Of a stretch of 34,500 nt of DNA, positions 1 to 34,500 are shown piece after piece. Where the stretch lies: positions 1-34,500 of IMG/VR virus record IMGVR_UViG_3300036878_000019; one strand, written 5' to 3'. Each line of letters starts with the position of its first letter. Positions within the stretch are counted from its first letter, which is position 1. The translations under genes were made by a program, and so were the position numbers. This stretch comes from a virus. The notes under the pieces are model-generated. The model saw only the letters and a list, made by a program, of their open reading frames with translations, ran no database searches and was not told the origin of the DNA.

Positions 1-237
1 GCCGGTGAACAGGTCAGCAAGCGGGGAAAAGTCTATTCCGGTGACCGCCTGGATGACCCCGAACACCTGCCCCACCGAGTCCTGGATAGCCACCATGAAC
101 GCGTTGCCGGTGCCCTGCGCGACATCGGCCAGGGACACATCCTGGTAGTTGAGCAGGTTTTTGAGCGGCGAATAGTCGGAGTTTGTTCCGGCGCCGCGCG
201 CCGCGGCGGTCTTACTGGAATCCAGGACGCGGGGCAT
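1..237 (-). CDS. Minor tail protein, N-terminal part (runs off left edge)
   Basis: The first 79 residues of a minus-strand protein are visible; the 3' end lies outside the window. The start ATG at 237 shares its A with the stop of the preceding minor tail gene (TGATG), so translation is probably coupled. The visible part has a small polar head (MPRVLDSSK) and then an amphipathic stretch with the pattern typical of N-termini of mycobacteriophage tail-tip proteins (for example VSLADVAQGTGNAFM and a later VFGVIQAV). Position after the collagen-like minor tail gene agrees with a virion tail-tip or adhesin role. Family assignment rests on context and composition; the C-terminal domain that would define it is not visible. 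Confidence 0.6.
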   Translation of the reverse strand, partial: MPRVLDSSKTAAARGAGTNSDYSPLKNLLNYQDVSLADVAQGTGNAFMVAIQDSVGQVFGVIQAVTGIDFSPLADLFTG

Positions 238-1331
238 CAGTCCACCGCGAATGCTTTGAACGTCATGTGCGAGCCGGCCGTGGTGTACACGTAGCTGCCG
301 CTGCCGCCGGCCCGGTAGATCAGCACCGTGTACACCATCGCCTGACCGGCCGTATAACGGGCGACACTGGAACTCGGGGAGATCGCCCGCGACGGGAACG
401 CCGAATCCGAGAAGTGCGGCCCGAAGATCGCGACCGCCGCGGTGTTCAGGATCGTCGGGTCATACAGGGAGCGGGCGCAAAGATCCCCAGTTTCAGGCGA
501 GTTCGTCGATCCCTGCGGCAACGCCCGAACCTGCACCTCGATTTGCGCGTTGTTGAACAAACCGGACCGCTGCCACACCAGATGCCCGTCAATCATCGGG
601 TAGTAGTCCTTTAACAGGCCCGGCACGATCAGCGTCGCCACCGGCTGCCACACACCCGAATACGTGCCCGCCGGCCCGAACGAATACTCGGGGACAGTGA
701 TGATCGTGGTGGTGTTCAAAGCGGGCGCGCCCGGCTTGAATTTGCTTTCTGCGCTGCTCCAGATGGGGCCCTGGCCGTCTTCGATGTCGACGGTGTTGTC
801 GTAGTCCGACGAGCCGCGGATCGTCCCCGACGGCCCTGTCGGGCCCGGAATCAGGGGCACCTTCAGATCAACGAGCGGAGCTTCCGCAGTCCCCGACACC
901 GACATGTCCAGCGGGCCGTACGGTCCACCAGATGGCACCGCGACACCGGACGCCGAGAAACTGATATCCGGTGTCGGTCCAGGCGGCCCGGGAATCGAGC
1001 CGAGAATCGTCTGCCACGACGTCCCGGACCAGACATGCCAGAACCCGTTGATGTACCACGCCTTACCCGCATCCCCGGGCCCCAGCGTCATCGACGACAG
1101 GTCGGACGGGTCGGTGATCGTGGAGTCCCACTGTGGGTCCCAGAACGGCGCCGTCTGCCCCGGATCGCCTTGGGGGCCGATGATGGCGTCCAGGACGATG
1201 TTGTCCTCGCCCGGCATCAATGTCAGAGTGCCGATGACGGTTGTCGGATCACCTGGGTTGCGTGGCGCAAAGTAGAACTTCATCTGCACGAACCGCTCAC
1301 CCGCGTAAATCGGTTCAGTCGACACCGTCAT
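237..1331 (-). CDS. Minor tail protein with short collagen-like segments
   Basis: 364 residues, a structural component of the tail tip. Three short Gly-Pro-X segments are visible: GPQGDPG at residues 52-58, GSIPGPPGPTP at 111-121 and IPGPTGPSG at 161-169. Such segments act as trimeric fibre linkers in phage tail proteins. Between and after them are Trp/Tyr/Gly-rich, beta-strand-like sequences (AWYINGFWHVWSG at about 91-103), as in receptor-binding or fibre domains. The ATG at 1331 overlaps the upstream stop (ATGA), and the stop overlaps the next start (TGATG). The role as fibre or receptor-binding protein is inferred from composition and position. Confidence 0.75.
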   Translation of the reverse strand: MTVSTEPIYAGERFVQMKFYFAPRNPGDPTTVIGTLTLMPGEDNIVLDAIIGPQGDPGQTAPFWDPQWDSTITDPSDLSSMTLGPGDAGKAWYINGFWHVWSGTSWQTILGSIPGPPGPTPDISFSASGVAVPSGGPYGPLDMSVSGTAEAPLVDLKVPLIPGPTGPSGTIRGSSDYDNTVDIEDGQGPIWSSAESKFKPGAPALNTTTIITVPEYSFGPAGTYSGVWQPVATLIVPGLLKDYYPMIDGHLVWQRSGLFNNAQIEVQVRALPQGSTNSPETGDLCARSLYDPTILNTAAVAIFGPHFSDSAFPSRAISPSSSVARYTAGQAMVYTVLIYRAGGSGSYVYTTAGSHMTFKAFAVD

Positions 1332-1891
1332 CGGTCGCCTTCCTGTTTGGCTATCTCCGCGGCCCGCGCGGCTTCCTCAACCGCGGACAGCGCCTGCGAT
1401 TCGTCGACATTGCTGGGCGAGTTACGCGCCGTCGCGCGTTCGGATTTCTTGACGAACATGTCCAACACCGCGTCCCGCACACGCGGATCCAAAGCTTCAA
1501 TCTCAGCCGCGCGGGCGGCGGCTTCCCGTGCCAGATCCGCCTCACGCGCCGCCGCGGTGTCTTCTTTCTTCAAAACCCACTCCACGGCGTCACCCAACGC
1601 GTCGGGGATCACCCGCGGCCGGATGAAGGCCAGATCCTCATCGACGGTCACACCGGCCAGGGCGGCGTGCACCATCCACAGCTCGAAAAGGTCGGGCGGC
1701 AACGCGAGGATGGCACCGTTGGGGCCTTGCCCGTAGCGCATCGCCCGGCCGATGATCTTCGCCCGCTCAAGAATCTCCGCAAGCTCATCGCGCGTAAACG
1801 CTTTGTCGTATGGAAAGTTCGGAAATACCCGAGGCGCTGCAGAACTCGTTGTCACGTTGCGGCGCTGCTGGTTGCGGCTGGCTTTACCCAT
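1328..1891 (-). CDS. Tail-associated hypothetical protein
   Basis: 187 residues with no recognised catalytic motif. The middle (residues about 28-110) looks globular, with FTRDELAEILERAK and DLFELWMVHAALAG; the last 80 residues are Ala/Glu/Arg-rich and predicted helical, probably a coiled coil (AREADLAREAAARAAEIEAL). It lies between the Gp37-like minor tail gene and the collagen-like minor tail gene, overlapping the latter by ATGA. Many mycobacteriophages carry a small gene at this place among the minor tail genes; its function is not known. Gene reality is well supported by codon use and the coupled overlap. Confidence 0.75.
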   Translation of the reverse strand: MGKASRNQQRRNVTTSSAAPRVFPNFPYDKAFTRDELAEILERAKIIGRAMRYGQGPNGAILALPPDLFELWMVHAALAGVTVDEDLAFIRPRVIPDALGDAVEWVLKKEDTAAAREADLAREAAARAAEIEALDPRVRDAVLDMFVKKSERATARNSPSNVDESQALSAVEEAARAAEIAKQEGDR

Positions 1892-1905
1892 GTCGCATCT
1901 CGCAT

Positions 1906-2424
1906 CTAGAAGACATCGCCGCTCCCGGCCAAAAGGGCTGCGAAATTGGCGACGTTGCTGATCGTTCGGAACGCGCGTGCGACGGTGTCTTCTTCGCGGG
2001 AGTCATCCCCGAAGGAGACGACGGTGCGGCCCGAGTCTTCCCGTGACCCTTCGCCTTTGGCGGCCAGCACTTGGTCGGCGTATTCGGTGCCGCGGACCTC
2101 GGCTGCGACGCGCCAGCCGAGCCGGTAATCCTGGCCGTACACCCACGGTGTGTCGCCGACGTCGAATTTCATGGAGGCGTAAGCCTTCATTTTGTAGTCG
2201 CCGGCGGACAGGGTTTGGATCGAGTTGATGGTGTAGGCGGAGCCGGTGCCGGTTTCGAACCATTCCTGGAAGGCGTACGGCCCGGCTTTCGAATACCGTT
2301 CGGGGTTGACGTAGCGGCAGAACGCGAGGAACACGTCGTCGAGCTGCCCCTGGTAGAGGTTGTCCAGCCCGGCGCCGATCGGCGCGCCGCCGGTTTGTCC
2401 GAAAACACCTGCGGTGACGACCAC
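1906..2424 (-). pseudogene. C-terminal fragment of the frameshifted Gp37-like minor tail protein
   Basis: This frame carries the C-terminal third of the Gp37-like (ReqiPepy6 Gp37 type) tail protein whose N-terminal part is at 2468-3775. Its first possible start is a GTG at 2424, but the frame reads as homologous-looking sequence upstream of that codon as well, through RGIPVNEAISFAIKYG. It is therefore a detached piece, not an independent gene. Removing one base from the nine-G run at 2502-2510 joins the two pieces into a single 622-residue frame. The fragment ends 14 bases before the next gene. Whether the break is real, translationally bypassed or a sequencing slip cannot be decided from the sequence. 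Confidence 0.7.
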
Positions 2425-2467
2425 TTGGAGTTGGGAGAGGCCGTATTTGATGGCGAACGAGATGGCT

Positions 2468-3775
2468 TCATTGACAGGGATTCCCCGTCGGGTTGTGGTG
2501 GCCCCCCCCCGTTACCCCGGGGGGCAAGACAACCCAGCCGGGGGATTTCCCTCCTGTGATAATCGCGATCGCCTGCGATTTGTGGATGGTGAAGACGCGT
2601 TTCTTGATGTTGCCCCAGCCGACGTCGCGGAACACCAACGGCGGCGGTTTCGGCGCAACATCCAGCAAGCCCTGAAACAGGGTGTATTGGTCTTGCAGAT
2701 CGATGTAGGTTTGGTCGGCTTCGACGTCGGCGGGGACGATGGTCGCGGTGATGAAGTCGTCGAGGGTGACGGCGAACAGGTTGAGCGCGCCGTCGAGCAT
2801 CGTCCCGGTCGGGCCGGTGACACCGGAGAGGTCTTCAAAGGACAGGATGATGCATGCCCGGGTGGGTTTGAGCAGCTCTGCGAGTTCCGGGCCGAACATG
2901 GTGTAGGGCGCGGGGTCGCCGGGCAGCCACGTGTAGGCGCGGCAGATGACGCCGGCGTCCTTCATCACCGGCGCCAGCACGGTGTGCGCGTCTTTCCAGC
3001 GGGACCCGATAGTGCACCAGCGAGATTGGTCGATCAGGGTGTTGACCGGCATCACCTGCACCGGCCACGACAGCGGGTCCAGGTTTTGCAGCAGGGTTTG
3101 CGGGTTGAAGATGTCGGACAGCACCTGCAGGATGGAGAATCCCTCAAGGGCGTACAGCCGCACCAGGTTGAGCATCACCGAGTAGGCGCACGTTGACACC
3201 GTGGGGCCACCGAACAGCCACATTTTCGGATCCTGCACCTCGGGCGGCTCGATGGGGCATGCTGCGAGGTAGATGCCCTTGAGGTGGCGTCGATTTGAGA
3301 TGCATGCCAGTTCCAGTTCGCTTGGCTTTCCGGCTTCTTCGGTGTCGGTGATCGTGAGAACCTTGCCGCCCCAACGGTTCAGGTAGTCGGTCGGCTTGTC
3401 GGGGTCCGGGTCGACGGTGAGGTGAATGTCTTCTTCGATCCCGATCTGGCGGGTGACGATGTCACGGATCCAGTCGTTGGACGGTCCGCCGATAGTGACG
3501 TGCGCGGTGCCGTCGTCGAGGGCCAGTTCCTCCCAGTCCCACTTCTCCAAGTTTTCCAGGCGGCAGATGAAGTTGTATTCCTTGTCCCACAACCGGATTA
3601 ACGGCTTCTTGGTGCGCCGGTTCATGTAGCCGAAGCGCTGCTCCAGCAGATACATGCGGACATCGCTGGTGGCCTGGCCGGCCAGGGTGGCGGTAGACAG
3701 GTTGTTCGGGTTGTAGCCGGGAAGGTGCCACGGCGACACCGGATCCGCGGACGCCGGAAGCGTGGTGGTGGTCAT
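2468..3775 (-). CDS. Gp37-like minor tail protein, N-terminal portion, frameshifted
   Basis: The ATG at 3775 overlaps the stop of the upstream gene (ATGA). 435 residues are read before a premature TGA at 2468. The sequence resembles the siphovirus Gp37-like tail protein family: an early WDKEYNFICRLENLEKWDWEEL segment, DYLNRWGGKVLTITD, a Trp/Pro-rich centre and GLLDVAPKPPPLVFRD. These baseplate-like proteins sit next to the distal tail protein at the tail tip. The reading frame is lost in a run of nine G (coding strand, 2510-2502) just after GVTGG. With eight Gs it would continue as GGATTTRRGIPVNEAI into the 1906-2424 frame. The last 15 residues here are therefore probably spurious. Confidence 0.8.
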   Translation of the reverse strand: MTTTTLPASADPVSPWHLPGYNPNNLSTATLAGQATSDVRMYLLEQRFGYMNRRTKKPLIRLWDKEYNFICRLENLEKWDWEELALDDGTAHVTIGGPSNDWIRDIVTRQIGIEEDIHLTVDPDPDKPTDYLNRWGGKVLTITDTEEAGKPSELELACISNRRHLKGIYLAACPIEPPEVQDPKMWLFGGPTVSTCAYSVMLNLVRLYALEGFSILQVLSDIFNPQTLLQNLDPLSWPVQVMPVNTLIDQSRWCTIGSRWKDAHTVLAPVMKDAGVICRAYTWLPGDPAPYTMFGPELAELLKPTRACIILSFEDLSGVTGPTGTMLDGALNLFAVTLDDFITATIVPADVEADQTYIDLQDQYTLFQGLLDVAPKPPPLVFRDVGWGNIKKRVFTIHKSQAIAIITGGKSPGWVVLPPGVTGGGHHNPTGNPCQ

Positions 3776-4923
3776 GCGAGCGCGCTTTCGAAGGTTTGCG
3801 GCAGCATCAGCCACACCTTGCCGCCGGCCGTGTCGTGAAACACCGGCATGGATGCCACGCTTTGCGGCGGGATCGGCACACTGAAGCCTTCGCCGCTGAA
3901 CTGCTGCGCGTACGGCAGCCCGGTGGCGCCGTAGCCGTTGGTCAGCCACTCCAGCAGATCGCTGTTTCTGACGAACTGCTTGATGATCGAGTCGACGGGA
4001 TCGTTGGTGGAGATCGCGATCCGGTGCGTCGGATCGGTGTCCACCAGAACTGTTGCCCCGGCGGGGATCGGCGGGATCTGGATCATCGTCGAATTGCGGG
4101 AGGCGCTGTACAGGCCGAGGAAGTCGTCGATGAGTGTCGCAGCGCCGAACAGGGACGCGATCCCGTTGATGATGTTGTCGACCGCGTTGGCGGCGGCGTT
4201 CGTGGGTGGTCTTTGGGTGATGTAGGCGTTGGGGCCGTCTGGCAGCAGAACGTTCAGCGCGGGCCCGGAGACCATGAACACCGGCCACTGCGGCTGCGTG
4301 GAGGCGTTGCCGACCTTGATGACACCCTGGCAGCCGGCGGTGTCGGTGGTGAGGAGCCCGTCGACCCAGACCTCTGTGGGTCCGGTGCTGGTGAACGGGT
4401 CGGGTTGTTTCCACGGACGCCGCCACCGCGGCTCGCCGTCGACGGCCAGGATGACGTCGTGGATCAGCACCCGCTGCCCGGACGGGTCGTCTTCGAGTGC
4501 GCATTTCGGCGGCTCGAACAGCTGCATCGGCAACCACAGCATGCCGTGGCGCCGCGTGGTGATGCAGAAGAATCCGGTGCTGGTGGTGGTGCAGCCTTGC
4601 CAGAACCGGGTTTCGGTGTCAAACCAGCCCAGCGACGAGTCGGACATCAACCCGAGAGGGAAGCTGATTTGACGTTGCGCGTCGACCATCCGCTCGAAAC
4701 GTGGCGGCCCGTAGGCGTATTTGGTCCACACGTTGTCTTGCGGGACGTGGACCATGCCGTCGATCGGGCCGGCGATGAACGCGCCCATCGATCCGCCGCC
4801 TATACCGCCCGCCAGTGGCCAAAATTGGCCGTCGGAGCCGACCCAGTCGATCTGCACGCCTTCGCCGCGCGCCGCGGGCGACAGAGCTGACCAGGCGGTC
4901 GTGGGGTCGGCGGGGGCGCTCAA
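3772..4923 (-). CDS. Distal-tail (Dit-like) minor tail protein
   Basis: 383 residues, the first gene after the tape measure, where mycobacteriophages place the distal tail or first minor tail protein linking tube to tip. The N-terminal part (VQIDWVGSDGQFWPLAGG, then a beta-rich region with Trp-rich turns) resembles that family. A later region has strand patterns such as GATVLVDTDPTHRIAI. The start is a TTG at 4923 forming a TTGA overlap with the tape-measure stop; no ATG in the frame is well placed, and the overlap style matches the rest of the operon. The ATGA junction at 3775-3772 couples it to the Gp37-like gene. The role is inferred from synteny and composition. Confidence 0.8.
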   Translation of the reverse strand: MSAPADPTTAWSALSPAARGEGVQIDWVGSDGQFWPLAGGIGGGSMGAFIAGPIDGMVHVPQDNVWTKYAYGPPRFERMVDAQRQISFPLGLMSDSSLGWFDTETRFWQGCTTTSTGFFCITTRRHGMLWLPMQLFEPPKCALEDDPSGQRVLIHDVILAVDGEPRWRRPWKQPDPFTSTGPTEVWVDGLLTTDTAGCQGVIKVGNASTQPQWPVFMVSGPALNVLLPDGPNAYITQRPPTNAAANAVDNIINGIASLFGAATLIDDFLGLYSASRNSTMIQIPPIPAGATVLVDTDPTHRIAISTNDPVDSIIKQFVRNSDLLEWLTNGYGATGLPYAQQFSGEGFSVPIPPQSVASMPVFHDTAGGKVWLMLPQTFESALA

Positions 4924-7900
4924 CCGGCACCCGGAATCGGAGTCATGACCGGAGCGGACCCGCGCTGGGCGCGCGTTGTTTCCTGATACACTCGCTGCCC
5001 GATTTCTTTCGGGGTTTCGCCGGGCGCGTTGACGGTGACGTTTGTCGAGTTGTCGATGTGATGCGGTCCGCCGGCGGTTTCGCCGCGGCCCGCCAGAGGG
5101 CTGAACCCGCCGTCGGGTGGCGGCCCGGGCGACGTCGCCGTCGGGATCATTCCTTGCAGCAGGCCACCGAACAGATTCCCGGTGCCGCCGCCGCCGAACA
5201 TCCCGCCGCCCGCATCGACAGGCCCAGCACCTGAATCTGTGTCGTCGCCGGCGAATTTTCCGTTCCAGCCGGGCGGCGGTTTGAACGCGCCCATGACGGC
5301 TTTCAGCATTTTGACGACGCCGAGATTCTTGATGTCAGGAAACATGGTCCCGTCGAGACCCAGCGTTTCGGTGAACGCGTCCCCGAAGATCTTCCCGAGC
5401 CCGTCCAGCGGGTCAGAGCCCCCTGTGCCACCTTTTTGGGCGCCTTGGACGGGTTTGCCTTTGCGGTCCTCGTCGAGCTGGCGGTGCGCCTTGTCGGCGT
5501 CGGCCTTCGCCTTGTCGACGTCATTCTGCGCCGACATCCGCTCGGAATCTTTGGCGTCGGCCTTCAATTCTTTCTGCTTCTGCTCGGCGACCGCGACACG
5601 GTTGTCGGCTTCCCTGGCGCGCTGTTGCGCGTCGGCGACCTTGTTCGGATCCACCTCGTAACCGCCCGCACCACCTCCTCCTGCGCCGCCCGCACCACCT
5701 CCTCCTGCGCCGCCGGCTGCCCCGGTGTAGTAGCCGCCCGCACCGAAACCACCCCCGCCGGTAGCGGATCCGTCGCCACCCGTGCCGCCGACCGGGTTAC
5801 CGGCCACCGCCAGATACCAGTGATCCTCAAACTCAGGGTTGTTCGCGCCGGCCGCGCCACGCCCATAGGTCGTCTTGTTCGTCGACCCGCCGGACTCGAA
5901 GTTCACACCGTTGGGCAGCGTCGCCGCCATATGCGACGACATGCCGCCCCCGCCGTGATGCACCCCGATGTTGTAGGCGCCCGGCAAGAAACCGCGCTTG
6001 AAACCCAACGCGGCGAAATCCGATTCAGTGCTGAAATAGCGTGTACCGGCAGGTTTTCCGGTCATCACCGCATAAATGTCGGATTGGGCGCCTGAGCAGT
6101 CGAAGTTCGGTCCGGTGCCGCCGTAGTCGTAGGTTCGGCCGTCGCCGATGGCTTGGGCTTCGGCGACGGCCCGGTCGTAGGCGGCGATCCCGCCGGTCTT
6201 GAACCGGCGCGTGATGGCACCGAACTTGGCCGCCAGGGGATGGTTGCCGAACGCCGTGTACATCCCGAGGTCGGATTCGTCGTTGCCGGGCGAACCGCTG
6301 CCGAGAATGTCGGCCATGCCGCGCTTCGCTTGCGAGTTGAGCAACGATCGACCACCAAGGTCGTGGTCGCCGTGAAGGCCGTTCGCGCCCTGGCTCATAC
6401 TATCGCCGCCGGGCATTCCGCGGGTGATGACGTGACCGTCATCAGCCCACAGCCACCGTCCGGTAAACGGCGGCATTCCGGCATAATCGCCAATGCCCTT
6501 GCACCAGTCGCGGATCCACGCGGGGACTCCTTTGCCGTCGGGATCCAAAGGTGTCGTGTGGTCCGGGTGCGGATCGAGCCGTATGCCACCCCAATCGAAC
6601 GCGCCGAGCAGCTTGCCGGTCTGACGCCAGATTTCCAGCGAGCGTGCCCGGTTGGATTGTGCGAGCGGAATGTAGGCTTCGCCGCCGGTGGAAGGTTCGG
6701 CCCACTGCACCAGGCCGGCGGGACCAACCGGGGATTGGATGACCGCCCGGTCGGGCAGACCGCCGGCGGCGAACGCGGCGACCCGATACCATATGTCGAT
6801 CGACCCGCGCGCATGCGGCATCAGCGTTTGGAGTGGGTTCGTCGGGTCGATAGCACCCGTTCCCGGCTGCCAGTTATGCGACCCACCGCCAGATCCGCCC
6901 GGTTGCGGTGTCGGATTGCCCGCGATCGACGGCGTGACAAGCATATTGGTGTACTGCTTGAAGAAATCGTCGAAGCTCTGTTTCGCCTCGGGCGTGATCT
7001 GCGGGGTCACAGGCGGCGTGATGGGCGTGTGATTCTGCTCATCACGGAACGCGTCCAGGATCGCCTTCGCCTCTGGCGTGTCGGCCACGATCTTCAGGTG
7101 GGTTGGGTCGCTGCCCATCTGCTCCAGATGCATGCCCAGCTCGTGCAGTTTGTCCTGCACCTCGGGGGTGTTCTCTTTGACGTCGATGCGGACGTCCTGA
7201 CCTTCGGTGGCGAGCGTCTTGACTGAATCACCCAATCCGTCGGTGAGTTTCGCCGCATCGGCTGCCGCTTGTCCGGCGTCTCGTAGATGTTCACGCATGC
7301 GGCCGACACCGTCGGCGGCGTTCCCCAGCGCATCCCCGGCGTGCTCCCACGACACACCCCACTGGCCGGCTTCATCGGCGTCGCGCCGCAGCTGCGCGGC
7401 GTGGTCATGGTTTCCGAGGAAATCGTCTATCGCGGCGAAACCCTTTTCGATACCCGAGGTGACGTCGCCGATGACGTGCGCCATGTTGCCGAACCCGGCG
7501 ATCGTCAACCCGGTCATCTTCAAGCAGGCCTGCCCAAACCCCAGCGCCTTATCAGCCAGATCCGTGAAGAACCCGATGATCTCCGACTGATGCGTGGTGA
7601 CCCAGCCGGACAGGTCGCTCAGGCCCGATTGCGTGGCGTCGAACAGTTTCGTGGCCAGCGGCTGCACCGCGACCTCGATGTTGTTCTTCAGTATCTGCCA
7701 CTTCTCGCCGGCCGTCTCAGTCTTCTCGGCCATGTCGTTGATCGACAGGGCGGCGCCGTCCATGCTGCCCGACAGCGAATCTATATCCAGCGCACCAGAT
7801 TTGATGGCGTCCCAGAATTGGACACCGTTGCGGGCGCCGAACAGTTTATTGGCCAGGGTGATACCCATATCACCGGCGGCTGTGTCACCCTTTTTCGCGG

Positions 7901-9164
7901 CGTCCGCGAATCCTTTGAGCTGGTCCACGCTTTCATGCAGCGCTTTCGGTACGTCTTTGTGTTCTTTCGCGAACTCGCCCACCGACTTCCGCAGACCGGT
8001 GACCATCTTCGTGCCGTCGAGTCCGGCGTTCTCGAACGCCGACATCAACGCCGCAGAATGCCCGAAGTCCAAGCCCAACTCGCGCAGCGGCGCCCCACCC
8101 ACGGTGACAGCGTGGATCAGGTCATTGACGGACTGCCCCGTCTTGGTGGACGCCGTGTACAGCTGATCCAACCCCGCGCTTTGATCTTTAGCGTCAACCC
8201 CGAACCCGCGGAACGCCTTCCCCAGGTCGCGAACATTCGTCGCTTCACCGGTCTTCACGTTAAGGTTCGTGATTTGCTGCGTGATGTCCTCGAGCTGCGA
8301 CCCGGTCACATGCAGACCGCGGGTGACCTGCGCGGCGACGTTCCCGATCTGGGCGATCGACGCCGGGGTCTTGCGCGCCACATTCTCGACACTGTCCGTC
8401 AAACCCTGCAGGCCGGCGCCGGTCAACCCGGTGGAAAACGAAACGTTGTCGGACATCTCGTTGAACCCGGCGCCGATCTCATACAGCTTGGCGGTCACGG
8501 CCCCGCCGACCGCAACAATGCCCGTGAGCGCGACAACCGCGGCGCCGACCGCGATACCCATGGGCCCGGCCGCCGTCGACACGGCAGCCAGCGACCCGCC
8601 CACACCTTCAGCGCTGCCAGCTACCCCAGACAGCGCCCCACCCAGCGGGCCCATCGCCCCGGCCGTCTGCGTCAACGACCCGAACAACTTCCCCATAACA
8701 CCATGCAGCGCACCGAACCCACCACCAGACGACGCCGCCGACAACGCCGTCGACGACGACCGCTTCAACGCCCCGTCATACAACTTCTGCTGATCAGTCG
8801 CCAACTTCAACGCCTGGGTTTCCTTACGGCGCGCAGACTCCAACCGCTCCGTCTGCGCCAACACCCGTGTATCGCTGGCACCCTTAGCTTGCAGATCGTT
8901 CAGCTTCGCCTGCTCAACACGAACCTTCCCGATCGCATCCTTCTGCCTGTTGTAAAGAAGGGTGTACTTGTCCAGCGCCGCTTTGACCTGAGCCTCACTG
9001 GACGACAAACCGGCAGCGACACCCTGGCCCAGCTCCCGGCCGGCCTTCTGCCCAGCCGGCCCGAACTTCCCGTTTAATCCATCATTTATTTTGGACTCCA
9101 GGCCCAGAAATGAGGGAATCACCTCAATGGCGAAGTACCCTACGTCAACGCCTTGGCCAGCCAT
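4920..9164 (-). CDS. Tape measure protein with NlpC/P60-like segment
   Basis: 1414 residues, the longest gene here, which sets tail length. The N-terminus is helical and Lys/Gln/Ala-rich (QKDAIGKVRVEQAKLNDLQ). A hydrophobic Gly/Ala/Val block follows at about residues 197-228, as in tape measures that insert into the host membrane. Around residues 1015-1110 there is an NlpC/P60-like module: FDCSGAQSDIYA with the candidate catalytic Cys near 1023, and SSHMAATLPNG with a candidate His near 1077. Then come a Gly-rich linker, a charged coiled coil (about 1175-1240) and a Gly/Pro-rich tail. The peptidase module would open peptidoglycan during DNA injection. The ATG at 9164 overlaps the preceding small frame (TAATG). 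Confidence 0.93.
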   Translation of the reverse strand: MAGQGVDVGYFAIEVIPSFLGLESKINDGLNGKFGPAGQKAGRELGQGVAAGLSSSEAQVKAALDKYTLLYNRQKDAIGKVRVEQAKLNDLQAKGASDTRVLAQTERLESARRKETQALKLATDQQKLYDGALKRSSSTALSAASSGGGFGALHGVMGKLFGSLTQTAGAMGPLGGALSGVAGSAEGVGGSLAAVSTAAGPMGIAVGAAVVALTGIVAVGGAVTAKLYEIGAGFNEMSDNVSFSTGLTGAGLQGLTDSVENVARKTPASIAQIGNVAAQVTRGLHVTGSQLEDITQQITNLNVKTGEATNVRDLGKAFRGFGVDAKDQSAGLDQLYTASTKTGQSVNDLIHAVTVGGAPLRELGLDFGHSAALMSAFENAGLDGTKMVTGLRKSVGEFAKEHKDVPKALHESVDQLKGFADAAKKGDTAAGDMGITLANKLFGARNGVQFWDAIKSGALDIDSLSGSMDGAALSINDMAEKTETAGEKWQILKNNIEVAVQPLATKLFDATQSGLSDLSGWVTTHQSEIIGFFTDLADKALGFGQACLKMTGLTIAGFGNMAHVIGDVTSGIEKGFAAIDDFLGNHDHAAQLRRDADEAGQWGVSWEHAGDALGNAADGVGRMREHLRDAGQAAADAAKLTDGLGDSVKTLATEGQDVRIDVKENTPEVQDKLHELGMHLEQMGSDPTHLKIVADTPEAKAILDAFRDEQNHTPITPPVTPQITPEAKQSFDDFFKQYTNMLVTPSIAGNPTPQPGGSGGGSHNWQPGTGAIDPTNPLQTLMPHARGSIDIWYRVAAFAAGGLPDRAVIQSPVGPAGLVQWAEPSTGGEAYIPLAQSNRARSLEIWRQTGKLLGAFDWGGIRLDPHPDHTTPLDPDGKGVPAWIRDWCKGIGDYAGMPPFTGRWLWADDGHVITRGMPGGDSMSQGANGLHGDHDLGGRSLLNSQAKRGMADILGSGSPGNDESDLGMYTAFGNHPLAAKFGAITRRFKTGGIAAYDRAVAEAQAIGDGRTYDYGGTGPNFDCSGAQSDIYAVMTGKPAGTRYFSTESDFAALGFKRGFLPGAYNIGVHHGGGGMSSHMAATLPNGVNFESGGSTNKTTYGRGAAGANNPEFEDHWYLAVAGNPVGGTGGDGSATGGGGFGAGGYYTGAAGGAGGGGAGGAGGGGAGGYEVDPNKVADAQQRAREADNRVAVAEQKQKELKADAKDSERMSAQNDVDKAKADADKAHRQLDEDRKGKPVQGAQKGGTGGSDPLDGLGKIFGDAFTETLGLDGTMFPDIKNLGVVKMLKAVMGAFKPPPGWNGKFAGDDTDSGAGPVDAGGGMFGGGGTGNLFGGLLQGMIPTATSPGPPPDGGFSPLAGRGETAGGPHHIDNSTNVTVNAPGETPKEIGQRVYQETTRAQRGSAPVMTPIPGAG
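5664..5711. repeat. Two 24-bp perfect tandem repeats in the tape measure Gly-rich linker
   Basis: The 24-base unit beginning GCCCGCACCACC occurs twice head to tail (5664-5687 and 5688-5711). On the coding strand it encodes the Gly/Ala repeat GGAGGGGA in the flexible linker after the NlpC/P60-like segment. Copy-number change would alter linker length in steps of eight residues without shifting the frame. Confidence 0.85.
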
Positions 9165-9253
9165 TAGTGATCACCTGAAGCATGTAACGTGAACTGCGAG
9201 TTGACTTTTAGATACTTGGCGGCAGATCCAAGTCGTTCGGTGATCGTTGCCAT
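9164..9253 (-). CDS. 29-residue frame between tail chaperone and tape measure
   Basis: This small frame starts at an ATG at 9253 (MATITERLG...) and ends at 9166-9164. It is coupled at both ends: its ATG shares the last base of the chaperone stop (TGATG) and its stop shares a base with the tape-measure start (TAATG). It has no recognisable domain. It lies exactly where lambda-type phages place the T extension of the tail chaperone, and its frame is the -1 frame relative to the upstream gene. It could be a separately translated micro-protein or the end of a frameshift product. No canonical slippery heptamer is visible in the overlap, so a separate coupled frame is slightly favoured. Confidence 0.45.
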   Translation of the reverse strand: MATITERLGSAAKYLKVNSQFTLHASGDH

Positions 9254-9567
9254 CAGGCCACGCAGTGCTCGTTGATGGCGGTGGCGACGGCGTCGGAGAA
9301 TTCGTCGAGGTCGTCGCCGAACGGGCAGACCTGTTTGATCCGGTTCCACTGGCTTTGCCCGATCAGTTTCTTGATGCCGGGCAGCGGTTTTCCGTCCTGG
9401 AAGTCGACGAGGGCGTCGATGTCCCAGCGTCCGCGGCGCTTCGGGATCGTCACGGTCATCCCACGGAATTCGACGGCGACGGTTTCGATGTTCGGGGGTG
9501 GTTTGAGGCCGTTGGTTGATTCCGCCGGTGCGTGGTCGGTTTCAGGTGGTGCGGCCGCTTTCGTCAT
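9253..9567 (-). CDS. Tail assembly chaperone (G-like), second copy
   Basis: 104 residues. The core VEFRGMTVTIP, then RGRWDIDALVDFQDGKPLPGIKKLIG and NRIKQVCPFGDDLDEF, is typical of the small tail assembly chaperones of actinophages, which bind the tape measure before the tube polymerises. The upstream 251-residue protein has a related core (EFRGYTIIIARAIENWPLDAI), so two G-like domains lie in tandem. The ATG at 9567 overlaps the end of the upstream gene by 26 bases; the stop overlaps the next small frame (TGATG). An alternative is that a frameshift product spanning this gene and the 29-residue frame is made. Confidence 0.8.
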   Translation of the reverse strand: MTKAAAPPETDHAPAESTNGLKPPPNIETVAVEFRGMTVTIPKRRGRWDIDALVDFQDGKPLPGIKKLIGQSQWNRIKQVCPFGDDLDEFSDAVATAINEHCVA

Positions 9568-10297
9568 TACGTGCGATCTCTTTCAGCCGATTCTCCCGGG
9601 CGGTCGCCGCCGCAGCTTGTGCGGGGCTGCCCGGCGCGTACCGTTGTGCGCTAGCTCGCAAATTAGCTGCTTTCTCGGCGTTGTTCCGCGCAGCTTCTTC
9701 CCACCGCTCCAGCTCGGCTTGCGTGGCCGGGCGGCCGGGATACATTTTGCGGGCGAAGAATTCCCACACCGCCGCGGAGACGTGGTGTTGCAGTGTCCAC
9801 ACTTCGCGGCCGCCGTTGCGGGCCCGCGCGGTCGCCGATTCGGCGGGCAGCCGCCGCATGTAGGTCCAGATTTGGCGCAGGGTGAGGGCGCCGCGCCACC
9901 GGTCGGCGTAGTCGACGCCCCAGAAACGCCGCAGATCGGATGCGATGTCGTCGGCGTTGTTGTCCAGCACGTCAAGCAGTGTCGGGACGCCACCGAACAC
10001 GTCCGCGGGCCGCAGCGGTGTTTCGGGCAGCGGTGACACGCCGACGGTGTCGGCCATGCGGTGGGACAGCTCAACATAGTCGTCGATGCACGCCAGCCGT
10101 CCGACCGGCTGGGCCGCTAGCAGCGCGTTGACGGCGAACATCAACGCGCGGCCGGGCAGCGGTTCGGCTGCGGCGGCGCGGATCGCGTCAAGCGGCCAAT
10201 TCTCGATCGCGCGCGCGATGATGATGGTGTAGCCGCGGAACTCCAGCGTCGCCTCGGGGTCGCCGAGCGCCTCGAGGCGGGCGGCGTCGCTTGTCAC
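9542..10297 (-). CDS. Tail assembly chaperone with fused G and T-like parts
   Basis: 251 residues. The N-terminal 85 residues carry the chaperone core EFRGYTIIIARAIENW...DAIRAAAAEPLPGRAL. The second half contains LRRFWGVDYADRWRG, LTLRQIWTYMRRLPAESA and WTLQHHVSAAVWEF, the sort of helical sequence seen in C-terminal extensions of actinophage tail chaperones. The C-terminus is basic and Ala-rich. The start is a GTG at 10297 giving a GTGA overlap with the upstream gene. Unlike lambda G/GT, the long form is a single uninterrupted frame. It acts in the cytoplasm during tail assembly. Family assignment comes from sequence pattern and position between tail tube and tape measure. Confidence 0.8.
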   Translation of the reverse strand: MTSDAARLEALGDPEATLEFRGYTIIIARAIENWPLDAIRAAAAEPLPGRALMFAVNALLAAQPVGRLACIDDYVELSHRMADTVGVSPLPETPLRPADVFGGVPTLLDVLDNNADDIASDLRRFWGVDYADRWRGALTLRQIWTYMRRLPAESATARARNGGREVWTLQHHVSAAVWEFFARKMYPGRPATQAELERWEEAARNNAEKAANLRASAQRYAPGSPAQAAAATARENRLKEIARNDESGRTT

Positions 10298-10569
10298 TCG
10301 GGCGTGGGCGGTGCGGCCTTCGGCGCGTCATCCTTGACGCTGCCCTTGTCGGTGTCGTCGTCGTGCGGCACGTCCGGGTAGTCGGCAGTCCCTACGACGG
10401 CAACAGGCGTCACACCCGGTTTCCGTATCAGAGCAACGACGTCGGATTTTCCGTCGTAGAGCTGCGCGACCTTCAGGTTGATGAGAGATTCCGCGGAGCC
10501 GTCGTCGACGGTCAGGACGTTCCCTTTCAGGTAACCGTCATGATCCTTGGTGAACTGTATCTTCGGCAT
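10294..10569 (-). CDS. Short post-tail-tube protein of unknown function
   Basis: 91 residues. The N-terminal half (IQFTKDHDGYLKGNVLTVDD...AESLINLKVAQLYDG) is the small beta-fold pattern found in many short phage structural proteins, where KGD/KGN-V-x-V-D precedes a helix that caps the domain. The C-terminus is acidic, Pro-rich and probably disordered. It sits two bases after the tail tube stop and overlaps the next gene by GTGA. The position suggests a tail accessory or tube-binding role; no function can be assigned from sequence. Confidence 0.75.
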   Translation of the reverse strand: MPKIQFTKDHDGYLKGNVLTVDDGSAESLINLKVAQLYDGKSDVVALIRKPGVTPVAVVGTADYPDVPHDDDTDKGSVKDDAPKAAPPTPE

Positions 10570-10571
10570 GG

Positions 10572-11135
10572 TCAGAATTCCGTCGCAACCGACGACTGGG
10601 TGGTGAACAGGTTGAAGCCGGAGTCGGGGAAGACGCGGATCGACACCTCACGGGGCGTCACATCGCCTTCGACGTCTTTGACGTTCTGCACCCACAACCT
10701 TGCCGGGCGTGACGTGATGCGGCGGTAGATGTTGCCGGCGGAGTCGACCCGCTGGAAAGCGACCGGGTAGTAGGCGGGCTGAGGAACAACGATCCCGGTG
10801 GTCGTGGCGCCGGGCCACACGATCGCCTCGGTGACCGGGTTGTCCTCCAGGAACGACGCTTTCACTTCCAGCTTGAAGTCTTTCGATGCCACCATGATGG
10901 CGCCGTAACCCCAGGCGTTGACGTCTTTCTCCGTCCAGGTGCGGGCGTCGTCGAAGCCCTGATCACCGGACAGCAGACCGAGGAATCCCCACTTGTATCC
11001 GGTTACTCCCCACGCGGGGGTGGTGGCGAACGCGGTGGTGACAGACGTCGGAAGGTCAGTCGTGAATGTTGACCCTCCGTAGATCAGCACGTCCGCGTTG
11101 GCCCACAGTGGGACATTGCTCGGGTTGCCGGCCAT
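10572..11135 (-). CDS. Major tail tube protein
   Basis: 187 residues with the layout expected of the actinophage major tail protein: an N-terminal segment (NVPLWANADVLIYGG), an acidic linker, then beta strands (AIMVASKDFKLEVKASFLED and AYYPVAFQRVD) and a C-terminal strand (REVSIRVFPDSG). The ATG at 11135 has a strong ribosome binding site (GAAGGAG six bases upstream). It lies between the tail terminator and the chaperones, the standard position. It polymerises into the tail tube around the tape measure. No Ig-like domain is attached. Confidence 0.88.
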   Translation of the reverse strand: MAGNPSNVPLWANADVLIYGGSTFTTDLPTSVTTAFATTPAWGVTGYKWGFLGLLSGDQGFDDARTWTEKDVNAWGYGAIMVASKDFKLEVKASFLEDNPVTEAIVWPGATTTGIVVPQPAYYPVAFQRVDSAGNIYRRITSRPARLWVQNVKDVEGDVTPREVSIRVFPDSGFNLFTTQSSVATEF

Positions 11136-11151
11136 GTCGTTCTCCTTCTTG

Positions 11152-11556
11152 TCAGACGGTTATTACAGTGCGGACTGTGGCGTTCACAGTGAACGACGCC
11201 AAATCTGCGCCGGTGTCGGTGTCGAATGCTTCGATGATCGCCGTGCCGCCGGTGCGGTGGATGTCGGCGATCCCGGCGGGAATGTTGTCGTGCAGATAGC
11301 CGGATGCCTGCATGGCTATCGTCCGCGCCAGCGGGTTACCCGCCGCGCGGACGGTGACCCGGATCATGTTGCGGGACAGGATCGGCCAGTTCAGGGGGCC
11401 GCCGTCGTCGTGGACGGTGACCAGCGGCGGGCTGGTGGCCAGCACCCAGTCTTTCGGTACTTCGGCCGCGACCCGGTAACCATCAGTAGCGAAGAACGCC
11501 GCCAGCGCGTCTTTGATGGGCGGTTTCGGGTCACCTTGGGTGGTCAGCGCGGTCAC
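11152..11556 (-). CDS. Tail terminator-like protein
   Basis: 134 residues from a GTG at 11556 that forms a GTGA overlap with the upstream connector gene. The sequence (IKDALAAFFATDGYRVAAEVP, WVLATSPPLVTVHDDGG, IRVTVRAAGNPLARTIA, ASFTVNATVRTVI) follows the tail terminator pattern: an N-terminal helix, a beta sheet, then a helix and final strands. Such proteins cap the finished tail tube and join it to the head connector. The frame stays open upstream to 11808, but that extension is Arg-rich shadow sequence of the preceding gene, so the GTG was chosen. Confidence 0.75.
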   Translation of the reverse strand: MTALTTQGDPKPPIKDALAAFFATDGYRVAAEVPKDWVLATSPPLVTVHDDGGPLNWPILSRNMIRVTVRAAGNPLARTIAMQASGYLHDNIPAGIADIHRTGGTAIIEAFDTDTGADLASFTVNATVRTVITV

Positions 11557-11798
11557 TGGATCGCTCTTCCGCTGCCGCCGAACGCTTTGGTTGCGGTGCC
11601 GTTCTTGGCCTGGTCGGCGGCGTCGACGATGACCGCATTGACGAACCGGTCCGTGACGTATTCGGCGATGTGCGCGCCGGGCGCCCTCGACAGCACATCG
11701 GCGGCCACCGCCCGCACCACCGATCTGATACCGGGATGGTTTTTGGCGATGTCGCCGATCTGCGCCTTCTGCTCGGGCGATAAACGGAACTGGCCCAC
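11553..11798 (-). CDS. Small neck/connector protein
   Basis: 81 residues starting at a GTG at 11798 that shares a base with the upstream TAG (TAGTG). It has the look of an HK97 gp10-type neck protein shortened to its helical core: LSPEQKAQIGDIAKNH, VVRAVAADVLSRAPG, VTDRFVNAVIVDAADQAKNG. In this family a long helix followed by an A-P-G turn precedes the strands. It lies between the stopper-like and tail terminator-like genes, where a neck protein is expected. The length is short for the family (usually over 110), so the fold is uncertain. Confidence 0.65.
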   Translation of the reverse strand: MGQFRLSPEQKAQIGDIAKNHPGIRSVVRAVAADVLSRAPGAHIAEYVTDRFVNAVIVDAADQAKNGTATKAFGGSGRAIQ

Positions 11799-12514
11799 TA
11801 TTTCTCACCGCCCGACACGGTGCTCACCAGCACGACCATGCGTTGGCGCCCCGCATACTGTGTCAGATGCTTTTGGATGCGGGCCCGACCGGTCTTGCCG
11901 CGCACCGTGATCCAGTCGTCGTCGCTCAGCGGCGTCGTCAACGGCAACACGATCGTGTAGGCGGCCTCCGACACCTCCCCGGACGGCCCGAACCGTGCGA
12001 CCGTGTTCCCGGCCTCCACGGTGAACGCGACCACGTCGAACGGTGCACCGCCGGACAGCACATTGCCGTCGTCGTCGCGGCCACCGTTGGGTGTCACAGT
12101 GACATTCTCGCCGTGCCCGGTGTCGTACATGTCCTGCAGCTCAGCGAAAACATGATCAGCGCCCGCGTCGAGAGTGCTGATGACGACCGCCGGGCCTTGC
12201 ATCTCGTAGGTGCGGCCACCGAATTGGATCGCGTCGGTGGCGGCCAGCGCGGTGGTGTCGTCGTCGACGGGCAGCCGGACACTGGCGTGCCGAATCACCG
12301 CAACCGAACCCGACTCGTCCATTTCCTCGGTGGGACGGGCCGCGAACATGAACGCACACCCTGGGGTTGGCGGATCCGCGAGCGGTCCTTTGTCGACCGT
12401 GCGTTCGGTGACGTTAGGTTGGTTGTACGCGTCATAACCAGTAGCCGGGTCTCGGAACACCAACGTGACAGTGTCACAGCCGATGTCGGTGTCGATCAAA
12501 TCGGAGCCCATCAT
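11798..12514 (-). CDS. Head-tail stopper-like protein, probable two-domain fusion
   Basis: 238 residues beginning ATG-ATG at 12514, overlapping the upstream stop (TAATG). Two segments look alike in layout. Residues about 12-125 contain a polar strand region ending DAIQFGGRTYEMQGPAVV...DHVFAELQ. Residues about 135-235 end DDWITVRGKTGRARIQKH...QRMVVLVSTV. Both resemble small beta-barrel head-tail stoppers, in which an Asp-rich turn precedes an I-x-x-x-G-x strand and a final hydrophobic strand. Many phages encode two separate short genes here, so this may be a fusion of both. It probably acts at the neck, closing the capsid after packaging. The fusion idea is inference. Confidence 0.65.
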   Translation of the reverse strand: MMGSDLIDTDIGCDTVTLVFRDPATGYDAYNQPNVTERTVDKGPLADPPTPGCAFMFAARPTEEMDESGSVAVIRHASVRLPVDDDTTALAATDAIQFGGRTYEMQGPAVVISTLDAGADHVFAELQDMYDTGHGENVTVTPNGGRDDDGNVLSGGAPFDVVAFTVEAGNTVARFGPSGEVSEAAYTIVLPLTTPLSDDDWITVRGKTGRARIQKHLTQYAGRQRMVVLVSTVSGGEK

Positions 12515-13002
12515 TATCCGAGCGGCTCATTCCACCCGGACGGGTCCGAACGTGGACCGGCCACGTCGGCCCACACCGGATAGTTGCCCATGTTCCATGC
12601 CGGGTTCCACAGCGGCGGCGCGGGCGGCGGCTTGTCGAAATGCCCGCGCGCGGTGGCGACCATCGACAGGCCGAGGGCCTGCTTGTGCAGCGGCGTGAAG
12701 TCCAGCATCGCCGATGCCTGCACCAGCGAGAAGCTGACAATCCGGTCCCCGGCCTGCCGGGTGTACTGAGACTGGCCGCGATGCTGCCCCGGCAGCAGCA
12801 CATCCCGGGTCACCTCGAACGACACCAGCTGCGCGCCCGGGTCCTGCGTGCCAGCGAGATCGGGGCGCCGTATCGGGTCGATGATCCAATTCGCGGCGGC
12901 CTGCAGCAGCAGGCCGCACAGCTGCTGTTCGGTCGCGTCCAGCGTCCGGGGAAACATCGCCTGGAACTGCGTGACGGTCAGGAACGGCGTGACATCAGAC
13001 AT
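12514..13002 (-). CDS. Head-tail adaptor (connector) protein
   Basis: 162 residues from an ATG at 13002. The N-terminal part (PFLTVTQFQAMFPRTLDATEQQLCGLLLQAAANWI) matches the phage head-tail adaptor pattern: a short strand and helix, F-P, then a long helix in which acidic and hydrophobic residues alternate. The middle (VTRDVLLPGQHRGQSQYTRQAGDR, then SFSLVQASAML) also follows this family, and the C-terminus is Pro/Trp-rich. It binds the portal ring and recruits the stopper. The frame is open further upstream, but those residues are Arg/Pro-rich shadow of the previous gene. Confidence 0.75.
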   Translation of the reverse strand: MSDVTPFLTVTQFQAMFPRTLDATEQQLCGLLLQAAANWIIDPIRRPDLAGTQDPGAQLVSFEVTRDVLLPGQHRGQSQYTRQAGDRIVSFSLVQASAMLDFTPLHKQALGLSMVATARGHFDKPPPAPPLWNPAWNMGNYPVWADVAGPRSDPSGWNEPLG

Positions 13003-13009
13003 GGACGGT

Positions 13010-13420
13010 TTACTTCGTTCCGTCGACGAGCTCGGCTTTGGTCGCCGCTTCTGCTTCTTCTTCGGTCCAGCCAGAGGCAATCCGGAACGCTTGCCAATCT
13101 GATTTAGGCGCGGTTTGTTTCGGGCGCTGATCTGACGGCTCATCGTCGATGACAGCGGCGCCGGCGACAGGAACATCAGGAGGAACCGGTGCCACGATCG
13201 GGGGCGCGGTGGTCGGGAATTCCGCCGCCACCTTCGCCTCGTCAGAGGACTTCGCCGCGATCGCCCCCGACGCCAAGTGCCGCTCCACATCATCGGCAGA
13301 CAGGTCCGACACGGTGTCACCGCGCCGATACTTCTTGAGTTCGACGCGCAGCATGCCGTGCTCCCACACCGCGCTGGTCTGCTGATGCAGCTCCGTCGCC
13401 AACACCGTGTATTCGGTCAC
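13010..13420 (-). CDS. Small head-associated hypothetical protein
   Basis: 136 residues starting at a GTG at 13420 in a GTGA overlap with the capsid stop. The N-terminal half has the short phage domain pattern (MLRVELKKYRRGDTVSDLSADDVERHLASGAIA), in which R-x-G-D-x-V is followed by a helix and the G-A-I turn. The remainder is Pro/Ala-rich and then a small C-terminal helix (GWTEEEAEAATKAELVDG). Similar short proteins commonly sit immediately downstream of the major capsid gene; their role is not established. The start was chosen for the overlap, since the upstream part of the open frame is antisense-like. Confidence 0.7.
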   Translation of the reverse strand: MTEYTVLATELHQQTSAVWEHGMLRVELKKYRRGDTVSDLSADDVERHLASGAIAAKSSDEAKVAAEFPTTAPPIVAPVPPDVPVAGAAVIDDEPSDQRPKQTAPKSDWQAFRIASGWTEEEAEAATKAELVDGTK

Positions 13421-14370
13421 GAGTGAATCCCGGTGAGCCACACCGCAGCAGTCGGGTGATCCAGGCCAAGCGCCCGCTTGATGGTGGTGTCCGAGCGCCA
13501 CGTCTCGGTCGGGCCTCCGTTGGGGCCGTTGCCCTCCGGGTACAGGCCGGTGAACTCCAGCGGCCGGGTATCGGAGTAGAACCCGCACACCCCGCGCTGC
13601 AACACCAGCGCCTGCGTAATCGGCCACACCCGGGACAGCAGAATGTCCAACCCGAACACGCGGCCAGGCCACGCCCCGGTGTAGGCGATGTTCTGATCAG
13701 CAATGTTGCCGACGTACACCTTCGTCCAGTCCGCGTTCTCCATCAGAACGGGAAGCATGGCCGGGTTCATGACCAGGGTGTCGGGTTCGAACCCGAAGTA
13801 CTCGTCGGTTGAACCACCCTGGGCTATGGTGGGCGCCGCGACGGTGACCGTTTCGATCGCGTTGGCGAGGTCTTTACGTGGGGTGCCGTTGGTGGTGTCC
13901 CACGCCGCACCGACCGCGCTCGCCGGCACGATGCCGCCGGCGGTTACCGACGCGAACAACGCGCGCGCCCCGCGGTCGTTGTAGCGGATCATCGTCTGCT
14001 GCAGCTGGGTCATCTGAATGTTGACTTCGTCAATCTTGTTTTCGTCGCGCATCTCCCGCGACACCCGAACACCCAGACCGGACTTCTGCGCCATCGCGAC
14101 GTTCGGAGTGCCGAGCTGCCCGGCGGCGACGTGGATCTCGCCGAATTCGGCGACGATCTCAATGTCCTGGTTGAGGAACATCGGGTTCGACTGCCGGTAG
14201 GCGACCACACCGTTGCTGTTACCACCGGCGTTGCGCAGCAGCGTTTCGGCGATGAACTGATTTTTCATCAGCTGCGCGAGCTTGGAGGGGATCCACATCG
14301 GGTTACCGATGAGATCCGAGACGGTAAGTCTCGAGCCGTCCGAAATGCTCACAACTGTTTGTATTGCCAT
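13417..14370 (-). CDS. Major capsid protein
   Basis: 317 residues. HK97-like capsid features are visible: an N-terminal arm (VSDLIGNPMWIPSKLAQLMKNQ), an E-loop region (VVAYRQSNPMFLNQDIEIVAEFGEI), a long helix (RDENKIDEVNIQMTQLQQTMI) and a C-terminal strand region (LVLQRGVCGFYSDTRPLEFTG). The capsid shell is built from this subunit. It follows the decoration and protease genes, and the ATG at 14370 has a GGGAG-type ribosome binding site. There is no separate N-terminal scaffold domain, which agrees with a scaffold supplied by the protease gene. Confidence 0.88.
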   Translation of the reverse strand: MAIQTVVSISDGSRLTVSDLIGNPMWIPSKLAQLMKNQFIAETLLRNAGGNSNGVVAYRQSNPMFLNQDIEIVAEFGEIHVAAGQLGTPNVAMAQKSGLGVRVSREMRDENKIDEVNIQMTQLQQTMIRYNDRGARALFASVTAGGIVPASAVGAAWDTTNGTPRKDLANAIETVTVAAPTIAQGGSTDEYFGFEPDTLVMNPAMLPVLMENADWTKVYVGNIADQNIAYTGAWPGRVFGLDILLSRVWPITQALVLQRGVCGFYSDTRPLEFTGLYPEGNGPNGGPTETWRSDTTIKRALGLDHPTAAVWLTGIHS

Positions 14371-14406
14371 TACTGTTGTCTCCCTGTGTGTTTCGGGCGG
14401 TTCACG

Positions 14407-14874
14407 TTACGCGAGACGGCTAAGGCCGAGGGGACTGGTTAACACGGTGACACCGAGTGGTTCTGTGCAGCGACCCACAATGGTTAGCGGGTTCATGAGG
14501 CCGCCCGTGCCGGTGGTCGCCGGCGCGACCGTGCCGTTGGCGGTGGCTACCAGCAGGTCACCGAAGCTCGCGTTCGCCGAATAGGTCAACTGGGCCTCGC
14601 AGCCGCCGTAGGCGACGGCCACCGATGTCGGCAAGATCGCCGCCGACAACAGGTTGCGGCCCTGCGCGTCGACCGTCGGCGTGGTCACCAACGCCTCCGG
14701 GGCCTGCGCATCGGTCAACGCCACACCGAGCACATGCACGCTGGCGGCTGCGGCGACACCGACACGGCCACCGCTTCGGGCCTCCACCAGCAGACCGCCG
14801 ACGATCTGCACGCTGTCATTAGCCGGCGTGAAGGTCCGCGGGCCGGTCTTGGAGTAAACGGGTATACCGGGCAT
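14407..14874 (-). CDS. Head decoration-like protein
   Basis: 155 residues from the ATG at 14874, which shares its A with the protease stop (TGATG). The sequence is Gly/Ala/Val/Thr-rich with many short beta-strand patterns (VQIVGGLLVEARSGGRVGVAA, HVLGVALTDAQAPEAL, FGDLLVATANGTVAPA). This is the composition of capsid cement or decoration proteins that sit between protease and capsid genes in HK97-like phages. A second ATG at 14886 would overlap the protease further and is less likely. The function is inferred from place and composition. Confidence 0.72.
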   Translation of the reverse strand: MPGIPVYSKTGPRTFTPANDSVQIVGGLLVEARSGGRVGVAAAASVHVLGVALTDAQAPEALVTTPTVDAQGRNLLSAAILPTSVAVAYGGCEAQLTYSANASFGDLLVATANGTVAPATTGTGGLMNPLTIVGRCTEPLGVTVLTSPLGLSRLA

Positions 14875-15356
14875 CAGGCCATCCATCCTTTGTAGAGCGG
14901 GCTGTCCAGGTCGCTTTGCGCGACCGGGTCGGTGTCGGATTTCGCTGAGGCGTGACCCATTTCGGTCAGCGGGATCGCCGCTTCCTGCAGCGTCTCGTTG
15001 AGCAGCGTGGTGGTGCCGTCGGGGTCGGCTTTCATCATCGCCAGGAAGTGATCGCGGCGTGCCGGGGTGATCTTGCCTTTGTCGATCGCGGCGTCGACGA
15101 CCGTCGCGTGGGCCTGCGCCTGTAAGGTGGCGTGCGCTTCGGCGCCCATCCGCGCTTGTTCCTGCATGGTGGCGAACACTTCGGCGTCGACGATCACCGT
15201 CCCTTCCGGTGCCACGCGGGCCTGCGGCGTGGCTGGCGCAACAGCCGCGACGGGTACCGGAACGGCGGGAACGGTCAGGGGATTGCGATCAACTTGGGGG
15301 GTTGATGCTATATCCGGGGTCGGCGTGGTCGCCTGGTCCGGCTTGGGGTCTGCCAT
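14874..15356 (-). CDS. Nested in-frame scaffold protein start inside the protease gene
   Basis: Codon 236 of the protease is an ATG (15356) preceded by a strong ribosome binding site, AAAAGGAG, with six bases between GGAG and the ATG. It would give a 160-residue protein starting MADPKPDQ and containing only the helical scaffold-like part without the protease. This is the layout of lambda C/Nu3, where a scaffold is translated from an internal start in the protease gene. The strong Shine-Dalgarno inside a coding frame is seen directly; that the product is made and acts as scaffold is inference. Confidence 0.6.
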   Translation of the reverse strand: MADPKPDQATTPTPDIASTPQVDRNPLTVPAVPVPVAAVAPATPQARVAPEGTVIVDAEVFATMQEQARMGAEAHATLQAQAHATVVDAAIDKGKITPARRDHFLAMMKADPDGTTTLLNETLQEAAIPLTEMGHASAKSDTDPVAQSDLDSPLYKGWMA

Positions 15357-16061
15357 CGGGTTCTCCTTTTGTGCGGTTGCGGTGGCGAACGGTGCCGGGG
15401 CGGCCTGGCGCCCGGCGTAACGGAACATCGAATAGTCGAAGGCTGCGGCCGCCGCGGCGACACCGGCCTTCCGGCTGGCCGGCTTCTCATCGTCGTCGGA
15501 CTCGTCGACCTCGTCGAACAAACCTGCCTCGACGGCTTCGGCGCCGGTGTACCACGTTTCGGCGTCCATCGCCGCCATCCAGTCCGACGTTTTCCCGCCG
15601 CACGCATCCGCGTACAACTGCGCCATGTTGCCGCCCAGCTTGTCCAGCTGGGCGGCGACAGCCCGCATATCGCCGGCCATACCAATCGAAATCGCCGACG
15701 GCCCGTGAACCATCGTCTCCGCATACTTTGATGTGACCCGCCGATCCCCGGCCTGCGCGATGAACGAGGCAGCCGACGCCGCCAACCCGTCGTTGTAGGT
15801 GGTCACCTGAGCCGGATGCCGCTTCAACGCGTTGAAGATCGCGATCCCGTCGAACGCCGACCCGCCAGGCGAATTGATCCGCACAACAAGCTCGTCGACA
15901 TCCAATGCTTTGATGTCGTTGACGAAATCCTGCGCGGACACACCGAACGGGTCGATGTAGTCGTAGATCAGCACCTCAGCCGACGTCGGCTCCGAAGGTG
16001 TCTTCGAACCGGCTGCAGCGGTGACGATCTGATACCACTGCCGGGCCTGCTGTTTCGGCAC
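14874..16061 (-). CDS. ClpP-like prohead protease with C-terminal scaffold-like region
   Basis: 395 residues. The N-terminal 190 residues are a ClpP/S14-type serine protease: NSPGGSAFDG at 63-72, nucleophile region GLAASAASF with Ser96, MVHGPS with His119, and a candidate Asp in DAETW near 166, then EAVEAGLFDEV. This protease cleaves scaffold and capsid proteins during prohead maturation. After an acidic and Pro-rich linker, residues 236-395 form a mostly helical acidic/Ala-rich region (VDAEVFATMQEQARMGAEAHATL), probably the scaffold. The start is a GTG at 16061 with GGAAGG upstream. An internal start at codon 236 is listed separately. The C-terminal end overlaps the decoration gene (TGATG). 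Confidence 0.88.
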   Translation of the reverse strand: MPKQQARQWYQIVTAAAGSKTPSEPTSAEVLIYDYIDPFGVSAQDFVNDIKALDVDELVVRINSPGGSAFDGIAIFNALKRHPAQVTTYNDGLAASAASFIAQAGDRRVTSKYAETMVHGPSAISIGMAGDMRAVAAQLDKLGGNMAQLYADACGGKTSDWMAAMDAETWYTGAEAVEAGLFDEVDESDDDEKPASRKAGVAAAAAAFDYSMFRYAGRQAAPAPFATATAQKENPMADPKPDQATTPTPDIASTPQVDRNPLTVPAVPVPVAAVAPATPQARVAPEGTVIVDAEVFATMQEQARMGAEAHATLQAQAHATVVDAAIDKGKITPARRDHFLAMMKADPDGTTTLLNETLQEAAIPLTEMGHASAKSDTDPVAQSDLDSPLYKGWMA

Positions 16062-16062
16062 G

Positions 16063-17634
16063 CTAGAACAACCTTCCCTGCTCGACGCGTTTCTGCGCCT
16101 CAGTTTGCACAGGTGGTTGGCGATATGTCACAGCAGAATCGGTCCGCGGCGCTGCGGCGCCTGGTTCCGGCGGCGGTTCGGACCATGGGCGCTCTGCTGT
16201 GAAACCGGGTGGCACCGCTCTTACCTGCCCATCGGCCGGAACCCGTAACTGTGACGCCGGCTCCCCGGACGGTTTCGGCGCCGGCGCTTTCGGCGGGGCG
16301 CCCGGACCGACAGCCGGCGTGGCTTCGGGTTCGCCGGGCGGTTTCGCCGGCAGCCCGAGGCGTTGCCGCAACGTCTGCTCAATCAACACATCCGGAGACA
16401 GCAACCCGGCCTGAACAAGCAAATTCAGTGAGGTTGCGGCGTCATCCTGGTCGGCGTCGATATCGTCGAACACCAGCTTCGGCGCCGGAACACCCGCACC
16501 GAAATTGATGTCCACCAAATCCTCCACAACATGCGCGTTCGCGATATTGCAGATGGACTGCGTGTACGCCTGCACCGCCTGAACAAACGTGTTCGCCTGC
16601 ACGCTTGCCAGCGCATACGAGCCGCCGCCGCCGGACAAGTTCAGGAAATGCGCCAGGCCGCCCAACGCGATGGAAGTGTCGTGGAAGTTGATGGCCTGCT
16701 GAATATCCGGCAGATTCCCCTGCACACCAAGCAACGCCATCGTCTGCCCCTGCGCCAACGTCACACCGGAATGCGGGCCCGCACGCAGCTGCGTCACAAT
16801 CTTCATCAACGCGTTGATTTCCTGCTGATCATCAGCCCGGGACGCCGTCGCCACCGGCAAACCCATACCGTTACGCTGCGCAGCCGCCGCCTGAATCCGC
16901 ATCAACAGATCCTTTAATAGCCAATGTTTGTACGAGCTGCGTAAGATCGATTTGCCTTGCCAGAAGCCGGGTTTCATGTTCCGGGTGTACACAACGAGCC
17001 GGTTGATGGGGATCTGGTTGTTACGGATCGTGGCCGCGGTCGACTGGCCCATGATGAGGCCCTGGCCGAAGAATGCGGGCGCGAGCTGCTCGATCGCGGC
17101 CAGGCCACCATCCATTTCGATGATGAACCGCAACAACGTCCACTGCGGGCGCGGCGCCAACTTCCGGATCGCATACCGGCGCGAACCATCCGAGGCATCA
17201 GCCACCCGCCGATACACCTGCTCAAAGTAAGAATGTCCAAATTGGAGTGTCGGGGAGGCGACGAGCTCGAGGTGATTGTTCCACGTGAACCGGTCCCGGC
17301 TGCGTTCGCCTTGGTTTTCGACGGCGTCGAATCCGATGATCGGGCAGTTCAGGTTCTGCGACACGAACTGGGTCACATCATCGGGGGCACCGTTGGGGTC
17401 GATCCGCCACGTCGTCGACCGGATCGGCAAACTGATCGCCTCGAGCAGTGAGGAGACCCGGGAGTCTTCGTTGTCCATCCGCGAATACACTGCGACCGAT
17501 GACGGCCACTGGAGTTCGGGGACTTGTTCGAACGGGTCCCAGTTGACCCAGCCATCAATGTTGGAGCCCTGGACGTAGCCCTGTTCCGTCGTATTGACGG
17601 CGGTCTGGGCCCGGGCTGTCATAACCCGCATCAT
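16063..17634 (-). CDS. Portal protein
   Basis: 523 residues, the dodecameric ring through which DNA enters and leaves the capsid. Portal-like features: an N-terminal region with DPFEQVPELQWPSSVAVYSRM and DSRVSSLLEAISLPI, IKxxxW-type core patterns (ILRSSYKHWLLKDLLM), and a central helical region (SGGGGSYALASVQANTFVQAV). The C-terminal 100 residues are Pro/Ala-rich and disordered. It lies directly before the protease, as is standard. Possible starts are ATG at 17634, 17631 or 17622; a palindrome covers the first two, and none has a good ribosome binding site. Confidence 0.88.
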   Translation of the reverse strand: MMRVMTARAQTAVNTTEQGYVQGSNIDGWVNWDPFEQVPELQWPSSVAVYSRMDNEDSRVSSLLEAISLPIRSTTWRIDPNGAPDDVTQFVSQNLNCPIIGFDAVENQGERSRDRFTWNNHLELVASPTLQFGHSYFEQVYRRVADASDGSRRYAIRKLAPRPQWTLLRFIIEMDGGLAAIEQLAPAFFGQGLIMGQSTAATIRNNQIPINRLVVYTRNMKPGFWQGKSILRSSYKHWLLKDLLMRIQAAAAQRNGMGLPVATASRADDQQEINALMKIVTQLRAGPHSGVTLAQGQTMALLGVQGNLPDIQQAINFHDTSIALGGLAHFLNLSGGGGSYALASVQANTFVQAVQAYTQSICNIANAHVVEDLVDINFGAGVPAPKLVFDDIDADQDDAATSLNLLVQAGLLSPDVLIEQTLRQRLGLPAKPPGEPEATPAVGPGAPPKAPAPKPSGEPASQLRVPADGQVRAVPPGFTAERPWSEPPPEPGAAAPRTDSAVTYRQPPVQTEAQKRVEQGRLF

Positions 17635-17642
17635 GCGGGTTA
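17622..17642. promoter_or_regulatory. Palindrome covering the portal start codons
   Basis: A perfect inverted repeat with arms TAACCCGCAT and ATGCGGGTTA around a single C. As RNA it would form an eight-base-pair stem with a five-base loop that holds two of the three possible portal start codons (17634 and 17631). It is not followed by a U-run on the minus strand, so it is not a classical terminator. It could control portal translation or bind a protein. Confidence 0.55.
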
Positions 17643-17649
17643 AGCGGCG

Positions 17650-17889
17650 TTATGTCACAGCAGAACGCCCGGCCGTGTCGGTCGGCGCCCGCGTCAAATT
17701 CTGTACGGTGTCGGTGTACACAACGCCATCCTTCTCAAAGCTCATTACCGCACCGGGAGCGATGACTTGCGGCATGTCGCCGGGCTCGCCGTCCGCCGAC
17801 GTTATGTCCCCGCTGATCAGGTTCTCGATGTACTGGACATAGTCGTCCCACGTGAGGCCCTCATCGTCCTCGTCTTCGTCAGGGGACAC
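17650..17889 (-). CDS. Small acidic protein upstream of portal
   Basis: 79 residues from a GTG at 17889. The N-terminus is strongly acidic (SPDEDEDDEGLTWDDYVQY) and the rest is a short strand-rich stretch with DMPQVIAPGAVMSFEKDG. An AAGGAG ribosome binding site at 17907-17902 comes before this GTG, and the repeated 13-bp element lies just upstream of it. A TTG at 17910 is an alternative start in the same frame. No function is recognised. It is one of five tiny genes between terminase and portal. Confidence 0.65.
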   Translation of the reverse strand: MSPDEDEDDEGLTWDDYVQYIENLISGDITSADGEPGDMPQVIAPGAVMSFEKDGVVYTDTVQNLTRAPTDTAGRSAVT

Positions 17890-17913
17890 TGCGTCGTCTG
17901 TCTCCTTCAAACT

Positions 17914-17926
17914 GTTAACCAGCGGT
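17914..17926 (-). promoter_or_regulatory. Start-associated element, copy 4
   Basis: On the + strand this reads GTTAACCAGCGGT, matching the element at 18117-18129 in 11 of 13 positions. On the coding strand it lies directly before the AAGGAG of the acidic protein gene. Confidence 0.5.
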
Positions 17927-18099
17927 CAGTCGAAGTGTTTACGCAGTTCGAGGTAGTCCTCATGCGCGAGGCGGCGGTTCTCATCTATTTCAACCTGGGT
18001 CCACCGCCCCGTGAGGATGCCGCGCTCGCAGCGCCAGCGATCGAGGCGGTCCAACCACGCCCATTGCGGAAGTCTCACGCGGGGATTCGGAAATCTCAT
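17926..18099 (-). CDS. 57-residue hypothetical protein
   Basis: A short frame starting at an ATG at 18099 in an ATGA overlap with the upstream gene, with a strong ribosome binding site (GAGGAG, seven bases before the ATG). It encodes a Trp/Arg-rich N-terminus (MRFPNPRVRLPQWAW), a C-R-W rich middle, and an acidic helical end (VEIDENRRLAHEDYLELRK). It looks like a small helical DNA-associated protein but no family is recognised. Its start element lies inside the 3' end of the upstream gene. Confidence 0.7.
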   Translation of the reverse strand: MRFPNPRVRLPQWAWLDRLDRWRCERGILTGRWTQVEIDENRRLAHEDYLELRKHFD

Positions 18100-18305
18100 C
18101 GCTTACTCCTCAAGTCGTTAACCATCGGGCTAAAGGCCGTACTCATCACGGGCGATCTGCTGGACCCCGCCTCAACCGTTTCGAGCCGTTTTAGAACGAG
18201 GTCCCGCGTGTCGTCTTCGTTGCCCCTTATCGCCTGGACTAACCGGAGCGACAGGTCGACTTCCAGCCTTTGCAGCAGCGGCAATATCGGGTGCTCGTCG
18301 CTCAT
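18096..18305 (-). CDS. 69-residue helical hypothetical protein
   Basis: It starts at an ATG at 18305 with an AGAGGAC ribosome binding site and the repeated element upstream. The protein is amphipathic and helical (ILPLLQRLEVDLSLRLVQAI, then TRDLVLKRLETVEAG), and could form a coiled coil. The last residues (SPMVNDLRSKR) are encoded by DNA that also contains the element of the next gene. It ends in an ATGA overlap. No function can be given. Confidence 0.7.
   Translation of the reverse strand: MSDEHPILPLLQRLEVDLSLRLVQAIRGNEDDTRDLVLKRLETVEAGSSRSPVMSTAFSPMVNDLRSKR
18117..18129 (-). promoter_or_regulatory. Start-associated element, copy 3
   Basis: GTTAACCATCGGG on the + strand, part of a perfect 16-base match (GTCGTTAACCATCGGG, 18114-18129) to the element at 18726-18741. 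It lies 17 bases upstream of the ATG at 18099, just before a GAGGAG ribosome binding site, although it is within the coding region of the previous gene. Confidence 0.6.
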
Positions 18306-18321
18306 GTTGTCCTCTCAGGCT

Positions 18322-18334
18322 GGTAACCAACAGG
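18322..18334 (-). promoter_or_regulatory. Start-associated element, copy 2
   Basis: GGTAACCAACAGG on the + strand, matching the consensus GTTAACCATCGGG in 10 of 13 positions. It is located 16 bases upstream of the ATG at 18305, in the short gap between two genes. Confidence 0.5.
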
Positions 18335-18511
18335 TTAGAGTTCGCCAGTTTCTTCTAGGTATGCCTCGACTGCTGCTTCGGCGGCACGTTCCAAGCTGGC
18401 GCGACCGTCGGGGTCTTGCGCCCCGTGGTCGTGAAGGTCGAAGTTATCGCCGTACAATTCGCGGCACATCGCGCGTGTGGCTGCCGTGACCGCGTCCGGG
18501 TTATAGTGCAT
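18335..18511 (-). CDS. 58-residue hypothetical protein
   Basis: Starts at an ATG at 18511 with GAGGAAGGA upstream and overlaps the previous gene by 11 bases. It begins MHYNPDAVTAATRAMCREL, then an acidic His/Asp-rich stretch, and ends with an Ala/Glu-rich helix (ERAAEAAVEAYLEETG). It is predicted to be a small acidic helical protein. This is the only gene of the group without a clear copy of the 13-bp element. Not assigned to a family. Confidence 0.65.
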   Translation of the reverse strand: MHYNPDAVTAATRAMCRELYGDNFDLHDHGAQDPDGRASLERAAEAAVEAYLEETGEL

Positions 18512-18713
18512 GTTTTCCTTCCTCAGACTGTTGTTCTGACTGACCGGCAACGCGGGAATGTGCCTGTAGCCAAATCTTGTGGATTGGCTTGTGGATGTGC
18601 ATGATCTCGCACGCCCGATCGTTGGCGGTGTCCGCGTTCGGGTAGAACTCGGTTTCGTGACGTTCGCCAGCGGTGTCGACCCAAACCACCTGCCGTTCAT
18701 CGTTGTTACTCAT
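18501..18713 (-). CDS. 70-residue hypothetical protein
   Basis: The first small gene after the large terminase. The ATG at 18713 has an AAGGAC ribosome binding site and the repeated element 15 bases upstream. It encodes a beta-like N-terminal part (RQVVWVDTAGERHETEFYP) followed by a helix (NADTANDRACEIMHIHK) and a Gln/Ser-rich tail. A longer frame upstream is shadow of the terminase end. The function is unknown. Confidence 0.7.
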   Translation of the reverse strand: MSNNDERQVVWVDTAGERHETEFYPNADTANDRACEIMHIHKPIHKIWLQAHSRVAGQSEQQSEEGKHAL

Positions 18714-18728
18714 GCTGTCCTTCTCGTC

Positions 18729-18741
18729 GTTAACCATCGGG
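18729..18741 (-). promoter_or_regulatory. Start-associated element, copy 1
   Basis: GTTAACCATCGGG on the + strand, in the 35-base gap between the terminase stop and the next ATG. It belongs to a 16-base perfect match with 18114-18129. It occupies the position just 5' of the ribosome binding site. Confidence 0.6.
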
Positions 18742-18748
18742 TTGTCAA

Positions 18749-20452
18749 TCAGAATCGGGCGTCGAGCGCGTCGAGGTCCACGCCGAATCCGTCGAACGCG
18801 GCCAGGTCGGTGACATCGCCGCGGCCACGATGCCCATACTCCGGGGCCGGCGCCCCAACCGACGGCGACGCCATCGGGCCGCGCTCCGACGCATACTCCA
18901 AAACACCCAGATAGACCAGCGTCATCGCCACCAAAGGGGCGATCGTCGCCCCGTCCCACGCGAAATCACCCCGCGGCAAATCCCGCTTAGTAGCTGATTC
19001 GATCGCATCAACCATCACCGGCTGCCCACCATGCGCGATGTCATCACCCTCAACCGCGTCCTCGAAACCCTTGCACGCCAACGCCATAAAATTCGTGGAG
19101 GTGACCTCCATCTCGATCCCAAGCTCTTTCACATACGGCCCGAGCCCGGCCGCCGCCGAACGCGCATCCACCAACACCGCAGCCGGATCCCACAACTCAA
19201 CCAACCCCACCAGATACGCCGCGACATCACCGATCATCGCCGCACGCCAAAACCCGACCTCGGCGAACACCCGACCATCCTCCGTGCGCCGACCACACGC
19301 AATCGCCCACCGCCGCCGACCCCGATACTCACGATCCACCGCAATCACAAAGTCACCCACCAACACCGGATACGGATCGACCCGCTGATCCCACACATCC
19401 AGATCCAGCGCCGAACCGCCGTCAGCCTCATCCGGCGCATACACACCCCAACCCATGTAGTCCGCATCGAAAATGGCCTGCTTCGCCGACGTCTTCGCCT
19501 TCTGCCGCTTGCTGCGAATCTCACGCTCATTCGTCGCCACCCCGTACGACGGCTGCGCCAACGCCCACGCCGCCGGATCATCACGCAACGAATCAGCCGG
19601 CGCCGCAAACAGGGCGTAAAACAAATCCGGGGCCCGATCATGCCCCAGCCGGTGCAAATCCGACAACGTCTGACAATTCGGGTGAATATCCAACACCGGC
19701 GGCGTCGACATATAGATGGTTTGCGGGTTCGCCGCCGCCGACTGCGCACCCGTCAAGTTCGCCTCCTGCCCGGCATCGACGTCATAGGCTTCGTCGATGA
19801 TCAGCAGATCCACCTCGGTGTAGCCACGACCGAAATCCTGCGAACGCGGCCCGAACTCACACTTGGCACCGTTGCGGAACAGGATATCGCCTCGGCTATT
19901 TGTCCAGGTAGGCTTGGCCAACAGTCGTCGCCTCAGAGATGGCACGCGGGCAATCACTGTGATAGTGCGATCCCAGACATCTCTCGCCGTTGAACCTCGC
20001 TGCGCCGTGTAAATGACCCGATCTGCGTGTTTAGCCATGCGCCACAAGATGATCAGGACAATCCCGAGCGTTTTCCCTTGCTGTCTAGTCGCCTCGACGC
20101 ACACGTCGCGATGTGTCCACAGGCGTTCGCCCCACTCGTTGATCTTCTGCCGCGAATGGATCGCGCGCATCATTTGCCACTGCCACGGCATGCATCGCAG
20201 GCCTATTCGCGCGCCAAATACTGCGGCATCATCGCCTTCGGATTCGTCACCCGGATGCCGCGACTCGAACTCGGGCTCCTGCCGCCCGGTCAACCGCGGC
20301 CACAACCCAACCCAATCCGGCCACTTCCCCGCGCCCGGCGACCGCGGCCCACGCTTCGACGGTTTACGGCGCTGGCGCGGCGCCGGCGGCGCGGCAACTG
20401 ACAATACCCACGCCGCCATCAGCGTGATGATCGTCAACAGCCGCTTAATCAT
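18749..20452 (-). CDS. Terminase large subunit
   Basis: 567 residues, the ATP-driven packaging motor and nuclease. The ATPase shows EATRQQGKT (Walker A region) and VDLLIIDEAYD (Walker B with catalytic Glu), followed by the TIYMSTPP coupling region. The C-terminal nuclease half has FVIAVDREYRG (first Asp) and AVLVDARSAAAG. The adaptor region before Walker A is CMPWQWQMMRAIHS. The start at 20452 gives an odd hydrophobic, signal-like N-terminus (LLTIITLMAAWVLSVAA) before a basic Pro-rich stretch; the true start may be further in, although no ATG occurs until the adaptor region. It is preceded by small terminase and HNH genes. Confidence 0.92.
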   Translation of the reverse strand: MIKRLLTIITLMAAWVLSVAAPPAPRQRRKPSKRGPRSPGAGKWPDWVGLWPRLTGRQEPEFESRHPGDESEGDDAAVFGARIGLRCMPWQWQMMRAIHSRQKINEWGERLWTHRDVCVEATRQQGKTLGIVLIILWRMAKHADRVIYTAQRGSTARDVWDRTITVIARVPSLRRRLLAKPTWTNSRGDILFRNGAKCEFGPRSQDFGRGYTEVDLLIIDEAYDVDAGQEANLTGAQSAAANPQTIYMSTPPVLDIHPNCQTLSDLHRLGHDRAPDLFYALFAAPADSLRDDPAAWALAQPSYGVATNEREIRSKRQKAKTSAKQAIFDADYMGWGVYAPDEADGGSALDLDVWDQRVDPYPVLVGDFVIAVDREYRGRRRWAIACGRRTEDGRVFAEVGFWRAAMIGDVAAYLVGLVELWDPAAVLVDARSAAAGLGPYVKELGIEMEVTSTNFMALACKGFEDAVEGDDIAHGGQPVMVDAIESATKRDLPRGDFAWDGATIAPLVAMTLVYLGVLEYASERGPMASPSVGAPAPEYGHRGRGDVTDLAAFDGFGVDLDALDARF

Positions 20453-20466
20453 CGGAAACCGCTGTG

Positions 20467-20958
20467 TCAGCCTGCGGTAGCGTTGAGTGCGGGTTGTGAG
20501 TAGTCGGGCAGCAGCGCCGGCATTTGGTTGGTTTCGTAGGCCGTCTCAACCATCGGCACGACTTCGTCAGCCACCGTGCGGCCGTTGGGCAGCACCAGGT
20601 GCGCCAGGAACTCGGCGTCGAATGTGACGATGCCGGATTCGACGGCTTCGAGCTTTGCCTTGATGACGAGGTTCAACGCGCGCCACTTCTGCTTGACTGC
20701 TTGTTCGTAGGCGGCCTCACGCTGGGCAGCGGTACGCTGGGTGCCGCGACTCGGCGTGTGAGTAAACTCGCGGTCGTCGCGATCAGGTAGCGGCAGCACG
20801 AATCGGACCTGGCGGTTGTTGATCTGGAATCCGACGATCGCGCGGGTCTGGTCATAGCCGTACATGAACTGTCGGGCACCGTAACGGGCCAAGGTGCGCT
20901 CGATCTCGGCTCGCGAGCGATCGGAGCCGACCTCGGTGCTGGCGGCGTATCTGGTCAT
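20467..20958 (-). CDS. Conserved phage protein between terminase subunits
   Basis: 163 residues. The sequence has the pattern of a conserved actinophage hypothetical protein: RSRAEIERTLARYGARQFMYG, then a strand pair (AIVGFQINNRQVRFVLPLP) and a helical region (WRALNLVIKAKLEAVESGIVTF, EFLAHLVLPNGRTVADEVVP). It is usually found beside early or terminase genes and has no assigned biochemical function. It overlaps the upstream gene by ATGA and stops 14 bases before the terminase start. The C-terminus (QMPALLPDY) is Pro-rich. Cytoplasmic, without membrane segments. Confidence 0.78.
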   Translation of the reverse strand: MTRYAASTEVGSDRSRAEIERTLARYGARQFMYGYDQTRAIVGFQINNRQVRFVLPLPDRDDREFTHTPSRGTQRTAAQREAAYEQAVKQKWRALNLVIKAKLEAVESGIVTFDAEFLAHLVLPNGRTVADEVVPMVETAYETNQMPALLPDYSQPALNATAG

Positions 20959-21410
20959 AGTCCCTCCATCACGTCGTCTTCATCGTTGCCGCCGCCGGGA
21001 ATGTTCGCCCGCTGGCGGTGGATGTCGGCCATCAGATGCCGCAACACCGTGGACAAGTTCCGCTCCTCAACCAGCGGCTTATCCACCCGCACATCCACCC
21101 GAACCTCCGCCACCGTCGGCGACAACTCCACCACCGAAACCGCATCCAACCGCAACCACACCGACTCATCAGCCGACAACAACCGATCCAACCCCTCAAG
21201 GCGATCCGCCACCCGCGCCGCCTGATTGATCAACACCGTCAAACCGTACGGATCCCCATCCTTCGCCAACTCGGTCCGCAACCGCTCACCAGCAGCCGGC
21301 GGCTTGCCAGCTGGTGCCCGACGACGCCCGGACGTCGCTGCTTTCACCCGCGCCGGCGCCTTCGCAACACCCTTCAATGGCGCACTTTTCGCCGCCTTCC
21401 GTGGCGTCAC
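20955..21410 (-). CDS. Terminase small subunit candidate
   Basis: 151 residues. A basic, Ala/Pro-rich N-terminal tail (residues 1-40, with KAAKSAPLKGVAKAP) could contact DNA. A helical core follows (DPYGLTVLINQAARVADRLEGLDRLLSADES) and then a strand pattern VWLRLDAVSVVELSPTVAEVRVDVRV. Position before the large terminase and the helical core agree with the small subunit that recognises cos DNA. The sequence does not show a clear HTH, so the call is by context. It is coupled by ATGA to both neighbours. Confidence 0.6.
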   Translation of the reverse strand: MTPRKAAKSAPLKGVAKAPARVKAATSGRRRAPAGKPPAAGERLRTELAKDGDPYGLTVLINQAARVADRLEGLDRLLSADESVWLRLDAVSVVELSPTVAEVRVDVRVDKPLVEERNLSTVLRHLMADIHRQRANIPGGGNDEDDVMEGL

Positions 21411-22447
21411 CCGACACCACCAATCAACGCCAACTGATCTCCGACACCTCGATTAGATTTACGTGAATTGCAAAGCCAATGCGAACACTGCACATTCACG
21501 TACAAATGGCCGCCCCCGAGCGACATAGGCACGATGTGATCCAACGACGCGCACATCTGATTCGGCCAACGATGGTGCGGATTCACACGCTTACGGCAGA
21601 TGCCACACACCCAGCCGTCACGCGCAAACACCTTCAGCGCACTGATCGGCTCATACACAACACCGAACCGTCGGGCACGCTTCCGATGATGCTCATGCGG
21701 CCGGCGCGGAGCGGAAACCGCTCGACGCCTCCAAACCTGATTCTCGGGGCACGCTCCGCAATGCATACGCTCATGTCTCGGCGACCGGGCGACCTCAAAC
21801 GCATCACCGCAGTGCTTACAGCAACGAATTGACCGTGGCCGATCCCGCCATGGTATCGATGTAGGCCGCTTCCGGATTGGATTGGCTCGACGACAATCCT
21901 GGCAACGAAGCCGACCTGGCGGCAACGAGCTCGGCGACGTTGCACACGGCTTCTTACAATCAGCGCACGGCGTGTACGGACCGAATTCCTTGCGTCGTTG
22001 ACGGAGTGCCCCAGCTTTGACTCGGGCCGTGTCCGACATCCGGGAACGACGGCACGCATGGCAGACGATCACAAGTGCCGATGCCGATGTGACCTGGCGT
22101 AGGGCACCACAGACTGAGCACGGTTGCTGATCGGGTCGCCCTGGGGTAGCCCTGGTCAGGTTTTTTTCGGAGAGGCCCCCTTTCTTTTTTTGCCTACCAT
22201 GCCTGGAGTCGCCCGGGGGGGTGTCCAGGACTTTTGGCCCCCCCGGTCGCTGGGGGTGGTGTCCTTCGGGTGGGGTGGTGACCACGGCGGCCCGGGGGTT
22301 GCGTGGGGTGGTGTCCTTCGCGGGGATGGTGACCGGGGCCGCGCGCGCTGTGTGTGTGGGTGGTGGCCTGTGGGGGTTGCCATGGTGACCGGTGTGGGGA
22401 CTGGTGTGGGTGTCGGGTGTGTCGTCGGGGACTGGTGTGGGTGTCAT
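21407..22447 (-). CDS. Zinc-finger HNH endonuclease
   Basis: The C-terminal 75 residues are an HNH nuclease: GWVCGICRKRV, DHIVPMSLGGGH with the first His of the motif, VNVQC with the Asn, then HWLCNSRK. Three similar CxxC-x16/17-CxxC fingers precede it (PCSVC...CHAC, PCADC...CQDC, RCCKHC...CGAC). HNH proteins beside terminase help packaging by nicking or cleaving cos DNA. The start is uncertain: ATG 22447 (ATGA overlap with the upstream HNH gene) gives a long Pro/His/Thr-rich N-terminus through a homopolymer-rich stretch. ATG 22039 would lose the first finger. The finger region argues for a start upstream of 22118, possibly by -1 frameshifting (see findings). Confidence 0.6.
   Translation of the reverse strand: MTPTPVPDDTPDTHTSPHTGHHGNPHRPPPTHTARAAPVTIPAKDTTPRNPRAAVVTTPPEGHHPQRPGGPKVLDTPPGDSRHGRQKKKGGLSEKNLTRATPGRPDQQPCSVCGALRQVTSASALVIVCHACRRSRMSDTARVKAGALRQRRKEFGPYTPCADCKKPCATSPSSLPPGRLRCQDCRRANPIRKRPTSIPWRDRPRSIRCCKHCGDAFEVARSPRHERMHCGACPENQVWRRRAVSAPRRPHEHHRKRARRFGVVYEPISALKVFARDGWVCGICRKRVNPHHRWPNQMCASLDHIVPMSLGGGHLYVNVQCSHWLCNSRKSNRGVGDQLALIGGVG
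22120..22443. other. Homopolymer-rich arm boundary, candidate cos/packaging region
   Basis: The stretch holds T7 (22161-22167), C5, T7 (22185-22191), G7 (22215-22221), C7 (22238-22244) and G5 runs within 100 bases, flanked by G/T-rich DNA on the + strand. The frames through it encode only Pro/His/Thr-rich sequence that does not look like a folded protein. It sits between the end of the early arm and the packaging genes, where cos lies in cohesive-end actinophages. The core cleavage sequence cannot be identified by eye. Confidence 0.4.
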
Positions 22448-22806
22448 GGTGTTGGCCAGTTCATGGCGAGGTGTCCGAGTTCGGTGTCTGGGTGTCCGTA
22501 TGGGTCGGTGATTGCTTCGAGGTTGTGGGGTTGTCTGGTTCGGGTTGGGTCGCCGATGCGTTTGTTGCACAGACTATGGAGCAGTTCGCTGGCGGTGGTT
22601 CGGGTTGGGTTGCCGTTGGGGTGGTGGGCGTGGAGTGGTTCGTTGTCCCAGTTGCGGGTTGGGTCTTTGTACATGGGTTGTCCGCATTCGCGGCATCGTT
22701 TGCCGTCGATGTGTCGGGTGAGTAGTCGTGCGCGGGTCTTTTGGTGCTGTTGTCCGTATCCGCGTTGGGTTGTGGTCTTGCGTGGTGTGGGCGTGCGGTT
22801 AGGCAT
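22444..22806 (-). CDS. HNH endonuclease, small
   Basis: 120 residues. It has a basic N-terminus (TPTPRKTTTQRGYGQQHQKTRARLL), then CRECGQPM, LHAHHPNGNPT with the HH pair of the HNH motif, and LHSLCNKRIGDPTRTR. This matches a short HNH protein with one CxxC zinc pair and a C-terminal Cys-Asn. It could cut DNA during packaging or act as a homing-type nuclease. It is the last gene of the early arm, and it overlaps the following frame by ATGA. Two HNH genes side by side at the packaging boundary is a common arrangement in actinophages. Confidence 0.85.
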   Translation of the reverse strand: MPNRTPTPRKTTTQRGYGQQHQKTRARLLTRHIDGKRCRECGQPMYKDPTRNWDNEPLHAHHPNGNPTRTTASELLHSLCNKRIGDPTRTRQPHNLEAITDPYGHPDTELGHLAMNWPTP

Positions 22807-22844
22807 GATGTGTCACCACGCGCCGATTGTGTAGCGAGGCAACA

Positions 22845-23051
22845 TCATCCGTGGATCACTTCCGTGTATGGGCCGTGGACGGGTAGTGGGTATGCGTGTC
22901 GTGCGGTGGCTTGGCGTTCTTCGAGGTGTTCGACTTGCCAGGCGCCGGTGAGTGTGGGGTGTGCGCGCCAGATGTCGTTGGCGGTGTCGATCCATACGCG
23001 GTCGAGGTGTTCTGGGGTGAGGCGGTCGACGACGGTTCGGTTAGTCGGCAT
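22845..23051 (-). CDS. 68-residue hypothetical protein
   Basis: Starts at an ATG at 23051 (MPTNRTVVDRL), overlapping the upstream stop by 11 bases. It contains LTPEHLDRVWIDTANDIWRAH and a C-terminal EHLEERQATARHAYPLP, a mostly helical small protein. A longer open frame upstream is shadow of the previous gene. No family is recognised. It lies 38 bases before the HNH gene start. Confidence 0.65.
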   Translation of the reverse strand: MPTNRTVVDRLTPEHLDRVWIDTANDIWRAHPTLTGAWQVEHLEERQATARHAYPLPVHGPYTEVIHG

Positions 23052-23352
23052 GTCTGACCTGGTTGTCGGGTGCGGTGTGTCGGCCTTGGTATTCGTGGCG
23101 TTGGGGTGGCCGTACTGTGTATGCCTCAACGGTTCCGGGGACGCGGTCTACGACGGTGGTTTTGGTGATGGTGAGCTTTCCGCGTTCGCCGATTGCGCCT
23201 TGTAGTTGTGTGAGGATCTCTTGCGCGTAGGGCAGTTGGTCTTGGTCGGCTTTGATGGCGAACTGTAAGGCGATCGCCGCGTGGGTGATGGTGATGTCGA
23301 CGAGGTAGAGGTCGCCGGGTCGTTCGAAGAACGCTTGCGCGTCGGTGCTCAC
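23041..23352 (-). CDS. 103-residue hypothetical protein
   Basis: It begins at a GTG at 23352 in a GTGA overlap with the zinc-ribbon gene. It has a clear alternating strand/helix pattern: FFERPGDLYLVDITITHAAIALQFAIKA, then LPYAQEILTQLQGAIGERGKLTITKTTVV. The end is basic and polar. No motif for nucleic acid or metal binding is seen. The open frame further upstream is Arg-rich shadow sequence. Not recognised. Confidence 0.68.
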   Translation of the reverse strand: MSTDAQAFFERPGDLYLVDITITHAAIALQFAIKADQDQLPYAQEILTQLQGAIGERGKLTITKTTVVDRVPGTVEAYTVRPPQRHEYQGRHTAPDNQVRHAD

Positions 23353-23639
23353 ACTGGCCGCCAGAGTGAGAAGTTGTTGATGGTGTCGAATTCGCGGTTG
23401 CAGTGTGCGCACATGATGCCGTATCCGCCGGCGATCTCGTTTTCGATTCTGGCGCGCCAGTTGGTGTGGCATTTGGCGCATTTGAAGTAGGGCGGCGGAT
23501 CGAACGCCGGGCATGGCCGGTCGTGGTGTCCGGTGCCGATCATGGCAGCCGGTTTGTTGCAGTCGCCGCAGGGGATGTTGCTGTCGTAGTAGGCGGTTTC
23601 GAGTTCACAGATTTGGCGGATCAGTGTGGGTGTGGTCAT
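23349..23639 (-). CDS. Zinc-ribbon protein
   Basis: 96 residues from an ATG at 23639 (ATGA overlap). Cysteines occur as CGDC (24-27), Cys43, CAKC (54-57) and CAHC (77-80), so two zinc sites are possible. The sequence around them (PCGDCNKPAAM, YFKCAKCHTNW, GIMCAHCNREFD) is typical of small phage zinc ribbons that bind nucleic acid or protein. It lies in a chain of coupled genes between a hypothetical gene and the arm end. The partner is unknown. Confidence 0.72.
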   Translation of the reverse strand: MTTPTLIRQICELETAYYDSNIPCGDCNKPAAMIGTGHHDRPCPAFDPPPYFKCAKCHTNWRARIENEIAGGYGIMCAHCNREFDTINNFSLWRPV

Positions 23640-24031
23640 TTCATGCCTGCTTCTCTGAGGTATTGCTGGTCGGTTTTCAAAACGAGGCGCAGCCAGTCGA
23701 TGTAGGGGACGGCTTCGAGGGTCCACAGGCCGACCATGGGGTCGCGGTGGGCGTTGACGGGTGTGAACAGGAATTCGGTTGCTTGTTGGATGGTGACAGC
23801 GATTTTGCCGAGGTTGCGGGCGAATGGTTCGAGGTTGTGTGGTGATCCTGGGTCGGAGTCGCCGATCAAGGCGATGCCGGGGAGTGTGGTGTCGCTGATG
23901 TCGCCTGCGCGGTTGACGCGGAATGTGATGTCGCGGTAGATGATTTCGTTGACGATGACGGCGCCGTATTCGCGGGATAGGTCGACGGCGTGGGCGCGGA
24001 CCAGGACGTTTTTGAGGTTTTCGTCGCTCAT
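23636..24031 (-). CDS. 131-residue hypothetical protein
   Basis: Starts at an ATG at 24031, five bases after the WhiB stop, and ends in an ATGA overlap. It contains ENLKNVLVRAHAVDLSREYG, then strands (AVIVNEIIYRDITFRV) and helices (LEPFARNLGKIAVTIQQATE, YIDWLRLVLKTDQQYL). It looks like a single alpha/beta domain without obvious catalytic residues. No family recognised. Confidence 0.7.
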   Translation of the reverse strand: MSDENLKNVLVRAHAVDLSREYGAVIVNEIIYRDITFRVNRAGDISDTTLPGIALIGDSDPGSPHNLEPFARNLGKIAVTIQQATEFLFTPVNAHRDPMVGLWTLEAVPYIDWLRLVLKTDQQYLREAGMK

Positions 24032-24036
24032 CGGAT

Positions 24037-24381
24037 TTATCGGTCCTCCCGGTCGTATCCGCGTTGTTTTGATGTTTTTCCGCCCCAGATTCCGTAGCGT
24101 TCGTCATGCGCGAGTGCGTATTCGAGGCATTCGTTGGTGACTGGGCAGCTGCGGCAGACGGTTTTCGCTTCGGCGATGATGATGCGGCGGCGTCTTTCGG
24201 CTTGGGATCGTTTCATTCCCGACCTGTTTGCGCCTTCGCGTGCTGGTGGTGGGTAGAAGATTTCAGGTCGTGAATGGCCCATGCAGGCGGCGTCGAATTT
24301 CCAGTGTTCGCCGGGGTCGACGATGTCGGTGACGCGCCGCATGGCTGCTGGGCGTGCTGGTTTGTGCGCCACGGCTGTCAT
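24037..24381 (-). CDS. WhiB-family iron-sulfur transcription regulator
   Basis: 114 residues. The four WhiB cysteines are present: Cys33 (AACMGH), Cys76, Cys79 and Cys85 (VCRSCPVTNECLEYAL), followed by the GIWGG turn at 97-101 and a basic C-terminal tail that binds DNA. WhiB proteins hold a 4Fe-4S cluster and bind the principal sigma factor. Phage versions, such as WhiB of mycobacteriophage TM4, interfere with host WhiB2 and cell division. It is coupled by ATGA to the upstream small gene. A second WhiB-like gene lies at 31411-31779. Confidence 0.92.
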   Translation of the reverse strand: MTAVAHKPARPAAMRRVTDIVDPGEHWKFDAACMGHSRPEIFYPPPAREGANRSGMKRSQAERRRRIIIAEAKTVCRSCPVTNECLEYALAHDERYGIWGGKTSKQRGYDREDR

Positions 24382-24545
24382 CCGCCGGGAACCAGCTGTG
24401 CGGTGTTGAGGTAGAGCAGGTTTGTGTCGTCGTCGGGTTGGACGGCGGCGGTGGTGTTGGTGTCGAGTTCGTGGATTGTTCCGTGGCGGATGTGGTTTTT
24501 GGTGTGGTGCCAGGAGACGCGGTCACCGATGGCGAATGCGGTCAT
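24378..24545 (-). CDS. Small SH3/KOW-like protein
   Basis: 55 residues from an ATG at 24545 in an ATGA overlap with the resolvase gene, ending in ATGA with the WhiB gene. The sequence FAIGDRVSWHHTKNHIRHGTIHELD followed by NLLYLNTAQLVPGG follows the short beta-barrel pattern (G-D-x-V-x-W, G-T-I, final strand) of KOW/SH3-like modules that contact nucleic acid or protein. The call of fold is from pattern only. Confidence 0.68.
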   Translation of the reverse strand: MTAFAIGDRVSWHHTKNHIRHGTIHELDTNTTAAVQPDDDTNLLYLNTAQLVPGG

Positions 24546-25168
24546 GCGCGAACCGTCGTTTCGGGCCAGGTGCATTTGGCGACGTTTTCGATGTGCCGGC
24601 GGCGAGGGGTGAATGGCAGCGACCAGTCGAGGTGCATGGCGGCCATCGTCGCCATCGCGACGGCGTCTGCGCGGTTGTCGTTGGTGATGGCTTCGACGAC
24701 GTCGGGGCAGCCCGCCCACAGGGCGCGGGTTTCGGTGAGCACGAGTTTTTTGTCGGCGTGGCCGTGGCTGGTGGCGAACATCGCCCGAACGGTGGGGACG
24801 ATGACGGCGATGGGGATGTTGCGGGCGTCCAGGGCGGCGACGATGCCCCAGAACACGCCGGCGCGGTCCCATTGGGATGGGAGCCGGTTGGCGTAGGCGG
24901 GGCCTTCGATGACGGCGAGGCGGTAGTCGAGGTTGAGTTCGATGCCGTGGTCGTCGATGACGTCGATGACGCGTCGGGTTTGGGCGCGGATGCGGCGCGC
25001 CCGCCGTGTCCAGGGGTCGCTTCTGTGTCCCTGTTCGCCGACGTCGCGGATCAGAACGGGTCGGCTGGTGTCACCACTGCCGCGGGCGATGATTGCGATG
25101 CCAGCGGCCGTCATAGACGGGTCTACGCCGATAACGGCTGGCCGGCGGTCGTCGGTCACGGTCACCAT
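24542..25168 (-). CDS. RuvC-like Holliday junction resolvase
   Basis: 208 residues. The acidic residues of the RNase H-fold resolvase are in place: Asp16 (IGVDPSMTAAGIA), Glu88 (LAVIEGPAY), and Asp164/Asp168 (TNDNRADAVAMATM). The enzyme resolves four-way junctions and branched replication products before packaging, in partnership with the RecT recombination genes. The start is taken as ATG at 25168; a GTG at 25165 would give a GTGA overlap with the upstream stop. The frame is open further upstream as a shadow. The C-terminal end is basic. Confidence 0.85.
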   Translation of the reverse strand: MVTVTDDRRPAVIGVDPSMTAAGIAIIARGSGDTSRPVLIRDVGEQGHRSDPWTRRARRIRAQTRRVIDVIDDHGIELNLDYRLAVIEGPAYANRLPSQWDRAGVFWGIVAALDARNIPIAVIVPTVRAMFATSHGHADKKLVLTETRALWAGCPDVVEAITNDNRADAVAMATMAAMHLDWSLPFTPRRRHIENVAKCTWPETTVRA

Positions 25169-25437
25169 CCGGGTCTGAATTCGCATCGGGCGTAGTGGAC
25201 GACGCGGCTGAAGTGGCGGCCTTTGCTGAGCTGGTTGTTGGTGACGCAGCGGTCGCCTGGTCCGGAGTTGCATGTCGGGCATGTGGTTCGGAGTGCGCGT
25301 TTGACGATCAGGTTGTTCGGGTTGGCCAGTTTCGAGACGAAGCCGCCGCCGGCTATGCGGTGACTTTTAAGGCTTCGGCTTTGGCGGCGAAGAACTCGCG
25401 GATAGCGGCTTGGGATTCCTGTTTGCCGTTGCAGCAC
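25162..25437 (-). CDS. Small zinc-knuckle protein, start uncertain
   Basis: The C-terminal 50 residues carry a clear zinc motif: TTCPTCNSGPGDRC followed by GRHFSRVVHYARC (Cys53, Cys56, Cys64, His75/His81 if counted from a GTG at 25437). This C-x2-C-x3-PG-x-x-C pattern with a downstream R-H-x-x-R is common in short actinophage proteins. The start is a problem: the only canonical in-frame start is the GTG at 25437, which overlaps the upstream gene by 85 bases. A non-canonical start near 25352 is also possible. The gene ends overlapping the resolvase. Confidence 0.6.
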   Translation of the reverse strand: MLQRQTGIPSRYPRVLRRQSRSLKSHRIAGGGFVSKLANPNNLIVKRALRTTCPTCNSGPGDRCVTNNQLSKGRHFSRVVHYARCEFRPGW

Positions 25438-25841
25438 TGCAGTCCGATCTCGGCCTTGACGAGGCGGTCGGTGGGGTTTTCGACCGGCCCTGTGATGAAT
25501 CCATCGGCGACGCTGTGGATTTCGTCGGCGGCTTTAGCGTCGAAGGTTTCCTGTCGGTGTTCGCGTTCCGGCTCGGCTTCACGGTCGAGCCGATCGCGCT
25601 TGATGCGGCGGGCATGACTGAGCAGGTCACCGATACCGATAGCGCGGTCACGGGGCTCGTCGTAAAACGCCTGCAGTCCGTCGAGCAGCTCGCCGCGCTG
25701 TAGCCGGTGCTGGTGCACTTTCTCGGCCCATGCGGCGATGCGTGCCTTGTCGGCGCGCGGCGCTCGGTCGTCGAGGATGGCAGCGAGTTTGAGCACTTCA
25801 GTGATGGCGAACAGGTCGGCTTCGGTTGCGTCGATGTTCAC
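25353..25841 (-). CDS. 162-residue hypothetical protein after replication initiator
   Basis: It begins at a GTG at 25841 in a GTGA overlap with the initiator stop. Helical pattern throughout: LFAITEVLKLAAILDD, KARIAAWAEKVHQHRLQRGELLDGLQAFYDE, then a highly charged segment with EREHRQETFDAKAADE and a C-terminal AIREFFAAKAEAL. The first 85 residues (D-R-x-P-R-x-D-x-x-R-x-x-A-W) match a domain often found next to actinophage replication genes. It might help load the helicase, but that is inference. Confidence 0.7.
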   Translation of the reverse strand: MNIDATEADLFAITEVLKLAAILDDRAPRADKARIAAWAEKVHQHRLQRGELLDGLQAFYDEPRDRAIGIGDLLSHARRIKRDRLDREAEPEREHRQETFDAKAADEIHSVADGFITGPVENPTDRLVKAEIGLQCCNGKQESQAAIREFFAAKAEALKVTA

Positions 25842-26704
25842 AGGGTGGTGACCTCCTGCAGCAGTTCGGCGAGGGCCTGGTCGTAGTCGAGCGCTTTGGC
25901 GGTGGGTTTGCCGTTGGTGTTGGCGCGGTTGTTCGCTTTGTGGACGAAGTTCGGGATCTGGCTTGGCGACCAGGAGTCGCTCGCTGTCCACGCTTTGAGT
26001 CCGGCCGCGATGCTCGGGGGCGAAATGTTGGATTTAAGGCATTTATCGATTTGGGTGCCGATGCCGGCGAGCAGCCCGGTTTCGATGGGGGTTGGCAGGG
26101 CTCTGCTGAACGCTTCGGCGATCCGGTAGGCGGTTGGGGATCGGGCCGTGAGGTTGGCTTCGCGGATGCGCTCAAGGGCTTTTTCCCGCCCGTCTGGTTC
26201 GCGCGCGTTGCTTTGGTGAGGGGGGGGATCTACGTAACCAGAGTTCTCTTGTTGGGTTGGGTTGGGTTGGGTATACCCGGGACTTCGCCGTGACTCCTGG
26301 TGTGACTCACGCTGTCCGTCACGTGGGGTGTCACGCTGTGACTCCTCCTGTGACTCCTCCTGTGACGAACTGCGTGACTTCTGCTTGCGTTTGCGCGCTA
26401 ATTCGCGGTCTGCCTCGATCTTTTCGCGACTGTCCTGTCGTCCGGGGCCTACGAAATCGTGGAACTGGTAGCCGAGTTCGCCGTCGCGTTCCTGGCCGTC
26501 GATCCATAGCCCGACTGCGACCAGTTTGCGTGCTTTTCTGGTTCCGTTCGGCTGCTTTTTGACCCACCATTCGGGTACGAATCCGTCGGTTAGGTAGCGC
26601 ATGCACCAGGATCCGGCGCGGGTCCACATGCCGATTGCATCGTCGCCGGCGCGTTCGGCTTTGGGGTGTGAGTCGAGCCCATCGTCAACACGGAAGTGGG
26701 GCAT
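25838..26704 (-). CDS. Replication initiator-like protein
   Basis: 288 residues. The N-terminus (MPHFRVDDGLDSHPKAERAGDDAIGMW, WCMRYLTDGFVPEWWVKKQ, RKARKLVAVGLW) is the winged-helix start characteristic of actinophage replication initiation proteins. A disordered Gln/Glu/Ser/Arg linker lies at about residues 95-160. The C-terminal region (TAYRIAEAFSRALPTPI, QIDKCLKSNISPPSIAAGLKAW) resembles the helicase-loader-binding half. As in lambda O, the linker-coding DNA carries repeated short words that could be the origin. The ATG at 26704 overlaps the ParB-like stop (TGATG). Confidence 0.82.
   Translation of the reverse strand: MPHFRVDDGLDSHPKAERAGDDAIGMWTRAGSWCMRYLTDGFVPEWWVKKQPNGTRKARKLVAVGLWIDGQERDGELGYQFHDFVGPGRQDSREKIEADRELARKRKQKSRSSSQEESQEESQRDTPRDGQRESHQESRRSPGYTQPNPTQQENSGYVDPPPHQSNAREPDGREKALERIREANLTARSPTAYRIAEAFSRALPTPIETGLLAGIGTQIDKCLKSNISPPSIAAGLKAWTASDSWSPSQIPNFVHKANNRANTNGKPTAKALDYDQALAELLQEVTTL
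26251..26272 (+). repeat. Four-tract G-repeat inside the initiator gene
   Basis: The + strand has GTTGGG four times in a row (G3 tracts with TT loops), followed directly by the palindromes GTATAC and CCCGGG. Four G3 tracts with two-base loops are a classical quadruplex-forming arrangement. On the coding strand it encodes the short Thr/Gln/Pro/Asn stretch TQPNPTQQ. It borders the iteron-like array. Confidence 0.7.
26290..26378. repeat. Iteron-like array, candidate replication origin
   Basis: Eight copies of GTGAC or its complement lie in 89 bases: direct at 26290, 26302, 26338, 26350, 26362 and 26374, inverted (GTCAC) at 26318 and 26330. Within each cluster the spacing is exactly 12. The most regular copies extend to TGTGACTCCTCC. 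It lies within the linker-coding part of the initiator gene, beside the G-repeat. This resembles lambda ori inside O. The 12-base period also encodes the SQEE-type protein repeat, so selection on protein alone is the alternative. Confidence 0.55.
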
Positions 26705-27573
26705 CAGTGGTTGACCTCGACGCGGTTGCCGCGCGAGCTGTTGCAGCTTCGGTCCGCCTTGGCTTTCGGCAGGGAGCCGGTCCAGCGCGGCGGGAACACC
26801 AGGCGCGGACCGGGCTGCTTGTTGTACAGGTTGAGCATCACAATCGCGGCGAGCTTGGCCATGGAGCCCGGCGTAGTTTCACGAAGGGCCTTGGCCTGGT
26901 AGCCGATTCGGCGAGGCGGTATCTGCGCCATCGCGTGAATGATCCTGTCGGCGTCCAGGCGCTCGTTGAAGGCGGCGATGACGTTAGCGAGCCCCGCGAC
27001 GATGGGTGCGTCGTAGGCCCCGCGTTCGGTACCCCACGCGGTGATGAGAAGGTGCAGTGTCGCGTCGAGCAGGTCGAAACCTTGGGCGCTGTTCGCGATT
27101 TTCTCTAGTGTGCTGATGCAGGCGATGACGCCGTCGGTGCCGGATTGTTCGCTGATGCGGAGTCCGTGTTTGGTGACGGTTTTCTCGATTGATGAGACGA
27201 GCTGGTCGCCGGCGGTGCGGCGTGCTCGCCAGTGGTCCCAGGTGGTGATCTGTTTGCGTTGCCGGTTCAGTTTGTCGAACAGTGCGGCTTCGTCGGCGAG
27301 TGACAGCCCTTCGTGGACGTTGGCGACCAGGATGGGCGGTTCGGTAAGGTATTTGGCTGCGGCCCAGCGGTGTTGGCCGTCCAGCACGGCATAACGTGGT
27401 GTGTGGTTTTCGCCGCGGTCTGATACTTCGAGGATGCCGGCTAGGCGTCGGTCCCAGGTGTCGCCGATGCGGCGCACCCGGGGAACGTCGAGGACACGTT
27501 GGTAGCTTAGGTCGGCGAAGATTTCGTCGATGTTGAGCGCCATGACGTAGACGTTGGTTTCGGCAGTGGTCAC
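26704..27573 (-). CDS. ParB-like nuclease-domain protein
   Basis: 289 residues. A ParB-type N-terminal domain is visible: LSYQRVLDVPRVRRIGDTWD, LAGILEVSDRG, then YAVLDGQHRWAAAKYL with DGQHR at 65-69, and LFDKLNRQRKQITTWDHW. Proteins of this DUF6551-like type are common in actinophage early regions; the fold binds nucleotides and sometimes cuts DNA. The C-terminal half is helical. A GTG at 27573 was taken as the start; an ATG at 27543 would remove the first ten residues. It lies directly upstream of the initiator gene, suggesting a replication role. Confidence 0.82.
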   Translation of the reverse strand: MTTAETNVYVMALNIDEIFADLSYQRVLDVPRVRRIGDTWDRRLAGILEVSDRGENHTPRYAVLDGQHRWAAAKYLTEPPILVANVHEGLSLADEAALFDKLNRQRKQITTWDHWRARRTAGDQLVSSIEKTVTKHGLRISEQSGTDGVIACISTLEKIANSAQGFDLLDATLHLLITAWGTERGAYDAPIVAGLANVIAAFNERLDADRIIHAMAQIPPRRIGYQAKALRETTPGSMAKLAAIVMLNLYNKQPGPRLVFPPRWTGSLPKAKADRSCNSSRGNRVEVNH

Positions 27574-27576
27574 GGT

Positions 27577-27825
27577 TTACTGGGCCTGCACTTCGTCGGG
27601 TAGGTGTTCGTCGTCGTAGTTCGGCGGCTGCGGGCTGCCGCGGCCGCCGAAGTAACGGACCCGTTGTCCTTCAGTGGGTATGCGGCGGGTTTCGACATGG
27701 GTGTACGGGTGCTCAAACCGGACGGTGGTGACACGGTGATGCTGGCCGTGAACGTCGGGTCCCAGGACGTCGCCGGCCCGGATTGATCCGGTTCGGTCGC
27801 CGCGGTATTTGATCTGCTTGGCCAT
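27577..27825 (-). CDS. 82-residue basic hypothetical protein
   Basis: Starts at an ATG at 27825 that shares its A with the upstream stop (TGATG). It begins AKQIKYRGDRTGSIRAGDVLGPDVHG and continues with strands (HRVTTVRFEHPYTHVETRRI), ending in an acidic tail (YDDEHLPDEVQAQ). The pattern is that of a small beta-barrel with basic face. No family recognised. It ends three bases before the ParB-like gene. Confidence 0.7.
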   Translation of the reverse strand: MAKQIKYRGDRTGSIRAGDVLGPDVHGQHHRVTTVRFEHPYTHVETRRIPTEGQRVRYFGGRGSPQPPNYDDEHLPDEVQAQ

Positions 27826-28040
27826 CAGGTTTGAGCTGCTCGGTGGCGGAATCGTTCTGCAGCAGCGTCTATTTCGGCGGCTAGCAGGCCGATGTCGGTG
27901 TAGGCGGCGTTGCGTTCTCGGATGGCGTCGGCGCATCGCTGTAGCCAGAGGTCGCGTTCCTGCTCGGCCGCTTTGAGGTCGGCGCGGGCGGCTTTGAGGT
28001 CGTCTTGGAGGTGGTCGATTTCGGCGCCGATATCGAGCAT
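27825..28040 (-). CDS. 71-residue coiled-coil protein
   Basis: From the ATG at 28040, which lies five bases after the upstream stop. Nearly the whole protein is a heptad-patterned helix (IDHLQDDLKAARADLKAAEQ, then LLAAEIDAAAERFRHRA) broken by a W-L-Q-R-C segment. It probably forms a dimeric coiled coil. Its role is unknown. A longer frame upstream overlaps the previous gene and is rejected. Confidence 0.7.
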   Translation of the reverse strand: MLDIGAEIDHLQDDLKAARADLKAAEQERDLWLQRCADAIRERNAAYTDIGLLAAEIDAAAERFRHRAAQT

Positions 28041-28045
28041 GGTTT

Positions 28046-28390
28046 TCAAGCGTTCACCGCCAGCGGCTCGAGCGTGAAGGTGGCGCCGAGCGCCTCCTCC
28101 TGCTGTTTCAGCCACGCCAGGATGACCGTGTCGGGCGCTCCCGGGGTTGGCGGCTTCACATCCGCCAGCTCAGGATGCTGCGCCAGGACGGCCGGGCGCG
28201 CGGTGTCGATGTACGCCTGGGTGTCGTCCGGGTGCGGCACCTGGTGGGCCATGAATCCGAGGACGCGGATGCATTCCTTGTAGGTGCAGAAGATCTGGGT
28301 GGCCGATCCACAAGCGATGGTGAGGACAGCGCCGATCGGGAATTCGTTGTACGCCAACGGCTCTGCCGGTTGCGTCTGCCGGGCGATCAC
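28046..28390 (-). CDS. 114-residue hypothetical protein
   Basis: Starts at a GTG at 28390 (GTGA overlap). It contains AVLTIACGSATQIFCTYKECIRVLGFMAHQVPHPDD, then IDTARPAVLAQHPELADVKPP and VILAWLKQQEEALGATF. Proteins with this layout, short strands with scattered Cys followed by a P-x-V-L-x-x-H-P-E-L segment, recur in actinophage early regions. The function is unknown. Confidence 0.7.
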   Translation of the reverse strand: MIARQTQPAEPLAYNEFPIGAVLTIACGSATQIFCTYKECIRVLGFMAHQVPHPDDTQAYIDTARPAVLAQHPELADVKPPTPGAPDTVILAWLKQQEEALGATFTLEPLAVNA

Positions 28391-28740
28391 TCGTTGCCGT
28401 CCTCGTCGTCGGCGGGGTTGCCGTCGCCGTCGAACAGCTCGCCCTGGTCGCTGTCGGTGACCGGTTCAGTTTCGCCGGGCTTCCACACCGAGATAATCGA
28501 CATCTTTCTCGAATAACGCATCTCACCGTCGGCGCGGCGCGCGCGCCCGTCGCAGACACATTCCGCCTTAACCAGATACGTCACGACGTCGCCAATCTTG
28601 GGCGGATTTGGGAGCGCCTTCGGCGTCGCACCGAACCCGACATACGCGTCGATCGACAATCCTGATTCAGTGTCGATGTCCAGCTTGTCGAGATCATTCG
28701 ACGACGGGACGTCCTGCGGCTTTTCAGAAACAATCCCCAT
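28387..28740 (-). CDS. Conserved early protein near RecT
   Basis: 117 residues from an ATG at 28740. Residues 25-85 (DTESGLSIDAYVGFGATPKALPNPPKIGDVVTYLVKAECV, RYSRKMSIISVWKPGE) are a beta-rich domain; the last 25 residues are acidic (GELFDGDGNPADDEDGNE). This conserved type is seen near RecT genes in actinophages and may be a single-strand-binding or recombination accessory protein, since it has an OB-like strand pattern with an acidic tail. That role is inference. It starts one base after the repeat protein stop. Confidence 0.7.
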   Translation of the reverse strand: MGIVSEKPQDVPSSNDLDKLDIDTESGLSIDAYVGFGATPKALPNPPKIGDVVTYLVKAECVCDGRARRADGEMRYSRKMSIISVWKPGETEPVTDSDQGELFDGDGNPADDEDGNE

Positions 28741-28741
28741 A

Positions 28742-29449
28742 TCAGACTCCGATCCGGGTGAGTGCGTGGTTGATTGCTGCGTGGTCGATGTCGGTGTTGC
28801 CGTCGAGACCTTGGATTTGGCGCCAGCATTCGATTGCGTTGCGGGTGAATTGGATGAAGGCCGCACTCTCGGCCGCGCTCCTGGCCGCGCTCCTGGCCGC
28901 ACTCCTGGCCGCACTCTCGGCCGCGCTCCTGGCCGCGCTCCTGGCCGCGCTCCTGGCCGCACTCCTGGCCGCACTCTCGGCCGCACTCTCGGCCGCACTC
29001 CAGGCCGCACTCCAGGCCGCACTCCAGGCGAAAGGAATCACCCCGGCTGCCGCGTCACGGTGCAGCTGCGCGATGCGCCGAACCGCGGCTACACCATCAC
29101 CTTTCGCGAACTGCACGACGCCCCAATCGGGATTGTCGAGCACCTCAGCGATCCACAACGCGTGCACAGCGTCCGAAACCCCGGCAGTCCCGACAGTTTG
29201 CCAACCCAAATCCAGGACAAGCACACTGTTTTCCGGTGACAGCAAACCGTTCAGACCGGCTAGTTCGTCGTTGCACATCTGCACCAGCGCAGCCAACGGG
29301 CGAGCCGAGCACTCGGGATAGTCGGTGATCTGCTTGTCGCCGTTGATGTAGGAAATCACGTTCGTCGCACACCCTTTGCCCGATCCGGGTTGGTGCGAGC
29401 CTTTAGCCAACCGCAACGGGTGGGTGATGCGGTCAAGGTCGATGGCCAT
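28742..29449 (-). CDS. SAA-repeat protein
   Basis: 235 residues. The first 140 residues form a globular domain (RLAKGSHQPGSGKGCATNVISY, SVLVLDLGWQTVG, ALWIAEVLDNPDWG). Residues 142-197 are fourteen tetrapeptides X-S-A-A, with X being Trp three times, then Glu or Arg. A short C-terminal segment (FTRNAIECWRQIQGLDG) follows. Such repeats form a long helix with a charged face and occur in several bacterial and phage proteins without known activity. The ATG at 29449 follows the RecT stop by one base and has a GGAGAC ribosome binding site. Confidence 0.8.
   Translation of the reverse strand: MAIDLDRITHPLRLAKGSHQPGSGKGCATNVISYINGDKQITDYPECSARPLAALVQMCNDELAGLNGLLSPENSVLVLDLGWQTVGTAGVSDAVHALWIAEVLDNPDWGVVQFAKGDGVAAVRRIAQLHRDAAAGVIPFAWSAAWSAAWSAAESAAESAARSAARSAARSAARSAAESAARSAARSAARSAAESAAFIQFTRNAIECWRQIQGLDGNTDIDHAAINHALTRIGV
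28859..29026. repeat. Fourteen 12-bp tandem repeats encoding X-S-A-A
   Basis: A 168-base array of 12-base units, such as GGCCGCGCTCCT, GGCCGCACTCCT, GGCCGCACTCTC and GGCCGCACTCCA on the + strand. The variable bases fall mainly in the X codon. Neighbouring units are often identical, as expected from slippage or unequal exchange. Copy change keeps the frame and varies helix length in the SAA protein. Confidence 0.9.
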
Positions 29450-29450
29450 C

Positions 29451-30500
29451 TTACTTGTCTCCTTCTGTTGTGGTGCTGCTGGTTTCGGCTGCTTCGGCCT
29501 GTTTGATGGCGTGGATATTCAAGATTTCGGTGATCTTCTGGCCGAGCGTGCGGGCCTCATCCCATTTGCCGAGCTTGTGGTTTGTGCCCGCGATCTCGTC
29601 GTCGGTGAGTTCATTCGAGGAGTTGACCGACCGACCGATGATGTGCGAGGTGACGATCAGGCGGTCATCCCTCGCGTCTTTCGGCAGATCGCCCTTTCCA
29701 AACAGCTGATGGAGCCTATTCAGGCCCTTGCGCCGCGCCTCAGGTGTCCAATTACCGTGCGCGTCGGCCTCACCGGACGTTCCATCGTCGACGGTTTCGG
29801 CGTCGACGACATCCTGGCGTTGCTGTTCGCGGCGTTCACGCGCAGCTCGCATTCCTCCGACACCGGATCCGCCCGGACGCTTCACCGCGCCGGTTGGCGA
29901 TTGGTCGACCTCAAGTTCTTCGACACTGTAGGCGATGCCCAACAGAACATGCGGCGCCAAATGACGGCAAACCTCGGAGAGCGATTTGGCGTAAAGCATT
30001 GCGCGCGGGTCGGTTTCATACTTTTTATTCGACGTGTACCCAGCTTGGGCGGCATCCTCGATTGTCCAACGCGACTCCTCGTCGGGGATGTCAGTATCCG
30101 GGTTGCGGCCCGGTTCCCAGCCGTGAATCTCGACGGCCTCATTTGTCTTCTCCACTGTGCGGAACTTGTAGCCTTTAGCCTTCAACAGCGCGCCCATCGT
30201 GCGGGCATAGATAGCTGGTGATCCGTTGACGGCGAACACGTTCTGCAACGCCTGGATCGGGTTCAGCCCGAGTTCGGCGCCGTAGAGGATGGCGGCCGTC
30301 GCGTCGTCGGCTTGGCGGCGGAACCGCGTCGGAACCATCTCGGTGAGGACGAGTTTCTCGGCGAGCTCGTAAGCGGATTGCATCGCGACCGCATGCTGCT
30401 GCAGCGTGGCGACCGCCGTACTGGTTGCGGGCCGGCCGGGCGGCAGAACGCTTATCTCGGACTCTGTATCGCGGACGGCGATGTCGGTATTGTCGGTCAT
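29451..30500 (-). CDS. recT: RecT-family single-strand annealing protein
   Basis: 349 residues. RecT core features: LVLTEMVPTRFRRQADDATAAILYGAELGLNPIQALQNVFAVNGSPAIYA, then LKAKGYKFR, W-T-I-E-D-A-A-Q-A-G-Y, and DPRAMLYAKSLSEVCRHLAPHVL. It anneals complementary single strands in homologous recombination and partners the YqaJ-like nuclease just upstream (ATGA overlap). The C-terminal 100 residues are charged and low-complexity. The ATG at 30500 has AAAGGAG five bases upstream. Confidence 0.93.
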   Translation of the reverse strand: MTDNTDIAVRDTESEISVLPPGRPATSTAVATLQQHAVAMQSAYELAEKLVLTEMVPTRFRRQADDATAAILYGAELGLNPIQALQNVFAVNGSPAIYARTMGALLKAKGYKFRTVEKTNEAVEIHGWEPGRNPDTDIPDEESRWTIEDAAQAGYTSNKKYETDPRAMLYAKSLSEVCRHLAPHVLLGIAYSVEELEVDQSPTGAVKRPGGSGVGGMRAARERREQQRQDVVDAETVDDGTSGEADAHGNWTPEARRKGLNRLHQLFGKGDLPKDARDDRLIVTSHIIGRSVNSSNELTDDEIAGTNHKLGKWDEARTLGQKITEILNIHAIKQAEAAETSSTTTEGDK

Positions 30501-31414
30501 TTCGCTCCTTTAGCGGGGTAGAGCGCGACGGAGCCGCGCGAGGATGGTTGACGGCGGGCAATCAGGGTGCCGTTGCAGCGCGCGTACTGGGCGCGCTGCA
30601 ACACGTCCAGCACACGAGTTTTAGCGAACCGGGCAGTTGATTCAGCTAGCTTTAGATCAGTTGTTGCGGTGAGAAATTCGTCAGCCAATTCGGACGTTAT
30701 TTCAGCTTCGGCGTCACGCTCGATATCGGGGTGTTGCGCTCGGATCGCCTCATACGTGGCGACCGACGAGTCGAGCGCCGGCGGTGTGTCCCCGGACAGG
30801 GAGTCATAGAACTTGCGGCATTCCTCAATCATCGCGGCGGCCTCGGTTTGCGCGTCGAGGTCGTAGGCGATCTCGTAAATCCGGTCCTGATAAAAAGGGC
30901 CCATCACCAAGAGGTGCCCCGGGTGGTCGGTCCAACCAGTGAACAGCATCTCGGCGAGCACCTGGGCGAAGTAGTCGGGCGGGCAGTCGCCGGACAGGTC
31001 GCCACCGAACTTCTCAAGGTCAGTCAGATCGCGGGCCAGCTTGATCTGCAGCACACCCCGCGCGCGGCCGCGGACCCGCCGGCGGTCCAACGTGACCAAG
31101 GCGGGGAACCCGAAATGGTCAGGGTCGACAACAAACTGCACCTCTGACGGTGACAGCAGCCATCCGGGGTTGCGGCGACGCCACACGTTCGCCGCATACG
31201 GTTCGATGTCGTGGCCGATGTTGAACGCGTCCTTCGGCGCCTGCGGCGGGATATCGCCGCGCATCCGCCGCCACAGCGAATACGGCGATTCCCACCTGGA
31301 CAAGCCGAGTATCGCCGCAACCTTGGACGGCGAAATCATGGCCGAATGCTGTTCCGAGCCCGGCGCAATCCAGTCGGGGTCGCGTGGCGTGTACACACCG
31401 ATGTGCCGGATCAC
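30497..31414 (-). CDS. YqaJ-like (lambda exonuclease/RecE type) nuclease, altered active site
   Basis: 305 residues from a GTG at 31414 (GTGA overlap). YqaJ features: MISPSKVAAILGLSRWESPYSLW, FNIGHDIEPYAANVW, then the active-site region with Asp110 (VTLDRRR) and the strand VLQIKLARD. The family motif there is normally E-x-K; here it reads Gln123-Ile-Lys125. Downstream PPDYFAQVLAEMLFTGW carries the family Q. This nuclease would resect double-strand ends for RecT. Loss of the metal-binding Glu could make it inactive or weaker. The frame is open to 31537, but that stretch is shadow of the WhiB gene. Confidence 0.85.
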   Translation of the reverse strand: MIRHIGVYTPRDPDWIAPGSEQHSAMISPSKVAAILGLSRWESPYSLWRRMRGDIPPQAPKDAFNIGHDIEPYAANVWRRRNPGWLLSPSEVQFVVDPDHFGFPALVTLDRRRVRGRARGVLQIKLARDLTDLEKFGGDLSGDCPPDYFAQVLAEMLFTGWTDHPGHLLVMGPFYQDRIYEIAYDLDAQTEAAAMIEECRKFYDSLSGDTPPALDSSVATYEAIRAQHPDIERDAEAEITSELADEFLTATTDLKLAESTARFAKTRVLDVLQRAQYARCNGTLIARRQPSSRGSVALYPAKGAK

Positions 31415-31779
31415 GACGCGGGCCTGTGCCGTTTTAGGTAGCGGAGTCTGTGTTGGCGGGTGTTGGCTTCCATGCATGCGCCGCAGGGCTGTTCGCCGAG
31501 TCGTCGGTGCCGCGCGTAGGCGGCTTCGGTGCCGCACCGCGGAGGGCGTGGGCGTTTACGCGCGGGCGCCATGTCGCGTCGTTCCCATTGGGTTGTGCCG
31601 CCCCAGACACCGAATTGTTCGGGGGCGGTCAAAGCGTGGTCCAGGCATTCGGTTGCGACTACGCATGTGCGGCAGATCCGGAGTGCTTCGGCCGTGTTGG
31701 AGTTGCCGGAGCGGGTGGGAAAGAACACGGTGTTGTCGGCGGCGATACACGCGGCGCGCTCAACCCAGTCGCCGCTCAC
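31411..31779 (-). CDS. WhiB-like protein with C-terminal zinc-knuckle extension
   Basis: 122 residues from a GTG at 31779 in a GTGA overlap. The cluster ligands are Cys11, Cys36, Cys39 and Cys45 (ICRTCVVATECLDHAL), with the GVWGG turn at 57-61. Residues 80-110 form a second motif, CGTEAAYARHRRLGEQPCGACMEA (Cys82, His91, Cys99, Cys102), a pattern found separately in actinophage proteins and probably zinc-binding. The fusion joins a sigma-factor/iron-sulfur module to a DNA- or protein-binding module. It lies in the early operon upstream of the recombination genes. Confidence 0.88.
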   Translation of the reverse strand: MSGDWVERAACIAADNTVFFPTRSGNSNTAEALRICRTCVVATECLDHALTAPEQFGVWGGTTQWERRDMAPARKRPRPPRCGTEAAYARHRRLGEQPCGACMEANTRQHRLRYLKRHRPAS

Positions 31780-32102
31780 GCGATCACCTGGTCGGCCGGG
31801 GGTGCGGGGCTCGCGGGCGTCGCGTCCGGAGAGTAGGTTTCGATATAGAGTTGGAGTAGTCGAAGGTAACGGGGGCAGGCGTTCTCGACTGAATCGACGA
31901 CAATCCTTGCGGCATCCATGCGTGACACGCCACCGGCCTCGATGGTCTCCAGGACGCGCGTGACGTTGCCGATGGTCGGGTTGGCGGCCAGCGCGCCGCA
32001 GACAATGTAGGAGATGTCGCCGGGGTCGGCGTGCGCCCGCCACAACGCGGGCGCAGCGATGACGGCACCGGCCAGGACGCCCCAGAACATCGCGCGAATC
32101 AC
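31776..32102 (-). CDS. Secreted DUF732-like protein
   Basis: 108 residues from a GTG at 32102. A signal peptide is evident: basic start (MIR), hydrophobic core (VLAGAVIAAPAL) and AHA cleavage site before Asp26. The mature part has two cysteines (Cys35 in YIVCGAL, Cys76 in NACPRYL) spaced as in the mycobacterial DUF732 family, with a helical region between. The Pro/Ala-rich C-terminus is disordered. DUF732 proteins are exported by mycobacteria; their function is unknown. A phage copy in the early operon could alter the envelope, for instance in superinfection exclusion. That is inference. Confidence 0.75.
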   Translation of the reverse strand: MIRAMFWGVLAGAVIAAPALWRAHADPGDISYIVCGALAANPTIGNVTRVLETIEAGGVSRMDAARIVVDSVENACPRYLRLLQLYIETYSPDATPASPAPPADQVIA

Positions 32103-32275
32103 GACGCGCCGTCCGCGAATTTGAGGAGGTCGGCGGGGCTTGCGTGCTCGAAGATCGCATCGGCGAGGCTGCGCAAATAATCCATGTCGGCCTCAAATTC
32201 GGCGTCATCGCGGGTGCGCTGAAAATCGTCAGGTGTCCAGATCGGCACGAGTGGCTTAGAATCGGTGTCTGACAT
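32099..32275 (-). CDS. 58-residue acidic hypothetical protein
   Basis: Starts at an ATG at 32275 with AGAAGGG upstream, and ends in a GTGA overlap with the secreted protein gene. It encodes MSDTDSKPLVPIWTPDDFQ, then an acidic helix region (AEFEADMDYLRSLADAIFE). Small acidic helical proteins of this kind in phage early regions are often inhibitors of host proteins, but there is no direct evidence here. Confidence 0.68.
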   Translation of the reverse strand: MSDTDSKPLVPIWTPDDFQRTRDDAEFEADMDYLRSLADAIFEHASPADLLKFADGAS

Positions 32276-32301
32276 CGGAAACGACCCTTCTGTTGTCGGT
32301 T

Positions 32302-32332
32302 GGCGCGCATCGGCTTACATCCGGTGCGCGCC
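32302..32332. terminator. Strong hairpin between early genes
   Basis: Inverted repeat with arms GGCGCGCATCGG and CCGGTGCGCGCC around CTTACAT; it forms twelve pairs with one wobble or mismatch and a seven-base loop. On the + strand it is followed by TTACTTTT, as in an intrinsic terminator for + transcription. On the minus (operon) strand it comes seven bases after the stop of the gene at 32339-32671 and is not followed by a U-run. It may be a processing or attenuation site within the early operon, or a terminator of rightward transcription. Confidence 0.55.
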
Positions 32333-32338
32333 TTACTT

Positions 32339-32671
32339 TTACGGGTGGAGCGGAGTTTGTAGATCGCGGAACTGGTTTGCCGCCGTTTCGAGAGCGTCGG
32401 CGACGGACCGCCAGTGAGTGGTGTTGGTGCATGAGGCTCCGCCGATCCAGTGGGTGATGGCGCGCTGCGCGGATGACAGCAGCTGCCAGTTCACGTTGAG
32501 GGGCCCCGCGCCGGCTGAAGGGGTTTCAACCGGCACGCGGCCGTCTTCTTCCGCTGCGACGCTTCGGGGGATCGCAGCGAAAGACGATGGGAGACCGAAA
32601 CGCTCCTCGATCAATTGGCGTAGGGCGATCAGTTCGACGTCGGTCAGCGCCGGTTCGCGTAGCACGCTCAC
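32339..32671 (-). CDS. 110-residue hypothetical protein
   Basis: Starts at a GTG at 32671 (GTGA overlap). It has a helical N-terminus (LTDVELIALRQLIEERFGLPSSF), a disordered middle, then LLSSAQRAITHWIGGASC and a C-terminal helix (WRSVADALETAANQFRDL). No family recognised. Its stop lies just before the strong hairpin. Confidence 0.68.
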   Translation of the reverse strand: MSVLREPALTDVELIALRQLIEERFGLPSSFAAIPRSVAAEEDGRVPVETPSAGAGPLNVNWQLLSSAQRAITHWIGGASCTNTTHWRSVADALETAANQFRDLQTPLHP

Positions 32672-32838
32672 CACCCTGTTCTGCTGTAGTAGGTGCGGTA
32701 GTGGCTGACATCGGCGCGGGCGGTGTCGCGTTCGGCTTGTGTGGCGGCGAGTTCGGCGCGCAGCGCGGCGTTTTCGGCGTGCAGGTCGTCGATTTCGGTG
32801 ACCAGCGTGCAGATGGTGTGCTGGTCGTGGGCGATCAC
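32668..32838 (-). CDS. 56-residue coiled-coil protein
   Basis: It begins at a GTG at 32838 in a GTGA overlap with the 34-residue gene. It encodes VIAHDQHTICTLVTEIDDL, then a strong heptad helix (AENAALRAELAATQAERDTA), and ends YYSRTGW. It is similar in style to the coiled-coil gene at 27825-28040. The function is unknown. Confidence 0.68.
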   Translation of the reverse strand: MIAHDQHTICTLVTEIDDLHAENAALRAELAATQAERDTARADVSHYRTYYSRTGW

Positions 32839-32939
32839 GCGAACTCCCGACTGGTGCACCAGGGCGCATTCGCGCCGGTCAATGGGACGGCGACGGTGCT
32901 GTCGGTGCCGGGCGCAGCTGCAGCCGGGGCGGCAGTCAT
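32835..32939 (-). CDS. 34-residue micro-protein
   Basis: A very small frame whose ATG at 32939 overlaps the upstream stop (ATGA) and whose stop overlaps the next GTG (GTGA). It encodes an Ala/Pro-rich start (MTAAPAAAAPG), then VAVPLTGANAPWCTS. The double coupling argues that it is translated. It may serve mainly to pass ribosomes along the chain. No function visible. Confidence 0.55.
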   Translation of the reverse strand: MTAAPAAAAPGTDSTVAVPLTGANAPWCTSREFA

Positions 32940-33247
32940 GACGGCGTTTCGGAAGCAAGCGCCTCTGTTGGGTCCACCTGCGGCTGGCGCGAGTGGAAGC
33001 GCGTCACCGGTTCAACCGGTGGCGTTTCCTCGGTGGAGGTCACGCACGGGTCGTCCGCGGTTACCGGGCCAACGAGGAACGTGATCGTCAGCTTGTTGAG
33101 ATCGGACGCGCCGCCAGGCTTGAGCACGATGCCGTCCTTGGCGATGCACCCGGGTACGCGTTCGTCGCCGAAGTAGATGGCGTCGCGGGTGATCCGCACC
33201 GGCATAGTCGCGTAGTCATGCACGCTTGGCCGGTCGTCGGCGCTCAT
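32936..33247 (-). CDS. 103-residue hypothetical protein
   Basis: From the ATG at 33247 (ATGA overlap with the preceding frame). Two halves are seen: a beta-rich domain (MPVRITRDAIYFGDERVPG, LNKLTITFLVGPV) and an acidic/Pro-rich tail. The first half resembles small early phage proteins with a strand-turn-strand around G-D-E. Not assigned. Confidence 0.68.
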   Translation of the reverse strand: MSADDRPSVHDYATMPVRITRDAIYFGDERVPGCIAKDGIVLKPGGASDLNKLTITFLVGPVTADDPCVTSTEETPPVEPVTRFHSRQPQVDPTEALASETPS

Positions 33248-33720
33248 GCGTCGCCGCTTTCGGCGTGGCCGGCGCCCGGCTGGAGGTTAGGGCCGCGCGT
33301 CGATCCGTCTCCTACGCTTCGGGGGGGGATCAGCGAAGGAAAAGCATGGGTATTGAGGTGCACTACGGTGGCGAGGTCTTTCAGGTGAAAGACACGCTCG
33401 AGAACCGCGAGGCCTTTAGCGAGGTGTTTCGCCAAGCCGCGGAGGGGACGGTGGACTCGGTCAGCTTCGAGACGGACACGGGCGTCGTGTTCTTTCTGGT
33501 TGGCCCGAGCTTGCCGATCGCGTTTCTGTTGGTCGACTAGGCTGCGCACCGCGGCCGCACCGCTAGGTACGCGCATTGCGTTACGTCTGGCCAAGAGGCG
33601 TAATGCGTCTTCGGTCGTGTGCATGCTGGATGCGGCGTCCAGTTCTTCGCGGACGATGCGTCGGACAATGTCTTCGAAGCTCGGCAGGGTCAGGCCCTCT
33701 GCGGGCAGCCCGGCGCTCAT
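33244..33720 (-). CDS. Early operon protein, overlapped by an antisense gene
   Basis: 158 residues. The first 60 (LPSFEDIVRRIVREELDAASS, HTTEDALRLLARRNA) look like a true helical domain, and the ATG at 33720 overlaps the Xis/Cro-like stop (ATGA). The rest (REVF/HRP-rich, Arg/His/Leu-biased) reads antisense to the + strand gene at 33346-33540 and is less convincing. The stop at 33244 overlaps the next ATG, which favours the frame being used to its end. Either both strands are coding here or this gene is shorter than its frame. Confidence 0.55.
   Translation of the reverse strand: MSAGLPAEGLTLPSFEDIVRRIVREELDAASSMHTTEDALRLLARRNAMRVPSGAAAVRSLVDQQKRDRQARANQKEHDARVRLEADRVHRPLRGLAKHLAKGLAVLERVFHLKDLATVVHLNTHAFPSLIPPRSVGDGSTRGPNLQPGAGHAESGDA
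33346..33540 (+). CDS. 64-residue + strand protein, antisense to the early operon
   Basis: A short frame on the + strand with a strong ribosome binding site (GAAGGA, six bases before ATG). The protein begins MGIEVHYGGEVFQVKD and continues NREAFSEVFRQAAEG, VDSVSFETDTGVVFFLVG and PIAFLLVD: an alternating strand/helix pattern that looks folded. Third codon positions are strongly G/C, as in real genes of this element. It shares orientation with the repressor, so it could be expressed from the prophage. No family recognised. An upstream + promoter is not obvious (a TACGCT at 33313-33318 might serve as -10). Confidence 0.65.
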   Translation: MGIEVHYGGEVFQVKDTLENREAFSEVFRQAAEGTVDSVSFETDTGVVFFLVGPSLPIAFLLVD

Positions 33721-33911
33721 ACGCTGGCCTCGGTGGTCAGCAGCGCCTCGACGTCGGCGCGGCGTATGCGCCAGAGTCGGCCGCCGGGCAGTTGAACTGC
33801 GGCGAGGTGACCGGCTTCGATGTAGCGAAGCACCGTGCGATCCGTGACACGGAGGATCTCGGCGGCTTCTCGTGGATTCAACAGGTCGTCAGGTTTAGTT
33901 CGCTCCGACAT
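33717..33911 (-). CDS. Small HTH protein, Xis/Cro-like
   Basis: 64 residues. A winged-helix/MerR-like HTH of the excisionase type: LNPREAAEILRVTDRTVLRYIEAGHLAAVQ, then the wing LPGGRLWRIRRADVEALL. It is the first gene under the leftward early promoter. Such proteins act as Xis (directionality factor) or Cro (early regulator). The ATG at 33911 appears to be at or within about three bases of the expected transcription start, so the message may be leaderless. An operator-like word covers the ATG. Confidence 0.85.
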   Translation of the reverse strand: MSERTKPDDLLNPREAAEILRVTDRTVLRYIEAGHLAAVQLPGGRLWRIRRADVEALLTTEASV

Positions 33912-33913
33912 AA
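33905..33913 (-). promoter_or_regulatory. Operator-like word O1 on the Xis/Cro start
   Basis: TTATGTCGG on the minus strand, covering the predicted start site of the leftward transcript and the ATG of the Xis/Cro-like gene. It is an exact copy of the word at 33933-33941, starting 28 bases away. Confidence 0.6.
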
Positions 33914-33919
33914 CGGTTG

Positions 33920-33948
33920 AGATTAGAACGCACCGACATAATAGTCAA
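33920..33948 (-). promoter_or_regulatory. Leftward early promoter
   Basis: TTGACT (33948-33943) and TAATCT (33925-33920) are separated by 17 bases, close to the sigma-A consensus. The expected start is near 33913-33911, at the ATG of the Xis/Cro-like gene, so the transcript would be leaderless, as is common in mycobacteria. One operator-like word lies in the spacer and another on the start. Confidence 0.7.
33933..33941 (-). promoter_or_regulatory. Operator-like word O2 in the promoter spacer
   Basis: TTATGTCGG on the minus strand, inside the 17-base spacer of the early promoter. A repressor bound here would block RNA polymerase. Confidence 0.6.
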
Positions 33949-33963
33949 CCTAATGCCCAAAAG

Positions 33964-33993
33964 TTGTCGCGCGTGTCGTTCGTATCGTATTGT
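33964..33993 (+). promoter_or_regulatory. Rightward repressor promoter
   Basis: TTGTCG (33964-33969) and TATTGT (33988-33993) with an 18-base spacer. The expected start is about 34000, so the repressor message would begin at or next to the ATG at 34001 (leaderless). An operator-like word overlaps the -10 and start. Confidence 0.55.
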
Positions 33994-33998
33994 GTCGG
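33990..33998 (+). promoter_or_regulatory. Operator-like word O3 at the repressor promoter
   Basis: TTGTGTCGG on the + strand, matching TTATGTCGG in 8 of 9 positions, in mirror position to O1 with respect to the divergent promoters. It could serve repressor autoregulation. Confidence 0.5.
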
Positions 33999-34000
33999 AT

Positions 34001-34300
34001 ATGACCACCGCAGCAGGCGGCGCACCAAGGGACCGCCGAACGTTTGACGAAGAACTAGGCGAGGCCGTCCATCAAGTACTTTGGCGGCGACGCATCAAGC
34101 AAACCGAGTTCGCAGGGCGCGTTCTCGGCATCACCCAGTCGGCGCTGTCCGCAAAGTTGCACGGCCGACGGCCCTTCTACGCCGGTGAGGTCAGCCTTAT
34201 CGCCCACGCGCTCGATCTGCCCGTCGCCCAGCTAATGCCGCCGCAGGACGAAACCGAGCCACCACCAGACCCCATATCGCCCGGCGAAACGGTAGGTTAG
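34001..34300 (+). CDS. HTH immunity repressor
   Basis: 99 residues from the ATG at 34001. A Cro/cI-type HTH is visible: ELGEAVHQVLWRRRIKQTEFAGRVLGITQSALSAKLHGRRPFYAGEVSLIAHALDLPVAQLM. The Pro/Glu-rich end (DETEPPPDPISPGE) lacks a cleavable dimerisation domain, so this is a short repressor, perhaps not RecA-cleaved. It diverges from the early operon. A GTG at 33992 is an alternative start. It is the outermost prophage gene, beside the host junction, which is the place of the repressor in phages where attP lies next to or in the repressor gene. Confidence 0.85.
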   Translation: MTTAAGGAPRDRRTFDEELGEAVHQVLWRRRIKQTEFAGRVLGITQSALSAKLHGRRPFYAGEVSLIAHALDLPVAQLMPPQDETEPPPDPISPGETVG

Positions 34301-34463
34301 CCGGTGCCGCCGGTGTCACGTCAAGGATGCCGCGATTACCTCTGGCAGCTGACTCCCGGCGGCCGATTTTTGCCCCCAGCAGGTCACCGATTACTATTGG
34401 GTGTAATCGTCGTTGCCGAGCCTGCTTGCGCGGCGACCCCCCTACCAGGAGTAAGGCCTGATT
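34301..34463. other. Prophage/host junction and rpmF upstream region
   Basis: 163 bases without a gene. Somewhere here the phage DNA gives way to host DNA. It contains an inverted repeat, CGATTAC and GTAATCG around TATTGGGT (34388-34409). A common core att sequence cannot be found without the left end. No tRNA is visible, so integration is not at a tRNA gene on this side. Confidence 0.5.
34370..34397 (+). promoter_or_regulatory. Possible rpmF promoter
   Basis: TTGCCC (34370-34375) and TACTAT (34392-34397) with a 16-base spacer, pointing toward rpmF; the leader would be about 60 bases. The -10 overlaps the inverted repeat at 34388-34409. Weak -35; it could have been brought by either phage or host. 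Confidence 0.35.
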
Positions 34464-34500
34464 ATGGCTGTGCCAAAGCGCAGAATGTCGCGCGCGAACA
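34464..34500 (+). CDS. rpmF: 50S ribosomal protein L32, start only
   Basis: The first 12 codons read MAVPKRRMSRAN, the conserved N-terminus of actinobacterial L32, a small zinc-binding protein of the large ribosomal subunit. The rest lies beyond the window. The ATG has AAGG seven bases upstream and AGGAG a little further. It shows that the right end is host chromosome. Confidence 0.9.
   Translation, partial: MAVPKRRMSRAN

Follow-up and report, generated by a model that had tools for sequence, protein, structure and literature searches.

Positions 26224-26378 of the 34,500-nucleotide window (the whole stretch of viral DNA that was analysed) very probably form the replication origin of a mycobacterial phage, located within the gene that encodes the phage's initiator protein. 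Sequence comparison establishes the order of its parts along the gene: an array of core words, placed in both orientations on an approximately 11.5-bp lattice, is followed by a C-rich tract with a 5-bp period and then by an AT-richer patch.

Results

The minus-strand gene at 25838-26704 encodes a protein of 288 amino acids, which we assigned as the replication initiator from its match to phrog_2447 (replication initiation protein; E 1.3e-42 in a PHROG search) and from annotated relatives; those in Mycobacterium abscessus prophages are annotated as RepA-like replication initiators. The protein is laid out as a winged helix-turn-helix (wHTH) N-domain, a linker and a helical C-domain. In an AlphaFold2 model built with 59 sequences, the N-domain (pLDDT 95.4) is predicted to form a helix-turn-helix and wing followed by a long basic helix. 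The DNA-binding part (residues 1-90) is encoded at 26435-26704 and the helix past the wing (residues 93-114) at 26363-26428, both on the minus strand, and the DNA for the helix overlaps the first iterons. The C-domain was modeled with a pLDDT of 66.

The best matches of the N-domain model among solved structures were ordinary winged helices. Structures 4pql, 4pt7, 5kbj and 4pta, which we take to be staphylococcal RepA_N plasmid Rep initiators, matched together with an ORC-DNA complex at Z 6.0-6.9, scores that unrelated wHTH proteins equalled, and the modeled domain appears to resemble RepA_N plasmid initiators weakly. A Pfam scan of the initiator returned no RepA_N domain, no O-family match was obtained in Pfam or PHROGs, a profile search of solved structures matched no chain, and a Foldseek search gave nothing below E 0.1. 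Distant blastn of the C-domain DNA among phages found no match.

The next gene (25353-25841, minus strand, 162 amino acids) has as its sole PHROG match phrog_3599, a family without assigned function; at the same position, several relatives have a gene annotated as a helicase loader, a lambda P-like replication organizer or "loader and inhibitor of phage". In Microbacterium phage Pickles13, this slot holds an annotated DnaC-like loader, with a DnaB-like helicase after it. Near the initiator, the window also has RecE-like and RecT-like genes, and the gene immediately upstream of it, at 26704-27573, is ParB-like/DUF6551. Rfam and tRNA scans of the whole window gave zero matches. Elsewhere in the window, the cumulative GC skew turns near 22 kb (22000-22400); T-runs are found near this turn, as is an imperfect tandem repeat of 52 bp (22253-22369).

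The earlier note on this DNA had described eight GTGAC/GTCAC words in the initiator gene, and every position and orientation proved correct. Two plus-strand copies of the putative iteron (26290-26294 and 26302-26306) are followed by two inverted copies (26318-26322 and 26330-26334) and then by four further plus-strand copies (26338-26342, 26350-26354, 26362-26366 and 26374-26378). As the note had also stated, the words are spaced by 12 bp inside each group, and the array (26290-26378) sits in the linker-coding portion of the gene. Between groups the spacing is 16 and 8 bp. GTGAC occurs 115 times in the whole window against about 102 expected; the word is therefore not globally enriched, and it is the local cluster that is special. 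When synonymous codons were permuted across the gene in 20,000 trials, keeping the protein and the codon set, the mean was 1.5 copies per 130 bp and the maximum 5, so that none reached the eight observed. With codons drawn by the usage of the other genes in the window, 0/20,000 trials reached even 6 copies. Permuting only the linker codons (residues 106-142) among themselves gave at least 8 copies in 69/20,000 trials, because the unusual codons are those of the linker itself.

A scan of the window with the spacing rule derived below gave strong matches only at the initiator array and at a second 12-bp array at 28859-29029. The latter consists of fourteen copies of a 12-bp repeat in gene 28742-29449 (phrog_3416), where it encodes in-frame SAAR/SAAE/SAAW tetrapeptides; an overlapping open reading frame (28387-29022) reads it in another frame as GVRP. 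This SAAx peptide repeat, in frame and in one orientation, serves as an internal contrast to the initiator array.

Spacing was then compared across 331 initiator genes of the same N-domain family, 182 of which share less than 80% DNA identity with each other. The core word differs by initiator subfamily and includes GTGAC, GGGAC, CGAAC, GTTAC, GCAAA and others. Distances were measured in the 84 genes with at least 4 copies of one of three words (GTGAC, n = 32; GGGAC, n = 21; CGAAC, n = 31). Neighbours in the same orientation lie 11-12 or 22-24 bp apart, inverted neighbours of the GTCAC-to-GTGAC type 7-8, 18-20 or 29-30 bp, and those of the opposite type 5, 15-16 or 26-28 bp. For these three words, most peak spacings exceed the synonymous null about 5- to 50-fold, and every reading phase is used. 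Both orientations are present in 43 of the 44 linkers that have a significant word; inverted copies, which the note had thought hard to explain by protein repeats alone, are the rule in relatives. What the note had missed, having seen the array and the G-repeat, was the exchange of words on the same lattice in distant relatives.

At least five on-lattice pairs of any 5-mer were found in 107/182 initiator linkers, compared with 8.1 expected from synonymous permutation, in a test that is not fully independent since the spacing rule was derived from three of the tested word classes. In flanking control segments of the same loci, this level was reached in 2/347; the identical spacing rule was applied to the genes and to all controls. 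Counts over the 182 are not independent events because the representatives are still mutually related. The lattice occurs without a CCC tract in 38/182 relatives, and by these tests both lattice and tract are absent in 31/182. One relative (L038) has an expanded linker-coding region (gene nt 320-620) with GTGAC in two groups about 150 bp apart, the second of which is followed by the C-rich tract. Exact host DnaA boxes (TTRTCCACA) are present in the linker-coding regions of seven relatives (L175, L174, L183, L239, L302, L198 and L259), and none is present in the N-domain coding regions. With only 7/182 carrying them, DnaA boxes were rejected as a general part of the origin.

The four-tract G-repeat that the note had reported beside the array is present at 26254-26271 as GGGTTGGGTTGGGTTGGG on the plus strand, that is, (GGGTT)3GGG, a pattern unique within the window. 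On the coding strand it is C-rich, and it is a family-wide element. The note had not recognized it as a separate element with a 5-bp period that always lies downstream of the words and is followed by an AT-richer patch. A tandem tract of 5-bp period was detected in 107/182 linkers (5.4 expected) and one of 6-bp period in 18/182 (4.4 expected). At the 5-bp period, at least three CCC runs occur in 113/182 (27.7 expected) and four in 95/182 (11.3 expected). The dinucleotide separating the C runs varies (GA, GT, AT, AA, TT and others), and the encoded peptides vary along with it. The tract lay 5' of the words in 0 of the 69 genes having both, and the median gap was 9 bp. The window and 95/182 relatives carry four GGG runs with short loops on one strand; since other relatives have two-C versions of the tract (CCACT, CCATT), a G-quadruplex was dropped as its sole reading.

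On the gene strand, the candidate unwinding site, an AT-richer patch at 26224-26253, directly follows the 3' end of the tract. Its AT content is a modest 53%, compared with 39% for the gene, whose strongest AT-rich 30-bp stretch lies outside the patch. As a family average, the AT fraction per 10 bp over the 30 bp past the tract is 0.56/0.47/0.42, compared with 0.42/0.37/0.35 after permutation, the value for the first bases being partly biased by the definition of the tract end; farther on it returns to 0.29-0.35. The overlapping palindromes GTATAC (26271-26276) and CCCGGG (26276-26281) are present at 26271-26281, as the note had said, but the closest relatives alone share them, and they are not a general feature. 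In initiators of the cluster N type (L338, L339, L340, L027, L028 and L031), a shared period-8 (GGAACAGG)n tract occupies the slot of the C-rich tract. Because this tract is common to different wHTH domains while the repeat words upstream of it differ, GGAACAGG was dropped as a candidate for the cluster N iterons.

Mapped onto the N-domain tree, word class required 41 changes, compared with 49-64 in 200 shuffles. Where a C-domain of the window type (58-68% identity) is joined to another N-domain, the upstream words are GCGCAAA, GCGGAA or CCGAGGA; where the same N-domain is joined to an unrelated Cys-rich tail, GTGAC is kept. In these exchanges of domains, the word goes with the DNA-binding domain. 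In two prophage relatives with N-domains 77-79% identical (L022 and L033), GGGAC words replace GTGAC. A search for a wHTH residue determining word choice gave no clean determinant.

The words are also kept when the peptide is not. GTGAC is read as CGT GAC (Arg-Asp, RD) in the window and in L001 and as GTG AC. (Val-Thr, VT) in phi1_186001 (L024), Aubs (L025), M. abscessus prophages (L057) and L076. The note had named a protein repeat that persists after loss of GTGAC as the case against iterons; the opposite was found, with GTGAC kept while peptide and frame change. Since relatives keep the words in other reading frames, it is the DNA rather than the protein that is conserved.

An array of this kind might instead be an autoregulatory operator, a set of sites within the gene through which the bound initiator would do no more than curb its own transcription. 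Such an operator would show the same binding-site anatomy, and origin-bound initiators often self-regulate as well. However, the sites lie about 300-450 nt into the gene, away from any promoter position, and an operator would have no need for an ordered tract and AT-richer patch behind its sites; we consider this explanation improbable. A centromere-like array for a ParB-like protein is more improbable still. The neighbouring gene at 26704-27573, which adjoins the initiator, does match the ParB-like phrog_1033 (E 3.8e-14), and the parS sites of RedRock are eight direct 8-bp repeats (PMC7157519). Yet no ParB annotation adjoins the initiator in any of the annotated relatives examined, which keep the array, and throughout the relatives the array stays inside the initiator gene, with a word that follows the initiator N-domain tree. 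The least probable explanation, a protein-level tetrapeptide repeat with codon bias in which the DNA words are incidental, is compatible with the 12-bp spacing of the window taken alone (12 bp being four codons) and with the low complexity of the linker, but comparison of the sequences already contradicts it: 11-bp spacings and the use of all reading phases in relatives exclude it as the source of the spacing, the same word occurs in different frames and both orientations, the 5-bp tract encodes TQPNP, TRPDP, SHPIP or SRPVP in relatives, and the true in-frame repeat at 28859-29029 has one orientation.

Discussion

For a replication origin within the initiator gene, the arrangement suggests how initiation might proceed. 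The wHTH N-domain would occupy core words on a single face of the DNA, one for each helical turn, and the bound N-domains would assemble an array of initiators. This array may open the strands by straining or capturing the tract and the AT-richer patch beside it, and the C-domain, together with the next gene's product, could then recruit the replicative helicase. The linker peptide would be a by-product of this DNA, tolerant of changes in its sequence. For the tract, candidate roles are strand-specific capture of single-stranded DNA, formation of a G-quadruplex, or a spacer. We put forward only tentatively, as a possibility that we rate below even, that the tract is a new origin-opening element of high-GC phages, a strand-specific single-stranded DNA-capture or quadruplex-forming repeat intermediate between array and AT-richer patch. 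The DnaA-trio repeats of chromosomes occupy a comparable position (PMC10797057), whereas the C-rich tract has another period and composition.

The layout rule of word, lattice, tract and AT-richer patch finds a candidate origin by sequence alone, and it applies to many phages, including those of Mycobacterium, Gordonia, Microbacterium, Arthrobacter and others, so that unmapped origins of related actinobacterial phages become predictable. The family also offers a natural set of DNA-binding domains, each paired with its target word, and it poses the question of how a GC-rich origin opens beside a C-rich tract. Small replicons and phage-engineering tools for actinobacteria could be derived from it.

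An origin inside the initiator gene is of a known kind, with examples in lambda O, SPP1 gene 38 and pSK41 rep; what is new here is the 11-12-bp lattice, the turnover of words and the 5-bp tract. Among the papers that our literature search covered, none was found that describes such a lattice or tract, maps an iteron origin in phages with this family of initiators, or reports replication, binding or footprint data for the family. Lambdoid origins have four to six iterons, and these are direct, whereas the cores in the window are 5 bp long, point in both directions at intervals of one helical turn, and are accompanied by the C-rich tract. The parallel with lambda that the earlier note had drawn holds at the level of general kind: in O of lambda and Stx phages the origin lies mid-gene, with iterons and then an AT-rich region, and the next gene encodes the helicase loader (PMC7466680).

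In SPP1, oriL has direct repeats and an AT-rich element inside gene 38, with gp39 as loader and gp40 as helicase; SPP1 also has a second origin, oriR, and the portion of the account cited here describes no C-rich tract of 5-bp period (PMC6316719). No sequence relation was found between gp38 and the initiator of the window. For the RepA proteins of Cluster A mycobacteriophages (Miko, Jeeves), the origin is thought, by analogy with lambda O, to lie within or next to repA, and no repeated motifs were found in the regions that those authors examined (PMC7157519). These proteins differ from the window initiator in length (320-350 amino acids) and in the position of the helix-turn-helix (residues 95-132 in Miko), and their replicons serve plasmid-like maintenance of prophages.

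The closest described arrangement is that of pSK41 rep. According to the cited part of one account, the N-terminal wHTH domain binds several Rep boxes located centrally in rep, where the DNA encodes only the linker (PMC5703833). RepA_N plasmids such as pSK41 and pSK1 share with the window initiator gene a set of central sites in linker-coding DNA. Unlike these plasmids, initiators of the window type belong to phages of high-GC actinobacteria; there is no sequence match to any solved chain, and the Z scores fall where wHTH proteins without any relation also score. The same part of the RepA_N account makes no mention of an 11-12-bp lattice in both orientations or of a 5-bp C-rich tract (PMC5703833). 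It does describe, for pPR9, a block of about 500 bp comprising N-domain and origin that is exchanged as a unit (PMC5703833), an exchange that mirrors the modularity of domain and word seen in the phage initiators.
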